64,000 bases of DNA from Anaerolineae bacterium (GTDB lineage Bacteria > Chloroflexota > Anaerolineae > UBA4142 > SHND01). Positions 1-64,000 of the stretch are shown in pieces. The notes under the pieces are model-generated. The model saw nothing but the letters and a program-made list of their open reading frames with translations. It ran no database searches and was not told where the DNA came from. A program made the translations under genes and the position numbers. The stretch is from assembly GCA_020851635.1 (NCBI GenBank), contig JADZCJ010000065.1:1-64000 (forward strand), given 5' to 3'. Each line of letters begins with the position of its first letter. Position 1 is the stretch's first letter.

Positions 1-2
1 GC

Positions 3-116
3 AAACGCGCGATTGTCGAGCCCGCGCGCTTGTTAACCGGCGCAGAACTGATGCAACGCGTGTGCGAGTATTATCACTGCGAATTACTTGAGCCACTCGC
101 AAAATCACTTTGTTAA
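3..116 (+). CDS. C-terminal end of an unrecognised gene (5' part outside window)
   Basis: An open frame enters from the left edge and runs 37 codons to a TAA at 114-116. The tail is mixed hydrophobic and charged, contains a Leu-Leu-Thr-Gly stretch and two cysteines, and ends Lys-Ser-Leu-Cys. Nothing identifies the family. It is reported as a partial gene because the other two forward frames are closed earlier and the next gene starts only about 190 bases later. It could also be a chance open frame. Confidence 0.35.
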   Translation, partial: KRAIVEPARLLTGAELMQRVCEYYHCELLEPLAKSLC

Positions 117-304
117 AGATGCACTAGCAAAACATTGTGAAGAGAGTTGGATGAACTCGCGAGAAAATATAGAGATGCGACAATCCTTACAATTCGATTA
201 CACTCGGGCGCATCTCGTGTCTGCTATGCCTTTTTTCCCATTCTATCGAGGGGAACGGACAGGTATAGTAGGACTGAAAGGAAAGAAACAGGGATTTACA
301 TATC

Positions 305-2245
305 ATGAATGTGCGCAGAATAACCTTCACGTTGTTGGGCGTCGCGATGGGTCTGACGCTCTCGCTGAGCAGCGCCCGCGCGGGCGTTGAAAAACCGCCG
401 TTGGCGCATCCGTTGACCGGACAGGCGCCGGATAAAACATACGTTGTCACGAGCACTGCAGACTCGGGGGATAACACCAACGCGGCACCGGGAACGTTCC
501 GGCGCGCGCTGGTTGATGCAAACAATCACGCGGGCTTTGATGCCATCCGCTTTGATCTTTCGGGGAGCGGCGTCAAGACCATTGTCGTCAAGAATTATTT
601 TCCGGACATTGCAGACGATTCCGGTGTAATGATTGACGGCACCCAGAGCGACGACAAAATTCAAATTGACGGTTCACAAACGCAAGGACATCACGGCTTG
701 CGTATTACGAGCAACAACAATGTGGTCAAGGGTCTCGTCATAAACGGGGTCAAGGACGGCGCCGGAATTTCTATCGAGGGCGGCGACAACAACGTTCTCA
801 GCGGAAACTTTATCGGCACCGACCCATCGGGCACATCCGCCAAAGGCAATCACTCGGCGATCCTCTTGAACAATGCGCACAACAACACTATCGGCGGCAC
901 GGAGGGCGTGACCCCGGGTGGTGCGTGCACCGGCGACTGTAATCTGCTCGCGGGGAATCGGTTTCATGGCATCGTGCTCGATGCGGGCAGCTCCAATAAT
1001 CGCGTGTGGGGCAACTTGATCGGGCTGAACCGGCAAGGCACCGCCGTCTTGTACAACACGGAAGACGGCATATTGGTTGCCGACAGTCCAAACAATCTCA
1101 TCGGCGGCGATACCCCGCAAAAACGGAACGTAATCTCCGGAAACCGCGTCGTGGATATCGAGCTCGGACTGGATGGGAGCCACGGGAATGTGGTGCAGGG
1201 GAATTGGATTGGATTCAACAGCGCGGGCAGCGCGCTGGTCGCTCCGAGCAACGTCGGGATTATGGTTGGCGTCAGCGCGCACAACAACCTGCTGGATGCA
1301 AATGTGGTTGGCGGACATCACGATTACGGGATTCTGGTATTCATGGATGCCGCGAGCAACGAAATCAGAAATAATCGGCTGGGGATCTCACCCTTTGGCG
1401 ATAACAATTTCGGGTTCGGCATCCGCGCCATCGAAATTATCTCGAATGGCAACAATATTCACCACAACCGCATCGCCAACAGCGCCAACGGCGGCGTGCG
1501 CATCAAAAGCGGCATGAACAACCGTATCAGCCAAAACCAGATTTTCAACAATACGAATCTCGGGATTGGGGTGGATACCGATGCCTTTACAGACAACGAC
1601 CCGGGCGACGGTGACGGAGGAGCGAACGGGCGCCAGAACTTTCCGGTGCTGACGCGGGCAAGCAACAACAATGGCACCCTCACAATCCAGGGCACGCTAA
1701 ACAGCCGTCCCAACCAGGACTTTATCGTCGAGCTGTTTTATAACAATGCGTGCGGCAATGCTTTTGGCAGACCGGTGGGTGAGGGACTGGCGTATCTGGC
1801 ATCTGCCGCTGTGCGAACGGATGGGTCAGGGAATGGCAGCTTTTCTGTCAACATCGGAAACTCTCCCGACAACGGCGTAATTACCTCTACCGCAACCGAC
1901 AGTCAAAACAACACCTCCGAGTTTTCGTTCTGTCGTGGCATCGAGATTGACAACACGACTCCAACGCCCGGCAAGCCGTCACTAGTTGCACCCGGCAACG
2001 GCGCAACAACCTCCGAGAATCCACCCCTGCTGGACTGGGGAGCCACAGACAACACAACGTATTATCGGGTGTTGATACGCTACGATTGGAAAAAAGGTCC
2101 GTGGGCGCACAGAAACAAGAACGTGGGCACGGACTCGTATCGCCCGCCACAATTACAGGGGAATCGAACATACTTTTGGCGAGTGCTGGCTTGCAACTCG
2201 ACCAAATGCGCCAAATCCGGCTGGTCAAGTTTCAAAACACCATAA
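305..2245 (+). CDS. secreted right-handed beta-helix protein with C-terminal Fn3-like domain
   Basis: The 646-residue product begins with a signal peptide (residues 1-26, ending Ala-Arg-Ala). Residues about 45-75 resemble the start of CSLREA-type surface proteins (TYVVTSTADSGDN followed by an alanine/arginine-rich helix). Residues about 80-450 are Asn/Gly-rich repeats of the NNxIGG kind, which form parallel beta-helices. Residues about 550-646 look like a fibronectin-III-like domain (TYYRV, TYFWRV). It is probably a cell-surface or secreted carbohydrate-binding or adhesive protein; no catalytic residues can be assigned. An AGGGA ribosome site lies at 290-294. The gene stands alone and ends at a terminator shared with the convergent polysaccharide operon. 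Confidence 0.85.
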   Translation: MNVRRITFTLLGVAMGLTLSLSSARAGVEKPPLAHPLTGQAPDKTYVVTSTADSGDNTNAAPGTFRRALVDANNHAGFDAIRFDLSGSGVKTIVVKNYFPDIADDSGVMIDGTQSDDKIQIDGSQTQGHHGLRITSNNNVVKGLVINGVKDGAGISIEGGDNNVLSGNFIGTDPSGTSAKGNHSAILLNNAHNNTIGGTEGVTPGGACTGDCNLLAGNRFHGIVLDAGSSNNRVWGNLIGLNRQGTAVLYNTEDGILVADSPNNLIGGDTPQKRNVISGNRVVDIELGLDGSHGNVVQGNWIGFNSAGSALVAPSNVGIMVGVSAHNNLLDANVVGGHHDYGILVFMDAASNEIRNNRLGISPFGDNNFGFGIRAIEIISNGNNIHHNRIANSANGGVRIKSGMNNRISQNQIFNNTNLGIGVDTDAFTDNDPGDGDGGANGRQNFPVLTRASNNNGTLTIQGTLNSRPNQDFIVELFYNNACGNAFGRPVGEGLAYLASAAVRTDGSGNGSFSVNIGNSPDNGVITSTATDSQNNTSEFSFCRGIEIDNTTPTPGKPSLVAPGNGATTSENPPLLDWGATDNTTYYRVLIRYDWKKGPWAHRNKNVGTDSYRPPQLQGNRTYFWRVLACNSTKCAKSGWSSFKTP

Positions 2246-2251
2246 ATAAAC

Positions 2252-2278
2252 AACCGCCGCTCGTGTGGAGCGGCGGTT
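2252..2278. terminator. bidirectional intrinsic terminator
   Basis: An 11-bp perfect stem (2252-2262 with 2268-2278) and a 5-base loop are flanked by A/T-rich tracts on both sides. It sits between the convergent genes ending at 2245 (+) and 2277 (-), overlaps the stop codon of the latter, and can serve both. Confidence 0.8.
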
Positions 2279-3383
2279 ATTTATTTTTACCAAGCAGCTG
2301 TCTGAAAAGCGTTTCGTACTCGTCGGTGATGGCGTCCCACGTAAAATGTTTGTTGACGCGCTCGCGCGCCTTGCAGCGATACTCTTCGGCGCGTTTTGGA
2401 TCGTTCATCAAGTCCTCGAGCACCCCCGCCAGTTCCGGTCCGCCGCCCGCGCCGAGATAGACGCAGCCCGCCTCGCCGATCGTTTCCAAATTCTCGCGCG
2501 TGTCATTCACAATCACCACATTACCAAACGCCATCGCTTCGAGCAGCGCCGGATGAGTCCCGCCGACTTCGGACGTTTCGACAAAGGCATAGGCGTGCGA
2601 TGAAAGTTCGCGGTAACCTTCGCCAAACAAATATCCCGTAAAGATGACGTTGGATCCGGCAGATGCCTTGAGCCGCGCGATATATTCTGTCGCATACGGC
2701 GCATCCCCAACGATAACGCACTTCATGTCCGTCTTGAGATGTTTGAACGCTTCAACCAGATGATGCGCACAGTTCTCGGGAACGAGGCGTCCCACAAAGA
2801 GGATATAGTTGCGCGGTTCCAACCCAAAACGTTCCAAATAGTCCCCCGGCGGCAGGGGACCCACATCCGCCCCATACGCAATATACGTCGTCTCGGCCTT
2901 CCAACGCTCACGATAATATGCCTGGACACCTCGCGAATCGGTGATCACCGCGTCCGGCATTTTGGTGGCGAGCCATTCCGCAAATTGAATATATTTTTTT
3001 GCCAGAGGGGGCCATTTGCGGCGTTTCCAGTCCAATCCATCCACATTCAGCGCCACGCGCTGTCGCGCGAGACGCGGCAAAAATGAAACGGGACTGTTGC
3101 CCGCAATAAACATCAAAACAACATCATACCCCTGCCCCATCGCATGAGCCGACGAGAGCGCGGTATGCACGATCGTGTCGAGATACTTGTTGGTGATCGT
3201 GGGCAGACGCACCAGATGCATCCCGCGATAAGACGGCTCGCTGTAGGAAATGTGGTGTGTGCGGCAATAGACCGTGACGTCATGCCCGCGCATCACCAAC
3301 CGTGCGCCCAGCTCTTCGGCGCACGTTTCGAACCCCCCATAACTCGCCGGAATACCGCGCGTGCCGATGAGAGCGATCTTCAC
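2277..3383 (-). CDS. GT4-type glycosyltransferase with DUF1972 N-terminus
   Basis: The 368-residue protein starts with the GTRGIPASYGGFET signature (residues 7-20) of DUF1972-type glycosyltransferases, which include rhamnosyltransferase-like enzymes. The C-terminal half has the GT4 nucleotide-sugar loop (EVGGTHPALLEAMAFG). It would transfer a sugar from an activated donor to a growing glycan at the cytoplasmic membrane face. Translation starts at a GTG that overlaps the stop of the upstream methyltransferase by 4 bases, so the two are translationally coupled. It is the last gene of the eight-gene operon running from 12792 down to 2277. The sugar specificity cannot be read from sequence. Confidence 0.9.
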   Translation of the reverse strand: MKIALIGTRGIPASYGGFETCAEELGARLVMRGHDVTVYCRTHHISYSEPSYRGMHLVRLPTITNKYLDTIVHTALSSAHAMGQGYDVVLMFIAGNSPVSFLPRLARQRVALNVDGLDWKRRKWPPLAKKYIQFAEWLATKMPDAVITDSRGVQAYYRERWKAETTYIAYGADVGPLPPGDYLERFGLEPRNYILFVGRLVPENCAHHLVEAFKHLKTDMKCVIVGDAPYATEYIARLKASAGSNVIFTGYLFGEGYRELSSHAYAFVETSEVGGTHPALLEAMAFGNVVIVNDTRENLETIGEAGCVYLGAGGGPELAGVLEDLMNDPKRAEEYRCKARERVNKHFTWDAITDEYETLFRQLLGKNK

Positions 3384-4042
3384 GCATCCTCCGACAGCGC
3401 GTTTGTTTCCCCGGAGAGGACATAAAAGGACTTGGTCATCCCCAGGGCGCGTTCACGCAAAATGCGCGCCCCGGGGAAAAAGGCGCGCAGGTCCGCTTCG
3501 CTCAGATAGCGCACCGACATCAAATATTCCCACGAAGCGCCCGCGAGACGGCACATCGCGGATTGAATCGCGCGCGGCATGCGTCGAAAGAACGGGAGCG
3601 GCACATGTGAATGGCTCTCGAACGGGAACTGTTCATTGGGTGTTTGCACAAAAAAAAGCCGCCCCGTTCGATCAATTTCGGCAGCCAAGAGTTGCGGGTG
3701 AGCAACATGCTCGATCACCGAGTTGCAAAAGACCAGATCAAATGCGTTTGAACAAAAGGGCAATTTCTCTCCATCCGCCCGCACACACGACACATGCGGA
3801 AAACGGGCACGGGCGTCGCGCAGCTCGTTCTCGCCCATATCCAACAATAACACGCGCGGCGCCGCTTGTTCCAGTGTTTCCAGTTGGGTCAACAAATAGC
3901 TGCCGGGTCCACCCCCCAAATCAAGCCACCATTGTTTGCCCGCATCCCGTCCGAGAGAGTCCCAAAAGAAATCAAATCGCCGCCGCCGATAGCCGTTTGT
4001 GATGCGGTATCGCCAGCGTATCAATGATTCAAAAAAACCCAT
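3380..4042 (-). CDS. class I SAM-dependent methyltransferase
   Basis: A 220-residue protein with the SAM-binding glycine loop LDLGGGPGS (about residues 40-48), an acidic strand end (LLLDMG) and the post-III motif FDLVFCNSVIEHV. This is the usual methyltransferase layout for small-molecule or sugar substrates. It lies inside the glycan operon, 5 bases after the upstream glycosyltransferase and overlapping the downstream one, so it probably methylates a sugar or a glycan terminus. The acceptor atom is unknown. Confidence 0.85.
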   Translation of the reverse strand: MGFFESLIRWRYRITNGYRRRRFDFFWDSLGRDAGKQWWLDLGGGPGSYLLTQLETLEQAAPRVLLLDMGENELRDARARFPHVSCVRADGEKLPFCSNAFDLVFCNSVIEHVAHPQLLAAEIDRTGRLFFVQTPNEQFPFESHSHVPLPFFRRMPRAIQSAMCRLAGASWEYLMSVRYLSEADLRAFFPGARILRERALGMTKSFYVLSGETNALSEDA

Positions 4043-4047
4043 ACCAT

Positions 4048-5214
4048 TTAATCCCGGACCCCAATCGGCACATTTGCCGGCTCTGCCGTTTGCGCACGCG
4101 GCGCGCGTGCGGCAAGATGATAGACCTGGAGCGTCTGTTCGGCGGTACGTTCCCAGCTAAAGAGCCGCGCGCGCGCCAAGCCCCGCGCCCGCCAGACAGT
4201 CCGCACCGATTCGTCGCGGGCGATTTCGTGCAATGCGAGCGCCATATCGTCCACATTGTAGGGGTCAACCAGACGCGCCGCATCGCCGGATACCTCGGGA
4301 AGCGAGGAGAGATTGGACGTAATCACGGCGGCGCCGCAAGCCATCGCCTCCAGCACCGGAAGCCCAAAACCCTCGTACAACGACGGATAGGCAAAAATGT
4401 CCGCCGCATTATACAACAACGGCAAATCCGCGTCGGGCACATAGCCCGTCATCACCACATCGTCACCCAGCGCCCGCGCTTGCGTCAAAACATCCGAGCT
4501 CAGCCACAGTTGCTGCCCCACCAGCACCAGTTTGTGCACAAGGGTATATTTCTGTTTTGCTCGCGCAAATGCCTGCATCAATCGCACAAGATTCTTGCGC
4601 GGCTGCATATTGCAGACCGCCAGCACAAAATGGTCGGACGTATTGTATTTGCGACGGGTCGAGACAATCGCATCGGCATCCGTGATCGGTTGGAACCGCG
4701 TGTGTGCGGCATACGGCGTGACCTGCACCTTACTTGGGGGCAGCTGATACAGCCGCACAATATCTGCTTTGGCACATTCGGTGTCCGTCGTGACAGCAGC
4801 CGCCATGCGCGCGGAACGCGGAACGCTCCATTTGAGGAACGCGCGCAGCGGTCGGGGGAACCATTCGGGATGCTCCTCAAAGGAAATGTCGTGAATCGTC
4901 ACGACGGTGGCGCATCCTACAGGCAGGCGCAAGGGCGCGTTGTAGGAAAAATGCAAAACGTCGAGCCGATGTCGCGCCGCCAACCTTGGAAATTCAACCA
5001 GGAGCCGCGCCACGCCCGAACGGGATTTGAGCTGAATAATCCGCATGTGCGGGGCAGCGCGGACGCTTTCCGGCAGCGCCTCCGGATTCTCGACATAGAC
5101 AAAGAACGTGTCTGTGCTGTGAAACTGCGACAAAGCGCGCACCAGCTCGAGGATATAGGTCTCGTTCCCCGTTTCCTGATGTCCCAGCATGTGCGCGTCA
5201 ATTCCAATATTCAT
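4048..5214 (-). CDS. GT4-family glycosyltransferase
   Basis: A 388-residue GT-B fold enzyme. The N-terminus ([11 protein letters not shown]) is typical of GT4 enzymes that act on exopolysaccharide. The C-terminal domain carries [16 protein letters not shown], the glutamate-containing donor loop. The start codon lies 9 bases after the stop of the membrane glycosyltransferase upstream, with no strong ribosome site, which suggests coupled translation. It is one of four GT4-like genes in the operon, so the assembled repeat unit probably has several sugars. Confidence 0.9.
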
Positions 5215-5223
5215 AAGGATAGT

Positions 5224-7104
5224 TTACGGAAGCGGCTTTTGGATTGCCCGCTGCAAACGTATGTTTCGAAACCAGACAGCGCCCTCGCCTTGATTTTGGA
5301 GCAAGACCCGTGCCCGCACCGCGCGTTCGGGCGCTTGAAACAAGACCGCACCCTGACTCCATTCCGCAGACGGGGGGCACAAATATCCGGCGCCGTTGGG
5401 ATAGGTTTCGATGGTGTTTGACTGTGTGTCCAACGCGGAAACAAATAGACGCTGCTCGCCGCGCCGCAACTCATTTTTGCACTCGAATTGTAACAGATAG
5501 AGCGCATTTTGCTCGATGGGCACGCGCTGGACTGCGGTCTGCGTCTGCGACACGGCATCCAACCTCAAGCTGTCTTGGTCGGCGGACTCGGGCGGCGACG
5601 CGCGATCAGCTTGTGCGGGCAGGTTCCACGGTTTGACAAGGAGGTTTTCGCCTGTCGGTTGGGGCACGGACAGCGCGACGACCCGTATTCCATAAATCAA
5701 CGTGCCCTCGCCATTTCCACCCAACTCGGCAGGATTATAAACACGCACCCGCATCGCCAACGGGTCGGTTGTCACGTTTGCGCGATACCGTTTTAGCAGA
5801 TATTGAAACGGACTGGCAAATTCTTCATTCCGCGTCTGGACAATATACTCGAGGACAAAGGGCTGTCCGGCAGTGCGCGCAAGGATTTCCGCAACCGCCA
5901 TGCGCGTGGTGAGATAACTATTGGCGCCGAGTGACCGCGTGCGGAGCGAGTCAAACTGCAGATAAAGGTTGATTACGCACAACAGCGCAACGAAGACCGC
6001 GCCAATCTGCCGCCAGCGCGGCTGCCATTGGATCAGTCGGTCAAATCCATACCCACAGAGCAAAAAGGGCAGCGGAATGGCGATGGCGACATTCACCTCG
6101 TAGATCGGTCCGGGCCAGAGCGCAAATAAAAGCGGGACAAACGCATACAACCCCAAAACCTGTGCGCCCGACGATTCTTTGCGAAAGCGCAGCACAAGCA
6201 AGACCGCGCTTGCAGCGACCGCAGCGCTCCACACGGCGCGCAACGCTGTCGGGACGGCAAATGCGCGCGCCAGCACCCACAGCGTCTCGACAACTCTCCG
6301 CGGCGCCCCGGCAACACCGACCTCGCCCGCGCGCTCCGCCCCCGCCGAACGAACATAGTCGAGCATCAAGCGCGTATTGGCGGCATCATGCGTCGTTTCA
6401 TAAACAATGAATGGCGCAAGCAGCGCGAGCACAAGCGCAAGTGCAAGCCCGATCATTCGCCCGCGAACGCGGATTTTGAACCAAATCCATGCGGCGGCAA
6501 AAAAAGGCAGGAGCAGCCAGACCTGATCATGGAGCTGCCACGCAATGACCCACGCGCCAACAAGGACGAGCAAGAAACGGTCGTCGCCTGCGACCATTCG
6601 CCACAAAGCATACACCATGACGAGGGTGAGGCATGGCAAGAGCGCGGGGTTGGTGTATGCGCGCGAGACAACCACAGGCACCAAACCGACGGCAAACAAT
6701 GCCGAAGATACCAACCCTGCCGCCGGACTGACGAGCGCGCGACCAACCACATAGACCAGTCCAATGGCAGCAATGTTCACAAGCGCAATAAAATACATGC
6801 CGCCAAGCGGATCGCCTCCTGACAACCACACGGCGGGCAGCAGCAAATAATAATAGGCAGGTCCCCGCTTGAATTGCCCTACTCCCGAACCAGGACCCAG
6901 CAGCGCCGGTTGTCCTGTCTCGACCATGCGCTGAATGGCGGTAATGTCGCGCCCCTGGTCGCCGTCAAAACCCATCAAGTCATCGAGCCGGTACAAACGC
7001 AAGAACGCGCCCACCACGCAGAGGACAAGCGCCACAAACAAGAGAGCGCGATTCCCGTTTCGCCAACGAGACACGGACGCGATTCCGTCAATTGGCTTGC
7101 CCAT
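5224..7104 (-). CDS. GT39-like polytopic membrane glycosyltransferase with C-terminal beta domain (copy 1)
   Basis: The 626-residue protein has about a dozen hydrophobic segments in residues 20-400 and an early acidic loop (LYRLDDLMGFDGDQGRD) like the catalytic loop of the GT39/ArnT/PMT superfamily, which use polyprenyl-phosphate sugars on the outer membrane face. After the membrane part, residues about 450-626 form a soluble beta-rich domain ending in GEGAVWFRNIRLQRA, like carbohydrate-binding sandwich folds. It overlaps the upstream paralogue (7088-9013) by 17 bases. It may transfer sugars to proteins or to the polysaccharide. The acceptor is not known. Confidence 0.8.
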   Translation of the reverse strand: MGKPIDGIASVSRWRNGNRALLFVALVLCVVGAFLRLYRLDDLMGFDGDQGRDITAIQRMVETGQPALLGPGSGVGQFKRGPAYYYLLLPAVWLSGGDPLGGMYFIALVNIAAIGLVYVVGRALVSPAAGLVSSALFAVGLVPVVVSRAYTNPALLPCLTLVMVYALWRMVAGDDRFLLVLVGAWVIAWQLHDQVWLLLPFFAAAWIWFKIRVRGRMIGLALALVLALLAPFIVYETTHDAANTRLMLDYVRSAGAERAGEVGVAGAPRRVVETLWVLARAFAVPTALRAVWSAAVAASAVLLVLRFRKESSGAQVLGLYAFVPLLFALWPGPIYEVNVAIAIPLPFLLCGYGFDRLIQWQPRWRQIGAVFVALLCVINLYLQFDSLRTRSLGANSYLTTRMAVAEILARTAGQPFVLEYIVQTRNEEFASPFQYLLKRYRANVTTDPLAMRVRVYNPAELGGNGEGTLIYGIRVVALSVPQPTGENLLVKPWNLPAQADRASPPESADQDSLRLDAVSQTQTAVQRVPIEQNALYLLQFECKNELRRGEQRLFVSALDTQSNTIETYPNGAGYLCPPSAEWSQGAVLFQAPERAVRARVLLQNQGEGAVWFRNIRLQRAIQKPLP

Positions 7105-9013
7105 CTATTTGTCTCCAGCTCATCGGACGCGCGCTGACGTTGCGAAACCACACGGCGCCAACACCTTCCTGCCGCAGCCATAGAATCACGCGCACACATT
7201 CGGGAGGGGTCCGCACCCAGAGGAGCTCGCGCTGCCACGTCGCAGAGGACTCGAGCTCGAGACCGCCGGGTTGGGGGGCGAGTGAAACAAAATTCCGGTC
7301 CGCGTCGAGGCAGAGAAAATAAACCCGTTGATTGCCGCGCGTCAGCGCGTTGCGATACTCTAATTCAACCGCGTAATCCGTGTCGGGCTGGGCATTGAAT
7401 CGCCGGACCGCCATCAAATCGCCGGTCAGTGCCGACCCAGCCAGCCGGAGCGCGCGTTCGTTTGCATCCCAATCAATCATGGTCTGCCCGGTCGTCCGCA
7501 AACTCCACGCGTCGAGATCATCCGCACTGTCAAAAGCTCCTCCGCGAAGAACATCCCGCCCCAAGGTCGGTCCAATCAAATGAACGATACGGTTGTCCGC
7601 AATCACCGGCGAATGCGCGTACACCGACGGCGCGTATGCCGCCGGCATATAGACTGCAAAACCATCCGGCTGCGGTCCCGTTCCCACACGCGCGCCGCGC
7701 CACTCTAGCAGATACCGCCAGGGGACCTCAAGTTCGTGCGTGATGGGGTCTCGCTTTTCGATGCGCCAGAGAAAAGAACCGAATGGGACCTGCTCGAGCA
7801 TATATTCGACCCCGGCGCGCGCGGCGCCCAGACTTTCGGGCGCAGGAACCGCATGTTGGATCGAAACGAAAATAGAGAACGATGCAGCCAGGCACACAAG
7901 GACGACCCCGATCCCCGCGACCCGCGCGGCCGTGTGAGAAATCGCCATGACGCGCCCGACGCCAAAGGCGAGCGCGAGAATTGGCACAGGCGCCAGTATA
8001 GTGAGATACGAAGCATACAACGGTCCGGGCCAGATGAGATAAAACAACGGCAAGAGAGTATAGAGCGCGAGCAGAATGAGCGTCCGACTCGGCGCGCGCC
8101 AGACCCGGAGAAATATCAAGCCAATGCTGGCGATCAGACCGCCCACCAACAGCCAATGAAATCCGTTGTCGAACAACAACATGCCCTGCGTGATATAGAT
8201 GCTGGAAACGAGCCGTTCGGGAAGGGAAACCCCTCCGATATCTGCGCCGGAACCCGACACTGCTCCACCGACAAACTCGAGAATGGCGCGCACGTTGACA
8301 AAATCATTTTGCAGCTCGTGCCACAGAAATGGGGCAAGCGCAGTCAGGGCAACGGCGATGCCCGCCAAAACCACACGCGGCGTGAGCGGCGGACGCAACA
8401 GCACAAGCACAACCGCCGACCACAAGACCAGGAGCCACGTTTGATCGTGCATTTGCCATGCCAGCACGAGCGCGCCAATCAGCACGGGGAAAAGACGGCT
8501 CCGGTTCTGAACGAGCAGCGCAAGCGAAACAAAAACGAGGATTGAGAAAAAGGGGAGCACGTTGGGGTTGAGAAAGGCACGCGAGAGACTGATGACCGCG
8601 CCCGAAGTCGCATACAGCGCGGCTGCCACCAGACCGGTCCAAGTGCTGCCCACCAAGCGCCCGGCAACAAACATCAAGAAAATTGTTGCGGCATCCAGCA
8701 CGGCGAGGGTTGCCGCCGCGCCCGCGGGATTGCCGCCCCCGCTCGCCCATCCCGCCACCAACAAATAGTAATAGGCGGGTCCTCGCTGGAATTGTCCAAA
8801 GCCCGAGCCGGGTCCCAAAAGCACAGGTTCGCCCGACGAGACCATTTCGGATACGACGGTCATATCTCGTCCCTGGTCCCCCAGATACAGCACGAGCTCA
8901 TCCAGCCGATAGAGACGCAGAAACAGACCAAGCAGCACAATCAAGCCGAGAGCGATAGCCACGACCGGTCGCGGCAGCGTTGACTCGCGAGGCGGCAGAG
9001 AGTGCCCTCCCAT
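7088..9013 (-). CDS. GT39-like polytopic membrane glycosyltransferase with C-terminal beta domain (copy 2)
   Basis: A 641-residue paralogue of the adjacent downstream gene. It shares the LYRLDELVLYLGDQGRD loop, the LLGPGSG and RGPAYYYLL motifs and the closing GVGAVWFRNVSARP of the beta domain. Many transmembrane segments occupy residues 15-400. Residues about 470-641 are a soluble beta-sandwich-like region. It lies one base downstream of the ligase/polymerase gene. The pair arose by tandem duplication and has diverged, so the two copies may use different donors or acceptors. Confidence 0.8.
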   Translation of the reverse strand: MGGHSLPPRESTLPRPVVAIALGLIVLLGLFLRLYRLDELVLYLGDQGRDMTVVSEMVSSGEPVLLGPGSGFGQFQRGPAYYYLLVAGWASGGGNPAGAAATLAVLDAATIFLMFVAGRLVGSTWTGLVAAALYATSGAVISLSRAFLNPNVLPFFSILVFVSLALLVQNRSRLFPVLIGALVLAWQMHDQTWLLVLWSAVVLVLLRPPLTPRVVLAGIAVALTALAPFLWHELQNDFVNVRAILEFVGGAVSGSGADIGGVSLPERLVSSIYITQGMLLFDNGFHWLLVGGLIASIGLIFLRVWRAPSRTLILLALYTLLPLFYLIWPGPLYASYLTILAPVPILALAFGVGRVMAISHTAARVAGIGVVLVCLAASFSIFVSIQHAVPAPESLGAARAGVEYMLEQVPFGSFLWRIEKRDPITHELEVPWRYLLEWRGARVGTGPQPDGFAVYMPAAYAPSVYAHSPVIADNRIVHLIGPTLGRDVLRGGAFDSADDLDAWSLRTTGQTMIDWDANERALRLAGSALTGDLMAVRRFNAQPDTDYAVELEYRNALTRGNQRVYFLCLDADRNFVSLAPQPGGLELESSATWQRELLWVRTPPECVRVILWLRQEGVGAVWFRNVSARPMSWRQIDGQAN

Positions 9014-9014
9014 A

Positions 9015-10448
9015 TCACCCGTCCACCAGCGCGGACGCGCCGACTTGGAGGACAGCCATCAAGTACCACATCAAACCAAACCACAACATGGTGGTCACCT
9101 GATATGCCGCAAACAGGCAGAGCAAGCCGATGCCCAGCGCGAGCGTCATCGTATAGAGCGCGGCACGCTGTCCATCGGTTTCCGCAGGCGGTCGCCGCCG
9201 CAGAACGGCAAGCACGCGCCATGCCAGGACCGCAAACCACGCAAGCAGGATGAGCGTGCCGATGACGCCCGTGTCGTGCAGTGACATGAGCACGAGATTG
9301 CTGATCCAGCCGGGCGTGTGTGCGGTGGTCGTGTATTTTTGCCCGAACGAGTTGGGTCCATTGCCCAAAATCGGGCGTGCCAAGAAATCATTCCAAGCCC
9401 GCCGGTACGAAACCCAGCGCGACTGGAGCGTCTGCGCTTCCAACATGCGGTTGATTGCCCCCAGATCGCTGTCGGGTCCGGTGTCAGGGTCAAGCTCGGG
9501 GTCGCCCGGCTGCACACCACGCGGCATGCCCGCCGCGATCCATTCGGCGCACGGGGCGCGCGTCGCAAATCCGGGCGCGCTCGGCAGCTGCATCAGGACG
9601 TTGGAGAGCTGTTGCGCCGAGATGTTGACGACAAGCACTAGGACCAAAGCCGCGCCCGCCCATTTCAGGCGTCCCCAAAGGGACATGCCGCCCGCAATCA
9701 AGACCACCAGCCCCATGCCCAACAAAAGCGAGAGGAGCGCGCCGCGACTGGCGTTGAGTCCCATCGCGACCAACATAATGACCAGCGCGATACCCAGATA
9801 TTTTCTCCAGCTCGCAAACTCGGTCGAGACAAACAAAGTTGCGCCCGACAGAACGACAAGCATCAGGGTGCTGCCAAAAACGTTCGGCTCCCACAACGTG
9901 CCATACATGGTCAGGGAGAAATTGCAGAGGATGCCGCCCGGTCCCCGAATTCCCAGTGGGTATTCATCCACGCCGAGGTTGATGCCTGACGGGTACAGAA
10001 ACCAGCTGACAATGCCAAAGAGCGCTTCCAAAACACCAAAGCCAAAGAGCGCCTTTAAAATCAAACGAAACGCGGGAATCGGCGCGCCGCTCATGAGCCA
10101 GCGCGCGACGAAATAGATCAGGATGGAGAGGAACATGCGCGCCCAATATTGGACGCTGGCGCGCGGTTCGGGTGGAAACAACAACGCCGAGACCAACGCG
10201 ATGCCCAAGTATGCGCCGAGCAGCAAATCGGCGAGTTGAAATCGGATGCGCGTCCGTTTTTGGATCACAAGCCACACAAGCGCCCCAATCGCAATCACGA
10301 GCGCAAAATGTTCCGGATGAGGGCGAAGGAACAGGGTTTCCAGGCGATAGCGGTTGGTGAGCACACCCAAAAACAACACGAGCAGCGCGGTACCGGCTGC
10401 CCCTGTGAGGACCCAATCTCGGCGAAACGATGTGAGGATGCGAATCAT
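9015..10448 (-). CDS. O-antigen ligase/polymerase-like membrane protein (WaaL/Wzy-like)
   Basis: A 477-residue polytopic protein with about 11 hydrophobic segments. A large extracytoplasmic loop between residues about 300 and 400 contains WVSYRRAWNDFLARPILGNG, typical of the Wzy_C/O-antigen ligase family. Such proteins join or polymerise lipid-linked glycans outside the membrane. The ATG at 10448 was chosen over a longer frame from 10520. It overlaps the previous gene's stop by 4 bases, and the extra 24 residues would lie inside that gene and are not hydrophobic. It fits as the polymerase or ligase of this cluster. Confidence 0.8.
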   Translation of the reverse strand: MIRILTSFRRDWVLTGAAGTALLVLFLGVLTNRYRLETLFLRPHPEHFALVIAIGALVWLVIQKRTRIRFQLADLLLGAYLGIALVSALLFPPEPRASVQYWARMFLSILIYFVARWLMSGAPIPAFRLILKALFGFGVLEALFGIVSWFLYPSGINLGVDEYPLGIRGPGGILCNFSLTMYGTLWEPNVFGSTLMLVVLSGATLFVSTEFASWRKYLGIALVIMLVAMGLNASRGALLSLLLGMGLVVLIAGGMSLWGRLKWAGAALVLVLVVNISAQQLSNVLMQLPSAPGFATRAPCAEWIAAGMPRGVQPGDPELDPDTGPDSDLGAINRMLEAQTLQSRWVSYRRAWNDFLARPILGNGPNSFGQKYTTTAHTPGWISNLVLMSLHDTGVIGTLILLAWFAVLAWRVLAVLRRRPPAETDGQRAALYTMTLALGIGLLCLFAAYQVTTMLWFGLMWYLMAVLQVGASALVDG

Positions 10449-11608
10449 GCGTCTGCGCGTCCCGACTGCGCCAATAGCTCTTGATAGACCTCTATCGTCT
10501 TGCGCGCCGCATTTTCCCACGTGAAATGCTTTGCCCGCGCAACGCCCCGCGCGCCGAGTTCGCGCGCCAGGGCATCGTCACTCAAGAGACGCAACATACC
10601 CTGCGCCAGCGCCGCGGGCGAATCATCCGCCGTGAACAGGGCGGCATCACCCAATACCTCGGGCATCGGCGGGTTCGGGGCGGTCACAACCGGTGTGCCG
10701 CACGCCATCGCTTCGAGGGGCGGCATACCAAACCCTTCCAGCATGGATGCATAGAAAAACGCGCGCGCTCCCGCATAGAGGGCGGGCAAGTCCTCTTGCG
10801 GCACAAAGCCCGGTTCGCGAATCGCGGGCGCGGCGCTTGACGATTCCATAACGTGAGAATTTTCAGCAGGTTTGGCGCGCGGTCCGGCAATCACAAACTG
10901 CAGATCGGGATATGCGCGTCGCACGATTTCAAACGCCTTGACGAGGGCGGGCAGGTTTTTGCGCGGCTCGCGTCCGCCGACATAAATCAGATAATTTTCA
11001 GCCAAGCCATATTTTGCGCGCAATCGCGCCAACCGCGCGACATCTCGATGCGGCTGAAATTCCGCGCCAATGCCCGGGGCGACAATCCGCACGCGTTCGC
11101 GGGGCACACGATACGCCTTCAGAATCTCGTCGCGCGCATGTTCCGACAGCGTAAGCACCGCCGTCGCGCTGCGAATGGCGCGGGGAATAATCGTGCGCGC
11201 ATAAACTCTCCATTTCCAATCAAAATGGCGCGGATACGCGAGATAGGTCGTGTCAAACACATTCAGCACACTCGGACAAGGCAAGCGCCAGGGTCCAAGA
11301 TACGCTGCAGAATGGTAAAGGTCGGGCTGAATCTGTTTTGCCTGTCGCTCTGCGTTCTTGAGCAGCCACAAGACGCTTTGCGCGCTGGTTGAAAAATTTC
11401 CGCGCGGTCGCGCGGTCGTCGGTGCGCCGCCGTTGACCTGCAAAAAATTCCAGTCCGATAGTTCGGTCAACGCCTCGTACAGTTTGTGCGTATACACCCG
11501 CGTCCCGGTCATGCTGCGGAGGGCAAAGGTCATGTCCCAGAGGACCGTCGGATGGCTGACGCGGTCGGGCTTGGAGACGAGAGGCGAGACGGCGGTCCGT
11601 TGTGTCAT
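10445..11608 (-). CDS. GT4-family glycosyltransferase
   Basis: A 387-residue GT-B enzyme. The C-terminal half shows YVGGREPRKNLPALVKAF and YASMLEGFGMPPLEAMACG, the classic phosphate-binding and donor-binding elements of GT4 enzymes of the mannosyl/rhamnosyl-transferase sort. Its start overlaps the upstream stop by one base (TGATG), and its own stop overlaps the downstream ligase start, so the three genes are tightly coupled. The exact sugar is unknown. Confidence 0.9.
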   Translation of the reverse strand: MTQRTAVSPLVSKPDRVSHPTVLWDMTFALRSMTGTRVYTHKLYEALTELSDWNFLQVNGGAPTTARPRGNFSTSAQSVLWLLKNAERQAKQIQPDLYHSAAYLGPWRLPCPSVLNVFDTTYLAYPRHFDWKWRVYARTIIPRAIRSATAVLTLSEHARDEILKAYRVPRERVRIVAPGIGAEFQPHRDVARLARLRAKYGLAENYLIYVGGREPRKNLPALVKAFEIVRRAYPDLQFVIAGPRAKPAENSHVMESSSAAPAIREPGFVPQEDLPALYAGARAFFYASMLEGFGMPPLEAMACGTPVVTAPNPPMPEVLGDAALFTADDSPAALAQGMLRLLSDDALARELGARGVARAKHFTWENAARKTIEVYQELLAQSGRADA

Positions 11609-12792
11609 CAGCGACGCCCACTTGTCGGGGATGGCGCGCGCCGCGCTTGTCCCACCAATTCATAGACCGCCCGCGTCAGCTGCGCCGTGCGCTCCCATGT
11701 GAATTGCCGGGCGCGGCGCTCGCCCGCTTGGCGCAGTTTGACGCGCAGGCGTTCGTCGTCGAGCACGCGGCGCATGGCGTTCGAGAGCGCACTCGCGTCC
11801 TGCGGATCAATCAAGAGCGCGGCATCGCCCGCCACTTCGGGGAGACAGGATGTGTTGGATGTAACGACGGGGGCTCCCGCGCGCATCGCTTCGAGCACGG
11901 GCAAGCCAAAACCCTCGTAAGATGAGGGAAAGACCAGCGCCTGGCACTTGTCATACAGCGCATCGAGGTCTGCTCTGGTGAGCTCGCTCAGGCGCAATAT
12001 CCGCAGAGCCGCCCGCGTGGATTGCGCGAGGGCGGCATCGTCGCCAAGATGATGCTGACCGACAAGCACAAGGTTGTGCTTGAATGCGGGGTTGCGACAA
12101 AGCGCGCCAAACGCGCGGAGGACGATTTCCTGGTTTTTTTGCGGCTCGTCGCCGCCGACGTGTAGAAAAAAGGGCGCGCCGTTCACGACGGCGCGCACAT
12201 GAGCTGAAGGTGTCTCGCCCTCGTCGCGCGGCGGCGCGGCGAGCGGGACAACCGAAATCTTGTCGCGCGGGGCGATGCCATGCTGTGCCAGTTCCGCCGC
12301 CGTGTTCTCGGTTGCGGTGATCAGGCGCGCAGCACGGCGGCAGGCATCGAGTTGAAATCTAAAAAAATGGCGGTAACGTCCAAATTTCAAAAGCGCGTCG
12401 CCCAGACGCAGCGGCATGATGTCAAAGACCGTCACAATGGTTGGCACACGCTGCCAGAACGAGACAGCGGGCAAAGAAAGGTTATAGGGCGCTTGCAGCA
12501 TGTGCAAAACATCCAGCTTTAGCCCGCGCACACTCAGGGGCAAGATGAGCTGGTGAGAGACCAGAGGCGTCGCCCTTCCGAGCGGCGGCACCGAGAGCGG
12601 CGCCAGTGAGAAATTGGAGGGAAGGGGAAACGGAAGCGTGTAGGGCTGCGTGCCGCGCGTCGTCAGCAAGACATACTCGTTGCGGGTATCGTGGGCAGCT
12701 AACGCAGCGGCGAGATTTTCGACATAAATGCCGATCCCGCGGGTGCGGTTCATGCCATAAAACAGCGGCGAAAGGTCAACACCGACGCGCAT
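11608..12792 (-). CDS. GT4-family glycosyltransferase, first gene of the glycan operon
   Basis: A 394-residue GT4 enzyme with MRVGVDLSPLFYG at the start, FLHVGGDEPQKN in the middle and [16 protein letters not shown] in the donor loop. The ATG at 12792 was preferred over the frame's more upstream codon at 12822. The conserved family N-terminus begins there, and a TATACT box ends 8 bases before it, so the longer start would lie outside the predicted transcript. It leads the operon that runs to 2277. Confidence 0.88.
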   Translation of the reverse strand: MRVGVDLSPLFYGMNRTRGIGIYVENLAAALAAHDTRNEYVLLTTRGTQPYTLPFPLPSNFSLAPLSVPPLGRATPLVSHQLILPLSVRGLKLDVLHMLQAPYNLSLPAVSFWQRVPTIVTVFDIMPLRLGDALLKFGRYRHFFRFQLDACRRAARLITATENTAAELAQHGIAPRDKISVVPLAAPPRDEGETPSAHVRAVVNGAPFFLHVGGDEPQKNQEIVLRAFGALCRNPAFKHNLVLVGQHHLGDDAALAQSTRAALRILRLSELTRADLDALYDKCQALVFPSSYEGFGLPVLEAMRAGAPVVTSNTSCLPEVAGDAALLIDPQDASALSNAMRRVLDDERLRVKLRQAGERRARQFTWERTAQLTRAVYELVGQARRAPSPTSGRR

Positions 12793-12829
12793 CGTGCCAG
12801 AGTATAAACGACATGACCTCAAACAAAAA
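12793..12829 (-). promoter_or_regulatory. promoter of the glycan operon, probably leaderless
   Basis: On the minus strand TATACT (12806-12801) ends 8 bases before the ATG at 12792. A T-rich TTTTTG lies 17 bases upstream of it (12829-12824). No Shine-Dalgarno sequence fits in the gap. Confidence 0.4.
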
Positions 12830-12844
12830 ACGCGAGTTGATAAA

Positions 12845-13795
12845 TTACCGGGACTTGTTATCCATCACGCGCAAACTGATTTCATCCAGCAGCGCCATGT
12901 CGTCGGGCGCAAGCGTCCAACCGAGCGCGCCCGCATTGTCGCGCGCTTGTTTGAGATTTTTTGCGCCGGGGATGGGAATCGCGCCGCGTTGAACGACCCA
13001 ATTGAGCGCGGTTTGCGGCATGGTCTTGTCATATTTTTCCGCGATTTTGCCCAGTTCGGTCAACAGCGGCTGCACGCGTTCGAGATAGCCAGAGTTGAAT
13101 TTTCCCCCCCGCGCGCCGGGAAGGGGCTTGGTGGGCGAATATTTGCCAGTCAAGACACCGTATTTTAATGGGCTGTAGGCAATGACCGTTACGCCAAGTT
13201 CATCGCAAGTCTGTCGCAACCCATCGAGATCAGCGTTGCGTTGGAGGAGGTTGTATTCGATCTGGTTGGAGGCAAGCGGAATCCCATAGCGGGCGAGCCG
13301 CGCGTGCGCCCGCCTCACCTGGTCCGCATCATAGTTGGAAACGCCGACGGCGCGCGTCATCTTGTTTTCCACAGCTTGCGCCATCCCGTCCATCACAGTT
13401 TCGGGGGAAATGAGCGGCGAGGGCCAGTGCGCTTGATACAAGTCCACAATGGGCATCCGAAGGCGTTTCAGACTGCCGCGCAGCGCGCTGACAACCTGAC
13501 CCGCAGTGAAACGCCAGGGAAGGGGAAAGAACTTGGTCGCGATATGGGTCTTGCTCCCCGCCGCAGAAGCATGCGCGAACGCGCCGATAAATTTCTCGGA
13601 CTTGCCAAAGCCATATATTTCAGCCGTATCGAAAAAATCAATGCCCGTCTCCAGGGTTTCATCAAACGCCTGACGAAGGTCGTCCTCGCCATAGCCCTTG
13701 CCATAGCCCCAATACATGCTGTCGCCCCATGCCCAGGTGCCGGTCCCCATCGGCGAGACGCGGACGCCGCTCTTGCCCAATTCGATTTGGTCCAT
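12845..13795 (-). CDS. aldo/keto reductase
   Basis: A 316-residue TIM-barrel oxidoreductase of the AKR superfamily, expected to reduce carbonyls with NADPH in the cytoplasm. The catalytic tetrad is visible: Asp and Tyr in FFDTAEIYGFG, Lys in THIATKFF and His in DLYQAHWP. The phosphate-binding end is GAIPIPGAKNLKQ. It starts 13 bases after the lactate dehydrogenase stop, with a GAGGGT ribosome site, so it is co-transcribed with ldh. The physiological substrate is not evident. Confidence 0.9.
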   Translation of the reverse strand: MDQIELGKSGVRVSPMGTGTWAWGDSMYWGYGKGYGEDDLRQAFDETLETGIDFFDTAEIYGFGKSEKFIGAFAHASAAGSKTHIATKFFPLPWRFTAGQVVSALRGSLKRLRMPIVDLYQAHWPSPLISPETVMDGMAQAVENKMTRAVGVSNYDADQVRRAHARLARYGIPLASNQIEYNLLQRNADLDGLRQTCDELGVTVIAYSPLKYGVLTGKYSPTKPLPGARGGKFNSGYLERVQPLLTELGKIAEKYDKTMPQTALNWVVQRGAIPIPGAKNLKQARDNAGALGWTLAPDDMALLDEISLRVMDNKSR

Positions 13796-13808
13796 CCGAC
13801 CCTCGGTC

Positions 13809-14753
13809 CTATTTCAATGCCAACCCGTCAATCGCCGCGCGAATCACTTGGGCGCTGGCGTGTAATTCTTCCAGCTCGTCATTATTCATCGGCGGCATGT
13901 AGGTATCCAGAATCCCATCGCCCCCGACCAACTGCGGCAATGACAGGGTCACATCCTTGACCCCACAAACGTCCGCCTGTCTTGACGAGAGGGTCAAAAT
14001 CGCGCGCTGGTCGCCGAGAATAGCTTCGGTGATGCGGGCGAGCGCGCTGCCGATGCCATAATACGTTGCGCCCTTGCCCTCAATAATGTGATACGCCGCG
14101 CGGCGCACCTGATGGTCAATGTCGGCGCGGATTTGATCGTCCAGCGGGATGCTGTGCGCGGCGCAGAACTGTTCGAGCGGAAAATTGGCGACGGTCGCAT
14201 TGCTCCATGCAAGCACTTCAGAGTCGCCGTGCTCGCCAAGGACATAGCCGTGAATGTGCGGCGTATCAATGCCCACATGGCGCGCGAGCAGCAGACGAAA
14301 GCGCGCCGTATCGAGCGTAGTGCCCGAGCCGATGACGCGCGAGTGGGGAACCCCGCGTTCGGCGGCAAAGTGCGCGGCGAGGTGCGTCATGACATCCACC
14401 GGATTCGTCGCAACCACAATGCGCGCTTCCGGCGCATTGTCCAGCACCCGTCCGACAATGTCGCGGAAAATGGCGGCGTTGCGTTCGAGGAGCTGCATCC
14501 GCGTTTCGCCGGGTTTTTGGTTTGAACCCGCAGCGAGAATGACAACCCTCGCCCCTTTCAAGTCCACATACTCGCCGTCGTGCACCTCCAGCGCATGGGC
14601 AAAGGGAACGGCATGCGCAATATCATCCGCTTCGGCGGCGGCGCGCTGGCGATTTACATCCACCAAAATAATCTCGCGCCCTACGCCTCGCATGACCAGG
14701 GCGTACGCGGCGGTAGAACCCACCAGACCCGTGCCAACGATCCCGATTTTCAT
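13809..14753 (-). CDS. ldh: L-lactate dehydrogenase
   Basis: The 314-residue protein has the NAD-binding GTGLVGST loop at residues 7-14, an aspartate at the end of strand 2 (ILVDVN), the ATNPVDVMT motif, the substrate helix [12 protein letters not shown] and the catalytic histidine in GEHGDSE. The residues after the substrate arginine fit lactate rather than malate dehydrogenase, although LDH and MDH are close relatives. It interconverts pyruvate and lactate with NADH. A TGGAG ribosome site precedes the ATG. It lies between glnS and an aldo/keto reductase in one minus-strand run. Confidence 0.88.
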
Positions 14754-14767
14754 GGGTGTTGCTCCAT

Positions 14768-16429
14768 TTAGTCCTTCTTTTCGATTTTGCCCCAGGTGTC
14801 GCGCAGGGTGACGGTGCGATTAAAGACGCGGCGTACGGGGGTAGAATCGGGATCAACGACAAAATAGCCGCTGCGCTCGAATTGGTAGCGAGCGCCTGTT
14901 TCGGCATCCGCGAGCGATGGCTCGACATAACCCTGCACGACCTGCAGCGAGTTTGGGTTGATGTTTTGTTTCCAGTCCTCTGCCTCGTCGGGTTTGGGCA
15001 TCGGGAACAGGTTTTCGTACAACCGCATTTCAGCAGGGACCCCATGGGCTGCCGAGACCCAATGAATCGTGCCTTTGATTTTGCGGTCGGTCGGATTGGC
15101 GTTGCGCGTGCTCTCATCGTAGGTGCAGTGAATTTCCACCACCTGCCCCTGCGCGTCCTTGACCACAGCCACGCATTTGATCACATATGCCCAACGCAGA
15201 CGCACCTCCGCTCCCGGCGAGAGGCGAAAATATTTTTTCGAGGGATTCTCCATGAAATCCGTCTGCTCAATCCACAGCTCGCGCGAAAAGGGCACCTGCC
15301 GAGACCCTGCTGACGAGTCTTCGGGATTGTTGACGGCATCGAGCATCTCGACCTTGTCCCCGGGGTAGTTTTCGATCACCAGTTTGAGGGGACGCAAGAC
15401 GCCCATCACGCGCGGCGCAGTGCGGTTCAATTCTTCCCGAATACACGCCTCGAGCTGCGCGACCTCGACCAGATTCTGGTTTTTGGTCACACCCACGCGG
15501 TCAATAAATTCGCGGATCGAGGTTGGCGTATAGCCGCGCCGCCGCAGTCCGGAAAGAGTGGGCATGCGCGGGTCATCCCATCCGGCAACAATGTTTTCGT
15601 TGACGAGCTGCAGGAGTTTCCGCTTGCTCATGACCGTGTTGGTAATGTTCAGCCGCGCAAACTCGATTTGCTGCGGATGAAACACCTCCAGCTGGTCGAG
15701 ATACCAGTCATATAGCGGGCGATGGTCTTCATATTCGAGCGAACAGAGCGAATGGGTCACGCCTTCGATGGAATCGGATTGACCGTGCGCCCAGTCATAC
15801 ATCGGATAAATACACCACTCGTCGCCCGTGCGATGATGCGTCGCATGGCGAATACGATACATGACGGGGTCGCGCATGTTCAGGTTGCCGGCGGACATGT
15901 CAATCTTGGCGCGCAAGGTCCTGGAACCATCGGGAAATTCACCCGCGCGCATGCGCGCAAACAAGTCCAGATTTTCCTCGACGCTGCGATTACGATACGG
16001 CGACTCGCGTCCCGGTTCCGTGAGCGTGCCGCGATATTCGCGGATTTCTTCGGCGCTCAAATCGTCCACGTATGCCCTGCCATTTTGAATCAGCTCGACC
16101 GCCCAGGCATAGAGTTGTTCAAAATAATCGGACGCAAAATACAAGCGGTCACCCCAGTCAAAACCGAGCCATTTGATATCGTGCTGGATCGCATCCACAT
16201 ATTCCTGTTCTTCTTTGGTCGGATTCGTGTCGTCGAACCGAAGATTACAGTGCCCGCCAAATTCCTGTGCGATGCCAAAATCGGTGCAAATCGCTTTGGC
16301 GTGCCCAATGTGCAAATAACCGTTCGGTTCCGGCGGAAAGCGAGTGACCACTTTGCCACCAAAGCGATTGCTTGCTATGTCTTGCGCAACTGCTTGTCGG
16401 ATAAAGTCTCTGGGTTCCGGATTGCTCAT
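14768..16429 (-). CDS. glnS: glutaminyl-tRNA synthetase
   Basis: A 553-residue class I synthetase that charges tRNA-Gln directly. The HIGH motif is in [13 protein letters not shown] (about residues 34-46) and the KMSKS equivalent is VMSKRKL. The C-terminal half has the beta-barrel anticodon-binding regions typical of bacterial GlnS. It follows gltX by 31 bases. A direct GlnS route means the adjacent GltX should be of the discriminating type. A tRNA-Gln(CUG) gene lies about 10 kb away at 26520. Confidence 0.95.
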
Positions 16430-16460
16430 GGGATATCTCTCTGCGTTATTTTTGATGCTA

Positions 16461-17906
16461 TCAAAGCATTTCGAGCGCCCGGGCGATGCGCTGCATGGTC
16501 TTGGGCTTGCCCATAATTTTCATGGCGCCTGCGAGCGGCGGGGTGACGGATTTGCCCGTCAGAGCGATGCGAAGGACGCCAAAGAATTGGGCGGGTTTCA
16601 GCCCCAATTTTTCGGCGGCGGCGCGCAAGTCATGTTCGATTTTTGCCTCATCGTCCAGTGAATCCAAAGTGCCCAACACCTCGTCCGCAGCCCGCAGCGC
16701 ATCAAGGGACTGGGCAGCTGTCATTTTATTGCCGACGAGCAGCTTGGGGTCATACTCGATTTCGTCCTGGAACATAAAGTCAACGAGCGGCGCGATTTCG
16801 TCGAGCCGCTTGATGCGCTCGCGCACCAGCGGGACGAGCTCTCGAATCGTCTCTGCGTCAACGGTCAAACCCGCGCGCGTGAGAAAGGGGTGGAGACGCT
16901 CTGTCAACGCTTGCGCGTCCATCGAGCGAAGGTGCTGCGCATTCATCCAGTCCAGTTTGGCGCGGTCAAACACCGCCGGCGACGAATGAATGTGATCGAG
17001 CGTAAACACCTCAATCAACTCGTCGGGCGAAAACAATTCGCGCTCACCGTCATATGCCCAACCCAAAAGCGCCATGAAATTGACGAGCGCCTCGACCAGA
17101 TACCCCTCGTCGCGAAATTGAAGGACACTCGTCGCGCCGTGCCGCTTGGACAGTTTCTTTTTGTCGGGACCGAGCACGACGGGCATATGCCCAAACTGCG
17201 GCGGCGTCCAACCAAAGGCGTTGTAGAGCAAAATATGTTTGGGAAAGGACGAAATCCATTCATCGCCGCGCATGACGTGCGTAATCCCCATCAAGTGGTC
17301 GTCCACCACAACCGCCATGTGATAGGTCGGAAACCCGTCGCTTTTCATCAGGACCTGGTCGTCCACATCCGCGTTCGGTATCGTAATGTCGCCGTGAACA
17401 AAATCGGGCAGCGTCGTCGAACCCTCCAACGGAACGGCGAGGCGGACGACGCGCGGCAATCCCTTCGCCTGACGATCAGCGCGTTCTTGCGCGGTGAGTT
17501 TGCGACAGCGGCGGTCATAGCGCGTCGGTTCGCCGCGCGCTTCTTGTTCCTTTCGCATCTGCGTCAATTCTTCTTGCGTGCAGTAGCAATAATACGCTGC
17601 TCCCTTGTCAATCAGTTCGTCGGCGTATTTTTTATAGACTGCCAACCTTTCGGACTGGTGATAAGGACCATACTCGCCCCCGATATCGGGTCCCTCGTCC
17701 CAATTCATCCCGAGAAAGCGCAGTGATTCCATGATCAGTTCGAGACCATTGTCCACCTCACGCGCCTGATCGGTATCCTCGACGCGCAAGATAAACTTGC
17801 CGCCATTGTGGCGCGCCCACAGCCAATTAAAGAGCGCGGTCCGAAGATTGCCGATATGAGGAGCGCCGGTGGGAGAGGGCGCATAGCGAACGCGAACGAC
17901 AGACAT
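16461..17906 (-). CDS. gltX: glutamyl-tRNA synthetase
   Basis: The 481-residue protein opens with the class I motif [19 protein letters not shown] and has the KMSKS equivalent KKLSKRHGA. It ligates glutamate to tRNA-Glu. The ATG at 17906 was chosen because the conserved N-terminus ([11 protein letters not shown]) begins there; a longer frame from 18041 lies within the upstream peptidase gene. It follows that gene by 11 bases and precedes glnS. The zinc-binding insert shows cysteines (YYCYCTQEE). Confidence 0.95.
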
Positions 17907-17917
17907 GAGCTCCGGGT

Positions 17918-18997
17918 TTACCCTCCAAATACGACGAACGTTAGTTTTCCGGGTTGAATCGTGACCCGCCGCGAATATTGCAGCGAGCCGACATAGGCGC
18001 GCACGATATACTGACCCGCAGGCAAATCGGGAAACGCCCAATTTTCGCGCAAGACAGGGTCCGGGTTGACCGGTGGGGCGGAATCGCGCGAATAAGTTTC
18101 GGTATCGCCGATATACGTCCCGTCAATCGTATCGGCATAGACCAGAATGCTCTGGGCGTGCAATGGGTTGCCATGCTTGTCCTGCAATCTCCCCGCCAGC
18201 GCGCCCGTTCCGGGCAAGGGGTCCATCCACAAGACCGGGTTCCGCGTGGCGGAATAGCTATTGGCGCCCACACGCACTTCGAGATGAACGTGCGGACCAA
18301 CGGCGATGCCTTCCTGTCCAACTTCGCCCAGTGGTTCGAGCACCGACACATGCTGTCCGGGACGCACATTCACCGTCCGCATGTGTCCATAAGCGGCATA
18401 GATCGGCTGACCCTCATAATCGCGGTCCAGTTTGATGACGATTACATTGCCGTAAAAATTCGGATACTGTCCGCAGAGTTCGTTGCCGCCCGCTCCGCAT
18501 TGAGGCAGCGCGTCGTTTCCCGCCACCATCACCGTGCCATCCGCAACAGCAACAACGGTCGTGCCCAAAAGATTCACAAAATCCGTGCCACGATGCACCT
18601 CGTAATCGCCGCGCCCGGTCGTGCCATAACCATAGAATCGTTCCGGCTGTTGGTTCGCTGTCCGGGGCACGGGACGCCCGAACATAAAATGCTCGACGAC
18701 AGCGTAAGGAGTCCTGGTCGGCGCCACCGTCGCCATCGGCGTGCGCGTTTGTGTCGGGGTGCGTGTCGAGGTTGGCACGCGCGTATTGGTCGGCAGATGC
18801 AGGGTCGGAGTCACCGGAAAATCGCCGATCAGTGTCGGCGTGCGCGTGATCAAATCGGGCAAAGGAAAAGTTGCGGCAACGCGCGCCGGGTCCTGCAAAA
18901 AGGCGAGACCGAAAACAACGACGAGCGTAACTATAAAAGCGCTCAAAGCCACAACGCCTGCCATGCGGCGCCTGGGCGGTCTTCCTCGAATATACAC
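17918..18997 (-). CDS. membrane-anchored M23-family metallopeptidase
   Basis: The 359-residue protein (GTG start proposed) has one N-terminal membrane segment (about residues 15-35) and a Thr/Pro-rich spacer. The LytM/M23 domain has ligands in HRGTDF, YGHM and GPHVHLEV, and a small beta domain at the C-terminus. M23 enzymes cut peptidoglycan cross-links, so it probably remodels the wall from outside the membrane. The start is placed at GTG 18997, 8 bases after a TACAAT box and downstream of a strong terminator. An alternative is ATG 18964. The longer frame from 19075 runs back through the terminator and is unlikely. Confidence 0.85.
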   Translation of the reverse strand: MYIRGRPPRRRMAGVVALSAFIVTLVVVFGLAFLQDPARVAATFPLPDLITRTPTLIGDFPVTPTLHLPTNTRVPTSTRTPTQTRTPMATVAPTRTPYAVVEHFMFGRPVPRTANQQPERFYGYGTTGRGDYEVHRGTDFVNLLGTTVVAVADGTVMVAGNDALPQCGAGGNELCGQYPNFYGNVIVIKLDRDYEGQPIYAAYGHMRTVNVRPGQHVSVLEPLGEVGQEGIAVGPHVHLEVRVGANSYSATRNPVLWMDPLPGTGALAGRLQDKHGNPLHAQSILVYADTIDGTYIGDTETYSRDSAPPVNPDPVLRENWAFPDLPAGQYIVRAYVGSLQYSRRVTIQPGKLTFVVFGG

Positions 18998-19034
18998 GTC
19001 CAAAGATTGTACCCGCAACGCGCCAAAAACAAAA
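18998..19034 (-). promoter_or_regulatory. promoter of the M23 peptidase-gltX-glnS run
   Basis: TACAAT (19011-19006, minus strand) lies 8 bases before the GTG at 18997. A weak TTTTGT is 17 bases further up. It follows the sigma-operon terminator directly, as expected for a new transcription unit. Confidence 0.35.
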
Positions 19035-19069
19035 AACCCGTTCACACCGGAGCGGGTGCGAACGGGTTT
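19034..19069 (-). terminator. intrinsic terminator of the ECF sigma operon
   Basis: The stem pairs 19034-19043 with 19060-19069 and an inner 4-bp helix. On the minus strand it is followed by a run of Ts interrupted by a single G. It ends the operon that starts at the sigma factor gene. Confidence 0.75.
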
Positions 19070-19081
19070 CAACATGTCCTC

Positions 19082-19348
19082 TTATGAATGTGGCAAAACG
19101 CGTGACCGGATTGCCCAGGCAATCATACTGCCTGCGGCGACGGTCACACCCAGCGCCGCCGCCCCCAACACCCAATAATTGAGATACGCGGGACGCTGCA
19201 GCCGCATCGCGCGCTGTGCCGCCTGCTGCTGCCCCGCCAACTCTAGATTCGTCCGCAATTGCTGGCGGAATGAATCAGACGGCTGAACGGGCGTCAGCAC
19301 ACGTTTCATATTTGATTGGAGTTGTTCTTGCCATAAATTGTCTTGCAT
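19082..19348 (-). CDS. small single-pass membrane protein in ECF sigma operon
   Basis: An 88-residue protein with a charged, Gln-rich N-terminal half (residues 1-55), one membrane segment (about 58-78) and a short basic tail. It is the last gene of the sigma-factor operon. Its position and its soluble-domain-plus-one-helix shape suggest a minimal anti-sigma-like regulator, but no zinc-binding HxxxCxxC motif is present and the family was not recognised. The ribosome site is weak. Confidence 0.65.
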   Translation of the reverse strand: MQDNLWQEQLQSNMKRVLTPVQPSDSFRQQLRTNLELAGQQQAAQRAMRLQRPAYLNYWVLGAAALGVTVAAGSMIAWAIRSRVLPHS

Positions 19349-19418
19349 AAGTATCTTTTGATTTCACTCCGACAACCTGCCCGAACGTGCGCGCGGCGGA
19401 CGCACATTCAAAAACCAT

Positions 19419-19922
19419 TTATATAACGGGCGCGATTGCCATCAAGAACAAGGCGATACTTGTCAGAACCGCCGTCCAAATCCCAAACTGGCGCATCCGA
19501 CCCTGCAGCTCGCGCATTTGCCCTTGCTGTTCGGGCGTGGGCGGTTTGCCCTGTTGGGCGATCTCGCTTCCGAGACGCGTCATTCCGGTGGCAGCGCTTC
19601 CTGTCCCCGCGCCGATTCCCATGGCGATCAAACCGGCAATGCCCCCGATGAAAAAAGCCAGACCGGAGCTTGTGCCGAGACTCGGCATACCATAACGCAT
19701 GAACCACAAGCCCCACCCTGCCAAAATCGTCAAGACCGCAGAGACCATGATATAGATGGAATACCGGCGCACCGTTGCCATGTGGCTGAGAAACTTGCCG
19801 CCGTCGGGACCCAGCGCGCGTGCCGTCGGTTCCAAAAAGAGGGCGCCGATCCATGCCGCGCCCACCCAAAAAACGCCGGCGAAAATGTGGATCAAGCGCA
19901 AAAGAATAAATAAAAGATCCAT
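19419..19922 (-). CDS. four-helix integral membrane protein (DUF2269/CopD-like)
   Basis: A 167-residue protein with four hydrophobic segments: residues about 5-28, 52-72, 84-106 and 148-166. The start LLRLIHIFAGVFWVGA contains a membrane histidine in the pattern seen in DUF2269 and CopD-like proteins. The long loop (about 110-145) is Gln-rich. It follows the sigma gene by 3 bases with a GGGAG ribosome site. Its role in the sigma operon is unknown; it may be the cargo or a sensor. Confidence 0.7.
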   Translation of the reverse strand: MDLLFILLRLIHIFAGVFWVGAAWIGALFLEPTARALGPDGGKFLSHMATVRRYSIYIMVSAVLTILAGWGLWFMRYGMPSLGTSSGLAFFIGGIAGLIAMGIGAGTGSAATGMTRLGSEIAQQGKPPTPEQQGQMRELQGRMRQFGIWTAVLTSIALFLMAIAPVI

Positions 19923-19925
19923 ATG

Positions 19926-20552
19926 TTACTCCCAATCGAGGATACCGCGTTTTTCCATTTCTTCGCGGAGACTAAGCAACGTGCGGTGATACAGTGATTT
20001 GATAGCACCCTCGCTGCGACCGAGCATCTTGCCGATCTCGAGATTCGAAAGCCCATCCACGAATTTGAGCAACAAGAGTTGTTGGCGGTCATCGGGCAGC
20101 GCGCGTATCGCTTCGAGTAATTTGCTCTCGGCTTCGGCGCGCTCCGCTTCGGCGTGCGGCGCACCCTCGGACACCGGCGAATGAAGATAGAGATCGAGCG
20201 GGACCTCGGGGTGGCGCGTGTTGTCGCGATGCCAGTTGGCGACCAGATTGTGAGCGATCCGATACAGCCAGGCGATGAATGGCGCACCCGTCTGGTTGAA
20301 ATCGGGCAAGTGCGCCAGGGCGCGATAAAAGACGCGCGCGGTCAAATCTTCGGCGTCGCGCGTGTCGCCGGTACGATAATAAATGTACGCGTAAATGCGG
20401 TCCACATAGCGTTCGTACAAATCCGCAAACGCCGTGGGATCGAGTTTCGCGCGTTCGATCAATGCCACTTCAGCCACGCGTGCCTCATCTATAAAAAAGG
20501 AATCTTGCCCATCGGGCGAGTGTGCGCCCTCCAACGCATCGGGATTCTGCAT
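19926..20552 (-). CDS. ECF-type RNA polymerase sigma factor
   Basis: The protein (208 residues from the ATG at 20552) has region 2 (AFADLYERYVDRIYAYIYYRTGD, quoted in part: DLYERYVDRIYAYI, and DAEDLTARVF) and region 4 (LLLLKFVDGLSNLEIGKM and GAIKSLYHRTL). It redirects RNA polymerase to a stress or envelope regulon. Alternative starts are ATG 20570 and GTG 20591; the last lies 5 bases after a TATAAT box and could be read from a leaderless message. Two membrane-protein genes follow, and the last could hold this sigma factor inactive. Confidence 0.88.
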   Translation of the reverse strand: MQNPDALEGAHSPDGQDSFFIDEARVAEVALIERAKLDPTAFADLYERYVDRIYAYIYYRTGDTRDAEDLTARVFYRALAHLPDFNQTGAPFIAWLYRIAHNLVANWHRDNTRHPEVPLDLYLHSPVSEGAPHAEAERAEAESKLLEAIRALPDDRQQLLLLKFVDGLSNLEIGKMLGRSEGAIKSLYHRTLLSLREEMEKRGILDWE

Positions 20553-20596
20553 AACAAAACACCGCATCGCGCGAGACGTTGCGCGCGACACAGAGT

Positions 20597-20602
20597 ATTA
20601 TA
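20597..20602 (-). promoter_or_regulatory. -10 box of the ECF sigma operon
   Basis: A perfect TATAAT on the minus strand. No convincing -35 lies 16-18 bases upstream. Transcription would start near 20590, giving a leader of about 38 bases to the ATG at 20552, or none to the GTG at 20591. Confidence 0.35.
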
Positions 20603-20634
20603 GCGTAAATCTGCCGAAAACCGACGGGAGCGCG

Positions 20635-21507
20635 CTATTCGCGATAAAACGCCAAACCGAGGGCGTCGGGACCCGTGTGGACGGCAATCGTGGGTCCGAT
20701 CTCTGCCATGACAAGCTCGGCAACGTTGAAACGCGCGCGGATTTCATTTTCGAGCTGTTGAGCCGCTTCCGGCGCGCGGGCATGCAGCACCGTAATATGC
20801 AGCGGACCGTCCCCCTCGCGCGGACCGTTGGTCGGCGGAGGTGTTTGAACGAGTTCGAGTAATCGGGCAAGCCCCGCTTTGCGACTGCGAACGCGCTCGA
20901 GCGGCTCTACACTCGCATGGGCGATTTCAAGAATCGGTTTGACGCTGAACATGGTCCCGAGCCATGCTCGGGACTTGCCAATGCGCCCGCCGCGTTTCAG
21001 GTATTCGAGCGTGTCCAGCAAAAACACCAGCGACAGACGGCTATCCAGTCCCGTGATCGCTTTGGCGACCGCTTCGCGCGAACCGCCCGCCAGAGCCACG
21101 CGCGCGCCTACCAGCGCCTGAAAGCCCATTGCCATAGAGAGCCATCGCCCATCAATCAAAGTGATGGGCGTCTCTTTGCCGCGCTCTTGGTCCAGTTGGG
21201 CTTTGGCGTTGACGGCGGACGAAAACGTGGCGCTCAACCCCGAAGGAATCGAAAGCGAAACGATTTCTTCGCCCGCATCCAAAATCGGCTTCCACACATT
21301 GATAAAGTCCTGCGGCGCGGGCGCCGAGGTGGTGGGATGCGTTTTTTCGTGCGTGAGCATGTAAAAAAACTGCTCGTTGGAAAGGTCAACTTCGTCGCGA
21401 TAGGCGCGCGTGCCAAACAACACCTGCAGCGGCACCGTTCCAATCTTGTATTTACTCCGCAGCTCGGGCGAAAGATGTGCCCCCGAATCCGTTACAACAC
21501 GAACCAT
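20635..21507 (-). CDS. DegV family fatty-acid-binding protein
   Basis: A 290-residue DegV/FakB-like protein. The N-terminus VVTDSGAHLSPELRSKY, the VPLQV strand and the HPTTSAPAPQDF segment are hallmarks of the family, which binds one fatty acid and, where FakA is present, presents it for phosphorylation. No fakA gene is in the window. It starts one base after the PrsW-like gene's stop, with a GGGGTGA ribosome site, so the two are co-translated. Cytoplasmic. Confidence 0.9.
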   Translation of the reverse strand: MVRVVTDSGAHLSPELRSKYKIGTVPLQVLFGTRAYRDEVDLSNEQFFYMLTHEKTHPTTSAPAPQDFINVWKPILDAGEEIVSLSIPSGLSATFSSAVNAKAQLDQERGKETPITLIDGRWLSMAMGFQALVGARVALAGGSREAVAKAITGLDSRLSLVFLLDTLEYLKRGGRIGKSRAWLGTMFSVKPILEIAHASVEPLERVRSRKAGLARLLELVQTPPPTNGPREGDGPLHITVLHARAPEAAQQLENEIRARFNVAELVMAEIGPTIAVHTGPDALGLAFYRE

Positions 21508-21508
21508 G

Positions 21509-22789
21509 TCACCCCTTTATTTCGAGCAATGTGCCACTCGACGTGATAATTTCGACCGGCGGCGGCTGCCCCCAGCGAATCAAGCGCCTCAGCCAAAAGA
21601 CGAACCCGATAAACAGACCGCCCAGCAATACGAACGCCAACCCGATGATAAACCCCGCAAGCACAGCAAGATTTTCATCGAGACCGGCTGTGGCTGCGAC
21701 GCCGCCTAGCACCAGCGCGCCCGTATTCCATGTCGCATGAGCGAGCGTGGACAGTCCAAACAAAAGCGCCATGCGTGTCCAATTTCTTTCGACCAGCCCG
21801 TAATACCAGCCGACCGCGACCGTTGCCGTTGCAACCATGTGCATCAGCACAGTGCCGGAGCGCAAAAGCATTGCAGTCGCCCACAAACTGAACACCTCCT
21901 GCCCTGCAGAGATTGATGCCTGGGCATTAAACATGTTTTCAGTGAATGCATAACCCGCCCCGGCAGCAAGCCCCCACATTACCACTTGATTCCTGGAGGG
22001 ACCCGAGAACGCGCGCGCGCGGCGAGAAATGAGCCAGGCAGGACCGGCAGATTTGATGATCTCTTCGAGAATGGGCACCACAAACACCAACAAAACAACC
22101 GCCGTGAGGGCGGCAATTGCCATGACAAGCGGTTCGGCGGCAAGTATTGCCAGCAAGCTCTCGATATTGCCCGCCGATGTCTGCAGCGCCGTCACGAGTT
22201 CCGTTGTGCGTTCTGTGCCCAAAAGCAGCGCCACGGCAACCAGCGCCAACACGATTAGCGCCCCACCGATTAATATTTCAAACACCAACGCGAGGACGAT
22301 GGTTACGAGTCCTCCCCATGTGAATTGCGCCAACATCGTTCGCAGTGTAACAGGTTTGAGGCGGCGCGCCGCAAACGACAAGACGGCGAGCGCAACGACC
22401 AACGAAGCAATAACATGAAGCGGCGGAAACAAATAGGCGGCGCCAATGCCGAGAGAGAGAATGGCTTGGCCGAACACGAGCGCCCCGATATAGATGCCGA
22501 GAAAAATCAACGGGGAGGGGAGCTGAAAGGCGCGATCGGGGGCGCCGCGCCGCCAGGCGCGCCCAATCCAGAACAAGCACGCGCCATAAACGGCAGCCGC
22601 CGCGCCGACCGAAAGGACTGACGCGTTGCTGATCAAGCCCCGTTCGGGCGTCATGATGGGTGTGAGCAGATATGACAGCGCCGAACAAATGCTGACAACA
22701 AAAAGCAATCCGCCACCGACCATCGCAATAACCGCCAGAGTGCTGTGCGGAGCGCGAGCGGGACGGGGTTGGGGGTCAGTATGTGTCAC
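21509..22789 (-). CDS. PrsW-like intramembrane protease
   Basis: The protein (426 residues from GTG 22789) has about ten membrane segments. Its second half carries PrsW-type motifs: the double-glutamate ILEEIIKS, the FTEN segment (YAFTENMF) and membrane histidines in LMHMVATA and LAHATWNT. PrsW proteases cut anti-sigma factors in other bacteria. The start is uncertain: the frame runs back to 22900 through a strong terminator, so a start after it is more likely (GTG 22789, or ATG 22723 inside the first helix). It is coupled to degV. Confidence 0.75.
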   Translation of the reverse strand: MTHTDPQPRPARAPHSTLAVIAMVGGGLLFVVSICSALSYLLTPIMTPERGLISNASVLSVGAAAAVYGACLFWIGRAWRRGAPDRAFQLPSPLIFLGIYIGALVFGQAILSLGIGAAYLFPPLHVIASLVVALAVLSFAARRLKPVTLRTMLAQFTWGGLVTIVLALVFEILIGGALIVLALVAVALLLGTERTTELVTALQTSAGNIESLLAILAAEPLVMAIAALTAVVLLVFVVPILEEIIKSAGPAWLISRRARAFSGPSRNQVVMWGLAAGAGYAFTENMFNAQASISAGQEVFSLWATAMLLRSGTVLMHMVATATVAVGWYYGLVERNWTRMALLFGLSTLAHATWNTGALVLGGVAATAGLDENLAVLAGFIIGLAFVLLGGLFIGFVFWLRRLIRWGQPPPVEIITSSGTLLEIKG

Positions 22790-22805
22790 GGAATAAAAAA
22801 AAAGC

Positions 22806-22849
22806 CCTGTGAGACAGGAAACGTCTCTTGATGTTTCCTGTCTCACAGG
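22806..22849 (-). terminator. intrinsic terminator of the DUF1028 gene
   Basis: A 17-bp perfect stem (22806-22822 with 22833-22849), 10-base loop, then nine Ts on the minus strand (22803-22795). It lies 4 bases after the stop at 22854. Confidence 0.9.
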
Positions 22850-22853
22850 ACCA

Positions 22854-23885
22854 TTAGACCGCCTTGTGTGCTCGCTCAAAGACCGCGAGCTGTCTCGCAA
22901 AATCCGCCCGGTCCGGGTATTTGCTCACCAAACCGCGCTCGATCTCGATGGCGCGCGCGACATGACCGCGCTGAAAATGGATTGCTGCCATGGTATCGGC
23001 GATATTTTCGTCATGCGGTTTTAATTTGAATGCTCGTTGTCCGTATCTCTGCGCCGCATCGAGACCCAATTGGTTTTGCGAAAACTGCCACGCCAATGCG
23101 TTCAAGAGCTCGGCGTCGGACCAATTCTTTTTTGCGATCCGTTCGGCATTCGCGGCAAACTCACGATGCAATTTCTGCGCCCGCGCATATTTTCCGGCAT
23201 GCAAAAGCGCGTTGATGTGTCGTCCCTCCAGAAAAGGATACATTTGTTTTTCCCAGACGCCATAAAGACGGCGCAGCTCGGTCAACGGCGCCCTGTGGTC
23301 ATCCACGCGCAAATCCACATAGCGATCGCCGACGCCGTCCAAGTCGCTTTTCTCGCGCACGACGACAAGCGCGGCGGACTGTTGACCGCGCTTGTCCCCA
23401 CCCGCCTTTTGCCCTGCTTCCAGGGCGACAAGCAGCCGTTCCGCGAGCTTGCCCTTTGCTTTGTGAAAGGCGCGCAGGACGCCGGTGACGACACGTTCAC
23501 CGGCAAGCAGGTTACCCTGCACCGAAACATTCGGCTCGGCGATTCCACCCGCCCATGGGAGACATTCGTTGCCCGTATAGTTGGCAGCGCGTCCCTGCGC
23601 GTCAAGCACTCCAATCTGGCGGGTTGCCGCGCCCCGATCCGCCTCAAGCAAATGCCGGATCACGTCACGAGGATCATGGTCCGCTTTCAGCAGGCGCAGC
23701 CCGCGCGGTCCAAACGATGGCCTTACCCATGCCTGAGTCGCAATCGCGCCCACACCCGCCCGCGCGAACGGCACCAGCGCTCCGACGGCAAAAGCTCTGG
23801 ACGCAATCGCGACGCCCCATTCCTTTGTCTTCGGGTCGTATGCGAGAATAGAAAAGGTGGAAACAAGATGCTCGGTGGGATACAT
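22854..23885 (-). CDS. DUF1028 family protein with helical C-terminal repeats
   Basis: A 343-residue protein. Residues 1-225 match DUF1028 (STFSILAYDPKTKEWGVAIAS; quoted part: STFSILAYDPKT, GVGAIATQAW, QGNLL), a family proposed to have an Ntn-hydrolase-like fold; its substrate is not established. Residues about 230-343 are alpha-helical and TPR-like (ELLNALAWQFSQNQ, YGQRAFKLKPHD). The ATG at 23885 was chosen over the frame start at 24005: family homology begins there and a TATAAT box ends 7 bases before it. Confidence 0.85.
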   Translation of the reverse strand: MYPTEHLVSTFSILAYDPKTKEWGVAIASRAFAVGALVPFARAGVGAIATQAWVRPSFGPRGLRLLKADHDPRDVIRHLLEADRGAATRQIGVLDAQGRAANYTGNECLPWAGGIAEPNVSVQGNLLAGERVVTGVLRAFHKAKGKLAERLLVALEAGQKAGGDKRGQQSAALVVVREKSDLDGVGDRYVDLRVDDHRAPLTELRRLYGVWEKQMYPFLEGRHINALLHAGKYARAQKLHREFAANAERIAKKNWSDAELLNALAWQFSQNQLGLDAAQRYGQRAFKLKPHDENIADTMAAIHFQRGHVARAIEIERGLVSKYPDRADFARQLAVFERAHKAV

Positions 23886-23892
23886 GCAAGCG

Positions 23893-23898
23893 ATTATA
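23893..23898 (-). promoter_or_regulatory. -10 box of the DUF1028 gene, probably leaderless
   Basis: TATAAT on the minus strand, 7 bases before the ATG at 23885. It follows the upstream gene's terminator hairpin (23914-23955). The -35 is weak. Confidence 0.45.
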
Positions 23899-23913
23899 AA
23901 CGAGGAAGGGTTG

Positions 23914-23955
23914 AAATAGAATTTCGCTGCCCGAACGGGCAGCGAAATTCTATTT
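23914..23955 (-). terminator. 20-bp palindromic terminator of the CapA-like gene
   Basis: A perfect 20-base inverted repeat (23914-23933 with 23936-23955) includes the stop codon of the gene ending at 23950. The T tract after it is short. Confidence 0.65.
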
Positions 23956-25635
23956 GATCCGGTCTTGTGGCAGTTTGAACCCGCTTGCCTGAAACACCGC
24001 AGCAAGAATTGTGCTGCGCTCGGCGGCGGTTGCCCAGCGCGGCTGGGCGTATTTTTCGAGCATGGTCGTCAAAAGTTCGGTCTGAAGCAATTTGCCGTCA
24101 TAGACAAGATGACGCGGAATCAAGCCCTGTCGTACCTCGTCGTTATACATCTGGTCAAACGAGAAATTGCCAAGCCCGTACAGGATTTCGCTCGCCCCCG
24201 CGTTTTGAAACTCGACTGCGGCAGGATGATGATTCTGCACCCCCGTCACCACATCCGCGCCATCCCCGATGGTGCGGCGAAAGATTTGAACGTTGGTGGC
24301 GTCGGGCGTATAGCTATAGACCTCATCGGCCTGATACTCGACAAAAATCACATCCGCCTTGGCGCGGGCCGCCGCGATATCTTGTTTCATTTTTTCCGCG
24401 TCATAGCCGTTCGTGCCGGGTTTGTCGGACGTCGCCCAATACGATTGGGGACCAAAACTATTGGCGCCGAGAAAAGCCAGCTGGTTGCCATTGTGCTCGA
24501 TGATGAGCGGTCGGCGCGCCTGGGTTTCATCACGTCCGCCCGCATAATACTGCATCCCGTTCGCCTCGTACAATTCGAGCGTTTTTACGTAATTGTCATA
24601 TCCAAAATCCCCGGCATGATTTCCCGTCAGACCGACAATATCCACCCCGAGCGCCCTGAATGTTTCAATGTTTTTGCTCTTGCTGCAAAGGCGAATCGAA
24701 TCGTGCACCAGATTCGGCAGACAATCATCCACAAACGGAATTTCATTGCTGACGTGGGTAATATCCGCTTGCGCCAGAATGGGCGCAACGACTCGCGCGG
24801 GCATGGCGGGGTCGCTGCTGTCTTCAATCGCCTGTGCCGTGAATCGCCCCATCGCCGTCACGCCCGTCATGACCACCGAGGTCATTTTGCTGGGATCACG
24901 ATTGGTCGCGGGGACGGCCGCGTGCAAGGCGTTGTAAAAATCGGCGAGCCGCTCAAAAGAACCCTCAACAAACACCCGCACGACAAGCGGATAGGAAGCC
25001 ATATCCAGCGTGCGGTCCAGCGGGTTGTGTCCGTCAATCGGCTGAGCGATGAGTCGGGGGCTCAACCGGTCAAAGGGAAGAATGGCAAGACTCGAAGGCG
25101 TCCCCCACACCAGCTCTGCAAGCGTCTCGGGGGTTGTGATTTGGACGAGAGGACCCGGCGCGCCAAGCAGCGGGGTGAGCGCCTCAGCCGTGTCGGTCGT
25201 GGCGATCAACGCCGTTATGTCTGCCGTCGCTTTACCCTGCCAGACCTGTTGAACATCTGCGAGCTTGACCCCATTGCGTAGAGTGGCAAAGCGATCCGCG
25301 ACCACATAGACGTTTTCCGTGACCAAGAGCGGGTCGGGCGAAGAAACCAACGTTATCCGCAGCGCCGCTTGCGCGGGGTCGTCCACAATGGTCAGGTCCT
25401 GGGCTTGCGCGGTCTGTTCGAGCGCGGCGCGCAATGTCCCGTCCAGATGTGCTTCCATCCAGAGAGTGGGCGCGGCAGGTTGTGGGGTGGAGGTCGGAGG
25501 CGGGGGTGTGAGCGTGCGGGTTGGCGCCGGTGTGAAGGTGATGGTAGGAGTTGGCGGTATTGGCGTTGCGGTAGGTTCTGCCGTACAACCGATCAGAGCA
25601 AGCGCAAGGACGAGCAACAGAAAAGAACGGGTCAT
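23950..25635 (-). CDS. CapA-family lipoprotein with N-terminal binding-protein-like domain
   Basis: The 561-residue precursor has a lipoprotein signal (LALALIGC, Cys17), a Thr/Pro linker (about 20-45), and a region of about 200 residues resembling a truncated periplasmic-binding-protein fold. The CapA/PGA_cap metallophosphatase-like domain follows, with SNEIPF, GLTGNHAGDFG and FVEYQADE. CapA proteins act in poly-gamma-glutamate or capsule synthesis, and others of this fold are of unknown function. The ATG at 25635 has a GAGG ribosome site and the lipobox. The longer frame from 25872 runs through the promoter. Confidence 0.85.
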   Translation of the reverse strand: MTRSFLLLVLALALIGCTAEPTATPIPPTPTITFTPAPTRTLTPPPPTSTPQPAAPTLWMEAHLDGTLRAALEQTAQAQDLTIVDDPAQAALRITLVSSPDPLLVTENVYVVADRFATLRNGVKLADVQQVWQGKATADITALIATTDTAEALTPLLGAPGPLVQITTPETLAELVWGTPSSLAILPFDRLSPRLIAQPIDGHNPLDRTLDMASYPLVVRVFVEGSFERLADFYNALHAAVPATNRDPSKMTSVVMTGVTAMGRFTAQAIEDSSDPAMPARVVAPILAQADITHVSNEIPFVDDCLPNLVHDSIRLCSKSKNIETFRALGVDIVGLTGNHAGDFGYDNYVKTLELYEANGMQYYAGGRDETQARRPLIIEHNGNQLAFLGANSFGPQSYWATSDKPGTNGYDAEKMKQDIAAARAKADVIFVEYQADEVYSYTPDATNVQIFRRTIGDGADVVTGVQNHHPAAVEFQNAGASEILYGLGNFSFDQMYNDEVRQGLIPRHLVYDGKLLQTELLTTMLEKYAQPRWATAAERSTILAAVFQASGFKLPQDRIK

Positions 25636-25690
25636 GGGACCTCTACGTAAATAATCTGACACCGCGCGGCGGCGGGGGAGCGGGAAATTG

Positions 25691-25718
25691 AGGATAGCAT
25701 AGCCGTGTGCTTTGTCAA
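25691..25718 (-). promoter_or_regulatory. promoter of the CapA-like gene
   Basis: TTGACA (25718-25713), 16-base spacer, TATCCT (25696-25691) on the minus strand. The start site would fall near 25684, giving a leader of about 48 bases with a GAGG ribosome site. Confidence 0.6.
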
Positions 25719-25864
25719 TTATGAAACAATGAGGTATGCTCACACGAATGCATATCGGGTGTGCGTCACGATTTTGGACGGTAAGGAACGAACGCTGTTT
25801 CGTTCCCCACCCGGCACGCTCGCCGCGCCGTGACGGGCGGCTTGCGAGTACTGTTAACCTATTG

Positions 25865-25891
25865 TTGACCAATCCGCTCGGGGACTATACT
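25865..25891 (+). promoter_or_regulatory. promoter of the receiver-protein gene
   Basis: TTGACC (25865-25870), 15-base spacer, TATACT (25886-25891). The leader would be about 65 bases and carries AAGGAG at 25948-25953. Confidence 0.5.
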
Positions 25892-25962
25892 CGAAGCGGT
25901 ATTTTACGCAGTTTTTCATCCGCTTGCCCTCGGCACTGCAAGCGGTCAAGGAGAATGTGAGC

Positions 25963-26349
25963 ATGCCTTATGTCGCAACCGCGACCCGCACAGCGCAGAT
26001 ACTGTTTGTTGACGATGATCCCAACATCTTGTCAGCCGCGCGCAGTCTATTGGGCGCACTGGGCAACGTTGTAATCACGGCTCAGACACGCGCCGAAGCG
26101 GAGGAACGTCTTGACAAAGGACACTATGATGTGCTGATGACAGATTTGACCATGCCCGAATGTTCGGGATGGGACCTGGCAAAACGATCCAAGGGATTGT
26201 ACCCGCACAAGCCGGTGGTTTTGGTGTCAGGGTGGGGGCTGACTCTGGAACCGGAACAAATGAGGTCGGGGCTGGTAAACGGGTTTTTATCCAAACCGTT
26301 TACGTTGGATGAACTACAGCGAACATTGAACACACTGTCACGATCGTGA
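25963..26349 (+). CDS. stand-alone response-regulator receiver protein
   Basis: A 128-residue protein made of one CheY-like receiver domain: acidic pocket FVDDDP, phospho-acceptor Asp in LMTDLTMPE, the switch Ser in VLVSGWG and the Lys in FLSKPFT. It has no output domain. It would act by protein contact or in a phosphorelay; no histidine kinase is in the window. The ATG at 25963 was chosen for its AAGGAG site 9 bases upstream; the frame opens at 25924. Confidence 0.9.
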   Translation: MPYVATATRTAQILFVDDDPNILSAARSLLGALGNVVITAQTRAEAEERLDKGHYDVLMTDLTMPECSGWDLAKRSKGLYPHKPVVLVSGWGLTLEPEQMRSGLVNGFLSKPFTLDELQRTLNTLSRS

Positions 26350-26414
26350 AATCTGGACATCTTTAGCAGGTTGTTGGAGTGAAACCAAACGGGATTTTTC
26401 ATTCCGTCGCCTAC

Positions 26415-26452
26415 GCCACAAGGGCGCGCACCCGCACGCGCACCCTTGTGGC
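26415..26452 (+). terminator. hairpin downstream of the receiver gene
   Basis: A 10-bp stem (26415-26424 with 26443-26452) with a large GC-rich loop. It lacks an immediate T run, so termination is only plausible. Confidence 0.35.
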
Positions 26453-26470
26453 AAGAGAATGTAATTTTAT

Positions 26471-26499
26471 TTGCCTAACAATTCGACTGATGCTAGAAT
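26471..26499 (+). promoter_or_regulatory. promoter of tRNA-Gln
   Basis: TTGCCT (26471-26476), 17-base spacer, TAGAAT (26494-26499). The predicted start lies about 14 bases before the tRNA. Confidence 0.65.
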
Positions 26500-26519
26500 C
26501 AAGGGCAATCGAATCTCGG

Positions 26520-26590
26520 TGCGGGCTCGTCTAATGGCAGGACGCAGCACTCTGGATGCTGTTGTAGTGGTTCAAATCCATTGCCCGCAG
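26520..26590 (+). tRNA. tRNA-Gln (anticodon CUG)
   Basis: A 71-base cloverleaf: 7-bp acceptor stem (26520-26526 with 26583-26589), 3-bp D stem with the usual UAAUGGCAG loop, anticodon loop CUCUGGA (anticodon CUG), TTCAAAT T-loop and a G discriminator. CCA is not encoded. It closely matches the bacterial tRNA-Gln consensus and is followed by a terminator. Confidence 0.95.
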
Positions 26591-26594
26591 TCAC

Positions 26595-26622
26595 AAAAAA
26601 TGCGCCGCTTGGCGCATTTTTT
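26595..26622. terminator. bidirectional terminator after tRNA-Gln
   Basis: A6-TGCGCC (26595-26606) pairs with GGCGCA-T6 (26611-26622) around a 4-base loop. It serves the tRNA and the convergent gene ending at 26621. Confidence 0.85.
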
Positions 26623-27355
26623 ATTTCACAAGGACGCGTCGGGGCGTCGGGCGTCTGCGCCGCCGGACCAGCGCCCCCGCCACCCATCCCAGCGTGTTGG
26701 ACACGAGATCAAACAGCGTGTCCTTGGCGTCCCAAACCAAATTGATCCTGGTCACATCGCCGCCCGTCACGCGCATCTCGCTTTCGTGAATCTCGTATTC
26801 GCCAAATTCGTATGCCGCGCTCACACCGAGGAGCAACGCGCCTGCCAGCATGATTGCATGGTCATCGCCAAACTCGGCAACCCGTCGCCACGACGCATCG
26901 GCGGGCGTGTTGCTGCGAAATGCCGCCAGAGTGTCAACGACCAGATTCGTAAAGGCAAAAGCAGTCACCGCGTGGGGGATCGCATCCAGCCCAAAACCCA
27001 GCAGGCGGATGTTTGCATAATCCCCCTTGTAAATATTGAACCTGGGGTGCGAAACAATATAGGCGAGCACGACCGGAGCAACGTATAACGCATAATTCGG
27101 GTTGTTGATCACGGCATCGTCCAGGGCGCCCTGCCAGGCAGCAACCAGACCCCGCTGTCGCGCAGGCCGCGCATCCAATCGCAAGAGCTTGTTGGCGACC
27201 GACAGGATTTCGGGCAGGCAGAGAATGAACGAATCGAGCGCAAGATGGAACACCCACGTCGTCGCCAAGCCGTAATATTTACGATTGGCGTTCGCCGTAT
27301 TCGCCAAGCCCAGCCACAACGCAAACCGCAGCAGGTCGGTCGGTCTCGGTTTCAT
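26621..27355 (-). CDS. integral membrane protein of unknown function
   Basis: A 244-residue protein (ATG 27355) with hydrophobic segments near residues 20-45, 85-105, 125-150, 170-185 and 215-235. The WDAKDTLFDLVSNTLGW segment near the end recalls VanZ/DUF2238-type membrane proteins, but the match is only by eye. The start was chosen because a TTGCAA/TATAAT promoter ends 8 bases before it. The ATG at 27364 would lie inside the -10 box. It is divergent from the methyltransferase gene. Confidence 0.7.
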   Translation of the reverse strand: MKPRPTDLLRFALWLGLANTANANRKYYGLATTWVFHLALDSFILCLPEILSVANKLLRLDARPARQRGLVAAWQGALDDAVINNPNYALYVAPVVLAYIVSHPRFNIYKGDYANIRLLGFGLDAIPHAVTAFAFTNLVVDTLAAFRSNTPADASWRRVAEFGDDHAIMLAGALLLGVSAAYEFGEYEIHESEMRVTGGDVTRINLVWDAKDTLFDLVSNTLGWVAGALVRRRRRPTPRRVLVK

Positions 27356-27363
27356 CGGAGCCA

Positions 27364-27392
27364 ATTATAAAAAGACCACGCAGGTTTTGCAA
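27364..27392 (-). promoter_or_regulatory. leaderless-type promoter of the membrane-protein gene
   Basis: TTGCAA (27392-27387), exact 17-base spacer, TATAAT (27369-27364) on the minus strand. The ATG follows 8 bases later. Confidence 0.65.
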
Positions 27393-27397
27393 GACGG

Positions 27398-27425
27398 TTG
27401 TCAGCCCACTCATTTTGTATAGAAT
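27398..27425 (+). promoter_or_regulatory. leaderless-type promoter of the methyltransferase gene
   Basis: TTGTCA (27398-27403), 16-base spacer, TAGAAT (27420-27425), then 6 bases to the ATG at 27432. It is back to back with the promoter at 27364-27392. Confidence 0.55.
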
Positions 27426-27431
27426 GGATAC

Positions 27432-28244
27432 ATGGCAAATCGGACGGTAACAAGCGATCAAGTGCGCGCGGTATGGGACACGAACGCGGCACATTGGGAC
27501 GAGCGGATGGGCGAAGGCAATACGTTTCATTTGCAGCTTGTCGAGCCAAGTATGCTGGAATTGCTGGAATTGCGGCGCGGCGAACGGGTCCTGGAAATCG
27601 CTTGCGGAAACGGTCAGTTTGCGCGGAAACTGGCGTCGCTTGGCGCGCAGGTGCTCGCCACCGATTTCAGCCCGAAAATGATAGAACGGGCACGCGCACA
27701 CACAGAGCCATTCAACGACCGGGTCGAATACCGCGTGGTGGATGCGACGCAAGAGACAGAATTACACGCGCTCGGAGCTCGCGCGTTTGATGCGATCGTG
27801 AGCAATATGGCGCTGATGGACATGTCGGACATTGCGCCGCTCTTTCAGGCGATTCAGCAGTTGTTGAAATCGGGCGGACGATTCGTGTTTTCGACCATGC
27901 ACCCCTGTTTCAATTCCAACAACCCAACGTTTTTTGCCGAGTGGACCGACAACGATGGCACGCCCACCGAAACCTATGGGTTGAAATTGACGCGCTATTT
28001 GGAATTACACTCTTATCAAGGGCACGCGCTCCTCACTCAGCCCGTGCCGCAATACTATTTTCATCGTCCACTCTACGCGCTGTTGGGAGAAGCATTCCGC
28101 GCAGGTCTGGTGGTGGATGGACTGCTCGAACCGCGCGTGCCGGCGGATCAGTCAAGCCCGCGTTGGTCGTCGTGGCTAAACTATCATGAATTTCCGCCGG
28201 TGCTGGTCGCGCGGTGTAGGATACAAGTAGAACGTCAAAGGTGA
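27432..28244 (+). CDS. class I SAM-dependent methyltransferase
   Basis: A 270-residue enzyme with motif I VLEIACGNGQFARKLA (about residues 55-70), the acidic LATDFSP, and motif IV AFDAIVSNMALMDMSD. The fold is that of ubiquinone/sterol-type and small-molecule methyltransferases. The substrate is unknown. It heads a two-gene unit with the beta-helix protein, whose start lies 3 bases after its stop, which is an unusual partnership. Confidence 0.85.
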   Translation: MANRTVTSDQVRAVWDTNAAHWDERMGEGNTFHLQLVEPSMLELLELRRGERVLEIACGNGQFARKLASLGAQVLATDFSPKMIERARAHTEPFNDRVEYRVVDATQETELHALGARAFDAIVSNMALMDMSDIAPLFQAIQQLLKSGGRFVFSTMHPCFNSNNPTFFAEWTDNDGTPTETYGLKLTRYLELHSYQGHALLTQPVPQYYFHRPLYALLGEAFRAGLVVDGLLEPRVPADQSSPRWSSWLNYHEFPPVLVARCRIQVERQR

Positions 28245-28247
28245 CAC

Positions 28248-29459
28248 ATGCAGAATCGCAAACTCTTGCTCTTGATTCCGGTTGTGCTCGTCCTGGCATG
28301 TTTGCTCTATCTGATATTGCCAGCCGGACCGGATGGTCCGACAGGAAACGCCAATGCGCGTGAGGACCGCACCCCGACCTGCGCGGTGGAAAATCAACCG
28401 GTCGGAACAAACCCCAAAACACTCACGGTGAATCCCGGTGACAACATTCAGAAAGTTGTCGAACAGGCACAGCCCGGCGATACCGTCGTCATCATGCCCG
28501 GCACGTATAACGAAGGTGTCGTCGTCAAGCGTAACAATATTACGCTGATCGGACAGCCGGACGGCGCCACGCGCCCCATTCTGGACGGGCAAGGACAAAT
28601 AGGGAACGGGGTCATTGCGTGCGGCGACAATTTCACGGTCGAGAATTTGCACCTGAAAAACTTTCAGGCGAACGGCGTGCTGACCAACGGCCCCGACGGC
28701 GTGGTCATGCGAAACATTTTTGCCGAAAACACGGGCGAGTATGGGTTGTTTCCCGTCCATTCAAAAAATGTGCTGCTCGAAAAGAATGTTGTCACGGGCG
28801 CAAACGATGCGGCATTGTATGTTGGGCAATCGGACGGCGTAGTCATGCGCGAGAACGAGGCATACGGGAATGTGACGGGGCTGGAAATTGAAAACACCTC
28901 GAACGCGATCGCCGAAAACAACTATTTACATGACAACACTGCGGGCTTGCTCGTGTTTGTCTTGCCCGACCTGGACCGCAAGGAAGCGTCCAACAATCTC
29001 GTGCGCAACAATCGGATCATTGCCAACAATCACGAAAACTTTGCCAAACCGGGGAGCGTCGTTTCAAATGTGCCGCCCGGCGTGGGCATCATTCTGCTCG
29101 GTCCGGACCAGACAGTGATCACCGAAAACGAGATACGCGACCATCGGAGCGCGGGGATTGCGATGGTTTCATTAAGGACATTCTTTCCCGAACGAAAGGA
29201 ATTTGATGTGGGGACAGAGCCGGAAAATAATCGCATCTATGGGAACACCATGGTGAATAACGGCTATGATGCCCATCCCGCTGCCCGCGAGTTCGGCTTT
29301 CCGGCAGTAGAGATAATCTGGGACGGTTCGGGCGCCAACAATACGTTTGAACAGCCGGGCGCATCGTCCTTTCCACCCGTGCTGCCTGACAATACCTGGT
29401 CGCCGCTCGTCGCGAACGCGTATGTCAAAGTGCTCGGGATACTCCGCAGATTCCTTTGA
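28248..29459 (+). CDS. exported NosD-like right-handed beta-helix protein
   Basis: A 403-residue protein with an N-terminal hydrophobic anchor or signal (residues 5-25). The start of a beta-helix domain follows (DNIQKVVEQAQPGDTVVIMPG in part: QAQPGDTVVIMPGTY) and then Asn/Gly-rich coils to the end. Such domains bind or cleave polysaccharides; no lyase residues can be assigned. An AAAGG ribosome site overlaps the upstream stop. It is one of three beta-helix proteins in the window. Confidence 0.85.
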   Translation: MQNRKLLLLIPVVLVLACLLYLILPAGPDGPTGNANAREDRTPTCAVENQPVGTNPKTLTVNPGDNIQKVVEQAQPGDTVVIMPGTYNEGVVVKRNNITLIGQPDGATRPILDGQGQIGNGVIACGDNFTVENLHLKNFQANGVLTNGPDGVVMRNIFAENTGEYGLFPVHSKNVLLEKNVVTGANDAALYVGQSDGVVMRENEAYGNVTGLEIENTSNAIAENNYLHDNTAGLLVFVLPDLDRKEASNNLVRNNRIIANNHENFAKPGSVVSNVPPGVGIILLGPDQTVITENEIRDHRSAGIAMVSLRTFFPERKEFDVGTEPENNRIYGNTMVNNGYDAHPAAREFGFPAVEIIWDGSGANNTFEQPGASSFPPVLPDNTWSPLVANAYVKVLGILRRFL

Positions 29460-29509
29460 TTCGCCATGTTGGGACAAATACAAGACAAGAAAAAGACAGA
29501 GTATACGTG

Positions 29510-31306
29510 ATGAATAATCACCCACTCCCCCATTGGGACCTCTCTGCAATCTATCCTGCCCTCGACTCGCCCGAGTTTGAGGATGGGTTTGCGCGCGTGA
29601 CCGCGCAAATCAATGCGCTGGCAGAATTATTTGACAGGCACAAGATCGGACGCCGAGCCAAAATTGCGACGAATGCCAGAACGATCAAGACATTCGAAAC
29701 AATCATGACACACTACAATGCCGCGCTGGAAGAGGAAATTACCCTCTTTTCGTACATTATGTCGTTCGTGACGACCAATTCGCGCAACGCGGCGGCACAG
29801 GCAAAGCTTTCGAGATTGCAGCAACACAACATCATAATCTCGAAACTGGGCACGCGCTTTGTCGCCTGGATTGGCTCGCTGGATGTGGATGCCCTGATCG
29901 CTCATTCCGAGGTCGCCCGGGCGCACGAATATGCCCTGCGCCGCGCCAGGATTGACGCGACGCATCAGATGTCTCCGCCGGAAGAAGAGCTCGCGGCAGA
30001 GCTGAGCGTGATCGGGGGCACAGCGTGGGGACGCCTGCATGGCAACGTGTCGTCGCAAATCATGGTCGAGATCGAATTGGAGGGCGAGCAAAAACGTCTC
30101 CCGATGAGCGCGGCGCGCAATCTCGCCTACGATGCAAATCGGACCGTGCGGCAGCGCGCATATAGCGCCGAATTGGATGCATGGGATGCAAATGCGGTGT
30201 CATTGGCGGCGGCGTTGAACAGCATCAAGGGACAGGTCAACACACTGACCAAACGGCGCGGCTGGGACACGCCGCTAGCTTCGGCGCTCCACGACTCGGC
30301 GATTGACCGCGAAACTCTGGACGCGATGATGACGGCAGCACGCGACACGTATCCGGCGTTCCGGCGCTACCTGCGCGCCAAAGCACGCGCCCTGAGTCTG
30401 CCGAGACTGGCGTGGTACGACATTTTTGCGCCGCTCGGCGAAGGTTCGCGCGTCTGGGAGTATGATGTGGCGCGCGATTTCATCCTGACCCATTTTGGGA
30501 CCTATTCCACAGGGATGCAGGAATTGGCGCGGCGCGCGTTTGACGAACACTGGATTGACGCGGAACCGCGCAGCGGGAAACGCGACGGCGCATTCTGCAT
30601 GTGGGTGCGGCGCGGCGAATCGCGCATTCTCTCCAACTATAAACCCGCCTACGGCGGCATGAGCACACTCGCCCACGAGTTGGGACACGCCTATCACAAT
30701 CTGGTCAAGGCAGACCGCACTTGTCTCCAGCGCGACACGCCCATGACACTTGCCGAAACCGCCAGCATCTTTTGCGAGACGATTGTGCGCGAAGCAGCGC
30801 TGCGCGAGGCGACGGGCGCGGAACGGCTGGCAATTCTCGAGGCATCACTCGAAAGCTCGTGTCAGGTGGTTGTGGATATCGCAAGCCGTTTTATTTTCGA
30901 GACTCGCGTTTTTGACGGCCGGCAGGAGCGCGAATTGTCTGTGCAAGAACTGGGCGCGATCATGCTCGACGCTCAAAAAGAAACGTATGGCGACGGGCTG
31001 GACATGGAAATCCTGCACCCGTTCATGTGGGCGGTGAAACCGCATTACTATAGCGCCGAGCGGTCGTTTTATAATTTCCCATACATGTTCGGGCTGTTGT
31101 TCGGCTTGGGGCTTTATGCGCGCTATCAGGCAGACCCGCACGACTTCAAGCGCGGCTATGACGAACTGTTGTCGCTGACCGGAATGGCGGATGCGGCAAC
31201 CCTTGCAGCCCGGTTCGGCATTGAAATTCGCACACCCGATTTCTGGCGCGCGAGTTTGGGTGTCATTGAGCAAGATATCGAGAGATTTGAGCAAGAGGTG
31301 AAATAA
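29510..31306 (+). CDS. M3-family oligoendopeptidase (PepF-like)
   Basis: A 598-residue zinc peptidase that cleaves short peptides in the cytoplasm. The zinc site is HELGH at residues 389-393, with the downstream glutamate in LAETASIFCETI. The N-terminus HWDLSAIYPALDSPEF is typical of PepF/M3B enzymes. The ATG at 29510 was chosen because that family start begins there. It follows the beta-helix gene by 50 bases and may be read from it, and ends at a shared terminator. Confidence 0.93.
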   Translation: MNNHPLPHWDLSAIYPALDSPEFEDGFARVTAQINALAELFDRHKIGRRAKIATNARTIKTFETIMTHYNAALEEEITLFSYIMSFVTTNSRNAAAQAKLSRLQQHNIIISKLGTRFVAWIGSLDVDALIAHSEVARAHEYALRRARIDATHQMSPPEEELAAELSVIGGTAWGRLHGNVSSQIMVEIELEGEQKRLPMSAARNLAYDANRTVRQRAYSAELDAWDANAVSLAAALNSIKGQVNTLTKRRGWDTPLASALHDSAIDRETLDAMMTAARDTYPAFRRYLRAKARALSLPRLAWYDIFAPLGEGSRVWEYDVARDFILTHFGTYSTGMQELARRAFDEHWIDAEPRSGKRDGAFCMWVRRGESRILSNYKPAYGGMSTLAHELGHAYHNLVKADRTCLQRDTPMTLAETASIFCETIVREAALREATGAERLAILEASLESSCQVVVDIASRFIFETRVFDGRQERELSVQELGAIMLDAQKETYGDGLDMEILHPFMWAVKPHYYSAERSFYNFPYMFGLLFGLGLYARYQADPHDFKRGYDELLSLTGMADAATLAARFGIEIRTPDFWRASLGVIEQDIERFEQEVK

Positions 31307-31345
31307 AAGCACACGGGCGAGTCGCTGACTCGCCCGTGTGCTTTT
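31305..31345. terminator. 19-bp bidirectional terminator
   Basis: A perfect stem (31305-31323 with 31327-31345), 3-base loop, A4 at the left and T4 at the right. It overlaps the peptidase stop codon and faces the convergent gene ending at 31378. Confidence 0.85.
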
Positions 31346-31377
31346 CAAGCTTTTAGACTTGACATGTTTGTTGTGAT

Positions 31378-32214
31378 TCACCACCAGTCTTTGCGCGCGC
31401 GCGGGTCCATAAACGTCCCATTGTCGCGGATGACGACGCCAATTTCGTTCGTGCGTGCCCAGCCAAAAACCTGTCCCTGTTTTAGCGCGGGCAGTTGAGC
31501 CCGTCCATTTTCGTTCCAGGCGCGATAGAGCTGCAAGAGGTCGGCAGCTATACAAATATTTTCTACGTGGAGCGTATAACCGCTGATAACATTGTCCTCG
31601 CGAGTGTATTTTAACGTAATACGCTCTTCGGATGCGTACAAGACCAGCACCTCGAAGCGATTCGGGTCATCAAGCGGCGCATCGAGAAAAAAGCCGCGGG
31701 CAGGACGCGCGGCGATGGCGCCGATATTGTATTCGGAACGCGGCACGCGCAGCGCCTCGTTCGGCGCAACGACCATGCCCGCGAGGGTTACGGGAGGATA
31801 TTCGATCGGCGCGTCGCGCGAGTTGGCGCCCCAGTCCCACCCATAGACCTGCGAGACGCTCGAAAAAGCGGGCTCGCGGTCCGGAGCAAAGAGCGAATAG
31901 AGTTTCGGACCCCGTCCATCAATGGGTCCATTATAGTCCACAAGACCGAGCGTGTCTGTCGTCAGAGTATAGCCGCGCAGCGCAAGATTCAGGTCGGCAT
32001 GTTCTGCGGCGGGGCGGTCGGTCACGGGAGGATTGACAACCAGCGTTTCATATGTTTCCCCTGAATCCTCCTTGCAACCGGACGAGGTAATCAATGGCAA
32101 AAATACCCGGGACGTCAGCGTTTGTGATTCGCGGAACGCGACAAGCGGGAAAGCGAGACCGGATAGAGCAAACAACGCCAGAGAAACGATGAGCACAGAC
32201 CGGATGAACTTCAT
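31378..32214 (-). CDS. secreted protein of unknown function
   Basis: A 278-residue protein with a signal peptide (residues 1-26) and a lone cysteine near residue 47. The mature region has a globular, aromatic-rich composition (VYGWDWGANSRD, NENGRAQLPAL, GWARTNEIGVVI). I recognise no family. The conserved-looking end (FMDPRARKDWW) and the TAGAAT promoter 6 bases before the ATG support a real gene. It probably acts outside the cell membrane. Confidence 0.75.
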   Translation of the reverse strand: MKFIRSVLIVSLALFALSGLAFPLVAFRESQTLTSRVFLPLITSSGCKEDSGETYETLVVNPPVTDRPAAEHADLNLALRGYTLTTDTLGLVDYNGPIDGRGPKLYSLFAPDREPAFSSVSQVYGWDWGANSRDAPIEYPPVTLAGMVVAPNEALRVPRSEYNIGAIAARPARGFFLDAPLDDPNRFEVLVLYASEERITLKYTREDNVISGYTLHVENICIAADLLQLYRAWNENGRAQLPALKQGQVFGWARTNEIGVVIRDNGTFMDPRARKDWW

Positions 32215-32220
32215 GCGCCG

Positions 32221-32249
32221 ATTCTAGAGAACATTGGGATAACAGGCAA
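32221..32249 (-). promoter_or_regulatory. leaderless-type promoter of the secreted-protein gene
   Basis: TTGCCT (32249-32244), 17-base spacer, TAGAAT (32226-32221) on the minus strand, then 6 bases to the ATG at 32214. Confidence 0.6.
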
Positions 32250-32466
32250 TAGGAATGACATGCCACGCTGTCGCCGCATCGCGCGCGGATGTCATGCCTG
32301 CGCCCCCCCTCATTTGTGAATTGCGGCACGAATACGGTTTTGGCAAGACGGATGGGCAAAGAAATCTATGTAATTTTGATGTAACAATTGACCACTTGAG
32401 ACGACTAAGGAATCAAATCGGCAAACGCGCGCGACCTGCCGCGCATTTGGCGATTCTCGGCGCAAT

Positions 32467-32494
32467 TTGAGCGTTACAGACCCTATAATATAGT
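32467..32494 (+). promoter_or_regulatory. promoter of the folate operon
   Basis: TTGAGC (32467-32472), 16-base spacer, TATAGT (32489-32494), overlapping another TATAAT at 32484. The ATG is 13 bases on, giving a leader of about 7 bases and no ribosome site. Confidence 0.5.
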
Positions 32495-32507
32495 TTTTGA
32501 AACCCGT

Positions 32508-32897
32508 ATGAGCGATCCCCTTGACCGCATCGAAATCCGCGACCTGCTCCTGCGCTGCATTGTGGGCATCAACGCGTCCGAGCGCAAAAACAAGCAGGAT
32601 GTGCTCTTTAATATTGTCATGTGGGCGGACACGCGCCGCGCCGCACAGACCGACGACATTGACGATTCCGTGAATTATCGTACCGTGACCAAGCAGATCA
32701 TCGAACATGTCGAAGCGTCGGACTATTTTTTGGTAGAACGGCTGGTGGAGCAGGTGGCAAGGATTTGTGTGCGGGACGAACGGGTAGAACGGGTGCGGGT
32801 GACGCTCGAAAAACCGGGCGCGCTTCGATTCGCGCGGTCGGTCGGCGTCACCATCGAGCGCACCCGCACCGAATTGCTCGTCCCTGACGGAAATTGA
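32508..32897 (+). CDS. folB: dihydroneopterin aldolase
   Basis: A 129-residue protein of normal FolB length. It has IEIRDLLLRCIVGINASERKN (in part: LRCIVGINASERKN), the active-site region DSVNYRTVTKQI and the conserved lysine in VTLEKPGAL. It converts 7,8-dihydroneopterin to 6-hydroxymethyl-dihydropterin in tetrahydrofolate synthesis. The folK-folE fusion follows after 33 bases, so the operon covers the first, third and fourth pterin steps. folP and folA are not nearby. Confidence 0.92.
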   Translation: MSDPLDRIEIRDLLLRCIVGINASERKNKQDVLFNIVMWADTRRAAQTDDIDDSVNYRTVTKQIIEHVEASDYFLVERLVEQVARICVRDERVERVRVTLEKPGALRFARSVGVTIERTRTELLVPDGN

Positions 32898-32930
32898 TTT
32901 GTCCGGTTTTTTATCAACAATTGACACGCC

Positions 32931-34157
32931 ATGAACAATGCATATATTTTCCTCGGCTCAAACATCGAGCGTGAAACAAATTATCCGCAAGCGGTAAAAC
33001 GGCTCCGCGAACTGGGCAAGCTCGTGGCGGTCTCGCCCGTCTATGACACGGCGCCCATCGGCGGGGATGCCAATGCGCCTCGATTCTACAATGGCGCGGT
33101 GTGGCTCGCCACAGACCTGTCTCCGCACGCTCTGCGAAATGCCCTGCAGCGGATCGAACAAGAGATGGGTCGCATCCGCGTCGCCGACAAATACGCGGCG
33201 CGGACAATTGATCTCGATCTGGCATTGTATGACCAGGTCATGATCCATGACGACGAGTTGGAAATTCCCGACCCCGCCCTGTTTGAACGCGCGTTTATGG
33301 CGCGCGCGCTGGCGCATCTCAATCCCGACTATGTCATACCGCCGGACGGACCGACGCTGGCGGAACTGACTTGCCGTTTGCACGCCAAATCGGGTGAAGT
33401 GGTCGAGGTCCCTGAAGTGAGTTCACAAATTCAAGAATGGGTTGACACATCTCTAAAGGAGCAGCTGAGCATGATGGAGCACACGGGGCAGCACGCGCAC
33501 AGTTACGATGAGCAAGAGTGGGGTAGCCCGATATCCGAACTGGATACGCCGCGTCTTTTGCCGGAAATGCGAGTCGCGACAGAAAAACAAGTTGCGCGCG
33601 AAGCGATTGCGGATGCGGTCCGAACGATTCTGTACAATGTCGGCGAGGACCCGGAGCGAGTCGGACTGCTTAAAACTCCCGAACGCGTTGCCAAAGCGTA
33701 TGACGAATTGCTTGCCGGCTATCATGTTGACCCGGTCAGCATGATCAACGAGGCCTTTTTTGACACCGCATACGACGACATGGTTGTGGTCAAGGACATT
33801 GAATTTTTCAGTCTGTGCGAACATCACATGCTGCCGTTCTTTGGCAAGGCGCACGTCGCCTATATCCCCGACGGCAAGGTGCTGGGGTTGTCCAAAATTC
33901 CGCGCATTGTTGAAATGTTTGCGCGTCGGCTCCAGTTGCAGGAAAGAATGACCAACGAAATTGCGGAATTTATCCAGGAACTCCTGCACCCGCGCGGGGT
34001 TGCCGTGATCGTCACGGGTCAACACATGTGCTCGATGATGCGCGGCGTCAACAAACCCGATGCCAAGATGGTGACACAGGTCATGCACGGCGCATTCCAG
34101 GACAAAGAAACCCGCGAACAGTTGAACGATCGCTTGCGCCAAGAGAATGGGACCTGA
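32931..34157 (+). CDS. folKE: bifunctional HPPK / GTP cyclohydrolase I (FolK-FolE fusion)
   Basis: A single 408-residue frame encodes two enzymes. Residues 1 to about 155 are HPPK (FLGSNIERE, the ATP-binding [10 protein letters not shown]). Residues about 220-408 are GTP cyclohydrolase I with zinc ligands Cys296 and His299 ([11 protein letters not shown]) and Cys367 ([11 protein letters not shown]). A 60-residue acidic linker joins them. The protein would make dihydroneopterin triphosphate from GTP and also pyrophosphorylate hydroxymethyl-dihydropterin, two non-consecutive steps bridged by FolB. A FolKE fusion is known from Lactococcus, where the same order occurs. Confidence 0.93.
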
Positions 34158-34166
34158 CGCGGGCAA

Positions 34167-35003
34167 ATGCACAAGCTAGCATACGGTTTTATATGTCTTG
34201 GGCTTGTCTTGCTTGCCGCCTGCGGCGCACAGGCAGAGACACGCACAAATCCTGTGGACGGCAAGACGCTCGTGCGTGTGCCTGCGGGCGAGTTTACGAT
34301 GGGCGTCACCGCCGAGCAGGAACAAGCGCTGGTACAGGAAAACGGGTCGGCGGCGGGGCTGTTTGATTTTGAAAAACCCGCGCACACAATCAACCTGGGC
34401 GATTTTTGGATTGACCGCGATCTGGTTACGAACCAGCAATACAAAGAATTTCTTGACGCCAACCCCGAATACCCCATTCCGACAAGCGACATCGAGCAGT
34501 TAAAGGCGTGGAGCTGGGACCCCGACACGCGCTCGTTTCCACAAGGGCGCGCCACGTTTCCGGTTGTCCTCGTCTCGTGGGACGACGCAAACGCGTATTG
34601 CGAATGGGCGGACATGCGTCTTCCGACCGAAGCCGAGTGGGAAAAAGCCGCGCGCGGCACGGATGGTCGTTTGTATCCCTGGGGCAACACGTGGGACGAG
34701 ACAAAAAGCGCGTCCGGAAGACGGGGCGCGACCGACGCGTCGCCCGTGGGACGATTTCCCTCCGGCGCCAGTCCGTACACTGTGAACGACATGGTGGGCA
34801 ACGTCTGGCAGTGGACCAGCACGCTCTTTCGCGACTATCCCTACAACCCCGATGACGGGCGCGAAGACCGTGCCCAAAATGCCGAACGGGTGATACGGGG
34901 CAGCATGTTTGCGTTTGGTCCGACAATTACGCGCACCAACACACGCAACAAGTTGGCGCCTGACGACAAGGCAATCAGCGTAGGATTTCGCTGCGCGATC
35001 TAG
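34167..35003 (+). CDS. SUMF1/FGE-fold lipoprotein lacking catalytic cysteines
   Basis: A 278-residue lipoprotein (lipobox LLAAC, Cys19) with the formylglycine-generating-enzyme-sulfatase fold: VRVPAGEFTMG, VSWDDANAYCEWA, RLPTEAEWEKAARG, VGNVWQW and a GFRCA end. The conserved cysteine pair used by true FGE near RGGS(W)..C is absent (RGSMFAFGPT), so it probably binds rather than oxidises. It starts 9 bases after folKE and ends at a 24-bp terminator. The link to folate genes may be only transcriptional. Confidence 0.85.
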   Translation: MHKLAYGFICLGLVLLAACGAQAETRTNPVDGKTLVRVPAGEFTMGVTAEQEQALVQENGSAAGLFDFEKPAHTINLGDFWIDRDLVTNQQYKEFLDANPEYPIPTSDIEQLKAWSWDPDTRSFPQGRATFPVVLVSWDDANAYCEWADMRLPTEAEWEKAARGTDGRLYPWGNTWDETKSASGRRGATDASPVGRFPSGASPYTVNDMVGNVWQWTSTLFRDYPYNPDDGREDRAQNAERVIRGSMFAFGPTITRTNTRNKLAPDDKAISVGFRCAI

Positions 35004-35018
35004 CTGGTTGTGGCGCAT

Positions 35019-35066
35019 AAAATCCCGCCCCTCTGACACAAATTTGTGTCAGAGGGGCGGGATTTT
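35019..35066. terminator. 24-bp perfect palindrome terminator
   Basis: A continuous 48-base palindrome centred at 35042/35043 ends in T7 at the right. It closes the folB-folKE-SUMF1 unit. Confidence 0.85.
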
Positions 35067-35255
35067 TTTGTGACGGTATCCTTATTGCTGCGCGCTGCGT
35101 TCTAACCAGCAAGAACAGAAACCGAGTCGCGCGCTTGGCTGATCGAGATCGTCTACAGCGAAAACCGGGCAATTGTCCTTGAAATTCGCCCGAACAATCA
35201 GGCAGCCGGGAGAAACCCTCAATCCATCCGGCATATACAGAAAGGACCCAAAACC

Positions 35256-36092
35256 ATGAAACAGCAACTCTCTCGCACAACCCTCGTTCTCGTCACTGCA
35301 CTGCTCGTCACGCTGGCAGCAGGCATGAGCACACTGGTGATTCACGCGCAAGCCGCGCCCGATGTCTCTACACAGTCGCAAGCGCATCAAGTGTCTGCGT
35401 CCCGAGGCGGCAGGGATCGGGACGGCGACGGGCTCAAGAACAAGCAAGAGAAAAAGTGCGGCACAAATCCGCGCGCGGCGGATACGGATGGCGACGGCGT
35501 CATTGACAGTCTCGAAGATAGTGACGGCGACAAGCTGCTGAATATTCAAGAATTTGCGAGCAAAACCAAGTGTCGCAACGCCGATTCGGACAAGAACGGT
35601 ATTTTGGACAGCAACGAAGACAAAGACAAGGAGGGTTTGACGAACCTTCAGGAATTTATCGTGAGCACGCACCCGCGCCGCGCCGACACGGACAAGGACG
35701 GCATCAGCGATGCGCTGGAAGATCATGACGGCGACAACGTGCCAAACAAAGATGATGATGACGTCAACGACGATGATGATGTCAACGACAACGACGACGA
35801 CGATGACGTCAATGACGATGATGACGATGCCGACGACAACGACGATGATGACGCCAATGACACCGACGACGACGATGCCAATGACACCGACGACGACGAT
35901 GCCAATGACAACGATGACGACGATGCCAATGACAACGACGATGACGATGCCAATGACAACAACGATGACGATGCCAATGACAACGATGACGACGATGACA
36001 ACGACACCGACGATGACAACGACACCGACGATGACAACGACACCGACGACGACAACGACACCGATGACGACGATGACAATGATAATGACTGA
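35256..36092 (+). CDS. secreted TSP3-like calcium-binding protein with Asp-rich repeat tail
   Basis: A 278-residue protein with a signal peptide (residues 1-32). Residues 50-165 have thrombospondin-type-3-like calcium loops (DRDGDGLKNKQE, DTDGDGVIDSLED, DTDKDGISDALED). A tail of about 110 residues is almost only Asp and Asn, built from 8-residue units (DDDDANDT/N) and then 6-residue units (DDDNDT). It should bind many calcium ions at the cell surface. AAAGGA lies before the ATG. The open frame on the opposite strand is a by-product of the repeats. Confidence 0.85.
   Translation: MKQQLSRTTLVLVTALLVTLAAGMSTLVIHAQAAPDVSTQSQAHQVSASRGGRDRDGDGLKNKQEKKCGTNPRAADTDGDGVIDSLEDSDGDKLLNIQEFASKTKCRNADSDKNGILDSNEDKDKEGLTNLQEFIVSTHPRRADTDKDGISDALEDHDGDNVPNKDDDDVNDDDDVNDNDDDDDVNDDDDDADDNDDDDANDTDDDDANDTDDDDANDNDDDDANDNDDDDANDNNDDDANDNDDDDDNDTDDDNDTDDDNDTDDDNDTDDDDDNDND
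35748..36080 (+). repeat. tandem coding minisatellite (24-bp then 18-bp units)
   Basis: GAC/GAT/AAC codon repeats. From about 35840 to 36000 a 24-base unit encoding DDDDAND(T/N) recurs six times or so. From about 36000 to 36065 an 18-base unit encoding DDDNDT recurs about four times. Near-identical units suggest recent slippage, so length may vary between strains. Confidence 0.85.
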
Positions 36093-36156
36093 CGCCCGAA
36101 CCGGTCCGGCAACTGCCTGAAAGCAAGATGCCTTGCAAGAGCGGTCAAGCCAAAAA

Positions 36157-36196
36157 AAAAGAACCCGTCGAGGAGTTGTCCTCGACGGGTTCTTTT
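36157..36196. terminator. 18-bp bidirectional terminator
   Basis: The stem pairs 36157-36174 with 36179-36196 around GTTG, with A9 on the left and T4 on the right. It lies between the convergent genes ending at 36092 and 36197. Confidence 0.85.
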
Positions 36197-38425
36197 CTAT
36201 TCTGCGGGCATTGCCCTGAGACCTAATGACGCTCGGAGCTTGGTTTTGAACCACCGCAGGTCAAACGAATCCTGCGGCGAGTCGGTCAGGATCGCCTGTC
36301 GGAACTCGGCATCGGACAACACTCGTCCATTGATGCTAAAAGCTGTCAACGCAAAAGGTCTCGAAAAACCGGCAAGGTGCGAACGCGGCGCGTCAAAGTG
36401 ATACGAACCACCCTCGATGACATTGTCTTGAATAATATTGCCCGCCGTGTTGCCTTCCATCACAAAGTTAATGCCATTGTTGGTTAGCCGATTTTCGGTA
36501 ATCTGGTTGCGCAGGGAATTGTTGAGGTGAATCGCCGCGACCGCATTGTTGAGCAAACTATTGTCACACAAGCAGTTACCCCGCGAAACATGGTCTTCCG
36601 GGCTGCCCTGCACAAAAAAGAACTGTTCGCGGTCATATTCGCTTGTATAGAAATACAAGCCCTCGCGGCTGTTGATGATTGTATTGGTCGAAATATTGTT
36701 ATCGCTGCTGTTCCAGGAAATGACGCCGTGATTTGCAAGGTCCTGAATCCGGTTGCCCACCAGCGCATTATTTTTGGCAAAACCGAGCCAGATGCCGTCC
36801 AGCGAATCGCTGATCGTGTTGGCTTCAATTCGGTTGTCCCGACAGAACGACAACTCGATGGCGTTATACAACGAGCCGCGAATAGTGTTGCCCGAAATGA
36901 TGTTGCCGTCGCCGCAAGCGGTGCCGTGTGCCTTTATAAAAATGCCGTTGCCGTTCGAGCCGGTAATCACATTATCCTTGATCACATTGCGGCTCGAGCC
37001 GGACTGCAGCATAATGCCGCCGGCATCACAACCCGGTCCGACCGTGCCGTTGCCCCACTCGCAATAGCGCAAATTGTCGGTCGTGGTGTTGGATGCCACC
37101 TCGCTGAATTGAACGTTATAGAGATGAATCCCCCACGCCGTATTGCCATGCGCGGTATTTCCGCGCACCGTAATGCCGCTGCCATTGCGAACGTCAATGC
37201 CGATCGCGCTGCTGTCGGCGCGATTATTTTCGATCAAGGCGTTTGTCGTCGAGCCGATTCGCATGCCGCCGCCCTCGGTCAAGCCGAGAAACTGACCAAA
37301 GCTCCGCTCGTCCGTGTCGCGGAAATGATCTACCAACTCGTTGTCGTGGATATAGAGGTTATTTGCCGCGTCAATAAAAATACCATACTTGTGTTTGCTC
37401 GATTTACAGTTGCGAATTTCAATGTTCTGCGCGGGACGCTGGCTGAGAACGTTGCCGATTTGATGGACGACCACGCCATAGCCGTTCCAATCCGTGCCGT
37501 TGAGCGCATAACCCTGACAATCAAAAATCACATTGTCGCTGTTGATTTGGATACAATCCCACTGGCTCGTCAGCGAGGCGGCAAGCCGATACAACCCGGG
37601 CGCATTGAGTGCGCCGCAGCCGGCAATGTCATAGACCGCCGAGACGGTGAATGGTTTGAAATTGCTGCTGCCCCCCCCGCTGGTGCTGGCACGCGGCGTG
37701 CCTTGCTGGCTGGCGACGGGAGTGATGCGGCTTGCGCTCGTCGGCGTGCGTGTGGCAGTCGGGACAACCGCCGCGACTCCGCCGTTTAGCAAAATATTCT
37801 GAGTGATCGTCGCGTCACATTCCAAATCCAGCTCGAATGTCGGCGGACCCGAGGGGGTATATCCGACCGGCGGCGCGGCGGTGAGGGTGTATTTTCCCGC
37901 AACAAGCCCGGGAAAATAAAATTGTCCGTTCCCTGTCGTATACAGAGCCACAACACCGGAACCGTTGTACAAAAAGAGTTTTGCTCCTTGCACGCCGGGT
38001 TCGCCCGATTCCGCCTGTCCGTTCCCGTTCAAGTCCGCGACGACACTCCCGTTGATCGAACCGAAACAAGTCGGTGTGTCCACCGTGTCAGCCGAGTCGG
38101 TCGGTTGCGCGGCAGAGGACGCGCCGCGCGTGGCGGCAGCTCGTATCAAAGTGGCGCGGGTGGCGGCAGAGGTCGCGGGAGTTGATGCGGCCGGAGCCGT
38201 CGGCGTCAATGTCGGAAAAATCGGTGTGGTTTCAGTGGGCGGGGCGGTTTCGGTCGGAGTTTGTTCCGATTGGGCAGAGGCAACCTGAACGTTTGCAAAT
38301 AGAGTCGGCGTCTCATTGGCAGATGGTAAAATGGTCGTCTCTATCGGCGGCCGCTGTCCACAGGCGGCGAAAAAGAGGACAAAGGGAAAGATTAGTAAGA
38401 TTGGGTGAAAACGCGCGAACGACAT
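36197..38425 (-). CDS. large lipoprotein with SdrD-B-like and right-handed beta-helix domains
   Basis: A 742-residue lipoprotein (lipobox FFAACG, Cys22). Thr/Pro-rich spacers occur (about 35-105 and 215-245). One B-type Ig-like domain (SVVADLNGNGQAESGEPGV, about 125-205) precedes a long NosD-type beta-helix (about 290-690) with repeated NxIxxN coils (NNLYIHDNEL, NIISGNTIRG). It is probably a surface glycan-binding or structural protein. It has its own TTGACG/TATACT promoter and a leader of about 80 bases. Confidence 0.87.
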   Translation of the reverse strand: MSFARFHPILLIFPFVLFFAACGQRPPIETTILPSANETPTLFANVQVASAQSEQTPTETAPPTETTPIFPTLTPTAPAASTPATSAATRATLIRAAATRGASSAAQPTDSADTVDTPTCFGSINGSVVADLNGNGQAESGEPGVQGAKLFLYNGSGVVALYTTGNGQFYFPGLVAGKYTLTAAPPVGYTPSGPPTFELDLECDATITQNILLNGGVAAVVPTATRTPTSASRITPVASQQGTPRASTSGGGSSNFKPFTVSAVYDIAGCGALNAPGLYRLAASLTSQWDCIQINSDNVIFDCQGYALNGTDWNGYGVVVHQIGNVLSQRPAQNIEIRNCKSSKHKYGIFIDAANNLYIHDNELVDHFRDTDERSFGQFLGLTEGGGMRIGSTTNALIENNRADSSAIGIDVRNGSGITVRGNTAHGNTAWGIHLYNVQFSEVASNTTTDNLRYCEWGNGTVGPGCDAGGIMLQSGSSRNVIKDNVITGSNGNGIFIKAHGTACGDGNIISGNTIRGSLYNAIELSFCRDNRIEANTISDSLDGIWLGFAKNNALVGNRIQDLANHGVISWNSSDNNISTNTIINSREGLYFYTSEYDREQFFFVQGSPEDHVSRGNCLCDNSLLNNAVAAIHLNNSLRNQITENRLTNNGINFVMEGNTAGNIIQDNVIEGGSYHFDAPRSHLAGFSRPFALTAFSINGRVLSDAEFRQAILTDSPQDSFDLRWFKTKLRASLGLRAMPAE

Positions 38426-38511
38426 TGCTCTCGTACCGGGGAAAATGTGAATCTATTGGATATTTTGGGACCGGGGACGCCCATTCCGATAATCCTGACG
38501 CCCGGCTGGCG

Positions 38512-38539
38512 AGTATAACACAGTGTCGAAATGCGTCAA
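38512..38539 (-). promoter_or_regulatory. promoter of the large beta-helix lipoprotein
   Basis: TTGACG (38539-38534), 16-base spacer, TATACT (38517-38512) on the minus strand. The start site is near 38505. Confidence 0.6.
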
Positions 38540-38567
38540 AGAATCAGCCAATTGGCAACCAATTTCT

Positions 38568-38596
38568 TTGACAAAGCCCTTTAAGGATGGTACAAG
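38568..38596 (+). promoter_or_regulatory. promoter of the Fn3-like anchored protein
   Basis: TTGACA (38568-38573), exact 17-base spacer, TACAAG (38591-38596). The leader to the ATG at 38612 would be about 9 bases, with no ribosome site. Confidence 0.5.
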
Positions 38597-38611
38597 TGTC
38601 TTACTTTTTCA

Positions 38612-39811
38612 ATGAACCCCGCGTACCAGCTCCGGCGCGCAGCGTTAGTGTTCGCGCTCATTGTCGCCACGGCGCTCTTGGTGTGGTCCAGGACCGGCGC
38701 CGCCCCTCTCGCTCAAGACACCAGTTGTTTGACTGCCCCCGTCGCAGCTGACCCTACGGCAACCGTTTGTGTCTCCCAGGTCATTGTCCAGGTCAACGCG
38801 TCAAGCGAAAAAAATCAATTTGTCGTTTCCTGGCGCACCCGCGAGGCCGAGTCGGGTCGCGTGCGTCTGGTAGACGGCGCAACGTTTGAGGATGTGCGCG
38901 GCGCTGATTTTGTGGGCAAAACTCACTATGTGCGGGTAAGCAATCTCAAAGCCAAGACCGATTATCTCTTTGATATCATTTCGGGAAACCAGACCCGAAC
39001 GAACGGCGGCAAGCATTTTACGGCGCAACTCGGCGCCGCCCAGGAAGAGACCACACCCTATTTTATTATCGGACACGTCTATAATCCCGATGGAAGCCCC
39101 GCCGATGGAGCCATCGTCCTGGCGCAGGTGCGCGACGGTGACGATCAAGGCACGCCGGGCAGGACCGGCTTGCTTTCCGCGCTGATTGTGACCCGAGATG
39201 GCGGCGACCTATTCAACATCAATCTGGGTTATGCGCGCAAGCAAAATAATTTACAGCCCTATGCGTTCAACCCGAGCGGCGATCGGGTCTTTGTGACCGC
39301 GCTCGGTGAAACGGGTCATGTCAGCGACCAATTTACGATCAGCGACCTCCATCCCCCCAAGCCCCCGCCCTCGCTAATGCTGTCCGAAACGGGATCCGGA
39401 ATTGTTGCGACCGCAACGGCGACGCTGATTCCCGACACGGCGACGCCCACAACGACCCCCACGCCCACCGAGACCCTCACGGCGACGCCGACCAACACGC
39501 CGCCGCCGCCTACCCGAACAGCGGCGCCCAGACCGACCCATACACCGAACGCGCCGCCCACCTTTGAGCTTGTGCCGACTCGGGAACCCGCGCAAGCGAC
39601 TGCCCTTGCTTTGGATGACGTTCCGACTTTGGTGGCAAATTCGGCAGCAAGTGCGCCGGATGCCCAGCGCACCCGCGTTTTTGGCGGGGTGCCCACCATC
39701 CAGCCGCCGCCGAGCAACAACAACGCGGTCCTTTGGATTGCGCTTGCCATAGTTCTGTTTGTCGGCGCGCTCTTGCTCGGACTTGCGGCGTTTTTTGTCT
39801 CTCGTCGTTGA
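38612..39811 (+). CDS. surface protein with Fn3-like domain and C-terminal membrane anchor
   Basis: A 399-residue protein with a signal peptide (residues about 8-33). A fibronectin-III-like domain follows (about 55-140, SQVIVQVNASSEKNQFVVSW in part: NQFVVSWRTREAES), then a second beta domain (about 150-240, GHVYNPDGSPADGA). A Thr/Pro-rich stalk (about 265-320) leads to one transmembrane helix with a short Arg-Arg end. The layout puts two beta domains on a stalk outside the cell. Function is unknown. It is divergent from the beta-helix lipoprotein. Confidence 0.8.
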   Translation: MNPAYQLRRAALVFALIVATALLVWSRTGAAPLAQDTSCLTAPVAADPTATVCVSQVIVQVNASSEKNQFVVSWRTREAESGRVRLVDGATFEDVRGADFVGKTHYVRVSNLKAKTDYLFDIISGNQTRTNGGKHFTAQLGAAQEETTPYFIIGHVYNPDGSPADGAIVLAQVRDGDDQGTPGRTGLLSALIVTRDGGDLFNINLGYARKQNNLQPYAFNPSGDRVFVTALGETGHVSDQFTISDLHPPKPPPSLMLSETGSGIVATATATLIPDTATPTTTPTPTETLTATPTNTPPPPTRTAAPRPTHTPNAPPTFELVPTREPAQATALALDDVPTLVANSAASAPDAQRTRVFGGVPTIQPPPSNNNAVLWIALAIVLFVGALLLGLAAFFVSRR

Positions 39812-39876
39812 GACGCGCGTGAGAAAAAGGTCATCATTTTTGAAATTGCGCCGCCTGACTGTGCTCAATCATCCAT

Positions 39877-40869
39877 ATGATAAAACGCTTACCCGAACTC
39901 AATCCACTGCTTGACCAGCTGGAACTCGATACGTTGGCGAACGGACTGCAAATTATTGACGCGCACGAGCTCGAAACAGACGCGTTTCCGCGCCTTGATA
40001 CCGACCGACCCGCGCTGCTGATGCGGATTGGGTCTGCGTCACTTGACAAGATTGTCACGACCCTGCGCGTCAACTATCCCGCAGATCACCCCGTCGCACT
40101 GGTTGCGCCGGACCGTATCAAAAGGCGCGTCCTCGATGCAATGGCAGAGCAAAAATCGGGCAAATATACCGCGCTCTTTGTCCCCCCCCTGCCCAATGCG
40201 GGCTCGCCTCTGACGATTGCCAACATCATGGCGCGCTTGCGCGCCCCGGTCGGCGGCTGCCCCTGGGATCTGGAGCAAACACACGAGAGCATTACGCGTG
40301 CCCTGATCGAAGAGACCTACGAGGTCATCGAAGCCATTTCTGACTATGATATGCCGCACCTAAAAGAAGAGCTGGGCGACTTGTTTTTGCATGTGCTTTT
40401 TCAAACGCAGATTGCACGCGACCAAAATGAGTTCTCGCTCAGCCAGGTGGGCATCGAGCTGGCGGAGAAATTGATTCGGCGGCATCCGCATGTCTTTGGC
40501 GACGAGCAAGCGCACAGCGCCGGGAAGGTTCTGGAGAACTGGGAGCGCATCAAACGGGAAGAAAAGAAAAACAAGGGCGAGTCCCATCCCTCCGCCGCGC
40601 TCGATGCGGGCATCCCCCGCCACCTTCCCGCGCTCACGCGCGCGCAAAAAATCTCGGAACGGGCGCGACGTAAAACGCACGGTGAAACCTCGAACCGGCG
40701 CATCACGATGAGGGGAGCGTTGGCGCGGAAAATTGAGGCAGCGCAGGACCGCGAACAACTGGTGGGGGAATTGCTGTTGGAAATCGCCGCGAGCGCGGAA
40801 CAGCATGGCATTGACGCCGAACGCGCCTTGCATGCGGCGAGCAGAAAATCGGCGCAAAAAAAAGAGTAA
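39877..40869 (+). CDS. mazG: MazG nucleoside triphosphate pyrophosphohydrolase with vestigial N-terminal domain
   Basis: A 330-residue protein. The MazG domain starts near residue 118 (LRAPVGGCPWDLEQTHES) with metal-binding acidic residues in EETYEVIEAI and EELGDLFLHVLFQ. It hydrolyses NTPs or dNTPs to NMPs and pyrophosphate. The first 110 residues resemble only the tail of the tetrapyrrole-methylase-like domain fused to MazG in YabN-type proteins, so that half is truncated here. No clear ribosome site precedes the ATG. Its stop lies in the terminator of the opposing tRNA-Pro. Confidence 0.85.
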   Translation: MIKRLPELNPLLDQLELDTLANGLQIIDAHELETDAFPRLDTDRPALLMRIGSASLDKIVTTLRVNYPADHPVALVAPDRIKRRVLDAMAEQKSGKYTALFVPPLPNAGSPLTIANIMARLRAPVGGCPWDLEQTHESITRALIEETYEVIEAISDYDMPHLKEELGDLFLHVLFQTQIARDQNEFSLSQVGIELAEKLIRRHPHVFGDEQAHSAGKVLENWERIKREEKKNKGESHPSAALDAGIPRHLPALTRAQKISERARRKTHGETSNRRITMRGALARKIEAAQDREQLVGELLLEIAASAEQHGIDAERALHAASRKSAQKKE

Positions 40870-40890
40870 AAGCGAATCGCCTTTACTCTT
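40862..40890 (-). terminator. terminator of tRNA-Pro
   Basis: A 9-bp outer stem (40862-40870 with 40882-40890), 3-bp inner stem, then about eight Ts on the minus strand. It overlaps the mazG stop codon. Confidence 0.8.
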
Positions 40891-40896
40891 GGTCAG

Positions 40897-40970
40897 TCGG
40901 GGTGAGAGGATTTGGACCTCCGGCCTCTTCGTCCCGAACGAAGCGCGCTACCGAGCTGCGCTACACCCCG
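40897..40970 (-). tRNA. tRNA-Pro (anticodon CGG)
   Basis: A 74-base cloverleaf read on the minus strand: acceptor CGGGGTG with CACCCCG, D arm GCGC-AGCTCGGTA-GCGC, anticodon loop TTCGGGA (anticodon CGG), T arm GGAGG-TCCAAAT-CCTCT, A discriminator. CCA is not encoded. The CGGGGTGTAGCGCAG start is typical of tRNA-Pro. Confidence 0.95.
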
Positions 40971-40983
40971 AAATTACCAAATT

Positions 40984-41012
40984 ATTATACGCAGCTTGCG
41001 CGTTTTACAAAA
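40984..41012 (-). promoter_or_regulatory. promoter of tRNA-Pro
   Basis: TTTTGT (41012-41007), 17-base spacer, TATAAT (40989-40984) on the minus strand, about 13 bases before the tRNA 5' end. Confidence 0.5.
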
Positions 41013-41086
41013 TTGGGACCATCTGTCCGTCGCAACAAACTCCGCGCGCCCCGAAACGCGGATTTTTTCGAGACGCGCGTATTTAC

Positions 41087-42727
41087 ATGTCCAGTTTTCT
41101 TGCCCTTGCCAACCTTGGCGAACAATTGGCTGCCACAAAAAAGAAACTCGAGCACAGCGCGCTGATCGGCGCGTATCTCTACAGTATCGCGCCCAACGAG
41201 ATCGCTCCCGCGGCGCGCCTGCTGATCGGTCGCATTTTTCCCGAAAGCGATCCGCGCATCGTCAACATCAGCGGCGCGGCGCTGAGCCGTGTGCTGGAAC
41301 AGGTCGTGGGGATGGAAATCGAGTGGTCAGACAGCGCGGTGGATTTTGGCGATGCCGTCGCGCAATGGCTCGCCGCGCACTCTTGGACGCCCACCGGTGA
41401 ACCGCTTGAAATTCTCGACGTATATCACACTTTTGAGCAGATTGCGGACGCCACGGGCTCGGGTTCGCGCAAACTCAAAGATGAGCGGCTGGGTTCCCTC
41501 TTTCGCCGCGCATCCGTCGTGGAAGCAAAATACATCACCAAGCAGGTCAGCGGCGAAATGCGCGTCGGCGTGAGCGAAGGGTCGCTGATCGAGGCGCTTG
41601 TCCGCAATACCGATATCCCTGCGGCGACAATTCGGCGCGCCAACCAACTGGCGGGTGATGTCGGCGCGGTGGCATTCGCCGCGCTGACGCAAGGCCAAGA
41701 AGGTTTGCAGGCATTGACACTGCAGGTGGGACGCCCACTCAAACCAATGTTGGCACAAAGCGTCGAGACTATCGGCGAAGCGATGGAAACGATCGCCCCG
41801 CCGCTTGTGCTCGAGTACAAATTGGATGGGGCGCGCCTGCAGGTCCACAAGCGCGACGACGACGTGAAACTATTCTCGCGCCACCTCTCCGATATAACCG
41901 CATCACTGCCCGAAATCGCCGAGCTGGCGCGCACACAGATTCGCGCGCGGGATGCCATTCTGGAAGGCGAAGTGATTGCGATTGACGCAACGGGGCGCTC
42001 GCGCCCGTTCCAGATTCTCATGCGGCGCGTCGGGCGCGAACGCGACGTGCAGGCAATGCAGCAAGAAATTCCCGTTCAATTGTATTTGTTTGATTGTTTA
42101 TATGCAGATGGCGAATCGTTTCTGGAGACGCCCAATCGCGCGCGCTGGGAAAAATTGGGTGAACTGGCGGGAGAAATCCCGCGCGTGCCGCGCCGCGTCA
42201 TCGAGAGCGCAGCCGAAGGTGACACGTTTTTGCGCGATGCCCGCGCGGCGGGTCACGAAGGCGTAATGGCAAAAAATCTCGCCTCGCCGTATACACCCGG
42301 CGAGCGCGGCAAACAGTGGCTCAAGCTCAAACCCGTGCACACGCTCGACCTGGTCATTTTTGCGTCAGACTGGGGATATGGGCGGCGGCACGGTTGGCTC
42401 TCGAACCAACATCTCGCCGCGCGCGACGAGACTACGGGCGAGTATGCAGAAGTGGGCAAAACATTCAAAGGGTTGACGGATGAGGAGATGAAAACGTTGA
42501 CCCCCAGACTCTATGCCAACAAAATCCGTCAGGTCGGTCCCACCGTCTATGTCAAGCCCGAAGTCGTCGTCCAGGTCGCATTCAACAACATTCAACGCTC
42601 ACCGTCGTATCCATCCGGCGTTGCCCTGCGCCACGCGCGCATCGTCGCGTTTCGTCCCGACAAGACGCCACAAGAGATAGATACGGTCCAAACCCTGCGA
42701 GCCATGATGGAGCGCGAAAGCGGGTAA
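41087..42727 (+). CDS. ATP-dependent DNA ligase
   Basis: A 546-residue ligase of the archaeal/LigB-like type. It has an N-terminal DNA-binding domain (residues 1-210), the nucleotidyl-transferase lysine in EYKLDGARLQVHK (motif I), LFDCLYADG (III), HEGVMAKN (IV) and QWLKLKP (V), and a C-terminal OB domain. It seals nicks using ATP, probably in repair beside the NAD-dependent LigA. The ATG at 41087 matches the family start (SFLALANLGEQL). The open frame continues upstream through tRNA-Pro, which is not credible coding. Confidence 0.93.
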   Translation: MSSFLALANLGEQLAATKKKLEHSALIGAYLYSIAPNEIAPAARLLIGRIFPESDPRIVNISGAALSRVLEQVVGMEIEWSDSAVDFGDAVAQWLAAHSWTPTGEPLEILDVYHTFEQIADATGSGSRKLKDERLGSLFRRASVVEAKYITKQVSGEMRVGVSEGSLIEALVRNTDIPAATIRRANQLAGDVGAVAFAALTQGQEGLQALTLQVGRPLKPMLAQSVETIGEAMETIAPPLVLEYKLDGARLQVHKRDDDVKLFSRHLSDITASLPEIAELARTQIRARDAILEGEVIAIDATGRSRPFQILMRRVGRERDVQAMQQEIPVQLYLFDCLYADGESFLETPNRARWEKLGELAGEIPRVPRRVIESAAEGDTFLRDARAAGHEGVMAKNLASPYTPGERGKQWLKLKPVHTLDLVIFASDWGYGRRHGWLSNQHLAARDETTGEYAEVGKTFKGLTDEEMKTLTPRLYANKIRQVGPTVYVKPEVVVQVAFNNIQRSPSYPSGVALRHARIVAFRPDKTPQEIDTVQTLRAMMERESG

Positions 42728-42733
42728 AACACT

Positions 42734-43306
42734 ATGCAGAATCTCAAGGAACGCATCCAGAAAGAGACCAAGTCGTTCGGACGCGGCGTCATCAAGGTTG
42801 ATTCATTTCTGAATCACCAAATTGACCCCGAACTGATGGGCGAAATCGGGAGCGAATTGGCGCGGCGTTTGGAGGGGACGCATCCCACCAAAATCTTGAC
42901 GGTGGAAACCGGCGGGATTGCCCCCGCGTTGGCAACCGCAGCTGCCTTGCGCATTCCGCTGATTGTGGCGCGCAAACGCCGCGCGGCGGGAATGCCGCGC
43001 GAACTGCTCCAGGAATCCACTCTCTCTCAAACCCGTCACGAAGCGATTGACCTCTACGCCTCGCCCGAATTTTTGACCGCCCGAGACCGCATTGTCATCA
43101 TTGACGACTTTTTGACCAACAGTCAGACCATAAAGGCGCTTGCGCGGTTGGCGCAAAGCGGCGGCGCGCAGATCGTGGGTATCGGCGTGGTGATCGAAAA
43201 AGCGCTCGAGGGCGGGCGCCAGGACCTTGCAGAGCTATCCATCCCCATCGAGGCGCTCATTCGTATAGGCAGAATTCAGGAAGGCGAGCTCCAGTTTCTC
43301 GACTGA
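42734..43306 (+). CDS. xpt: xanthine phosphoribosyltransferase
   Basis: A 190-residue protein of normal Xpt length with IKVDSFLNHQIDPELM, the TVETGGIAPALATA loop and the PRPP-binding IVIIDDFLTNSQT. It makes XMP from xanthine and PRPP in purine salvage. It starts 6 bases after the DNA ligase stop, so it is co-transcribed. No purine riboswitch is visible in front of it. Confidence 0.93.
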   Translation: MQNLKERIQKETKSFGRGVIKVDSFLNHQIDPELMGEIGSELARRLEGTHPTKILTVETGGIAPALATAAALRIPLIVARKRRAAGMPRELLQESTLSQTRHEAIDLYASPEFLTARDRIVIIDDFLTNSQTIKALARLAQSGGAQIVGIGVVIEKALEGGRQDLAELSIPIEALIRIGRIQEGELQFLD

Positions 43307-43353
43307 TTCTTGATCCCACTCTCCTGCTCTCGATTACAATTTCTTGTTTTCAA

Positions 43354-43382
43354 TTTACAAGCGCGCGCGCTCGTTGTATAAT
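43354..43382 (+). promoter_or_regulatory. leaderless-type promoter of the PP2C-like gene
   Basis: TTTACA (43354-43359), 17-base spacer, TATAAT (43377-43382), then 7 bases to the ATG at 43390. No ribosome site. Confidence 0.7.
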
Positions 43383-43389
43383 TCCGACA

Positions 43390-46074
43390 ATGGACGAATT
43401 CCAAAACGCCGACCCCGAACCCTCCCCCGGCGCGCTGGTCCCCGCGTTTGACGTCACCGTTGCCACAGTCAGCGTGGTAGATGGGATGTGGCAGGACCAG
43501 CCGGACAATGTTGCCGCGTTTATCGAAGCGCGGCTCGGTGAGCTTGCGCGCGGACGCGGCAACCTCTACCTCTGCCTCGACGTCAGCGGCGAGGTGGAAG
43601 GACGCGCCGAAGTCGAACGCGCCCTCATCGAGGTGATTCGCGACACTTTTGCGTCCGGTCGCGGCAGCATCAGTTTTGCGCTCTCGGAAGCGCTGCGGGC
43701 GGCAAACGCCTATTTGTTTGAAGCCAATCGTCAGGTGGCGCGCGAGATGCGCCGCATGGCGGGCATTAGCGCAGTCGTCTTGCGCGGGAACGATCTGTAT
43801 GTGGCGCAGGCGGGTCCCGCGGTAGTGTATGTCGAAGCCAACGAACGACTCGCTCGCTTTCCCGCCGAGTCGGACTGGTTTGTCGAAGACGCGCCCTTGA
43901 TCGCCCCGCAAGGCGCCGCGTCCGCGCCGTTGGGCATTCGCCGCGAATTTGCGTCCGATCTCGCGCATACCTCTGTCGGCGTGAGCGATGTTTTCGTGCT
44001 CGCCACCCGCGCGCTGACCCAGCTGGCTTCGACCCAGGAACTCGCCGTCACCTTTACCGAGCGCACGGCGCAGGAAATTGCAGGACATATCGAGGAGCTG
44101 GGCGAGGATTCAGACCTGACCGCGCTGATTGCCGAATTGATGGACCCACACGCCCCGATTGTGACTGATGGGGAGGTTTCGGATATAACGCGCGATTCAG
44201 CCACACCAGCCGAACATATAGAATCTCTGCCCGTCCCGCTCGCGTCGCTGGTCTCACTCGATGAGACCGAACCGCCACTCGAGAGCGACGAATCCGAGTC
44301 GTTTGAGCAAGAGCAGGAGGACGAGCCGGAGCCCGCGTGGGAGTCGGCAGTGCCCGCCGGCGCGCTCGATACCGACCAGGAACTGGATTGGGAGGATGAG
44401 GAGCAAGCGGATTTCGAACCCGCTGACCAGCAACCCGGAGCGGCTCAACCTCAAGCGGACGACAAGCGACAGCCCGTTTTTACTTCGGCAGCTGCGGCGG
44501 CAATTCCGCTACTGCGCCAGCCACAACATCCAACGACACTCCCGCCACCGCCGCCCGTGCCTCGCACACCGTCCGAAAACCCGGACCGGGCGCCCGCGCA
44601 AGCCCAACCTGCGCCGGAAGATTGGGACGCCGAACTGGAACAGCGCCGCGCCGAACGCGCCGCGCGTCGCGCCCAACAAAAAGAGGATGTGGGGCGCGCC
44701 GTTGGGAGCACGACCGGAGCCATTGCAGCAATCGTCGCGGCGATTAGCGGATTTTTTTCCAGCGCGTTCGGCGCCGTGGATTGGGACGGGGCGGGCAAGG
44801 CGATCAATCGCTTTTTGAACCTCGGCGTCGGCGCGCTCATCAGTTTCTTTTTATTGTTGGTGCGTCTGGTCCTGCCCGGCGCAGCCCCGCGTTCGACCGC
44901 ATTGATTCCGCGCCGCGCGACCAGTGACCCGCTCTGGCTCAAGGCGATGGCGCTCGTCTTGCCCGTGATTTTTATTGCCCTGGCGGGCGGAGCGTATCTG
45001 AACCGGCAAACTGCCGTCAATGCCCAATACGAAAGCATGATCGCGCAAGCCGATACGATTGTAAAACAGGCCGAAGTCAATCCCGACAAGGTCCAGGCGC
45101 GCGAGCAGTTGAACGAGGCATTGAAAATCATCCAAGACACGCAGGCAATCCGCGATACCACCAAAGCGCGCGGCGTGTTGTATCGAATCCAGGACCAATT
45201 GAATGAAATTGACGGCGTGGCGGTCTTGTATTTTCTGCCGACCATCGCCCAGGTCAACGGCGCGCAATTCAAACAGATTGCCACCAGCGATCAAGATGTG
45301 TTTTTGTTGGATGGACGCGGCAGCATCTTGAAATATATCGTGAACGATGCTTCGGGCGCCGTCGAGGACGGGACAAGCGACAATGTCTTGCTCAAGACGG
45401 GTGATACCGTCGGCGATCAAGCGATCAAGGCGCTCCAGCTGATCACCATCGCCTCGCCCGCGCAAGACAAGGCAACCCTCGTAGCCGCAGCCGACAATTC
45501 GATTCTGGTGTACGATCTCGAAGCCGCCCAATGGAGCGCATCGCCGGTCGAGGATGCAGAAAACTGGACTGACCTGCGCGCGCTCGATAGTTTTGGCGGC
45601 AACATCTATTTGCTCGACGGCAAGAACAATCAGATTTACCGCTACACCCCAACCGCTACCGGATACACAAGCGAGGGCACACCCTACTTTCCGACCAACG
45701 CCCAACCCGTGCTCAACAAAGCGGTGGATATGGCGATTGATGGGGATATCTGGGTGCTGAACGACAACGGACAGGTCCTGCGTTTTCGGGGGGGGGTGAC
45801 CGTCCCGTTTGAGCTCGGCGCGCTTGCGACGCCGCTCAAGGACCCCGTTGCAATTTACACGCGCATGGGCGTGGATTCGCTCTATATTGCCGATGCCGGC
45901 AATCAACGGATTATCGAATTCGACAAGACCGGGAAATTCGTGCGCCAATTCAAACCATTTGCCGAAAAAGGTGATGTGTTCGAGAACTTGCGCGATTTCA
46001 CGGTGAATGAAACCAAAGGCAAGCTCTATTTTGCGAACCCGGACGCCGCCTACATGGCAAACGTGAGCCAATAA
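43390..46074 (+). CDS. transmembrane protein: PP2C-like cytoplasmic domain plus extracytoplasmic beta-propeller-like region
   Basis: An 894-residue protein. Residues about 15-240 resemble a PP2C phosphatase fold (NLYLCLDVSGEVEG, MAGISAVVLRGNDLYVAQAG, VFVLATRALT) but lack the DGMGG metal signature, so activity is doubtful. An acidic, Pro/Gln-rich linker covers 250-440. Two hydrophobic segments lie at about 477-497 and 520-537. A helical stretch (540-600) and blade-like repeats follow (FLLDGRGSILKY, IYLLDGKNNQIYRYT, LYIADAGNQRIIEF). It may relay an outside signal to a cytoplasmic partner. It precedes tsaD by 16 bases. Confidence 0.75.
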   Translation: MDEFQNADPEPSPGALVPAFDVTVATVSVVDGMWQDQPDNVAAFIEARLGELARGRGNLYLCLDVSGEVEGRAEVERALIEVIRDTFASGRGSISFALSEALRAANAYLFEANRQVAREMRRMAGISAVVLRGNDLYVAQAGPAVVYVEANERLARFPAESDWFVEDAPLIAPQGAASAPLGIRREFASDLAHTSVGVSDVFVLATRALTQLASTQELAVTFTERTAQEIAGHIEELGEDSDLTALIAELMDPHAPIVTDGEVSDITRDSATPAEHIESLPVPLASLVSLDETEPPLESDESESFEQEQEDEPEPAWESAVPAGALDTDQELDWEDEEQADFEPADQQPGAAQPQADDKRQPVFTSAAAAAIPLLRQPQHPTTLPPPPPVPRTPSENPDRAPAQAQPAPEDWDAELEQRRAERAARRAQQKEDVGRAVGSTTGAIAAIVAAISGFFSSAFGAVDWDGAGKAINRFLNLGVGALISFFLLLVRLVLPGAAPRSTALIPRRATSDPLWLKAMALVLPVIFIALAGGAYLNRQTAVNAQYESMIAQADTIVKQAEVNPDKVQAREQLNEALKIIQDTQAIRDTTKARGVLYRIQDQLNEIDGVAVLYFLPTIAQVNGAQFKQIATSDQDVFLLDGRGSILKYIVNDASGAVEDGTSDNVLLKTGDTVGDQAIKALQLITIASPAQDKATLVAAADNSILVYDLEAAQWSASPVEDAENWTDLRALDSFGGNIYLLDGKNNQIYRYTPTATGYTSEGTPYFPTNAQPVLNKAVDMAIDGDIWVLNDNGQVLRFRGGVTVPFELGALATPLKDPVAIYTRMGVDSLYIADAGNQRIIEFDKTGKFVRQFKPFAEKGDVFENLRDFTVNETKGKLYFANPDAAYMANVSQ

Positions 46075-46090
46075 GAACGGCGAGAACTTG

Positions 46091-47113
46091 ATGGGTGAAC
46101 TGATCCTCGCAATCGAGACGTCGTGCGACGAAACGGCAGCCGCAGTCATTCGGGACGGCTGCCGTATTTTGTCGAATGTGGTGGCGTCACAAGCCGAGAT
46201 GCATGCCAAATACGGCGGCGTGTTTCCCGAAGTGGCTTCGCGCGAGCATGTGCTCAAAATCATCCCCGTGATTCACAAAGCGATGGAACAAGCCGATGTG
46301 GGGTGGCGCGATCTGAATGCGCTGGCAGTGACGCATGGTCCGGGTCTGGCGGGGTCGCTCCTTGTCGGCGTCAATACCGCCAAAGGCATCGCGCTGGGGC
46401 AGAATCTCCCTCTGCTGGGGACGAATCACCTGGAGGGGCATATTTATGCCAACTGGTTGGATGCCGGACTGCTCCATCTCGAACCCGGCATGGAGGATGC
46501 GTTTCCGCTGGTCGCTCTCGTCGCGAGCGGTGGGCACTCGTCGCTCGTCCTCATGCGGGGACACGGCGATTATGTTGAACTGGGACATACGATTGACGAC
46601 GCCGCGGGCGAAGCATTTGACAAAATCGCGCGCCTTTTGCGTCTCGGCTATCCCGGTGGTCCCGCCATCCAAAAGGCGGCAGAATCGGGCGACCCCACCG
46701 CGTTCAAACTCCCTCGCGCCCAAACCAAGCGCCCTTTTGATTTTTCGTTCAGCGGGCTCAAGACCGCCGTGTTGAATCTGGTGAAAAAACTGGGCGATGA
46801 CAATTTGCCCATCAACGACATTGCCGCGGGCGCCCAGGCAGCGATTGTTGACATGCTTGTCGAAAAAACGCGCCTGGCGGTCGAGGAATATAATGCCCAA
46901 TACGTGCTGCTGGCGGGGGGCGTCGCCGCAAACAATCGCTTGCGCGAGGAAATGCGCGCTCGCGCCGCGCGACCCGTCCTCTATCCGCCGCCAAAATTGT
47001 GCGTGGACAATGCGGCAATGATCGGGGCGGCGGCGGCGCGACATTACCGACGCGGGGATTTTAGCAGGTGGGATTTGGATGTGATTCCGAATCTGAAATT
47101 GGTCAATCGCTAA
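46091..47113 (+). CDS. tsaD: tRNA N6-adenosine threonylcarbamoyltransferase TsaD
   Basis: A 340-residue Kae1/TsaD protein with LAIETSCDETAAAVI, the metal-binding HxxxH-like REHVLKIIPVIHK, VTHGPGLAGSLLVG and LVASGGHSSLVLM. With TsaB and TsaE it makes t6A37 in tRNAs reading ANN codons. The ATG at 46091 is used; the TTG at 46088 is a weaker option. It lies between the PP2C-like gene and a sulfotransferase, apart from tsaB/tsaE, which are not in the window. Confidence 0.95.
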   Translation: MGELILAIETSCDETAAAVIRDGCRILSNVVASQAEMHAKYGGVFPEVASREHVLKIIPVIHKAMEQADVGWRDLNALAVTHGPGLAGSLLVGVNTAKGIALGQNLPLLGTNHLEGHIYANWLDAGLLHLEPGMEDAFPLVALVASGGHSSLVLMRGHGDYVELGHTIDDAAGEAFDKIARLLRLGYPGGPAIQKAAESGDPTAFKLPRAQTKRPFDFSFSGLKTAVLNLVKKLGDDNLPINDIAAGAQAAIVDMLVEKTRLAVEEYNAQYVLLAGGVAANNRLREEMRARAARPVLYPPPKLCVDNAAMIGAAAARHYRRGDFSRWDLDVIPNLKLVNR

Positions 47114-47119
47114 CTCGCC

Positions 47120-47998
47120 ATGTCCAGATTGAATCGAGTTTACGGTCGCTTTCGAGAAACACTCAATGGAACGATACTTTCTGCGTCAGCGCAGGATAAT
47201 GCCGCGCCTTTTCCGCAAGACTTGATCTTGCATGTGACGTATCACAAGTGCCTCACCCTCTATTACAAACGGGTGATGCAGGTCCTTGCCGCCGAATTTC
47301 CATTCGTCTGGACCGATTATTACGGTCAAAGCGCGGGATTCAATCGAGATGCGGTGCAAGGCAGCGGCAAACGGATCATCTGTCTCAGCGACCGGGATGA
47401 CGTGATGTGGGACCAATTGCCCCCCTATCGCGCGAGCCACTTTATTCGCGACCCGCGTGACCTGATCGTATCCGGCTATCATTATCATTTATGGACAAAA
47501 GAGACGTGGTGTCAAGCGTCCGATTTTCCGTGGCGGCATTATGTCATTCGTCCCTTTTTTGAACTGGTAGAGCCCGACCCGGCGAACCATCCCGTTGACA
47601 TTTCCTATCAGGCATATCTGAAATCACTTGACCGGGAACGCGGTATGATCCTCGAAATGATTTTTCGGCGCGATGCGTTTGAACAGATGGGGCGCTGGAA
47701 TTATCGGAATCCGAGTGTGCTCGAATTGCGTTACGAACAAGTCATCGGGAATGAAGCAAAAGCGTTTCGTCAGTTGTTCGAACATTATCGCTTTCAACGG
47801 CGATTGCTCGAGCGCGGGGTCCAAGTGGCAGAGGAGCTGCGTCTCGCAAATCTGCCCAAGGGTGAGGGCAAGCACTTGCGCAACGGTGAGACAAAACAAT
47901 GGAAAACAGAGTTGCCGCCGCAGGTGCAGCAAGTATTCAAACAAGCGCACGGCACCTTGCTCATCCAATTGGGATACGAACGCGATTTGAACTGGTAA
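47120..47998 (+). CDS. sulfotransferase-like protein
   Basis: A 292-residue protein with a PAPS-binding layout: a 5' phosphosulfate-binding strand-loop HVTYHKCLTLYYKRVM (about 36-51), a 3' phosphate motif FIRDPRDLIVSGYHYH (about 112-127) and VLELRYEQVI. It would transfer sulfate from PAPS to a carbohydrate or small molecule. The start codon lies 6 bases after tsaD, with no clear ribosome site. It may modify surface glycans, but no cluster supports this. Confidence 0.8.
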   Translation: MSRLNRVYGRFRETLNGTILSASAQDNAAPFPQDLILHVTYHKCLTLYYKRVMQVLAAEFPFVWTDYYGQSAGFNRDAVQGSGKRIICLSDRDDVMWDQLPPYRASHFIRDPRDLIVSGYHYHLWTKETWCQASDFPWRHYVIRPFFELVEPDPANHPVDISYQAYLKSLDRERGMILEMIFRRDAFEQMGRWNYRNPSVLELRYEQVIGNEAKAFRQLFEHYRFQRRLLERGVQVAEELRLANLPKGEGKHLRNGETKQWKTELPPQVQQVFKQAHGTLLIQLGYERDLNW

Positions 47999-48038
47999 TA
48001 CAGATTACTCTTCCTGTTCGACATCAGGTATCAATGAA

Positions 48039-48066
48039 ACCGCCGCCGGATCAAACCGGCGGCGGT
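48039..48066 (+). terminator. terminator of the tsaD-sulfotransferase unit
   Basis: An 11-bp GC-rich stem (48039-48049 with 48056-48066), 6-base loop, then CCTTTTTG. It overlaps the end of the convergent CDF gene. Confidence 0.75.
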
Positions 48067-48989
48067 CCTTTTTGCTCTGTCTGTGCGCTTCGATCCAATT
48101 TGGTATCGTCGTACGAAGCGGGATCGTACAACGATTCCAGATGAGTAAACACCGTGACGGTGGGCAGGACCTTGCGGATATCCCCTTCGATTTTTTCCAG
48201 CAGTTCGTGCCCGCGTTGGACGGTCCAATTGCCCGGGACGAGCACATGCATCGAAACAAATCGCCGCGCGCCCGACTGGCGCGAACGCAGAGCGTGAAAC
48301 TGCACGCGCTGGGACTTGTATTGTTCCAACACCGCGTTGATCTTGTCCATTTCGACAGGCGGCAGCGCCGTATCCATCAATCCCAAAACCGAGCGGCGCA
48401 CCAATTGATAGCCGGTCCACAAGATATTTGCCGCCACCGCCAGCGCGATCAAGGGGTCAAGCCAGTACCAGCCCGTCAGCGCTATCGCCGCCACGCCCGC
48501 AAGCACGCCGACCGAGGTCCACACATCGGTAAAAAGGTGCTGGGCATCTGCCTCCAGGGTGATGGACTCGTACTGCTCGCCCGCGCGTTTGAGCACGGTG
48601 GCGACCCCGAAATTGATAGTCGAGGCGATGGCTGCGATTACAAGACCAATGCCGGCGTCCTTTATCGGTTGGGGATTCAACAGACGCATGATCGCCGCGT
48701 ACCCGATGGTTACGGCGGCAATAAAAATGAGCGCCCCTTCCACCCCGCTCGAAAAATACTCGGCTTTGCTGTGCCCATAAGCATGTTCGTCGTCAGGTGG
48801 GCGCGCGGCAATCGTGAGCATCACCAGCGCGACGGTCGCGCCGACCAGATTCACAATGGATTCGGCGGCATCCGACAAAAGCCCGACCGAACCGGTGATA
48901 AAAAATGCGGCGACCTTTAGCCCGATCGTCACGACCGCCGCGGCGATCGAAAGCCACGCAAACCGCGTCAGATGCAGCCGATTTTCCAT
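48051..48989 (-). CDS. cation diffusion facilitator (CDF) family metal transporter
   Basis: A 312-residue antiporter with six membrane segments in residues 10-215. It has the TM2 motif [14 protein letters not shown], the loop [15 protein letters not shown] and a C-terminal cytoplasmic ferredoxin-like domain (about 220-300). It exports divalent metals such as zinc, iron or manganese; the metal cannot be told. The ATG at 48989 was chosen (family start, GATAAT box 10 bases up). Its promoter overlaps that of the divergent 68-residue gene. Confidence 0.9.
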
Positions 48990-48999
48990 GCGTGACAAT

Positions 49000-49028
49000 A
49001 TTATCGCATTGCAAAGGATTGACCGCAA
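49000..49028 (-). promoter_or_regulatory. promoter of the CDF transporter
   Basis: TTGCGG (49028-49023), 17-base spacer, GATAAT (49005-49000) on the minus strand, 10 bases before the ATG. Confidence 0.45.
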
Positions 49029-49047
49029 ACGCCAGATATAGTACAAA
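49019..49047 (+). promoter_or_regulatory. promoter of the small-protein/selA unit
   Basis: TTGACC (49019-49024), 17-base spacer, TACAAA (49042-49047), then 7 bases to the ATG at 49055. It physically overlaps the CDF promoter. Confidence 0.45.
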
Positions 49048-49054
49048 CAGAGAC

Positions 49055-49261
49055 ATGCCTACTTTTGATGTTTTTCTCGCGCGCACCTACAAAGTGCGGA
49101 TCGAGGCGCCTGATTCATTCATGGCAGAACGGCTCGCCGAAGAATTTGTGGGCGATGCTCGAGATTGCTCCACCCCCGAACAGCGCAGCGAGAACGCTTT
49201 TGCCATCCTGAACATCGAGACCACCGACAACAGCGCGTTCGACGCGATCGAGCTGGAATGA
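49055..49261 (+). CDS. 68-residue protein translationally coupled to selA
   Basis: A small acidic protein that starts [20 protein letters not shown] and ends in an acidic run (AFDAIELE). It has no membrane segment and is probably a compact alpha/beta fold. Its stop overlaps the selA start (ATGA at 49258-49261), and it begins just after a -10 box. The family was not recognised. The coupling suggests, without proving, a role near selenocysteine synthesis or simple co-expression. Confidence 0.7.
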
Positions 49262-50634
49262 GCCAGGCGTTTCGCGCGTTGCCGTCGGTTGATGACCTCC
49301 TGCAAAACCACACCCTGCGCGGGTACGAACGCCGCGTCGGGCGCGCCGTGGTGGTGGATGCCGTCCGCGCGGCATTGGATGACGCACGCGCCGGGATTCG
49401 CGCGGGGGGCGACGCGCCCATGCCCGCCCTGCTGCTCGACGCAATCACCGAACGCATCGAATCGTCAGTCCGTCCAACCCTGCGCCGCGTCATTAACGCG
49501 ACCGGCGTTATCTTGCACACAAACCTGGGACGCGCGCCGCTCTCACAGGATGCGATTGAGGCGCTTCAGGATGCGGCGGCGAGTTATTCCAACCTCGAGT
49601 ACGATTTGGCAAAAGGAGCACGCGGCTCGCGCTATACACATGCCGAGGACTTGATCAAACGTCTCACAGGCGCAGAGGCGGCGCTTGTCGTCAACAACAA
49701 CGCGGCGGCGGTGATGTTTGTTTTGCGCGCGTTTGCCGAAAACCGGGAGGTGATCGTCTCGCGCGGGCAGTTGGTCGAAATCGGCGGCGGATTTCGCGTG
49801 CCGGACGTGCTGAGTCAATCGGGCGCGCGCATGGTCGAAGTTGGCACAACGAACCGAACGCGAGCGGCGGACTATGAAACCGCCATTACACCCCACACGG
49901 GCTTGCTCTTGAGGGTGCATCCCTCTAATTTTCGCGTGATCGGCTTTACGGAAGAGGTCTCGCCGGACGAATTGGCAGCGCTGGGGCGCAAACACAAATT
50001 GCCCGTCGTGGACGATCTGGGCAGTGGCGCGCTGCTCGACACAAGCATATACGGTTTGATGCACGAGCCAATGCCGTCCGAGAGTCTGGATGCCGGCGCT
50101 GACCTCGTCACCTTTAGCGGCGATAAACTGCTCGGCGGACCACAGGCGGGCATCATTGTCGGCAAGCAAGAGGCAATCGTCCGCCTAAAAAAACACCCGC
50201 TGGTGCGCGCCTTGCGCGTGGACAAACTCACACTGGCTGCCCTGCAAGCGACGCTCCTACACTATTTGAAAAACGAGGCGACACAAAAAATCCCCGTCTG
50301 GCAAATGATTTCCGCGACACCCCAGACTCTGCAAACGCGCGCCGAGGTGTGGGGCGAACGGTGGAACAAATTCGGGTTGGATGCGCAAATCGTTGACAGC
50401 GTGTCCACCGTCGGCGGCGGCAGTTTGCCGGGCGAGACCCTCCCAACACGCGCGGTCGCGTTAACCGTCCCTTCGCCCGATACGTTTAGCGCCCAATTGC
50501 GCGCCAATTCCCCGCCCATCATGGCGCGCATCGAAAACGACCGCGTCATGATTGACCCGCGCACAATTCAACCCCACGACGAATCGCTCCTGTTGGAAGG
50601 CATCGAACGCGCCTCTCGTCTCGTCAAAACCTGA
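49258..50634 (+). CDS. selA: L-seryl-tRNA(Sec) selenium transferase
   Basis: A 458-residue PLP enzyme that turns Ser-tRNA(Sec) into Sec-tRNA(Sec) with selenophosphate. It has the N-terminal LPSVDDLLQ, RVINATGVILHTNLGRAPLS, VNNNAAAVM and the PLP lysine Lys290 in LVTFSGDKLLGGPQAG. Length is normal. The ATG at 49258 overlaps the small gene's stop. selB, selD and tRNA-Sec are not in the window, so the rest of the pathway must be elsewhere. Some SelA-like proteins have other roles. Confidence 0.92.
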   Translation: MSQAFRALPSVDDLLQNHTLRGYERRVGRAVVVDAVRAALDDARAGIRAGGDAPMPALLLDAITERIESSVRPTLRRVINATGVILHTNLGRAPLSQDAIEALQDAAASYSNLEYDLAKGARGSRYTHAEDLIKRLTGAEAALVVNNNAAAVMFVLRAFAENREVIVSRGQLVEIGGGFRVPDVLSQSGARMVEVGTTNRTRAADYETAITPHTGLLLRVHPSNFRVIGFTEEVSPDELAALGRKHKLPVVDDLGSGALLDTSIYGLMHEPMPSESLDAGADLVTFSGDKLLGGPQAGIIVGKQEAIVRLKKHPLVRALRVDKLTLAALQATLLHYLKNEATQKIPVWQMISATPQTLQTRAEVWGERWNKFGLDAQIVDSVSTVGGGSLPGETLPTRAVALTVPSPDTFSAQLRANSPPIMARIENDRVMIDPRTIQPHDESLLLEGIERASRLVKT

Positions 50635-50756
50635 TACTGCTCACGATACAATCTTTTGTGTCGCGGCGACAATTGTAATCAGACGCAACCGTAATCGGAC
50701 GCAATAAATCGCGTCTCTGCGGAATCAGCGCGTTTCTTGATTCCCGTGTCACTGGA

Positions 50757-50762
50757 TATAAT
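50757..50762 (+). promoter_or_regulatory. -10 box of the ABC-2 permease gene, probably leaderless
   Basis: TATAAT lies 7 bases before the ATG at 50770. The -35 is weak (TTGATT at 50737 gives a 14-base spacer). Confidence 0.5.
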
Positions 50763-50769
50763 TCCGGCG

Positions 50770-51579
50770 ATGATTTCTAATATCCAACATATCTATCAAT
50801 ATCGCGAGCTGATGCGCAACCTCACAATGCGCGACCTCAAGGTGCGATATCGCAACTCTTTTCTGGGCTTTTTGTGGGCATGGGGCAATCCGATCATGAT
50901 GACGATTGTGTTTACCATCGTCTTTCAGGTCACTCAATTCAGCACGATTGCAAATTATCCCTTGTTTATCATGCTCGGCTGGCTCACATGGGGGCTGACC
51001 AACTCGGCGGTCAATGACGGCATTGGCAGTATTTTGCTAAATAGCAACCTTGTGAAAAAAGTCTGGTTTCCGCGGCTCGTTCTCCCCGCTTCATCCGTGC
51101 TGGCAAACGCGGTCAATTTTCTATTGGCGCTGCCGCTGGTTTTTGCGCTGATCCTCTTTTATCGCATCCCGATTGACCCGCTCACGGTCCTGACCTACTT
51201 TCCCATCATTTTTTTCTCTCAGCTTGCGCTGGTGATGGGTCTGGCATTCTTTCTTTCCGCCGCCAATGTCTATTATCGCGATACGGGCGTCATCACAGGA
51301 GTCTTGATGACTGCCTGGTTCTTTCTCACACCGGTTTTTTATTCGGTGACTCAATTGACTGCCAACAGCCAAATTGCCCGTCTCGTTTATTATCTGAATC
51401 CGATGGCAAGCATCATCGAATCGTATCGCAGTATCCTCTATGGCTCCACGGCAGGCGGACCTCCGAGCGCTCCCGATTTGGGCTTTTTGCTGCGGACGCT
51501 CGTCACCTCGATTATCGTGCTGATTCTCGGTTATGCTTTTTTCACACGCGCGAGCAGTCGCTTTGGCGAGGAACTATGA
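50770..51579 (+). CDS. ABC-2 type polysaccharide export permease (Wzm/TagG-like), without an adjacent ATPase
   Basis: A 269-residue permease with six membrane segments, the N-terminal amphipathic LMRNLTMRDLKVRYRNSFLG and the VYYRDTGVI segment of lipopolysaccharide/teichoic-acid exporters. It would form the channel for a lipid-linked glycan. No Wzt ATPase follows: the next gene is convergent. The ATG at 50770 fits the leaderless pattern; the frame opens at 50737. It may work with the glycan operon at 2.3-12.8 kb. Confidence 0.88.
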   Translation: MISNIQHIYQYRELMRNLTMRDLKVRYRNSFLGFLWAWGNPIMMTIVFTIVFQVTQFSTIANYPLFIMLGWLTWGLTNSAVNDGIGSILLNSNLVKKVWFPRLVLPASSVLANAVNFLLALPLVFALILFYRIPIDPLTVLTYFPIIFFSQLALVMGLAFFLSAANVYYRDTGVITGVLMTAWFFLTPVFYSVTQLTANSQIARLVYYLNPMASIIESYRSILYGSTAGGPPSAPDLGFLLRTLVTSIIVLILGYAFFTRASSRFGEEL

Positions 51580-51607
51580 AACCGCAAGGGAGCGCCCCTT
51601 GCGGTTT
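51579..51607. terminator. 12-bp bidirectional terminator
   Basis: The stem pairs 51579-51590 with 51596-51607 and a 5-base loop, ending in T4 on the right and A3 on the left. It separates the convergent genes ending at 51579 and 51608. Confidence 0.8.
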
Positions 51608-52672
51608 TCATTTCAGTCTGCCGTGACGGCGCATGATTTCCAGAGTCTCATCCAATGGCAGCGCCTCGACCTCGCCGCGAAACCCGCGCATCGTTTCCGC
51701 GGCGGTCAGCGCGTTGAGAATAGATTCCTCGACAGCTTCTGCCACTGCGTGAAAAAGATTGTTCATCCAGTCGTGGGGGACCATTTGCGCGGCAACCAGT
51801 TCCGAAGCATCGCGCGGCACATGATTTCCCGTCGCAAAGGCAAAAAACAGGTCGCCGCTGCTGTTATCGCCATACCCGCCAACGTGGGCGAGGCCAACCG
51901 TGGCGCGCTGGGCGAGCCGCCGGCATTGAATCGGGAGGAGCGGGGCATCGGTCGCGATTATGATGATGATAGAACCCTGCGCGGCTTGACGTTCCGCGGC
52001 ACGGCGCGCCATCAACCCGCGACCCACCGGAACTCGATCAATATGCAGATATTCCATCGAGCCATAGTTTGCCTGCACAAGCACGCCGACTGTATAGGTT
52101 TTGTCGCCCACCGGCGCCAGGCGCGATGAAGTGCCAATGCCGCCCTTGAACTGGTGACAGCGCATACCTGTGCCACCGCCGACATTCCCTTCATCCACTG
52201 GTCCGCTGCGCGCCGTCTCGAGCGCCGCCCAAACGTGCTCGCGCTGCAGGAAAAACGCGTCAATATCATTCAATACACCGTCATACGTCTCGGCAACGAC
52301 GGGCAAAATCCAGCGCAGGGCGTTGGGCTGTGTGCGCCCGTATTCGACAATCACATCGCGCACGATGCCGACTTGATGCGTGTTTGTAATGCCGATGGGC
52401 GTAGTCAGGATGCCCGCTTCATCAACCCACATCAGCCCGGTCATTTCCCCATTGCCGTTGAAACGGTGATAACCGGCAAAACAATGGTCCGCCCAATAAT
52501 CGCCGTCGCGCGGCACGATCACGGTCACGCCTGTGCGCGCAATGCGCGGCTCATCCGTGATAATCGTCGTCTGTCCCACACGCACGCCCGGCACATCAGT
52601 GATCGCGTTCCATCTGCCCGTGGGCAAAGCGCCAATGACAATCCCTAAATCGCGCAGTCGTTTTCGATTCAT
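51608..52672 (-). CDS. DmpA/P1-family peptidase (L-aminopeptidase/D-esterase type)
   Basis: A 354-residue Ntn-hydrolase that processes itself. N-terminal part: ITDVPGVRVGQTTI and NVGGGTGMRCHQFKGGIGTSS. The nucleophile serine is expected in YGDNSSGDLFFAFATG, where the chain is cut into two subunits. It removes N-terminal residues from small peptides or amides. The ATG at 52672 has a GGAGG ribosome site and TATAAT 16 bases upstream; the frame continues to 53233 without family similarity. Confidence 0.92.
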   Translation of the reverse strand: MNRKRLRDLGIVIGALPTGRWNAITDVPGVRVGQTTIITDEPRIARTGVTVIVPRDGDYWADHCFAGYHRFNGNGEMTGLMWVDEAGILTTPIGITNTHQVGIVRDVIVEYGRTQPNALRWILPVVAETYDGVLNDIDAFFLQREHVWAALETARSGPVDEGNVGGGTGMRCHQFKGGIGTSSRLAPVGDKTYTVGVLVQANYGSMEYLHIDRVPVGRGLMARRAAERQAAQGSIIIIIATDAPLLPIQCRRLAQRATVGLAHVGGYGDNSSGDLFFAFATGNHVPRDASELVAAQMVPHDWMNNLFHAVAEAVEESILNALTAAETMRGFRGEVEALPLDETLEIMRRHGRLK

Positions 52673-52688
52673 ATCCGCCTCCGCAGAT

Positions 52689-52694
52689 ATTATA
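52689..52694 (-). promoter_or_regulatory. -10 box of the DmpA-type gene
   Basis: TATAAT on the minus strand with a leader of about 10 bases holding GGAGG. The -35 is not clear. Confidence 0.4.
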
Positions 52695-52767
52695 ACGCGA
52701 TTTGAATCTATTTTTGCGCCTGCGCCCGGAACATGCGGGCATCTCGAATGCAACTCTGTCTTGCAAA

Positions 52768-52796
52768 TTGACGTACAAACTGTCCGAACGGATAAT
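52768..52796 (+). promoter_or_regulatory. promoter of the propeller lipoprotein
   Basis: TTGACG (52768-52773), exact 17-base spacer, GATAAT (52791-52796). The leader is about 29 bases with GAGAGG at 52821-52826. Confidence 0.6.
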
Positions 52797-52831
52797 GCCA
52801 AATGTTTTGCATCCAACCGAGAGAGGCAGAC

Positions 52832-53863
52832 ATGAATTTGATTCGCGTTAGCATCGGCTTGCTCGTGCTCTTGATGGTCACATCCTGCGGCGACGCCCCC
52901 CCTCCCACTGCGCCCGCGCCAACCGCGCTCGCCCTCCCCACGAGTGTGAACTTGGCCACCGCGGACGCGCAAGCGATCGAAACCACGGTCACACTGCGCG
53001 TGCAGGCAACCCTGACCGCTGCTGCGTCCCCACCCACAGTCGAGGTCCCCACAATTGCGGCGACGGTCACCCCTCCCCCGCAGCCCCAGACCGCTGCGCC
53101 ATCCATGCCGCCGCCGACTTTGTCGGTCGCGCTCTCGCCGAGCGTGACGCCCGTGCCCGTGCGCCCAACCGACGCGCCACGCGCCGTCCCAACTATGGTC
53201 CCGACCCAAGCGCCTCCCGGCGTCACGCGCCAAGAATTGTTGGGTAAAATCATTTTCAAGAGCGCCCGCGACAAAGGCAAGTATCCAAACAATTTCGAAT
53301 ATTATGTGATGGATGCGGACGGACAGAACCAGCGCAAACTGCCCAAGGGACCGGCGCAGGCGCTATACAATCAATTGCTCGCGCTGGAAGGGTTTTCACC
53401 CGACCGGCAGCAGCTGGTGTTGGGCGAGGTGGCGTGCAATTCAGCCCGCTGTGACCTGTACGTGGGACCGCCGGAGGTGATCCAAAATCGGAGTCAAGGC
53501 ATCTGGACGCCAAAAGGGGTCCATGCCGCCACCGATCCGGTCTGGTCGCCGGACGGCAGCAATATTGCCTTTGTTTGGACGCGGGACAATGAACGCACCA
53601 AAAATATTTTCCGTGCGCCGCCCGAATCAAATCCCCAGTTTGTGCGCTTGACAAACTTTGGCGGCAAGCGGGACACCAAGCATCCGACCTATTCGCCCGA
53701 CAGCGCGCAGATAGCGTTCGCCACACAGGACGGATCACGTTGGCAAATCTGGGTGCTGGATGCGTTTGCCGACCGCGATTGTGTCGAGGAGAATTGTCCG
53801 TCAAATCCGCGCAACCTGAGCAAATCGAGCGCGAATGACTGGGACCCTCTCTGGGTCAAATAA
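52832..53863 (+). CDS. lipoprotein with TolB/PD40-like beta-propeller
   Basis: A 343-residue lipoprotein (LLMVTSCG, Cys19) with a Pro/Thr/Ala-rich stalk (20-140) and PD40-type blades (YYVMDADGQNQRKLP, DPVWSPDGSNIAFVW, HPTYSPDSAQIAFATQDG, WQIWVLDAF). The blades usually bind proteins or sugars outside the cell. Only part of a propeller is present, so it may dimerise or be shortened. It has its own promoter and terminator. Cysteine pairs near the end (DRDCVEENCPSN) could form disulphides. Confidence 0.85.
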   Translation: MNLIRVSIGLLVLLMVTSCGDAPPPTAPAPTALALPTSVNLATADAQAIETTVTLRVQATLTAAASPPTVEVPTIAATVTPPPQPQTAAPSMPPPTLSVALSPSVTPVPVRPTDAPRAVPTMVPTQAPPGVTRQELLGKIIFKSARDKGKYPNNFEYYVMDADGQNQRKLPKGPAQALYNQLLALEGFSPDRQQLVLGEVACNSARCDLYVGPPEVIQNRSQGIWTPKGVHAATDPVWSPDGSNIAFVWTRDNERTKNIFRAPPESNPQFVRLTNFGGKRDTKHPTYSPDSAQIAFATQDGSRWQIWVLDAFADRDCVEENCPSNPRNLSKSSANDWDPLWVK

Positions 53864-53869
53864 CCAAGC

Positions 53870-53917
53870 CAAACAAAAAACAGCGCAGACAAAATTGTCT
53901 GTGCCGTTTTTTGTTTG
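53870..53917. terminator. bidirectional terminator
   Basis: A 12-bp outer stem (53870-53881 with 53906-53917) with A6/T6 tracts and an inner GACA/TGTC helix. It is shared by the convergent genes ending at 53863 and 53931. Confidence 0.8.
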
Positions 53918-53930
53918 CCGGGTCCGAGCG

Positions 53931-54512
53931 TCAGATAAACAACGCAACCGTTGCGCCTGCGGCAAATTCCAAAAATGCCGCCGCGCCGCGACATTCGACC
54001 CCTTCAATCAGGTTGCTCTCGTTCACGCCCATTACACCCATCGTAGTCGTGCACGCATACAAATGTCCGCCGCCCTCGCGCGTGACGTCAATCAGGTCCT
54101 GCAGCGGCGGAATGTTGGCGCGGTCGAACCAACTCTTCATCATGGCGGTCGCCATCGGCGTCATGCCGGGCAGCACGCCCACAAAATTTGGCACCTGGAA
54201 TGAGGGCAGCGCCGGGATGGGCGCGGGCATGGCGGGGTTGCCGATGGGCGCGACCTGGAGTTTGGGCAGTTTGTTTTTGTTGATAATGTCCAGCCCATAA
54301 AAGGTGAAAAACACGCCCACTTCCCAACCGAGACTCACCGCCGTCGAAGCGAGAATCAGCGGCGGATACGCCATGTCGAGCGTGCCCTTGGAAGCGACGA
54401 GCGCGAGCCGTTTCGGACGCTGCGCTTCTTGAAGCGTTTTTTCGATTTCGATTTCCGCCAGCCGCTTGGCGACCAGCTCGTTTACTTTTTGTTCGAGTTC
54501 AGCATCGGTCAT
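53931..54512 (-). CDS. DsrE2-like DsrE/F family protein
   Basis: A 193-residue protein. A coiled-coil-like N-terminal helix (1-30) is followed by a DsrE fold (LALVASKGTLDMAYPPLILA, in part: ALVASKGTLDMAYP; GVFFTFYGLDII). A cysteine in HLYACTTTMGVMG and another in EGVECRGAA are candidate sulfur carriers. DsrE2 proteins work with TusA in cytoplasmic sulfur transfer and may be membrane associated. It lies 105 bases after tusA in the same direction, with a palindromic repeat between. GGAGG precedes the ATG. Confidence 0.88.
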   Translation of the reverse strand: MTDAELEQKVNELVAKRLAEIEIEKTLQEAQRPKRLALVASKGTLDMAYPPLILASTAVSLGWEVGVFFTFYGLDIINKNKLPKLQVAPIGNPAMPAPIPALPSFQVPNFVGVLPGMTPMATAMMKSWFDRANIPPLQDLIDVTREGGGHLYACTTTMGVMGVNESNLIEGVECRGAAAFLEFAAGATVALFI

Positions 54513-54529
54513 GGGTGCCTCCTGTGCTT

Positions 54530-54610
54530 GTCATTTGGAGCGAGTGTTGGGAGAGATTTCTCTCGACAAGCGCGAGATTTCTCGCCATAAAAATCATTCC
54601 TCGAAATGAC
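54530..54610. repeat. 81-base dispersed-type palindromic element
   Basis: The ends are inverted (GTCATTT at 54530, AAATGAC at 54604-54610). Inside are two small hairpins, GAGAGATTTCTCTC (54551-54564) and GCGAGATTTCTCGC (54572-54585). The pattern resembles the GTCATT...GAAGCAATCTC family of intergenic repeats seen in many bacteria. It lies between tusA and dsrE2. Confidence 0.55.
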
Positions 54611-54617
54611 CATTGGT

Positions 54618-54866
54618 TTATTTGTTGCGACGAATGAGAAAACGAAACACCCGCCCGTCCTGCTCTTGTTTGACCAGTTCCTGACCCGTCTGGCGCGCCC
54701 ACGCCTGAATATCATACAGGGAGCCGGGGTCGGTGGTTTCGGTCAAGATCGTTTGACCCACATTGATCTTTTTTATCCCCTGGGACAATTTGATGATGGG
54801 CATCGGGCACAATAGATTCTTGCTGTCGAGAAACAGGTCCGCTTGCGTTGTTACGTCGGTAGACAT
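54618..54866 (-). CDS. tusA: TusA-like sulfur carrier protein
   Basis: An 82-residue protein with the CPxP motif (NLLCPMPIIKLSQGI), whose cysteine carries persulfide sulfur, and the hydrophobic end VFRFLIRRNK. It passes sulfur to partners such as DsrE2, next downstream. The ATG at 54866 has a strong AAGGAG site; the frame opens at 54920 within a hairpin. A terminator-like hairpin lies directly upstream. Confidence 0.92.
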   Translation of the reverse strand: MSTDVTTQADLFLDSKNLLCPMPIIKLSQGIKKINVGQTILTETTDPGSLYDIQAWARQTGQELVKQEQDGRVFRFLIRRNK

Positions 54867-54886
54867 GGTACGCTCCTTAAAATAAA

Positions 54887-54913
54887 AACTCGTTACCGGA
54901 ACGGCAACGAGTT
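54887..54913 (-). terminator. terminator-like hairpin in the tusA leader (possible attenuator)
   Basis: The stem pairs 54887-54897 with 54903-54913 (one mismatch). It is followed on the minus strand by TTTTTATTTT, then the tusA ribosome site and ATG. It could end the short upstream transcript or control read-through into tusA. Confidence 0.65.
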
Positions 54914-54956
54914 CACACAAGCATATCCGCGCGTCAGAGTGACGCGGGCTGCGCGA

Positions 54957-55085
54957 TTAAAACAATCGAATGGGGTTGTATGAAATCTCTCGCCGTGCGA
55001 TGGGGCGGACCTGCGGGCGGCGCTGCGCGCAGTTCCGCTCGGTACAGATGCAGTCCAATGCCGTAAAGCGAGAGAAATGTTTCAT
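54957..55085 (-). CDS. candidate 42-codon ORF in the tusA leader
   Basis: It reads MKHFSRFTALDCICTERNCA at its start, is Cys- and Arg-rich (three Cys near the N-terminus), and ends at TAA 54957. A strong promoter precedes it and a terminator hairpin follows. It has no Shine-Dalgarno sequence. It may be a real small protein, a leader peptide or just untranslated leader RNA. Confidence 0.35.
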   Translation of the reverse strand: MKHFSRFTALDCICTERNCAQRRPQVRPIARREISYNPIRLF

Positions 55086-55098
55086 GGGTACACAACCA

Positions 55099-55126
55099 AT
55101 TCTAATCGGGCTGTGGGTTTTGTCAA
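55099..55126 (-). promoter_or_regulatory. strong promoter upstream of the tusA-dsrE2 unit
   Basis: TTGACA (55126-55121), 16-base spacer, TAGAAT (55104-55099) on the minus strand. The start would be near 55092, about 225 bases before tusA. Confidence 0.6.
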
Positions 55127-55137
55127 ACCTCCCTTGT

Positions 55138-55977
55138 TTAATCTTCCTGCACATTCCTCTTTTTCCCGCGCCCCAGCTGCGACGAACGCTGATACGCCGC
55201 CCATATCGCGCGCGAGAGCGCGGTGCGGAACCCCGCCTTTTCCAGATAGTAGAGCGCTTCGGCAGAGGTGCCGCCGGGCGAGGTGACCTGGTTGCGCAGG
55301 CGCGCGAGATGCTGAGGCGTTTGCGCCGCATACTCGACAGAACCCTTGACGGTTTGCAGCACCAGTTTTTCCGCAATGTAACGCGGAAAGCCGAGATGCA
55401 CTCCGGCGTCCACCATCGCTTCCATAAACATGAAAACATAGGCGGGTCCGTTGCCGGAGATGGCGGTCGCCATGTCGAGATAGTCTTCTTCGTCCACAAA
55501 AATCTCTTGACCCAGCGCGCCGAGAATCATCTGCGCCTGCGCCTTTTGTTCCGTCGTCACGCTCGGCGCGGCAGTCCACACGGTCATCCCCTGCCCAATC
55601 TGCGCGGGCGTGTTGGGCATCGAACGGACGAGGGCATGGTGGCTCAACCCGTTTTCCATCGCCTGCATTCGCGCGCCCGCAATGACCGAAAGAACGAGCG
55701 CCGACGGGCGGATGCGTCCTTTCAGCCCCTGCATCACAGGATTCAACATTTGCGGTTTGATCGCAAGCACCACCACATCCGCCTGTTCCGCTGCCGCGAC
55801 ATTGTCGGTCGAGGTGTTGATGCCGTATTGCTGCTGCAATTCTTCCAGTCGTGCCGCCCGCGGTCCTGCCACAATCACTTGATCGGGCGAGACCAGCTTG
55901 CCCACAACCACGCCGCGAATGATCGCTTCCGCCATTGCGCCGGGTCCGATAAATGCAATGTTGATGCCTTCCAACAT
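55138..55977 (-). CDS. proC: pyrroline-5-carboxylate reductase
   Basis: A 279-residue enzyme, the last step of proline synthesis. It has the dinucleotide loop IAFIGPGAMAEAIIRG, VLAIKPQ, VRSMPNTPAQIGQGMT, AISGNGPAYVFMFMEAM (in part) and the proline-site VTSPGGTSAEAL. GAGGTG lies just before the ATG. It is upstream of the tusA leader promoter and probably a separate unit. Confidence 0.95.
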   Translation of the reverse strand: MLEGINIAFIGPGAMAEAIIRGVVVGKLVSPDQVIVAGPRAARLEELQQQYGINTSTDNVAAAEQADVVVLAIKPQMLNPVMQGLKGRIRPSALVLSVIAGARMQAMENGLSHHALVRSMPNTPAQIGQGMTVWTAAPSVTTEQKAQAQMILGALGQEIFVDEEDYLDMATAISGNGPAYVFMFMEAMVDAGVHLGFPRYIAEKLVLQTVKGSVEYAAQTPQHLARLRNQVTSPGGTSAEALYYLEKAGFRTALSRAIWAAYQRSSQLGRGKKRNVQED

Positions 55978-56228
55978 TATTTCACCTCAACCACGTTATT
56001 CCATCTAGCTTTAATGCGCTGACAGATTCTGTCTCGACAACTCGGAGGAAAACGCGAATCTGCGCGAATTTGGGCAAATTCTGATCTTTATTCGTCGTTA
56101 CGCAAAGCGTAACAATGATTCGTGCCAAGCCGCAGTTTGGCGAAATTCGCGTTTCCTTGTGTCAGTCAATAAAAGCTACCCGGAATAGGAGTGGATTTTA
56201 CTGGTCGAGTCATAGAATCGCGGGCGCA
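55978..56228. other. 251-base intergenic region
   Basis: No gene is visible. It holds short repeated CGCGAAT/GCGAATTT words and one small hairpin, GTTACGC-AAA-GCGTAAC, near 56096-56113. No convincing promoter for proC was found in it. Confidence 0.5.
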
Positions 56229-57503
56229 TTATAGCATGGGGAAAGCAATCGCAGCGGCAGTCGTCGCGCGTTCGAGAAGGAGCGTTCGTTCGCGGGCGTT
56301 GCGCGTAAAGGAGGCAGCGCGTTGAAATTCGACAGATGCCTCGGCATGCCGCCCCAATTTTGTCAAGAGGTCTCCGCGCACGGCGGGCAAAAGATGATAC
56401 GACTTGAGCGCCGGCTCATCCTTCAATCCATCCAGAATTTCCAATCCCGCCTCGGGACCGTATGCCATCGAAATCGCAACCGCGCGATTCAATTCCACGA
56501 TGGGTGAGGGGGTGAGCTGCGCGAGGGCATCATAGAGCGCCACAATGCGCTTCCAATCCGTGTCCTCGGGATTTGGCGCAGCCGCATGAATCGCCGCGAT
56601 CGCCGCCTGCAAGCCATAGGGTCCGAACGTTTTGCCAAGCAGGGTTGCGCGTTCGAGCGCGGCGAAACCCCGGCGAATGAGCAGCGGGTCCCAACGCCCG
56701 CGATTTTGTTCCGCCAGCGGAATCGGTTCGCCCTCGGGACCCACACGGGCACGCAGCCGCGACGCTTGCAGTTCCATCAAAGCGACGAGCCCGTGCACCT
56801 CGCTATCGTTCGGCACAAGCCCCGCGAGGATTCGTCCCAACCGCAGGGCATCCTGACACAAGGCGGGGCGCATCCAGTCCTCGCCGGATGTTGCGGCATA
56901 GCCCTCGTTAAAGATGAGATAAATGACCGCCAGAACGGAACCGAGCCGCGCGGCACGGTCTGCGCCGACGGGGAGTTCAAACGGGACGCGCGCTTCGGAG
57001 AGGGTGCGTTTGGCGCGCACAATGCGCTGGGCGATGGTTGGTTCGGGGACAAGAAAGGCGTGTGCGATTTCATCGGTCGTCAGCCCGCCGAGCAGGCGGA
57101 GGGTGAGCGCGACGCGCGCTTCTGCCGAGAGAACGGGATGACACGAAATAAAGACGAGGCGCAAGAGATCGTCGCCCGTGTCATCGTCGAGGTCCAGGTC
57201 AAACTCTGAACCGAGCTCTTGCTCGATCTCGAGCGCGCGACCCATCTGCTCCGTTTTGCGTTCGAGCCGTGCGTTGCGGCGGACCAGGTCAATCGCGTGA
57301 TGTTTGGCGGTTGCCATGAGCCACGCGCCCGGATTGTCGGGCACGCCTGTTTCGGTCCACTGTTCGAGCGCGGCGACGAGCGCGCCTTGTGCGAGGTCCT
57401 CGGCGATGCCCACGTCACGCACAAGGCGCGTCAACCCTGCAATGATGCGCCCTGATTCGATGCGCCACACTGCCTCAATGACTCGATGGATTTCAACTGC
57501 CAT
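56229..57503 (-). CDS. ECF42-type RNA polymerase sigma factor with C-terminal TPR-like extension
   Basis: The 424-residue protein is far longer than a simple ECF sigma factor. Residues 1-180 hold region 2 (GIAEDLAQGALVAALEQW, AKHHAIDLVRRN) and region 4 (LGGLTTDEIAHAF, IAQRIVRAKRTL). Residues about 190-424 are the helical DUF6596/TPR-like extension of group ECF42 (YLIFNEGYAATSG, ALYDALAQLTPSPIVELNRAVA in part: SPIVELNRAVA). ECF42 genes are linked to DGPF/YCII proteins, as here: the YCII gene is just upstream. AAGG precedes the ATG. Confidence 0.93.
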   Translation of the reverse strand: MAVEIHRVIEAVWRIESGRIIAGLTRLVRDVGIAEDLAQGALVAALEQWTETGVPDNPGAWLMATAKHHAIDLVRRNARLERKTEQMGRALEIEQELGSEFDLDLDDDTGDDLLRLVFISCHPVLSAEARVALTLRLLGGLTTDEIAHAFLVPEPTIAQRIVRAKRTLSEARVPFELPVGADRAARLGSVLAVIYLIFNEGYAATSGEDWMRPALCQDALRLGRILAGLVPNDSEVHGLVALMELQASRLRARVGPEGEPIPLAEQNRGRWDPLLIRRGFAALERATLLGKTFGPYGLQAAIAAIHAAAPNPEDTDWKRIVALYDALAQLTPSPIVELNRAVAISMAYGPEAGLEILDGLKDEPALKSYHLLPAVRGDLLTKLGRHAEASVEFQRAASFTRNARERTLLLERATTAAAIAFPML

Positions 57504-57540
57504 GCACTAACCTTATCACAAAATCCGCTGTACAAGATAC

Positions 57541-57569
57541 GTGCCACGCAAATTGATTTTGCGTGGCAC
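57541..57569. other. intercistronic hairpin between YCII gene and ECF42 sigma gene
   Basis: A 12-bp perfect stem (57541-57552 with 57558-57569) without a T run. It may lower read-through or stabilise the mRNA of the upstream gene. Confidence 0.5.
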
Positions 57570-57587
57570 ATTTTGGCATTCTGGTGT

Positions 57588-57920
57588 CTAGCCGGGATCA
57601 ATCACCGGGTAAATGTCACCTGCACCATCACCGCCCACCTCCCAGAATTTTTTCGAATATTCGAGGGCTTGTTCCAGGGATTTGGCTTCCATCAGCGCAA
57701 AACCAATAATCCCCTCCTTGGCTTCGGTGAACGGTCCGTCGGTCACGGTGATTTTGCCACCCTGATTTTGGACATGGACTTTGCTGCGGGGGTCGAATGC
57801 TCCCGTGGCGAGCAAAACGCCCGCTTGGGTCATCTCTTCGATCAATTTGCCCATTGCCGCATACAGTTCGGGGGTTGGTGGGGTGCTGCCGGAATCGGTG
57901 GTCATCATGAGGAATTGCAT
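57588..57920 (-). CDS. YCII/DGPF-domain protein
   Basis: A 110-residue ferredoxin-like-fold protein (MQFLMMTTDSG, VTDGPFTEAKEGIIGFALM) with the DGPF signature that names the family. YCII-like proteins are the usual partners and targets of ECF42 sigma factors. Their biochemical role is unclear. The ATG at 57920 has an AAGGAG site. The sigma gene follows after 84 bases. Confidence 0.92.
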   Translation of the reverse strand: MQFLMMTTDSGSTPPTPELYAAMGKLIEEMTQAGVLLATGAFDPRSKVHVQNQGGKITVTDGPFTEAKEGIIGFALMEAKSLEQALEYSKKFWEVGGDGAGDIYPVIDPG

Positions 57921-58007
57921 TTCTGATACTCCTTGAGATTTGTGAATTTGGGGCGAACCCTGCCTGTCGGCGGTTTCCGACTCGATGTTGCCGCCCTCTA
58001 TTAATGC

Positions 58008-58034
58008 GTCGAACAAAGGAGGTCAAATTCGACA
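58008..58034 (-). promoter_or_regulatory. candidate ECF42-dependent promoter
   Basis: TGTCGA (58034-58029), 17-base spacer, CGAC (58011-58008) on the minus strand, upstream of the YCII-sigma operon. From memory, ECF42 targets have TGTCGA at -35 and CGA/TC at -10, so this fits autoregulation. Confidence 0.55.
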
Positions 58035-58046
58035 CGGCGATACGGC

Positions 58047-58343
58047 TTATCCTCCTGCCATGGCTCCGACCACCCAAAGCGGCTCGCTGCCGTTCGCGAC
58101 CGAATCAGGCAGCGGGTCATCCGTCGGGACGTGCGATAAATCCTGTCCACATGCAAAAAAACGGACAAAGGCGCGCCGCTGCAAGGTATTTTGGTCGCGG
58201 ATGGTCCCTTTGAGCATCGGATAGGTGTTTTCGAGGGAATCCAGGACCGTCCGGATGGTCACGGGCGCATTAACGGGCACCTGCACCTGACGCTCGGTAT
58301 TGGCGAGGCGGCGCAGATGCGTTGGGAGAATAACCCGAATCAT
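58047..58343 (-). CDS. MoaD/ThiS-like beta-grasp protein
   Basis: A 98-residue ubiquitin-like protein ([25 protein letters not shown]) ending in Gly-Gly, the tail that is adenylated and thiocarboxylated in MoaD and ThiS. It may be a sulfur carrier or, in view of its neighbour, a protein tag. Its ATG overlaps the stop of the BNR-repeat gene (ATGA, 58340-58343), so the two are translated together. No MoeB/ThiF activator is in the window. Confidence 0.88.
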
Positions 58344-59455
58344 GGAAGCGTTTGAACTTCGACCGACATGACGGATGGAAGATCACGCACAATGTCCTTC
58401 CAGCTATCGCCGGAATCCGCCGAGGCATATACCTGTCCGCCGGTCGTGCCAAAATAGATCCCGCACGGGTCAAGCGCATCCACCGCCAGCGCGGTCCTCA
58501 GCACATTCACGTAACAGTTTTTTTGCGGCAGCCCCCTGGTCAGCGCCTCCCACTCTTGTCCCCCCGACCGACTGCGATAGACGCGCAGCTTGCCTTCCGG
58601 CGGATAATGTTCCGAATCACTCTTGATGGGCACGACATAGATCGTGTTTGGCTCGTGCGCATGGACCGCAATCGGGAACCCGAAATCGCTCGGCAGGTTG
58701 CCGCTGACCTCATCCCACGAGTCGCCGCCGTTATCACTCCGCATCACATCCCAATGCTTTTGCATAAACAATACGTTCGGCTTGGAGGGATGCATCGCGA
58801 GATTATGCACACAATGCCCCACCTCGGCGTCGGGATCGGGAAGTTCATACTGCGATTTCAAGCCGTTGTTGATGGGACGCCACGATTCACCCCCATCATC
58901 GCTGCGGAACGCGCCAGCCGCCGAGATGGCGACAATGATGCGGTTGGCGTCTTGCGGGTCGAGCAGGATGGTGTGCAAGCACATGCCGCCCGCGCCGGGC
59001 TGCCACAACTCGCTTTTCACCTTGCGCAGCTCTGCCAGCTCTTGCCAGGATTGCCCGCCGTCCGAGGAACGAAAGAGCGCGGCATCTTCGACCCCGGCGT
59101 AGACCGTATCCGGATCTGTGAGCGAAGGTTTCAACTGCCAGACGCGCTTGAATTCCCAGGGATGCTGTGTGCCATCGTACCATTGGTGCGTCCCCGGGAT
59201 GCCTTCATAGGCGAATTTATTGCCCATCGTCTGCCAGGTTTTGCCACCGTCATCGGACCGTTGAATCAGCTGTCCGAACCAACCGGAGGACTGGGAAACG
59301 TAAAGCCGATTGGGGTCAACGGGTGAACCGCTAAAGTGGTAAATCTCCCATCCCGGAAAAATTGGCTCGCTCACCTTCCAGCGTTTACGCTTTTCGTCCG
59401 ATGTCAGAATAAAGGCGCCTTTGCGTGTGCCAACGAGAACCCGTACACCATTCAT
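58340..59455 (-). CDS. BNR/sialidase-like beta-propeller protein
   Basis: A 371-residue cytoplasmic propeller (no signal peptide) with Asp-box repeats ([45 protein letters not shown]) as in exo-alpha-sialidase or photosystem-assembly folds. Catalytic arginines and the nucleophile tyrosine of sialidases are not evident, so hydrolase activity is doubtful. The ATG at 59455 has a GAGGAG site; the frame's extension to 60187 is antisense to the transposase. It forms an operon with the MoaD-like gene. Confidence 0.88.
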
Positions 59456-59508
59456 TGTATGATCCTCCTCTAGCGTTTTTTCGCCCCGCGCGAGAACGTC
59501 GCCAGACA

Positions 59509-59536
59509 ATAATAGAACAATTGTTCGATTTGTCAA
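59509..59536 (-). promoter_or_regulatory. promoter of the BNR-MoaD operon with embedded operator palindrome
   Basis: TTGACA (59536-59531), 16-base spacer, TATTAT (59514-59509) on the minus strand. The spacer contains a perfect 12-bp palindrome, GAACAATTGTTC (59515-59526), a likely repressor site. The IS element lies 10 bases upstream of the -35. Confidence 0.65.
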
Positions 59537-59539
59537 GAC

Positions 59540-59546
59540 CCAATTT
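59540..59546. repeat. target-site duplication, left copy
   Basis: CCAATTT directly abuts the left end of the IS. Further copies lie at 60816-60822 and 60971-60977. Confidence 0.65.
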
Positions 59547-59589
59547 CTGAGCTTCGGACATGAGTTCGGACAAGGAGTGAAATAACATA

Positions 59590-59649
59590 GAGCCTCTGAA
59601 TGCGGATACAATTGTTTTACCGAAACAAATCCCGCATCCGAGGAGGCTC
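59590..59649 (+). promoter_or_regulatory. ribosome-site-sequestering inverted repeat before the transposase
   Basis: GAGCCTC (59590-59596) and ATGCGG (59600-59605) can pair with CCGCAT (59632-59637) and GAGGCTC (59643-59649). The right arm covers the AGGAGG ribosome site. A TACAAT box at 59607-59612 lies inside, so a native transcript would lack the left arm. Confidence 0.6.
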
Positions 59650-59650
59650 C

Positions 59651-60808
59651 ATGCTTCAGTCTACCCAGATTTTCCGCTTTGCCCAAATGTTGTTTGACAC
59701 CGATGCTGTGGCACGCCAAGTCACACCCATTTTGAAAGCGATTCTCGACGCCCAGTCGGCACGCGTGAGCGAGATTGCACAGAAAATGCGCGGGACCCCC
59801 GCCGCCAATTACAAGCACCTGCAACGCGTTATGCAGAAAGTGGATGCCAAAGAAACCCTGTTGCGCTTGTTTCAAGCCGACGCCCCTTTTGTGCTCGGCG
59901 ATGTCACCGAACTGCCGCGCCCGCAAGCCTATCGCACGCCCTATGTCGGCAAACTCAAGGATGGCAAAACGCGCGGCTTTTGGCTCTTGCTTTTGGCGAC
60001 GCCCTATCGCGGGCGGGCGTTGCCGTGTCACTTTGTCACCTATTCCTCGCGCACCATTGCGCAGCAGGCCGACTCGCGTAACTTGAATCATCTGCAGGCC
60101 TTTCAGCAGGTCAAAGACTTGCTCGGCGAAAAACCCTTGGTCTTGGATCGCGAGTTCAGTTATCTGGAACTCCTCGAAAACTTGCATGCGGCACGGATCA
60201 ACTTTGTGATTCGGCTGAATTTAGGTTCGCATCCACCCCAATTTTTCGATGAAAACAAGCAACGCGTCGCCTTGCAGGTTGACCCGGGCGAAACCGTCGT
60301 CTATCGCAACCTGTGGTACAAAGGGACCGTGCGCGTCAACATCATTGGGTACTGGCAACACGGCTATGCCGAGCCGCTGTGGGTGATGACCAATCTCCCA
60401 GCCGAACTCGGCGGCCAAATCTATTTTGCGCGGATGAAGATTGAGGAGAGTTTCCGCGATCTGAAAAATCTGCTCCGCCTTGAAAAGGTGATGAACAAGC
60501 AGCAAGCCAAGATGGAGCAGGTGGTGGCATGGGTCTTGCTCGCGTTCACCCTGGGCTTCTTGGTCGGGGCGGAGTTGCGGGACGTGCTCTACGGACCAGC
60601 ACCCGACGCCACGCCCACTGCGCCGCGCGGTGCGCAGACCAAACCGCTCCCGCAGAAACCGGGGCAGAAATGGAAATTGTATTCCGGTCTCTTCATCTTG
60701 CTCAGACAAAAAGTCGCCCTGAGCGTGGCAGAAAGCCAACGCCTCCTGCGCCGTGTGCTTGACCGCTTCAAAACGATGGTGCACCATCCTGTCCGAACTT
60801 ATGTCTGA
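59651..60808 (+). CDS. IS4-family DDE transposase
   Basis: A 385-residue transposase. The catalytic triad is Asp84 (LGDVTEL), Asp166 (LVLDREFSY) and Glu265 within the Y-2-R-3-E-6-K signature of IS4 elements ([15 protein letters not shown]). The ATG at 59651 has an AGGAGG site. The last six codons lie in the right inverted repeat. The frame is complete, so the enzyme is probably active. Confidence 0.95.
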
Positions 60809-60823
60809 AGCTCAGCCAATTTG

Positions 60824-60970
60824 CTGAGCTTCGGACATGAGTTCGGACATTCGAAAAATCTCGCTATTTTCCGCATGCCTCCGAGGCGACCAATCGGGGC
60901 ACCTGACGCAACTTCGCACGGAAAATGTTGACCTCCTCGGGGCGTGTCCGAACTCATGTCCGTACTTCAG
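60824..60970. mobile_element. 147-bp MITE-like element with the same ends as the neighbouring IS
   Basis: Its left end (60824-60848) is identical to the IS left repeat, and its right end (60946-60970) is an inverted copy with two or three differences. The inner 97 bases are non-coding, with an ATTTTCCG/CGGAAAAT inverted pair, and are unlike the IS interior. CCAATTTG flanks it on both sides (60816-60823 and 60971-60978). Confidence 0.7.
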
Positions 60971-61070
60971 CCAATTTGCTCGCGGTTTACAGGCGTTGTA
61001 GTCTCCGCGAATCCGCCCGCCTGTCAAAGCAGACGCGCGCGCGATATTTTTAAGGTGAATAGAGAAAACA

Positions 61071-61101
61071 AGACCTCCCGTTCTCATCGGACGGGAGGTC
61101 T
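61071..61101 (-). terminator. terminator of the pentapeptide-repeat gene
   Basis: An 11-bp stem (61071-61081 with 61091-61101) with a 9-base loop, then TTGTTTTC on the minus strand. Confidence 0.7.
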
Positions 61102-61144
61102 AAAAGAATCGCTATGTGTCAATGCGCCTGATTCGCCGCGCGTT

Positions 61145-61534
61145 TCATCCGGCATGCATCGTGCCATCGGGCATTGTTGTATAACTGAGGACAGCGCCGC
61201 CCAGATTCGCGTCGGTCATGTTTGCGTCGCGCAAGTTCGCGCCCGTAAGGTTAGCGCCCATCAAGAGCGCACGGGTCAGATTGGCGCCGACCAGATTGGT
61301 CTGATATAGATTCGTCGCAGTGAGATTCGCCCCGGTAAGGTCCGCCCCCGTCATGTTTGCGCCGGTCAGGACCGCGTTGGCAAGAATCACGCCCGACAAA
61401 TCTACCCCGACGAGCTGAAAATAAGAGAAATTCGCCGCCGAAAGGTCAGGCACCAACAATGGATTGCGGGCGCGCCACTCGTGCCACGCCTGCGTGCCTT
61501 GTTTGAGTATTTCGACATGAGCGTCATTTGCCAT
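61145..61534 (-). CDS. pentapeptide-repeat protein
   Basis: A 129-residue protein. Residues about 30-110 are A(D/N)LxX repeats (LTGANMTGADLTGANL, LMGANLTGANLRDANM), which fold into a right-handed quadrilateral beta-helix. Some members mimic DNA and protect gyrase, but most have no known function. No signal peptide. A GGAG ribosome site precedes the ATG. It stands alone between the mini-element and a membrane-protein gene. Confidence 0.92.
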   Translation of the reverse strand: MANDAHVEILKQGTQAWHEWRARNPLLVPDLSAANFSYFQLVGVDLSGVILANAVLTGANMTGADLTGANLTATNLYQTNLVGANLTRALLMGANLTGANLRDANMTDANLGGAVLSYTTMPDGTMHAG

Positions 61535-61640
61535 AAGAATCTCCGGTGCAGTTTCCTGCTACTGCAAGTGGGTTGATTCAAGGAAAAGGACCACAAATCC
61601 CCTGCCCTGTACGACGCGCAGGTCCTTGAACGCTGACCCT

Positions 61641-61847
61641 ATGAAATCAAACATAATGCAACCTTTGCAGAAATGCAAGCTATATCACAACCGGTCCGAC
61701 TCTGCCAATCCGCTTGCAGCAGCCGAGGTGACATGCCGAATGCTGCACAACTGCGCGCTCGAAGTCATCGCGAGCGACGCACATTTTTCAGACCAGGGGT
61801 TGGACGCATTTATGGAAAAAGTGATTGGCCCGCATTATGCAAGATGA
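61641..61847 (+). CDS. doubtful small ORF
   Basis: A 68-codon frame (MKSNIMQPLQKCKLYH at the start, LDAFMEKVIGPHYAR at the end) in the gap between two minus-strand genes. It has no good ribosome site or promoter and no recognised family. A TTG at 61626 is an alternative start. Its soluble, mixed composition is not absurd for a protein, but it may be a gene remnant. Confidence 0.25.
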   Translation: MKSNIMQPLQKCKLYHNRSDSANPLAAAEVTCRMLHNCALEVIASDAHFSDQGLDAFMEKVIGPHYAR

Positions 61848-61875
61848 CAAATGCGCGGAGCAGCCAACCGCCTGT

Positions 61876-62739
61876 TTAAGCGTTTTTATGCAAGGCAGGG
61901 GAGACGGGGGGTGGAGTAGCGCCGGGCGGGCGCACAACGGCGCGCACAAAGAACATGAATGGCACAAGACAGACCAGCGCCATTACGGTCAGGACGACTA
62001 TTCCGCCAACATCAATGGGAACTGCCGTAGCAATTGATTCGGCGACGAGCAACGGAATCACCCCAAGCGCCAGCAATCCATAGGCCAGCAGGATACCACC
62101 GCCGGCAGCATAACCGAACGCGCGGCGCCGCCACAATTGAATGCCGACGACCAAGAGGAACGGAGATGCGATTGCCAAATCGTCGATCCAGACCGCGAGT
62201 TCTTGTACAGCGACCGGCGTTTGATTCGCGAGCGCGGTGACCACGAGCGCGGTCTGACGTACGAAAATGAGCAAGGCGAGAGCAACAAGAATGCCCCCAC
62301 TGGTTCGCGCGGGGACCAAATCCTGCAGGGTCTGGCGCACGACGTCGCCGTCAATCCCCGTCACCAGCACGACGAGCGTATACGCGCTCAGTGTGACGAT
62401 TGCAAGATAGACCAGGAACAATTGATTGAACGGGACAGCGATGAGGTAGGGAAGATAGATGTAAAGAAAAAAGAACAATGCACCCGGCAGGCAAACGAGC
62501 CCAAGCAGTTTGGATCTCTGCATGAGCCAGATCGAGCCAAGCAAGAGAGGCAGACCGACCGCCAGATTTATCGCGTCGGTTACAGTAAAAGAGACGCGGA
62601 TCCCATCCGGATACAACTCGGTCCGATAGAGGATGCCGGCAAGTGAAGCAATCCCCACGAGCAAGGCGATCACAAGCCCGCTCAGCAACACAAGCGCAAG
62701 GCGCCGCGTGCGCGGCAACGTCCCGTCTCTGTTTTGCAT
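61876..62739 (-). CDS. polytopic membrane protein of unknown function
   Basis: A 287-residue protein with about eight hydrophobic segments between residues 13 and 265 (for example LALVLLSGLVIALLVGIA in part, LLLGSIWLMQ, LFFFLYIYLPYLIAV, MALVCLVPFMFFVRAVV) and a Pro-rich tail. I recognise no transporter signature. An AGAGAGG site precedes the ATG. It may belong with the flavodoxin genes upstream, 114 bases away. Confidence 0.8.
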   Translation of the reverse strand: MQNRDGTLPRTRRLALVLLSGLVIALLVGIASLAGILYRTELYPDGIRVSFTVTDAINLAVGLPLLLGSIWLMQRSKLLGLVCLPGALFFFLYIYLPYLIAVPFNQLFLVYLAIVTLSAYTLVVLVTGIDGDVVRQTLQDLVPARTSGGILVALALLIFVRQTALVVTALANQTPVAVQELAVWIDDLAIASPFLLVVGIQLWRRRAFGYAAGGGILLAYGLLALGVIPLLVAESIATAVPIDVGGIVVLTVMALVCLVPFMFFVRAVVRPPGATPPPVSPALHKNA

Positions 62740-62853
62740 ATATGCCTCTCTTGAGCCAACCCAACTAACAAGCCTTGATACCGGCTCCGGCGGCTACATC
62801 GAAAGCGGCGACGGGATGCGGCAAGCCCGCCTCTGTTGTTTGCGGTCGCGTGC

Positions 62854-63390
62854 TCAAATCACATGCATTACCGGTCCGGCGCTTGCTTTTTCAAGCTCCA
62901 GCACGCCCGGCAGTTCCTGTGCCCAGACACGAATCGCTTCCCAGTCCATTTCATCACTCGCGGGAATCTTGCCCATGAACAATGAAGCGGGAAAAGAGAG
63001 CTTGGTCGGGTCAAACCTGCCCACAAACACCTGAATGGCAGCCGGTTTGAACCAGTCAAATTTAGCAAGCTCTTTGTCAAACTGTCCCCGCGCCTCCCTA
63101 ATCTCGGATTCGTCACGGTGCAGCGGACCGAGCGCAAAGACAGCGACCGGCATCATGGCAAGGGCGCGGCGATTCTCGGAAAGAAAGCGGCGCGCATCGC
63201 CGTGCCACCTGCCAATTTCGATGGGCGCACCCAACACGATCGCTTGATATCCAGCCAGCGAATGGACCTCGCGGACCGGCTCAAGGTCCACCCTAAATCC
63301 AAACTCGCGCAGTGTCCCGGCAATCTTTTCCGCCGTCTCTTTCGTGGACCCATAACGGGTTGCATAGGTTACAAGAATAGTTATAGACAT
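62854..63390 (-). CDS. flavodoxin-domain protein (HemG/protoporphyrinogen-oxidase-like)
   Basis: A 178-residue FMN-binding protein with the phosphate loop TYATRYGSTKETAE (about 8-21), LAGYQAIVLGAPIEIGRWH and VFALGPLHRD. This resembles HemG-type menaquinone-dependent protoporphyrinogen IX dehydrogenase and other long-lived flavodoxins. The ATG at 63390 has an AAGGAG site and starts the family homology. A second flavodoxin gene lies 50 bases upstream. Without heme genes nearby its substrate is open. Confidence 0.88.
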   Translation of the reverse strand: MSITILVTYATRYGSTKETAEKIAGTLREFGFRVDLEPVREVHSLAGYQAIVLGAPIEIGRWHGDARRFLSENRRALAMMPVAVFALGPLHRDESEIREARGQFDKELAKFDWFKPAAIQVFVGRFDPTKLSFPASLFMGKIPASDEMDWEAIRVWAQELPGVLELEKASAGPVMHVI

Positions 63391-63440
63391 GTGTTTCTCC
63401 TTGCTCACAAGTAGGGGCACAATCCGTTTGCGGCATGCCT

Positions 63441-64000
63441 CTATGCCGGTTGGACCTCCATCACCGGCACGCGCATTTTCATTGATTCCGGCTCGAATTC
63501 ATCCGCAACACCTGCCGCCCATTCTCGAATCGCGGGCCAATTGCGGCGGTCTCCGGCGGGGGCCTTGATGATCAACATAACGAAAATGACGGCCCACCAT
63601 TTGAGCCGACCGTACTCGAGCCGCCCGCCAAACAAGCCGATGCTCACAGGTTTCGAGGGGCGGGTTGCCGCGAGAATCGGTCGAACATAATTTGACACGC
63701 GCGCATATCGCTCGCGCAAGCTCAAGCGCCCCGGTTGTGCCGGCGGTTTCGCAAGCGCGGCGTCCACCGTTACAGGCGCTCCATCCACACTCGTCTCGCC
63801 GATCTGAGTGAGACTCATCGCCGTAATCAAGACCGCAAAGGGAATGTGTTTCAGCGCGTTTCGATTCTTTTTGAGAAACCCTGACGCCGCGCGATGCCAA
63901 CCCATAATCATGGGCGCCGCTATCACCACGCCATCATAGCCCGCGAGCGAGCTGACATCCTGGACGGGCATAACACTTGCCCGAAATCCTTGCGCGATCA
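63441..64000 (-). CDS. flavodoxin-like protein, N-terminal part outside window
   Basis: The reading frame continues to the right edge without a stop. The visible 186 residues align with the neighbouring flavodoxin from its residue 28 on (VQDVSSLAGYDGVVIAAPM versus VREVHSLAGYQAIVLGAP), followed by LITAMSLTQ and a longer middle insert (about 65-115). The methionine at 63971 is internal; the real start with the FMN loop lies beyond 64000. It is a tandem paralogue of the next gene. Confidence 0.85.
   Translation of the reverse strand, partial: IAQGFRASVMPVQDVSSLAGYDGVVIAAPMIMGWHRAASGFLKKNRNALKHIPFAVLITAMSLTQIGETSVDGAPVTVDAALAKPPAQPGRLSLRERYARVSNYVRPILAATRPSKPVSIGLFGGRLEYGRLKWWAVIFVMLIIKAPAGDRRNWPAIREWAAGVADEFEPESMKMRVPVMEVQPA

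Follow-up and report, generated by a model that had tools for sequence, protein, structure and literature searches.

IS4-like elements in Chloroflexota probably choose insertion sites by promoter position and stack repeatedly at the same promoter

That transposons can find genes by way of the transcription machinery is well known, both from yeast and from a few bacterial Mutator-like elements. Among the latter, TnGBS, ISLre2 and part of ISKra4 (Mutator-like, p-MULT 3 and 4) insert upstream of sigmaA promoters, TnGBS at 15–17 bp from the -35 box, and the authors proposed a contact with RNA polymerase for these promoter-targeting elements, as set out in the available part of their paper (PMC3942029). 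In the IS4 family, the YREK subgroups make duplications of 7–13 bp, about one helix turn, and the available text of the IS4 review describes no promoter targeting, with 0 occurrences of the word 'promoter' (PMC2266710). No report of promoter-upstream targeting by an IS4-like element was found in the open-access literature, subscription journals lying mostly outside the search.

The window, the whole 64,000-nucleotide stretch of Anaerolineae DNA analysed here (contig JADZCJ010000065.1), carries two elements in tandem. An IS4-like insertion sequence (IS) of 1269 bp including its ends, defined by its terminal repeats and by a second genomic copy, occupies 59547–60815 on the plus strand. Next to it, at 60824–60970 on the plus strand, is a non-autonomous mini-element (MITE), defined by its terminal repeats and by relatives in other genomes. 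An initial annotation had described four alternating terminal repeats, three occurrences of CCAATTT at the junctions and a mini-element of 147 bp, and all of this was borne out. The ends are 26 bp long and run in the orientations +, -, +, -. The left repeats of the IS (59547–59572, plus strand) and of the mini-element (60824–60849, plus strand) have 0 mismatches to the 26-mer and are identical to each other at 26/26 bases, while the right repeats (60790–60815 and 60945–60970, both minus strand) have 2 and 3 mismatches, respectively. The right-end variant of the mini-element is closer to a relative's mini-element than to the right end of the window IS. Four such copies are not expected by chance, with 0 in 100 dinucleotide shuffles. 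The three junction sequences are CCAATTT on the promoter side (59540–59546), CCAATTTG between the IS and the mini-element (60816–60823) and CCAATTTG again on the far side (60971–60978), so that the window duplications measure 7 and 8 bp. The 147-bp element is short, has inverted repeats in common with an IS and is flanked by duplications, and it resembles the bacterial MITEs described in the available part of PMC10969869, which are likewise short, non-coding and intergenic, with IS-shared inverted repeats and duplications. Those MITEs, however, are described there as having an intergenic preference and internal promoters, and not a fixed distance outside a promoter. From the identical left ends it is plausible that the window transposase moves the mini-element, and either this transposase or a relative would have brought it to its present place.

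The single frame of the IS is open for 402 codons (59600–60808), and the transposase gene predicted from an internal ATG covers 385 of these (59651–60808, plus strand; ORF list, Pfam, NCBIfam and alignment), its stop codon lying inside the right terminal repeat. DDE_Tnp_1 was the sole Pfam domain (36.8 bits, cut-off 23). The NCBIfam model transpos_IS4_2 ('IS4 family transposase') matched at 64.7 bits, under its curated cut-off of 152, and the NCBIfam models named for transposase were IS4, IS701, IS1634 and ISH3 only. The Y(2)R(3)E(6)K motif is present (Y258, R261, E265, K272), and its spacing was kept in 5/5 aligned proteins. In one of them, the transposase of G036 (L082/L045), D stands in place of the catalytic E. 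The DDE spacing is 81 residues from D84 to D166 and 98 from D166 to E265, against published IS4 ranges of D(60–110)D(100–150)E in the available source, so that the second interval falls slightly below its range. Because the NCBIfam score lay below the cut-off, we call the element IS4-like and not an IS4 family member. With the IS4 family as described in the available text of PMC2266710, the window IS shares Y(2)R(3)E(6)K, a single frame, 5'-CT ends and duplications of 7–8 bp, and its ends and duplication length place it nearest the ISPepr1 subgroup; its relatives, in contrast to the 7–13 bp reported there for YREK subgroups, have mostly 6-bp duplications. Two structure predictions reached mean pLDDT values of 54 and 49, too uncertain for use, and a search of solved structures returned nothing meaningful.

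We then have to consider where else these elements occur. One further IS copy, C33:897-2165 at 88% identity, lies elsewhere in the window's genome, which spans 5.8 Mb in 144 contigs. The expectation of other copies of the 147-bp element failed in that genome, where its terminal repeats alone recurred, and held for mini-elements with the same ends, which are multi-copy in other Chloroflexota, where they measure about 141–168 bp and form families of dozens. As a query, the mini-element matched 7/99 related genomes (its own included), mostly through the terminal repeat. In G003, of the same genus, a 148-bp mini-element shares 102 identical positions with that of the window, and the similarity of its interior exceeded all 500 shuffles. 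A search of the genome collection for two facing ends gave 13 stretches, spread over 4 assemblies (Thermoflexia J88, 6; Ardenticatenales GLR113, 4; 'Chloroflexi isolate 22', 2; Ardenticatenales CSMAG_849, 1), and in a phylum sample 2/400 genomes had the pattern, one being the window's own. Local mini-elements used as queries gave 50 matches in J88 and 32 in GLR113, sometimes several per element. Among five genomes asked for a transposase relative (E up to 1e-6), G053 had one, and none was found in J88, GLR113, CSMAG_849 or G003; J88 and GLR113 are thus without one at this threshold and are the richest in mini-elements. Five other genomes of the genus gave no transposase relative at E 1e-40, and viral contigs held neither the mini-element nor a transposase relative. 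An empty site, which had also been proposed, did not turn up among the 6 genomes of the genus, the flank of the locus matching 1/6, its own. Beyond Chloroflexota, the Rhodothermus marinus plasmid NC_015970.1 carries a relic of a transposase of this family (about 29.2–29.9 kb; L199:1501–2142), which is frameshifted and not annotated, and TTGACA stands 8 bp away from the right end of the relic; no second R. marinus plasmid with the site of the relic was found apart from NC_015970.1 itself.

At the left end of the window IS, which is at 59547, a -35 box TTGACA (59531–59536, minus strand) lies at a distance of 10 bp and is followed after a spacer of 16 by a -10 box TATTAT (59509–59514, minus strand). 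This predicted promoter, about 54 bases ahead of the ATG, would serve the gene at 58340–59455 on the minus strand (BNR/Sortilin-Vps10-like repeats; ORF list and domain match). The mini-element of the window faces no promoter. Both the IS and the mini-element would have entered directly ahead of the -35 box that belongs to this one sigma70-type promoter. What the initial annotation missed is the apparent common target, a site immediately upstream of a promoter, which the family as a whole uses. We consider it likely that this IS4-like family picks its targets by promoter position, the element end usually 8–11 bp from the -35 box, and that the sequence of the duplicated bases does not guide it.

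The hypothesis came from the flanks of 21 elements, most of which face TTGACA-16 to 18-TATAAT about nine bases off. The test list comprised 85 non-redundant copies from 15 genomes, with 133 flanks of 70 bases. A flank was scored by a combined -35/-10 match of at least 9/12 consensus letters, at an offset of 7–13 from the element end and reading outward; the threshold of 9/12 was fixed after the first scores had been seen, and controls and shuffles used the same threshold. In J88, 40/138 first-look candidates were scored. The list omits 14/77 BLAST pieces from J88 and GLR113 (repeated flank or no readable end), the J88 copy L072:2289 and the contig-end pieces L052 and L056. Copies of G267 and R. 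marinus, found later, are outside it and were scored separately, and one extra right end at the G267 C58 locus is listed without being counted as a copy. Promoters were predicted with the E. coli consensus, and most of the genomes are metagenome assemblies.

By this E. coli consensus, 36/48 two-ended copies had a promoter at offset 7–13 on one side and 12/48 had none. The control offsets 14–20, 21–27 and 28–34 gave 0/48 each, and 200 dinucleotide shuffles of the same 48 copies gave a mean of 0.9 positives with a maximum of 4. Outside the elements on which the hypothesis had been formed, 21/26 two-ended copies in J88 and GLR113 were positive. Counted by flank, 52/133 were positive at offsets 7–13 (200 dinucleotide shuffles: mean 1.1, maximum 4). 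In the positive flanks, the -35 box lay at offset 8 in 7, 9 in 24, 10 in 13, 11 in 6 and 12 in 2, with 0–1 flanks at each other offset, and promoters pointing toward the element showed no offset peak. Either end may face the promoter (J88, 11 left and 15 right; GLR113, 9 left and 6 right). Duplications in the 48 two-ended copies measured 6 bp in 22, 5 bp in 9, 7 bp in 6 and 8 bp in 2, and none was found in 9. In 3/52 promoters a tRNA gene begins 8–13 bases past the -10 box. An open frame downstream did not discriminate, being present on the promoter side in 40/43 and on the other side in 27/31.

One may ask whether insertion is random or driven by AT content, and copies upstream of promoters merely survive through low harm. 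Mini-elements are usually intergenic, according to the available part of PMC10969869, and a gene is spared when the insertion falls upstream of its promoter. Survival would, however, leave a wide range of distances, where we saw offsets 8–12 and nothing in the control ranges. Random positions in the same loci were positive in 73/16,964 cases (0.4%), and even outside frames of 100 codons just 10/284 positions fit. We therefore regard survival after undirected insertion as extremely unlikely.

A stronger objection to promoter position as the guide is that the transposase itself might read a TTGACA-like motif beside the insertion point, with RNA polymerase uninvolved. The -35 hexamer is indeed the best-conserved feature beside the insertions, and it stands at a nearly constant distance from them, with a standard deviation of 0.99 vs 1.14 for the distance to the -10 box. 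Nevertheless, a -10 box (at least 4/6) occurred with 34/41 good -35 boxes (at least 5/6, offset 8–12), whereas a mere 75/925 TTGACA-like hexamers in the same loci, these promoters included, have one, and 21 flanks with a weak -35 box (4/6 or less) still had a good -10 box at the matching place. Such reading of the hexamer by the transposase is in our view unlikely. Since no sequence is preferred among the duplicated bases and the -35 box comes together with a -10 box, the promoter appears to be the target. RNA polymerase sitting on the promoter may guide the transposase, for example through region 4 of sigma or the alpha C-terminal domain.

Among the 13 copies that carry a transposase, counted if whole or if one end could be read, 9/13 were positive for a promoter: the window IS, G036, G601, G029, G080, G571, two in G267 and the R. 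marinus relic on NC_015970.1. The positives thus reach another class (G267) and another phylum (Rhodothermus marinus). C33, the other IS copy of the window's genome, had a promoter score of just 8/12, and on the visible ends of the ISs in G053, G639 and G551 no such promoter was found.

In 5 flanks, a further end of the repeat of this family lay at 7–8 bp from the element, which makes four junctions, namely the window, G053 C330 (with GTATGCTG duplicated), J88 C2 and GLR113 C163; at other offsets from 0 to 43, no same-repeat end with at least 16/26 matches was found. In GLR113, a second repeat family with the end GAGRGTGTNGAAAAAC lay 7–8 bp from the first family in 7 flanks. Neighbouring ends at 7–8 bp were never on the flank scored as the promoter side, which indicates that a new copy goes in on the promoter side of its older neighbour. 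According to the mechanism we propose, the family would insert at a fixed place by the promoter with duplication of 5–8 bp, the promoter would be left intact and the same site would stay open to repeated insertion, each newer copy settling between the promoter and the older copy. The tandem would then be explained by repeated insertion at an intact promoter, with the newest copy nearest to it. Because it is the IS that adjoins the promoter, the mini-element probably inserted first and the IS second; this order rests on the promoter rule, since the same repeats are expected from two insertions in either order.

Two other origins of the tandem deserve mention. The earlier proposal of two successive insertions into one duplicated target was supported, in that the spacer equals the outer duplications, but one version of it has the insertions fall by chance into a sequence-specific target, CCAATTTG, with no part for the promoter. 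The threefold CCAATTT(G) speaks for such specificity; among copies, however, the duplicated bases vary without consensus or information, and the similar tandem in G053 uses GTATGCTG, which makes a sequence-specific target scarcely credible. Alternatively, one event could have made the tandem, through a dimer, a circle junction or recombination between copies. Junction intermediates are known for other transposon families, and a right end, 8 bp and a left end in succession would resemble one. Yet the spacer is what two insertions predict, and the GLR113 neighbours at 7–8 bp include the family with different ends (7 flanks), which is impossible from one dimer, so that we judge a single event very unlikely and favour repeated insertion.

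Several further observations were made along the way. The family with GAGRGTGTNGAAAAAC ends, at 34 listed places in GLR113 (G660; L169–L198), stacks behind the first family, and 7/30 sampled ends lie 10–11 bp from TTGACA-like boxes. At L094 (J88) and L133 (GLR113), promoter-like sequences stand on both sides of the mini-element, as if it lay between divergent promoters. L162:343-518 (J88, C155) is a composite mini-element with two inverted ends of identical type, each facing a promoter-like sequence. The idea that the mini-element works through a conserved RNA fold found no support in the window, where the interior folds no better than its shuffles (z 0.02 and -0.40). In J88 and GLR113, mini-element interiors share strong hairpins (examples with z -3.54 and -2.58) that the window's mini-element does not have, and Rfam gave no match in 5 loci at E up to 0.1.

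Comparison with p-MULT 3 and 4, as described in the available part of PMC3942029, revealed both likeness and difference. Both groups are DDE elements that keep a set distance from the -35 box on its upstream side, and near-perfect inverted repeats go with insertion in both orientations in p-MULT 3 and 4 as in the IS4-like family. The distance to the -35 box is 13–17 bp in the former vs 8–12 in the latter, and the duplications are 8–9 bp vs mostly 6 (PMC3942029). The transposase is Mutator-like in p-MULT 3 and 4, whereas DDE_Tnp_1 is the only Pfam domain in the window transposase. Promoter-upstream targeting is hence known for unrelated transposons, and an IS4-like family that does so with another spacing is new as far as we found.

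Taken together, the ends, the duplications, the fixed distance and the stacking away from predicted promoters can be read directly from the DNA of these genomes. The -10 boxes that go with the -35 boxes suggest recognition of a functional promoter, in the simplest case with RNA polymerase on it; this last step we infer. A broader reading, to which we give an even chance, is that an IS4-like transposase clade in at least two phyla is guided by the holoenzyme independently of the Mutator-like elements, and that the same landing place serves its mini-elements and, in one host, a second repeat family unrelated to it, with the newest copy of each stack closest to the promoter. If true, this would be a second, unrelated bacterial transposase family with promoter guidance, which would then have evolved more than once, and comparison of both families would make the RNA polymerase contact testable. 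From the stacks one could read the relative ages of insertions at a single promoter, and the element ends would mark promoters in uncultured Chloroflexota for which there are no transcript data.
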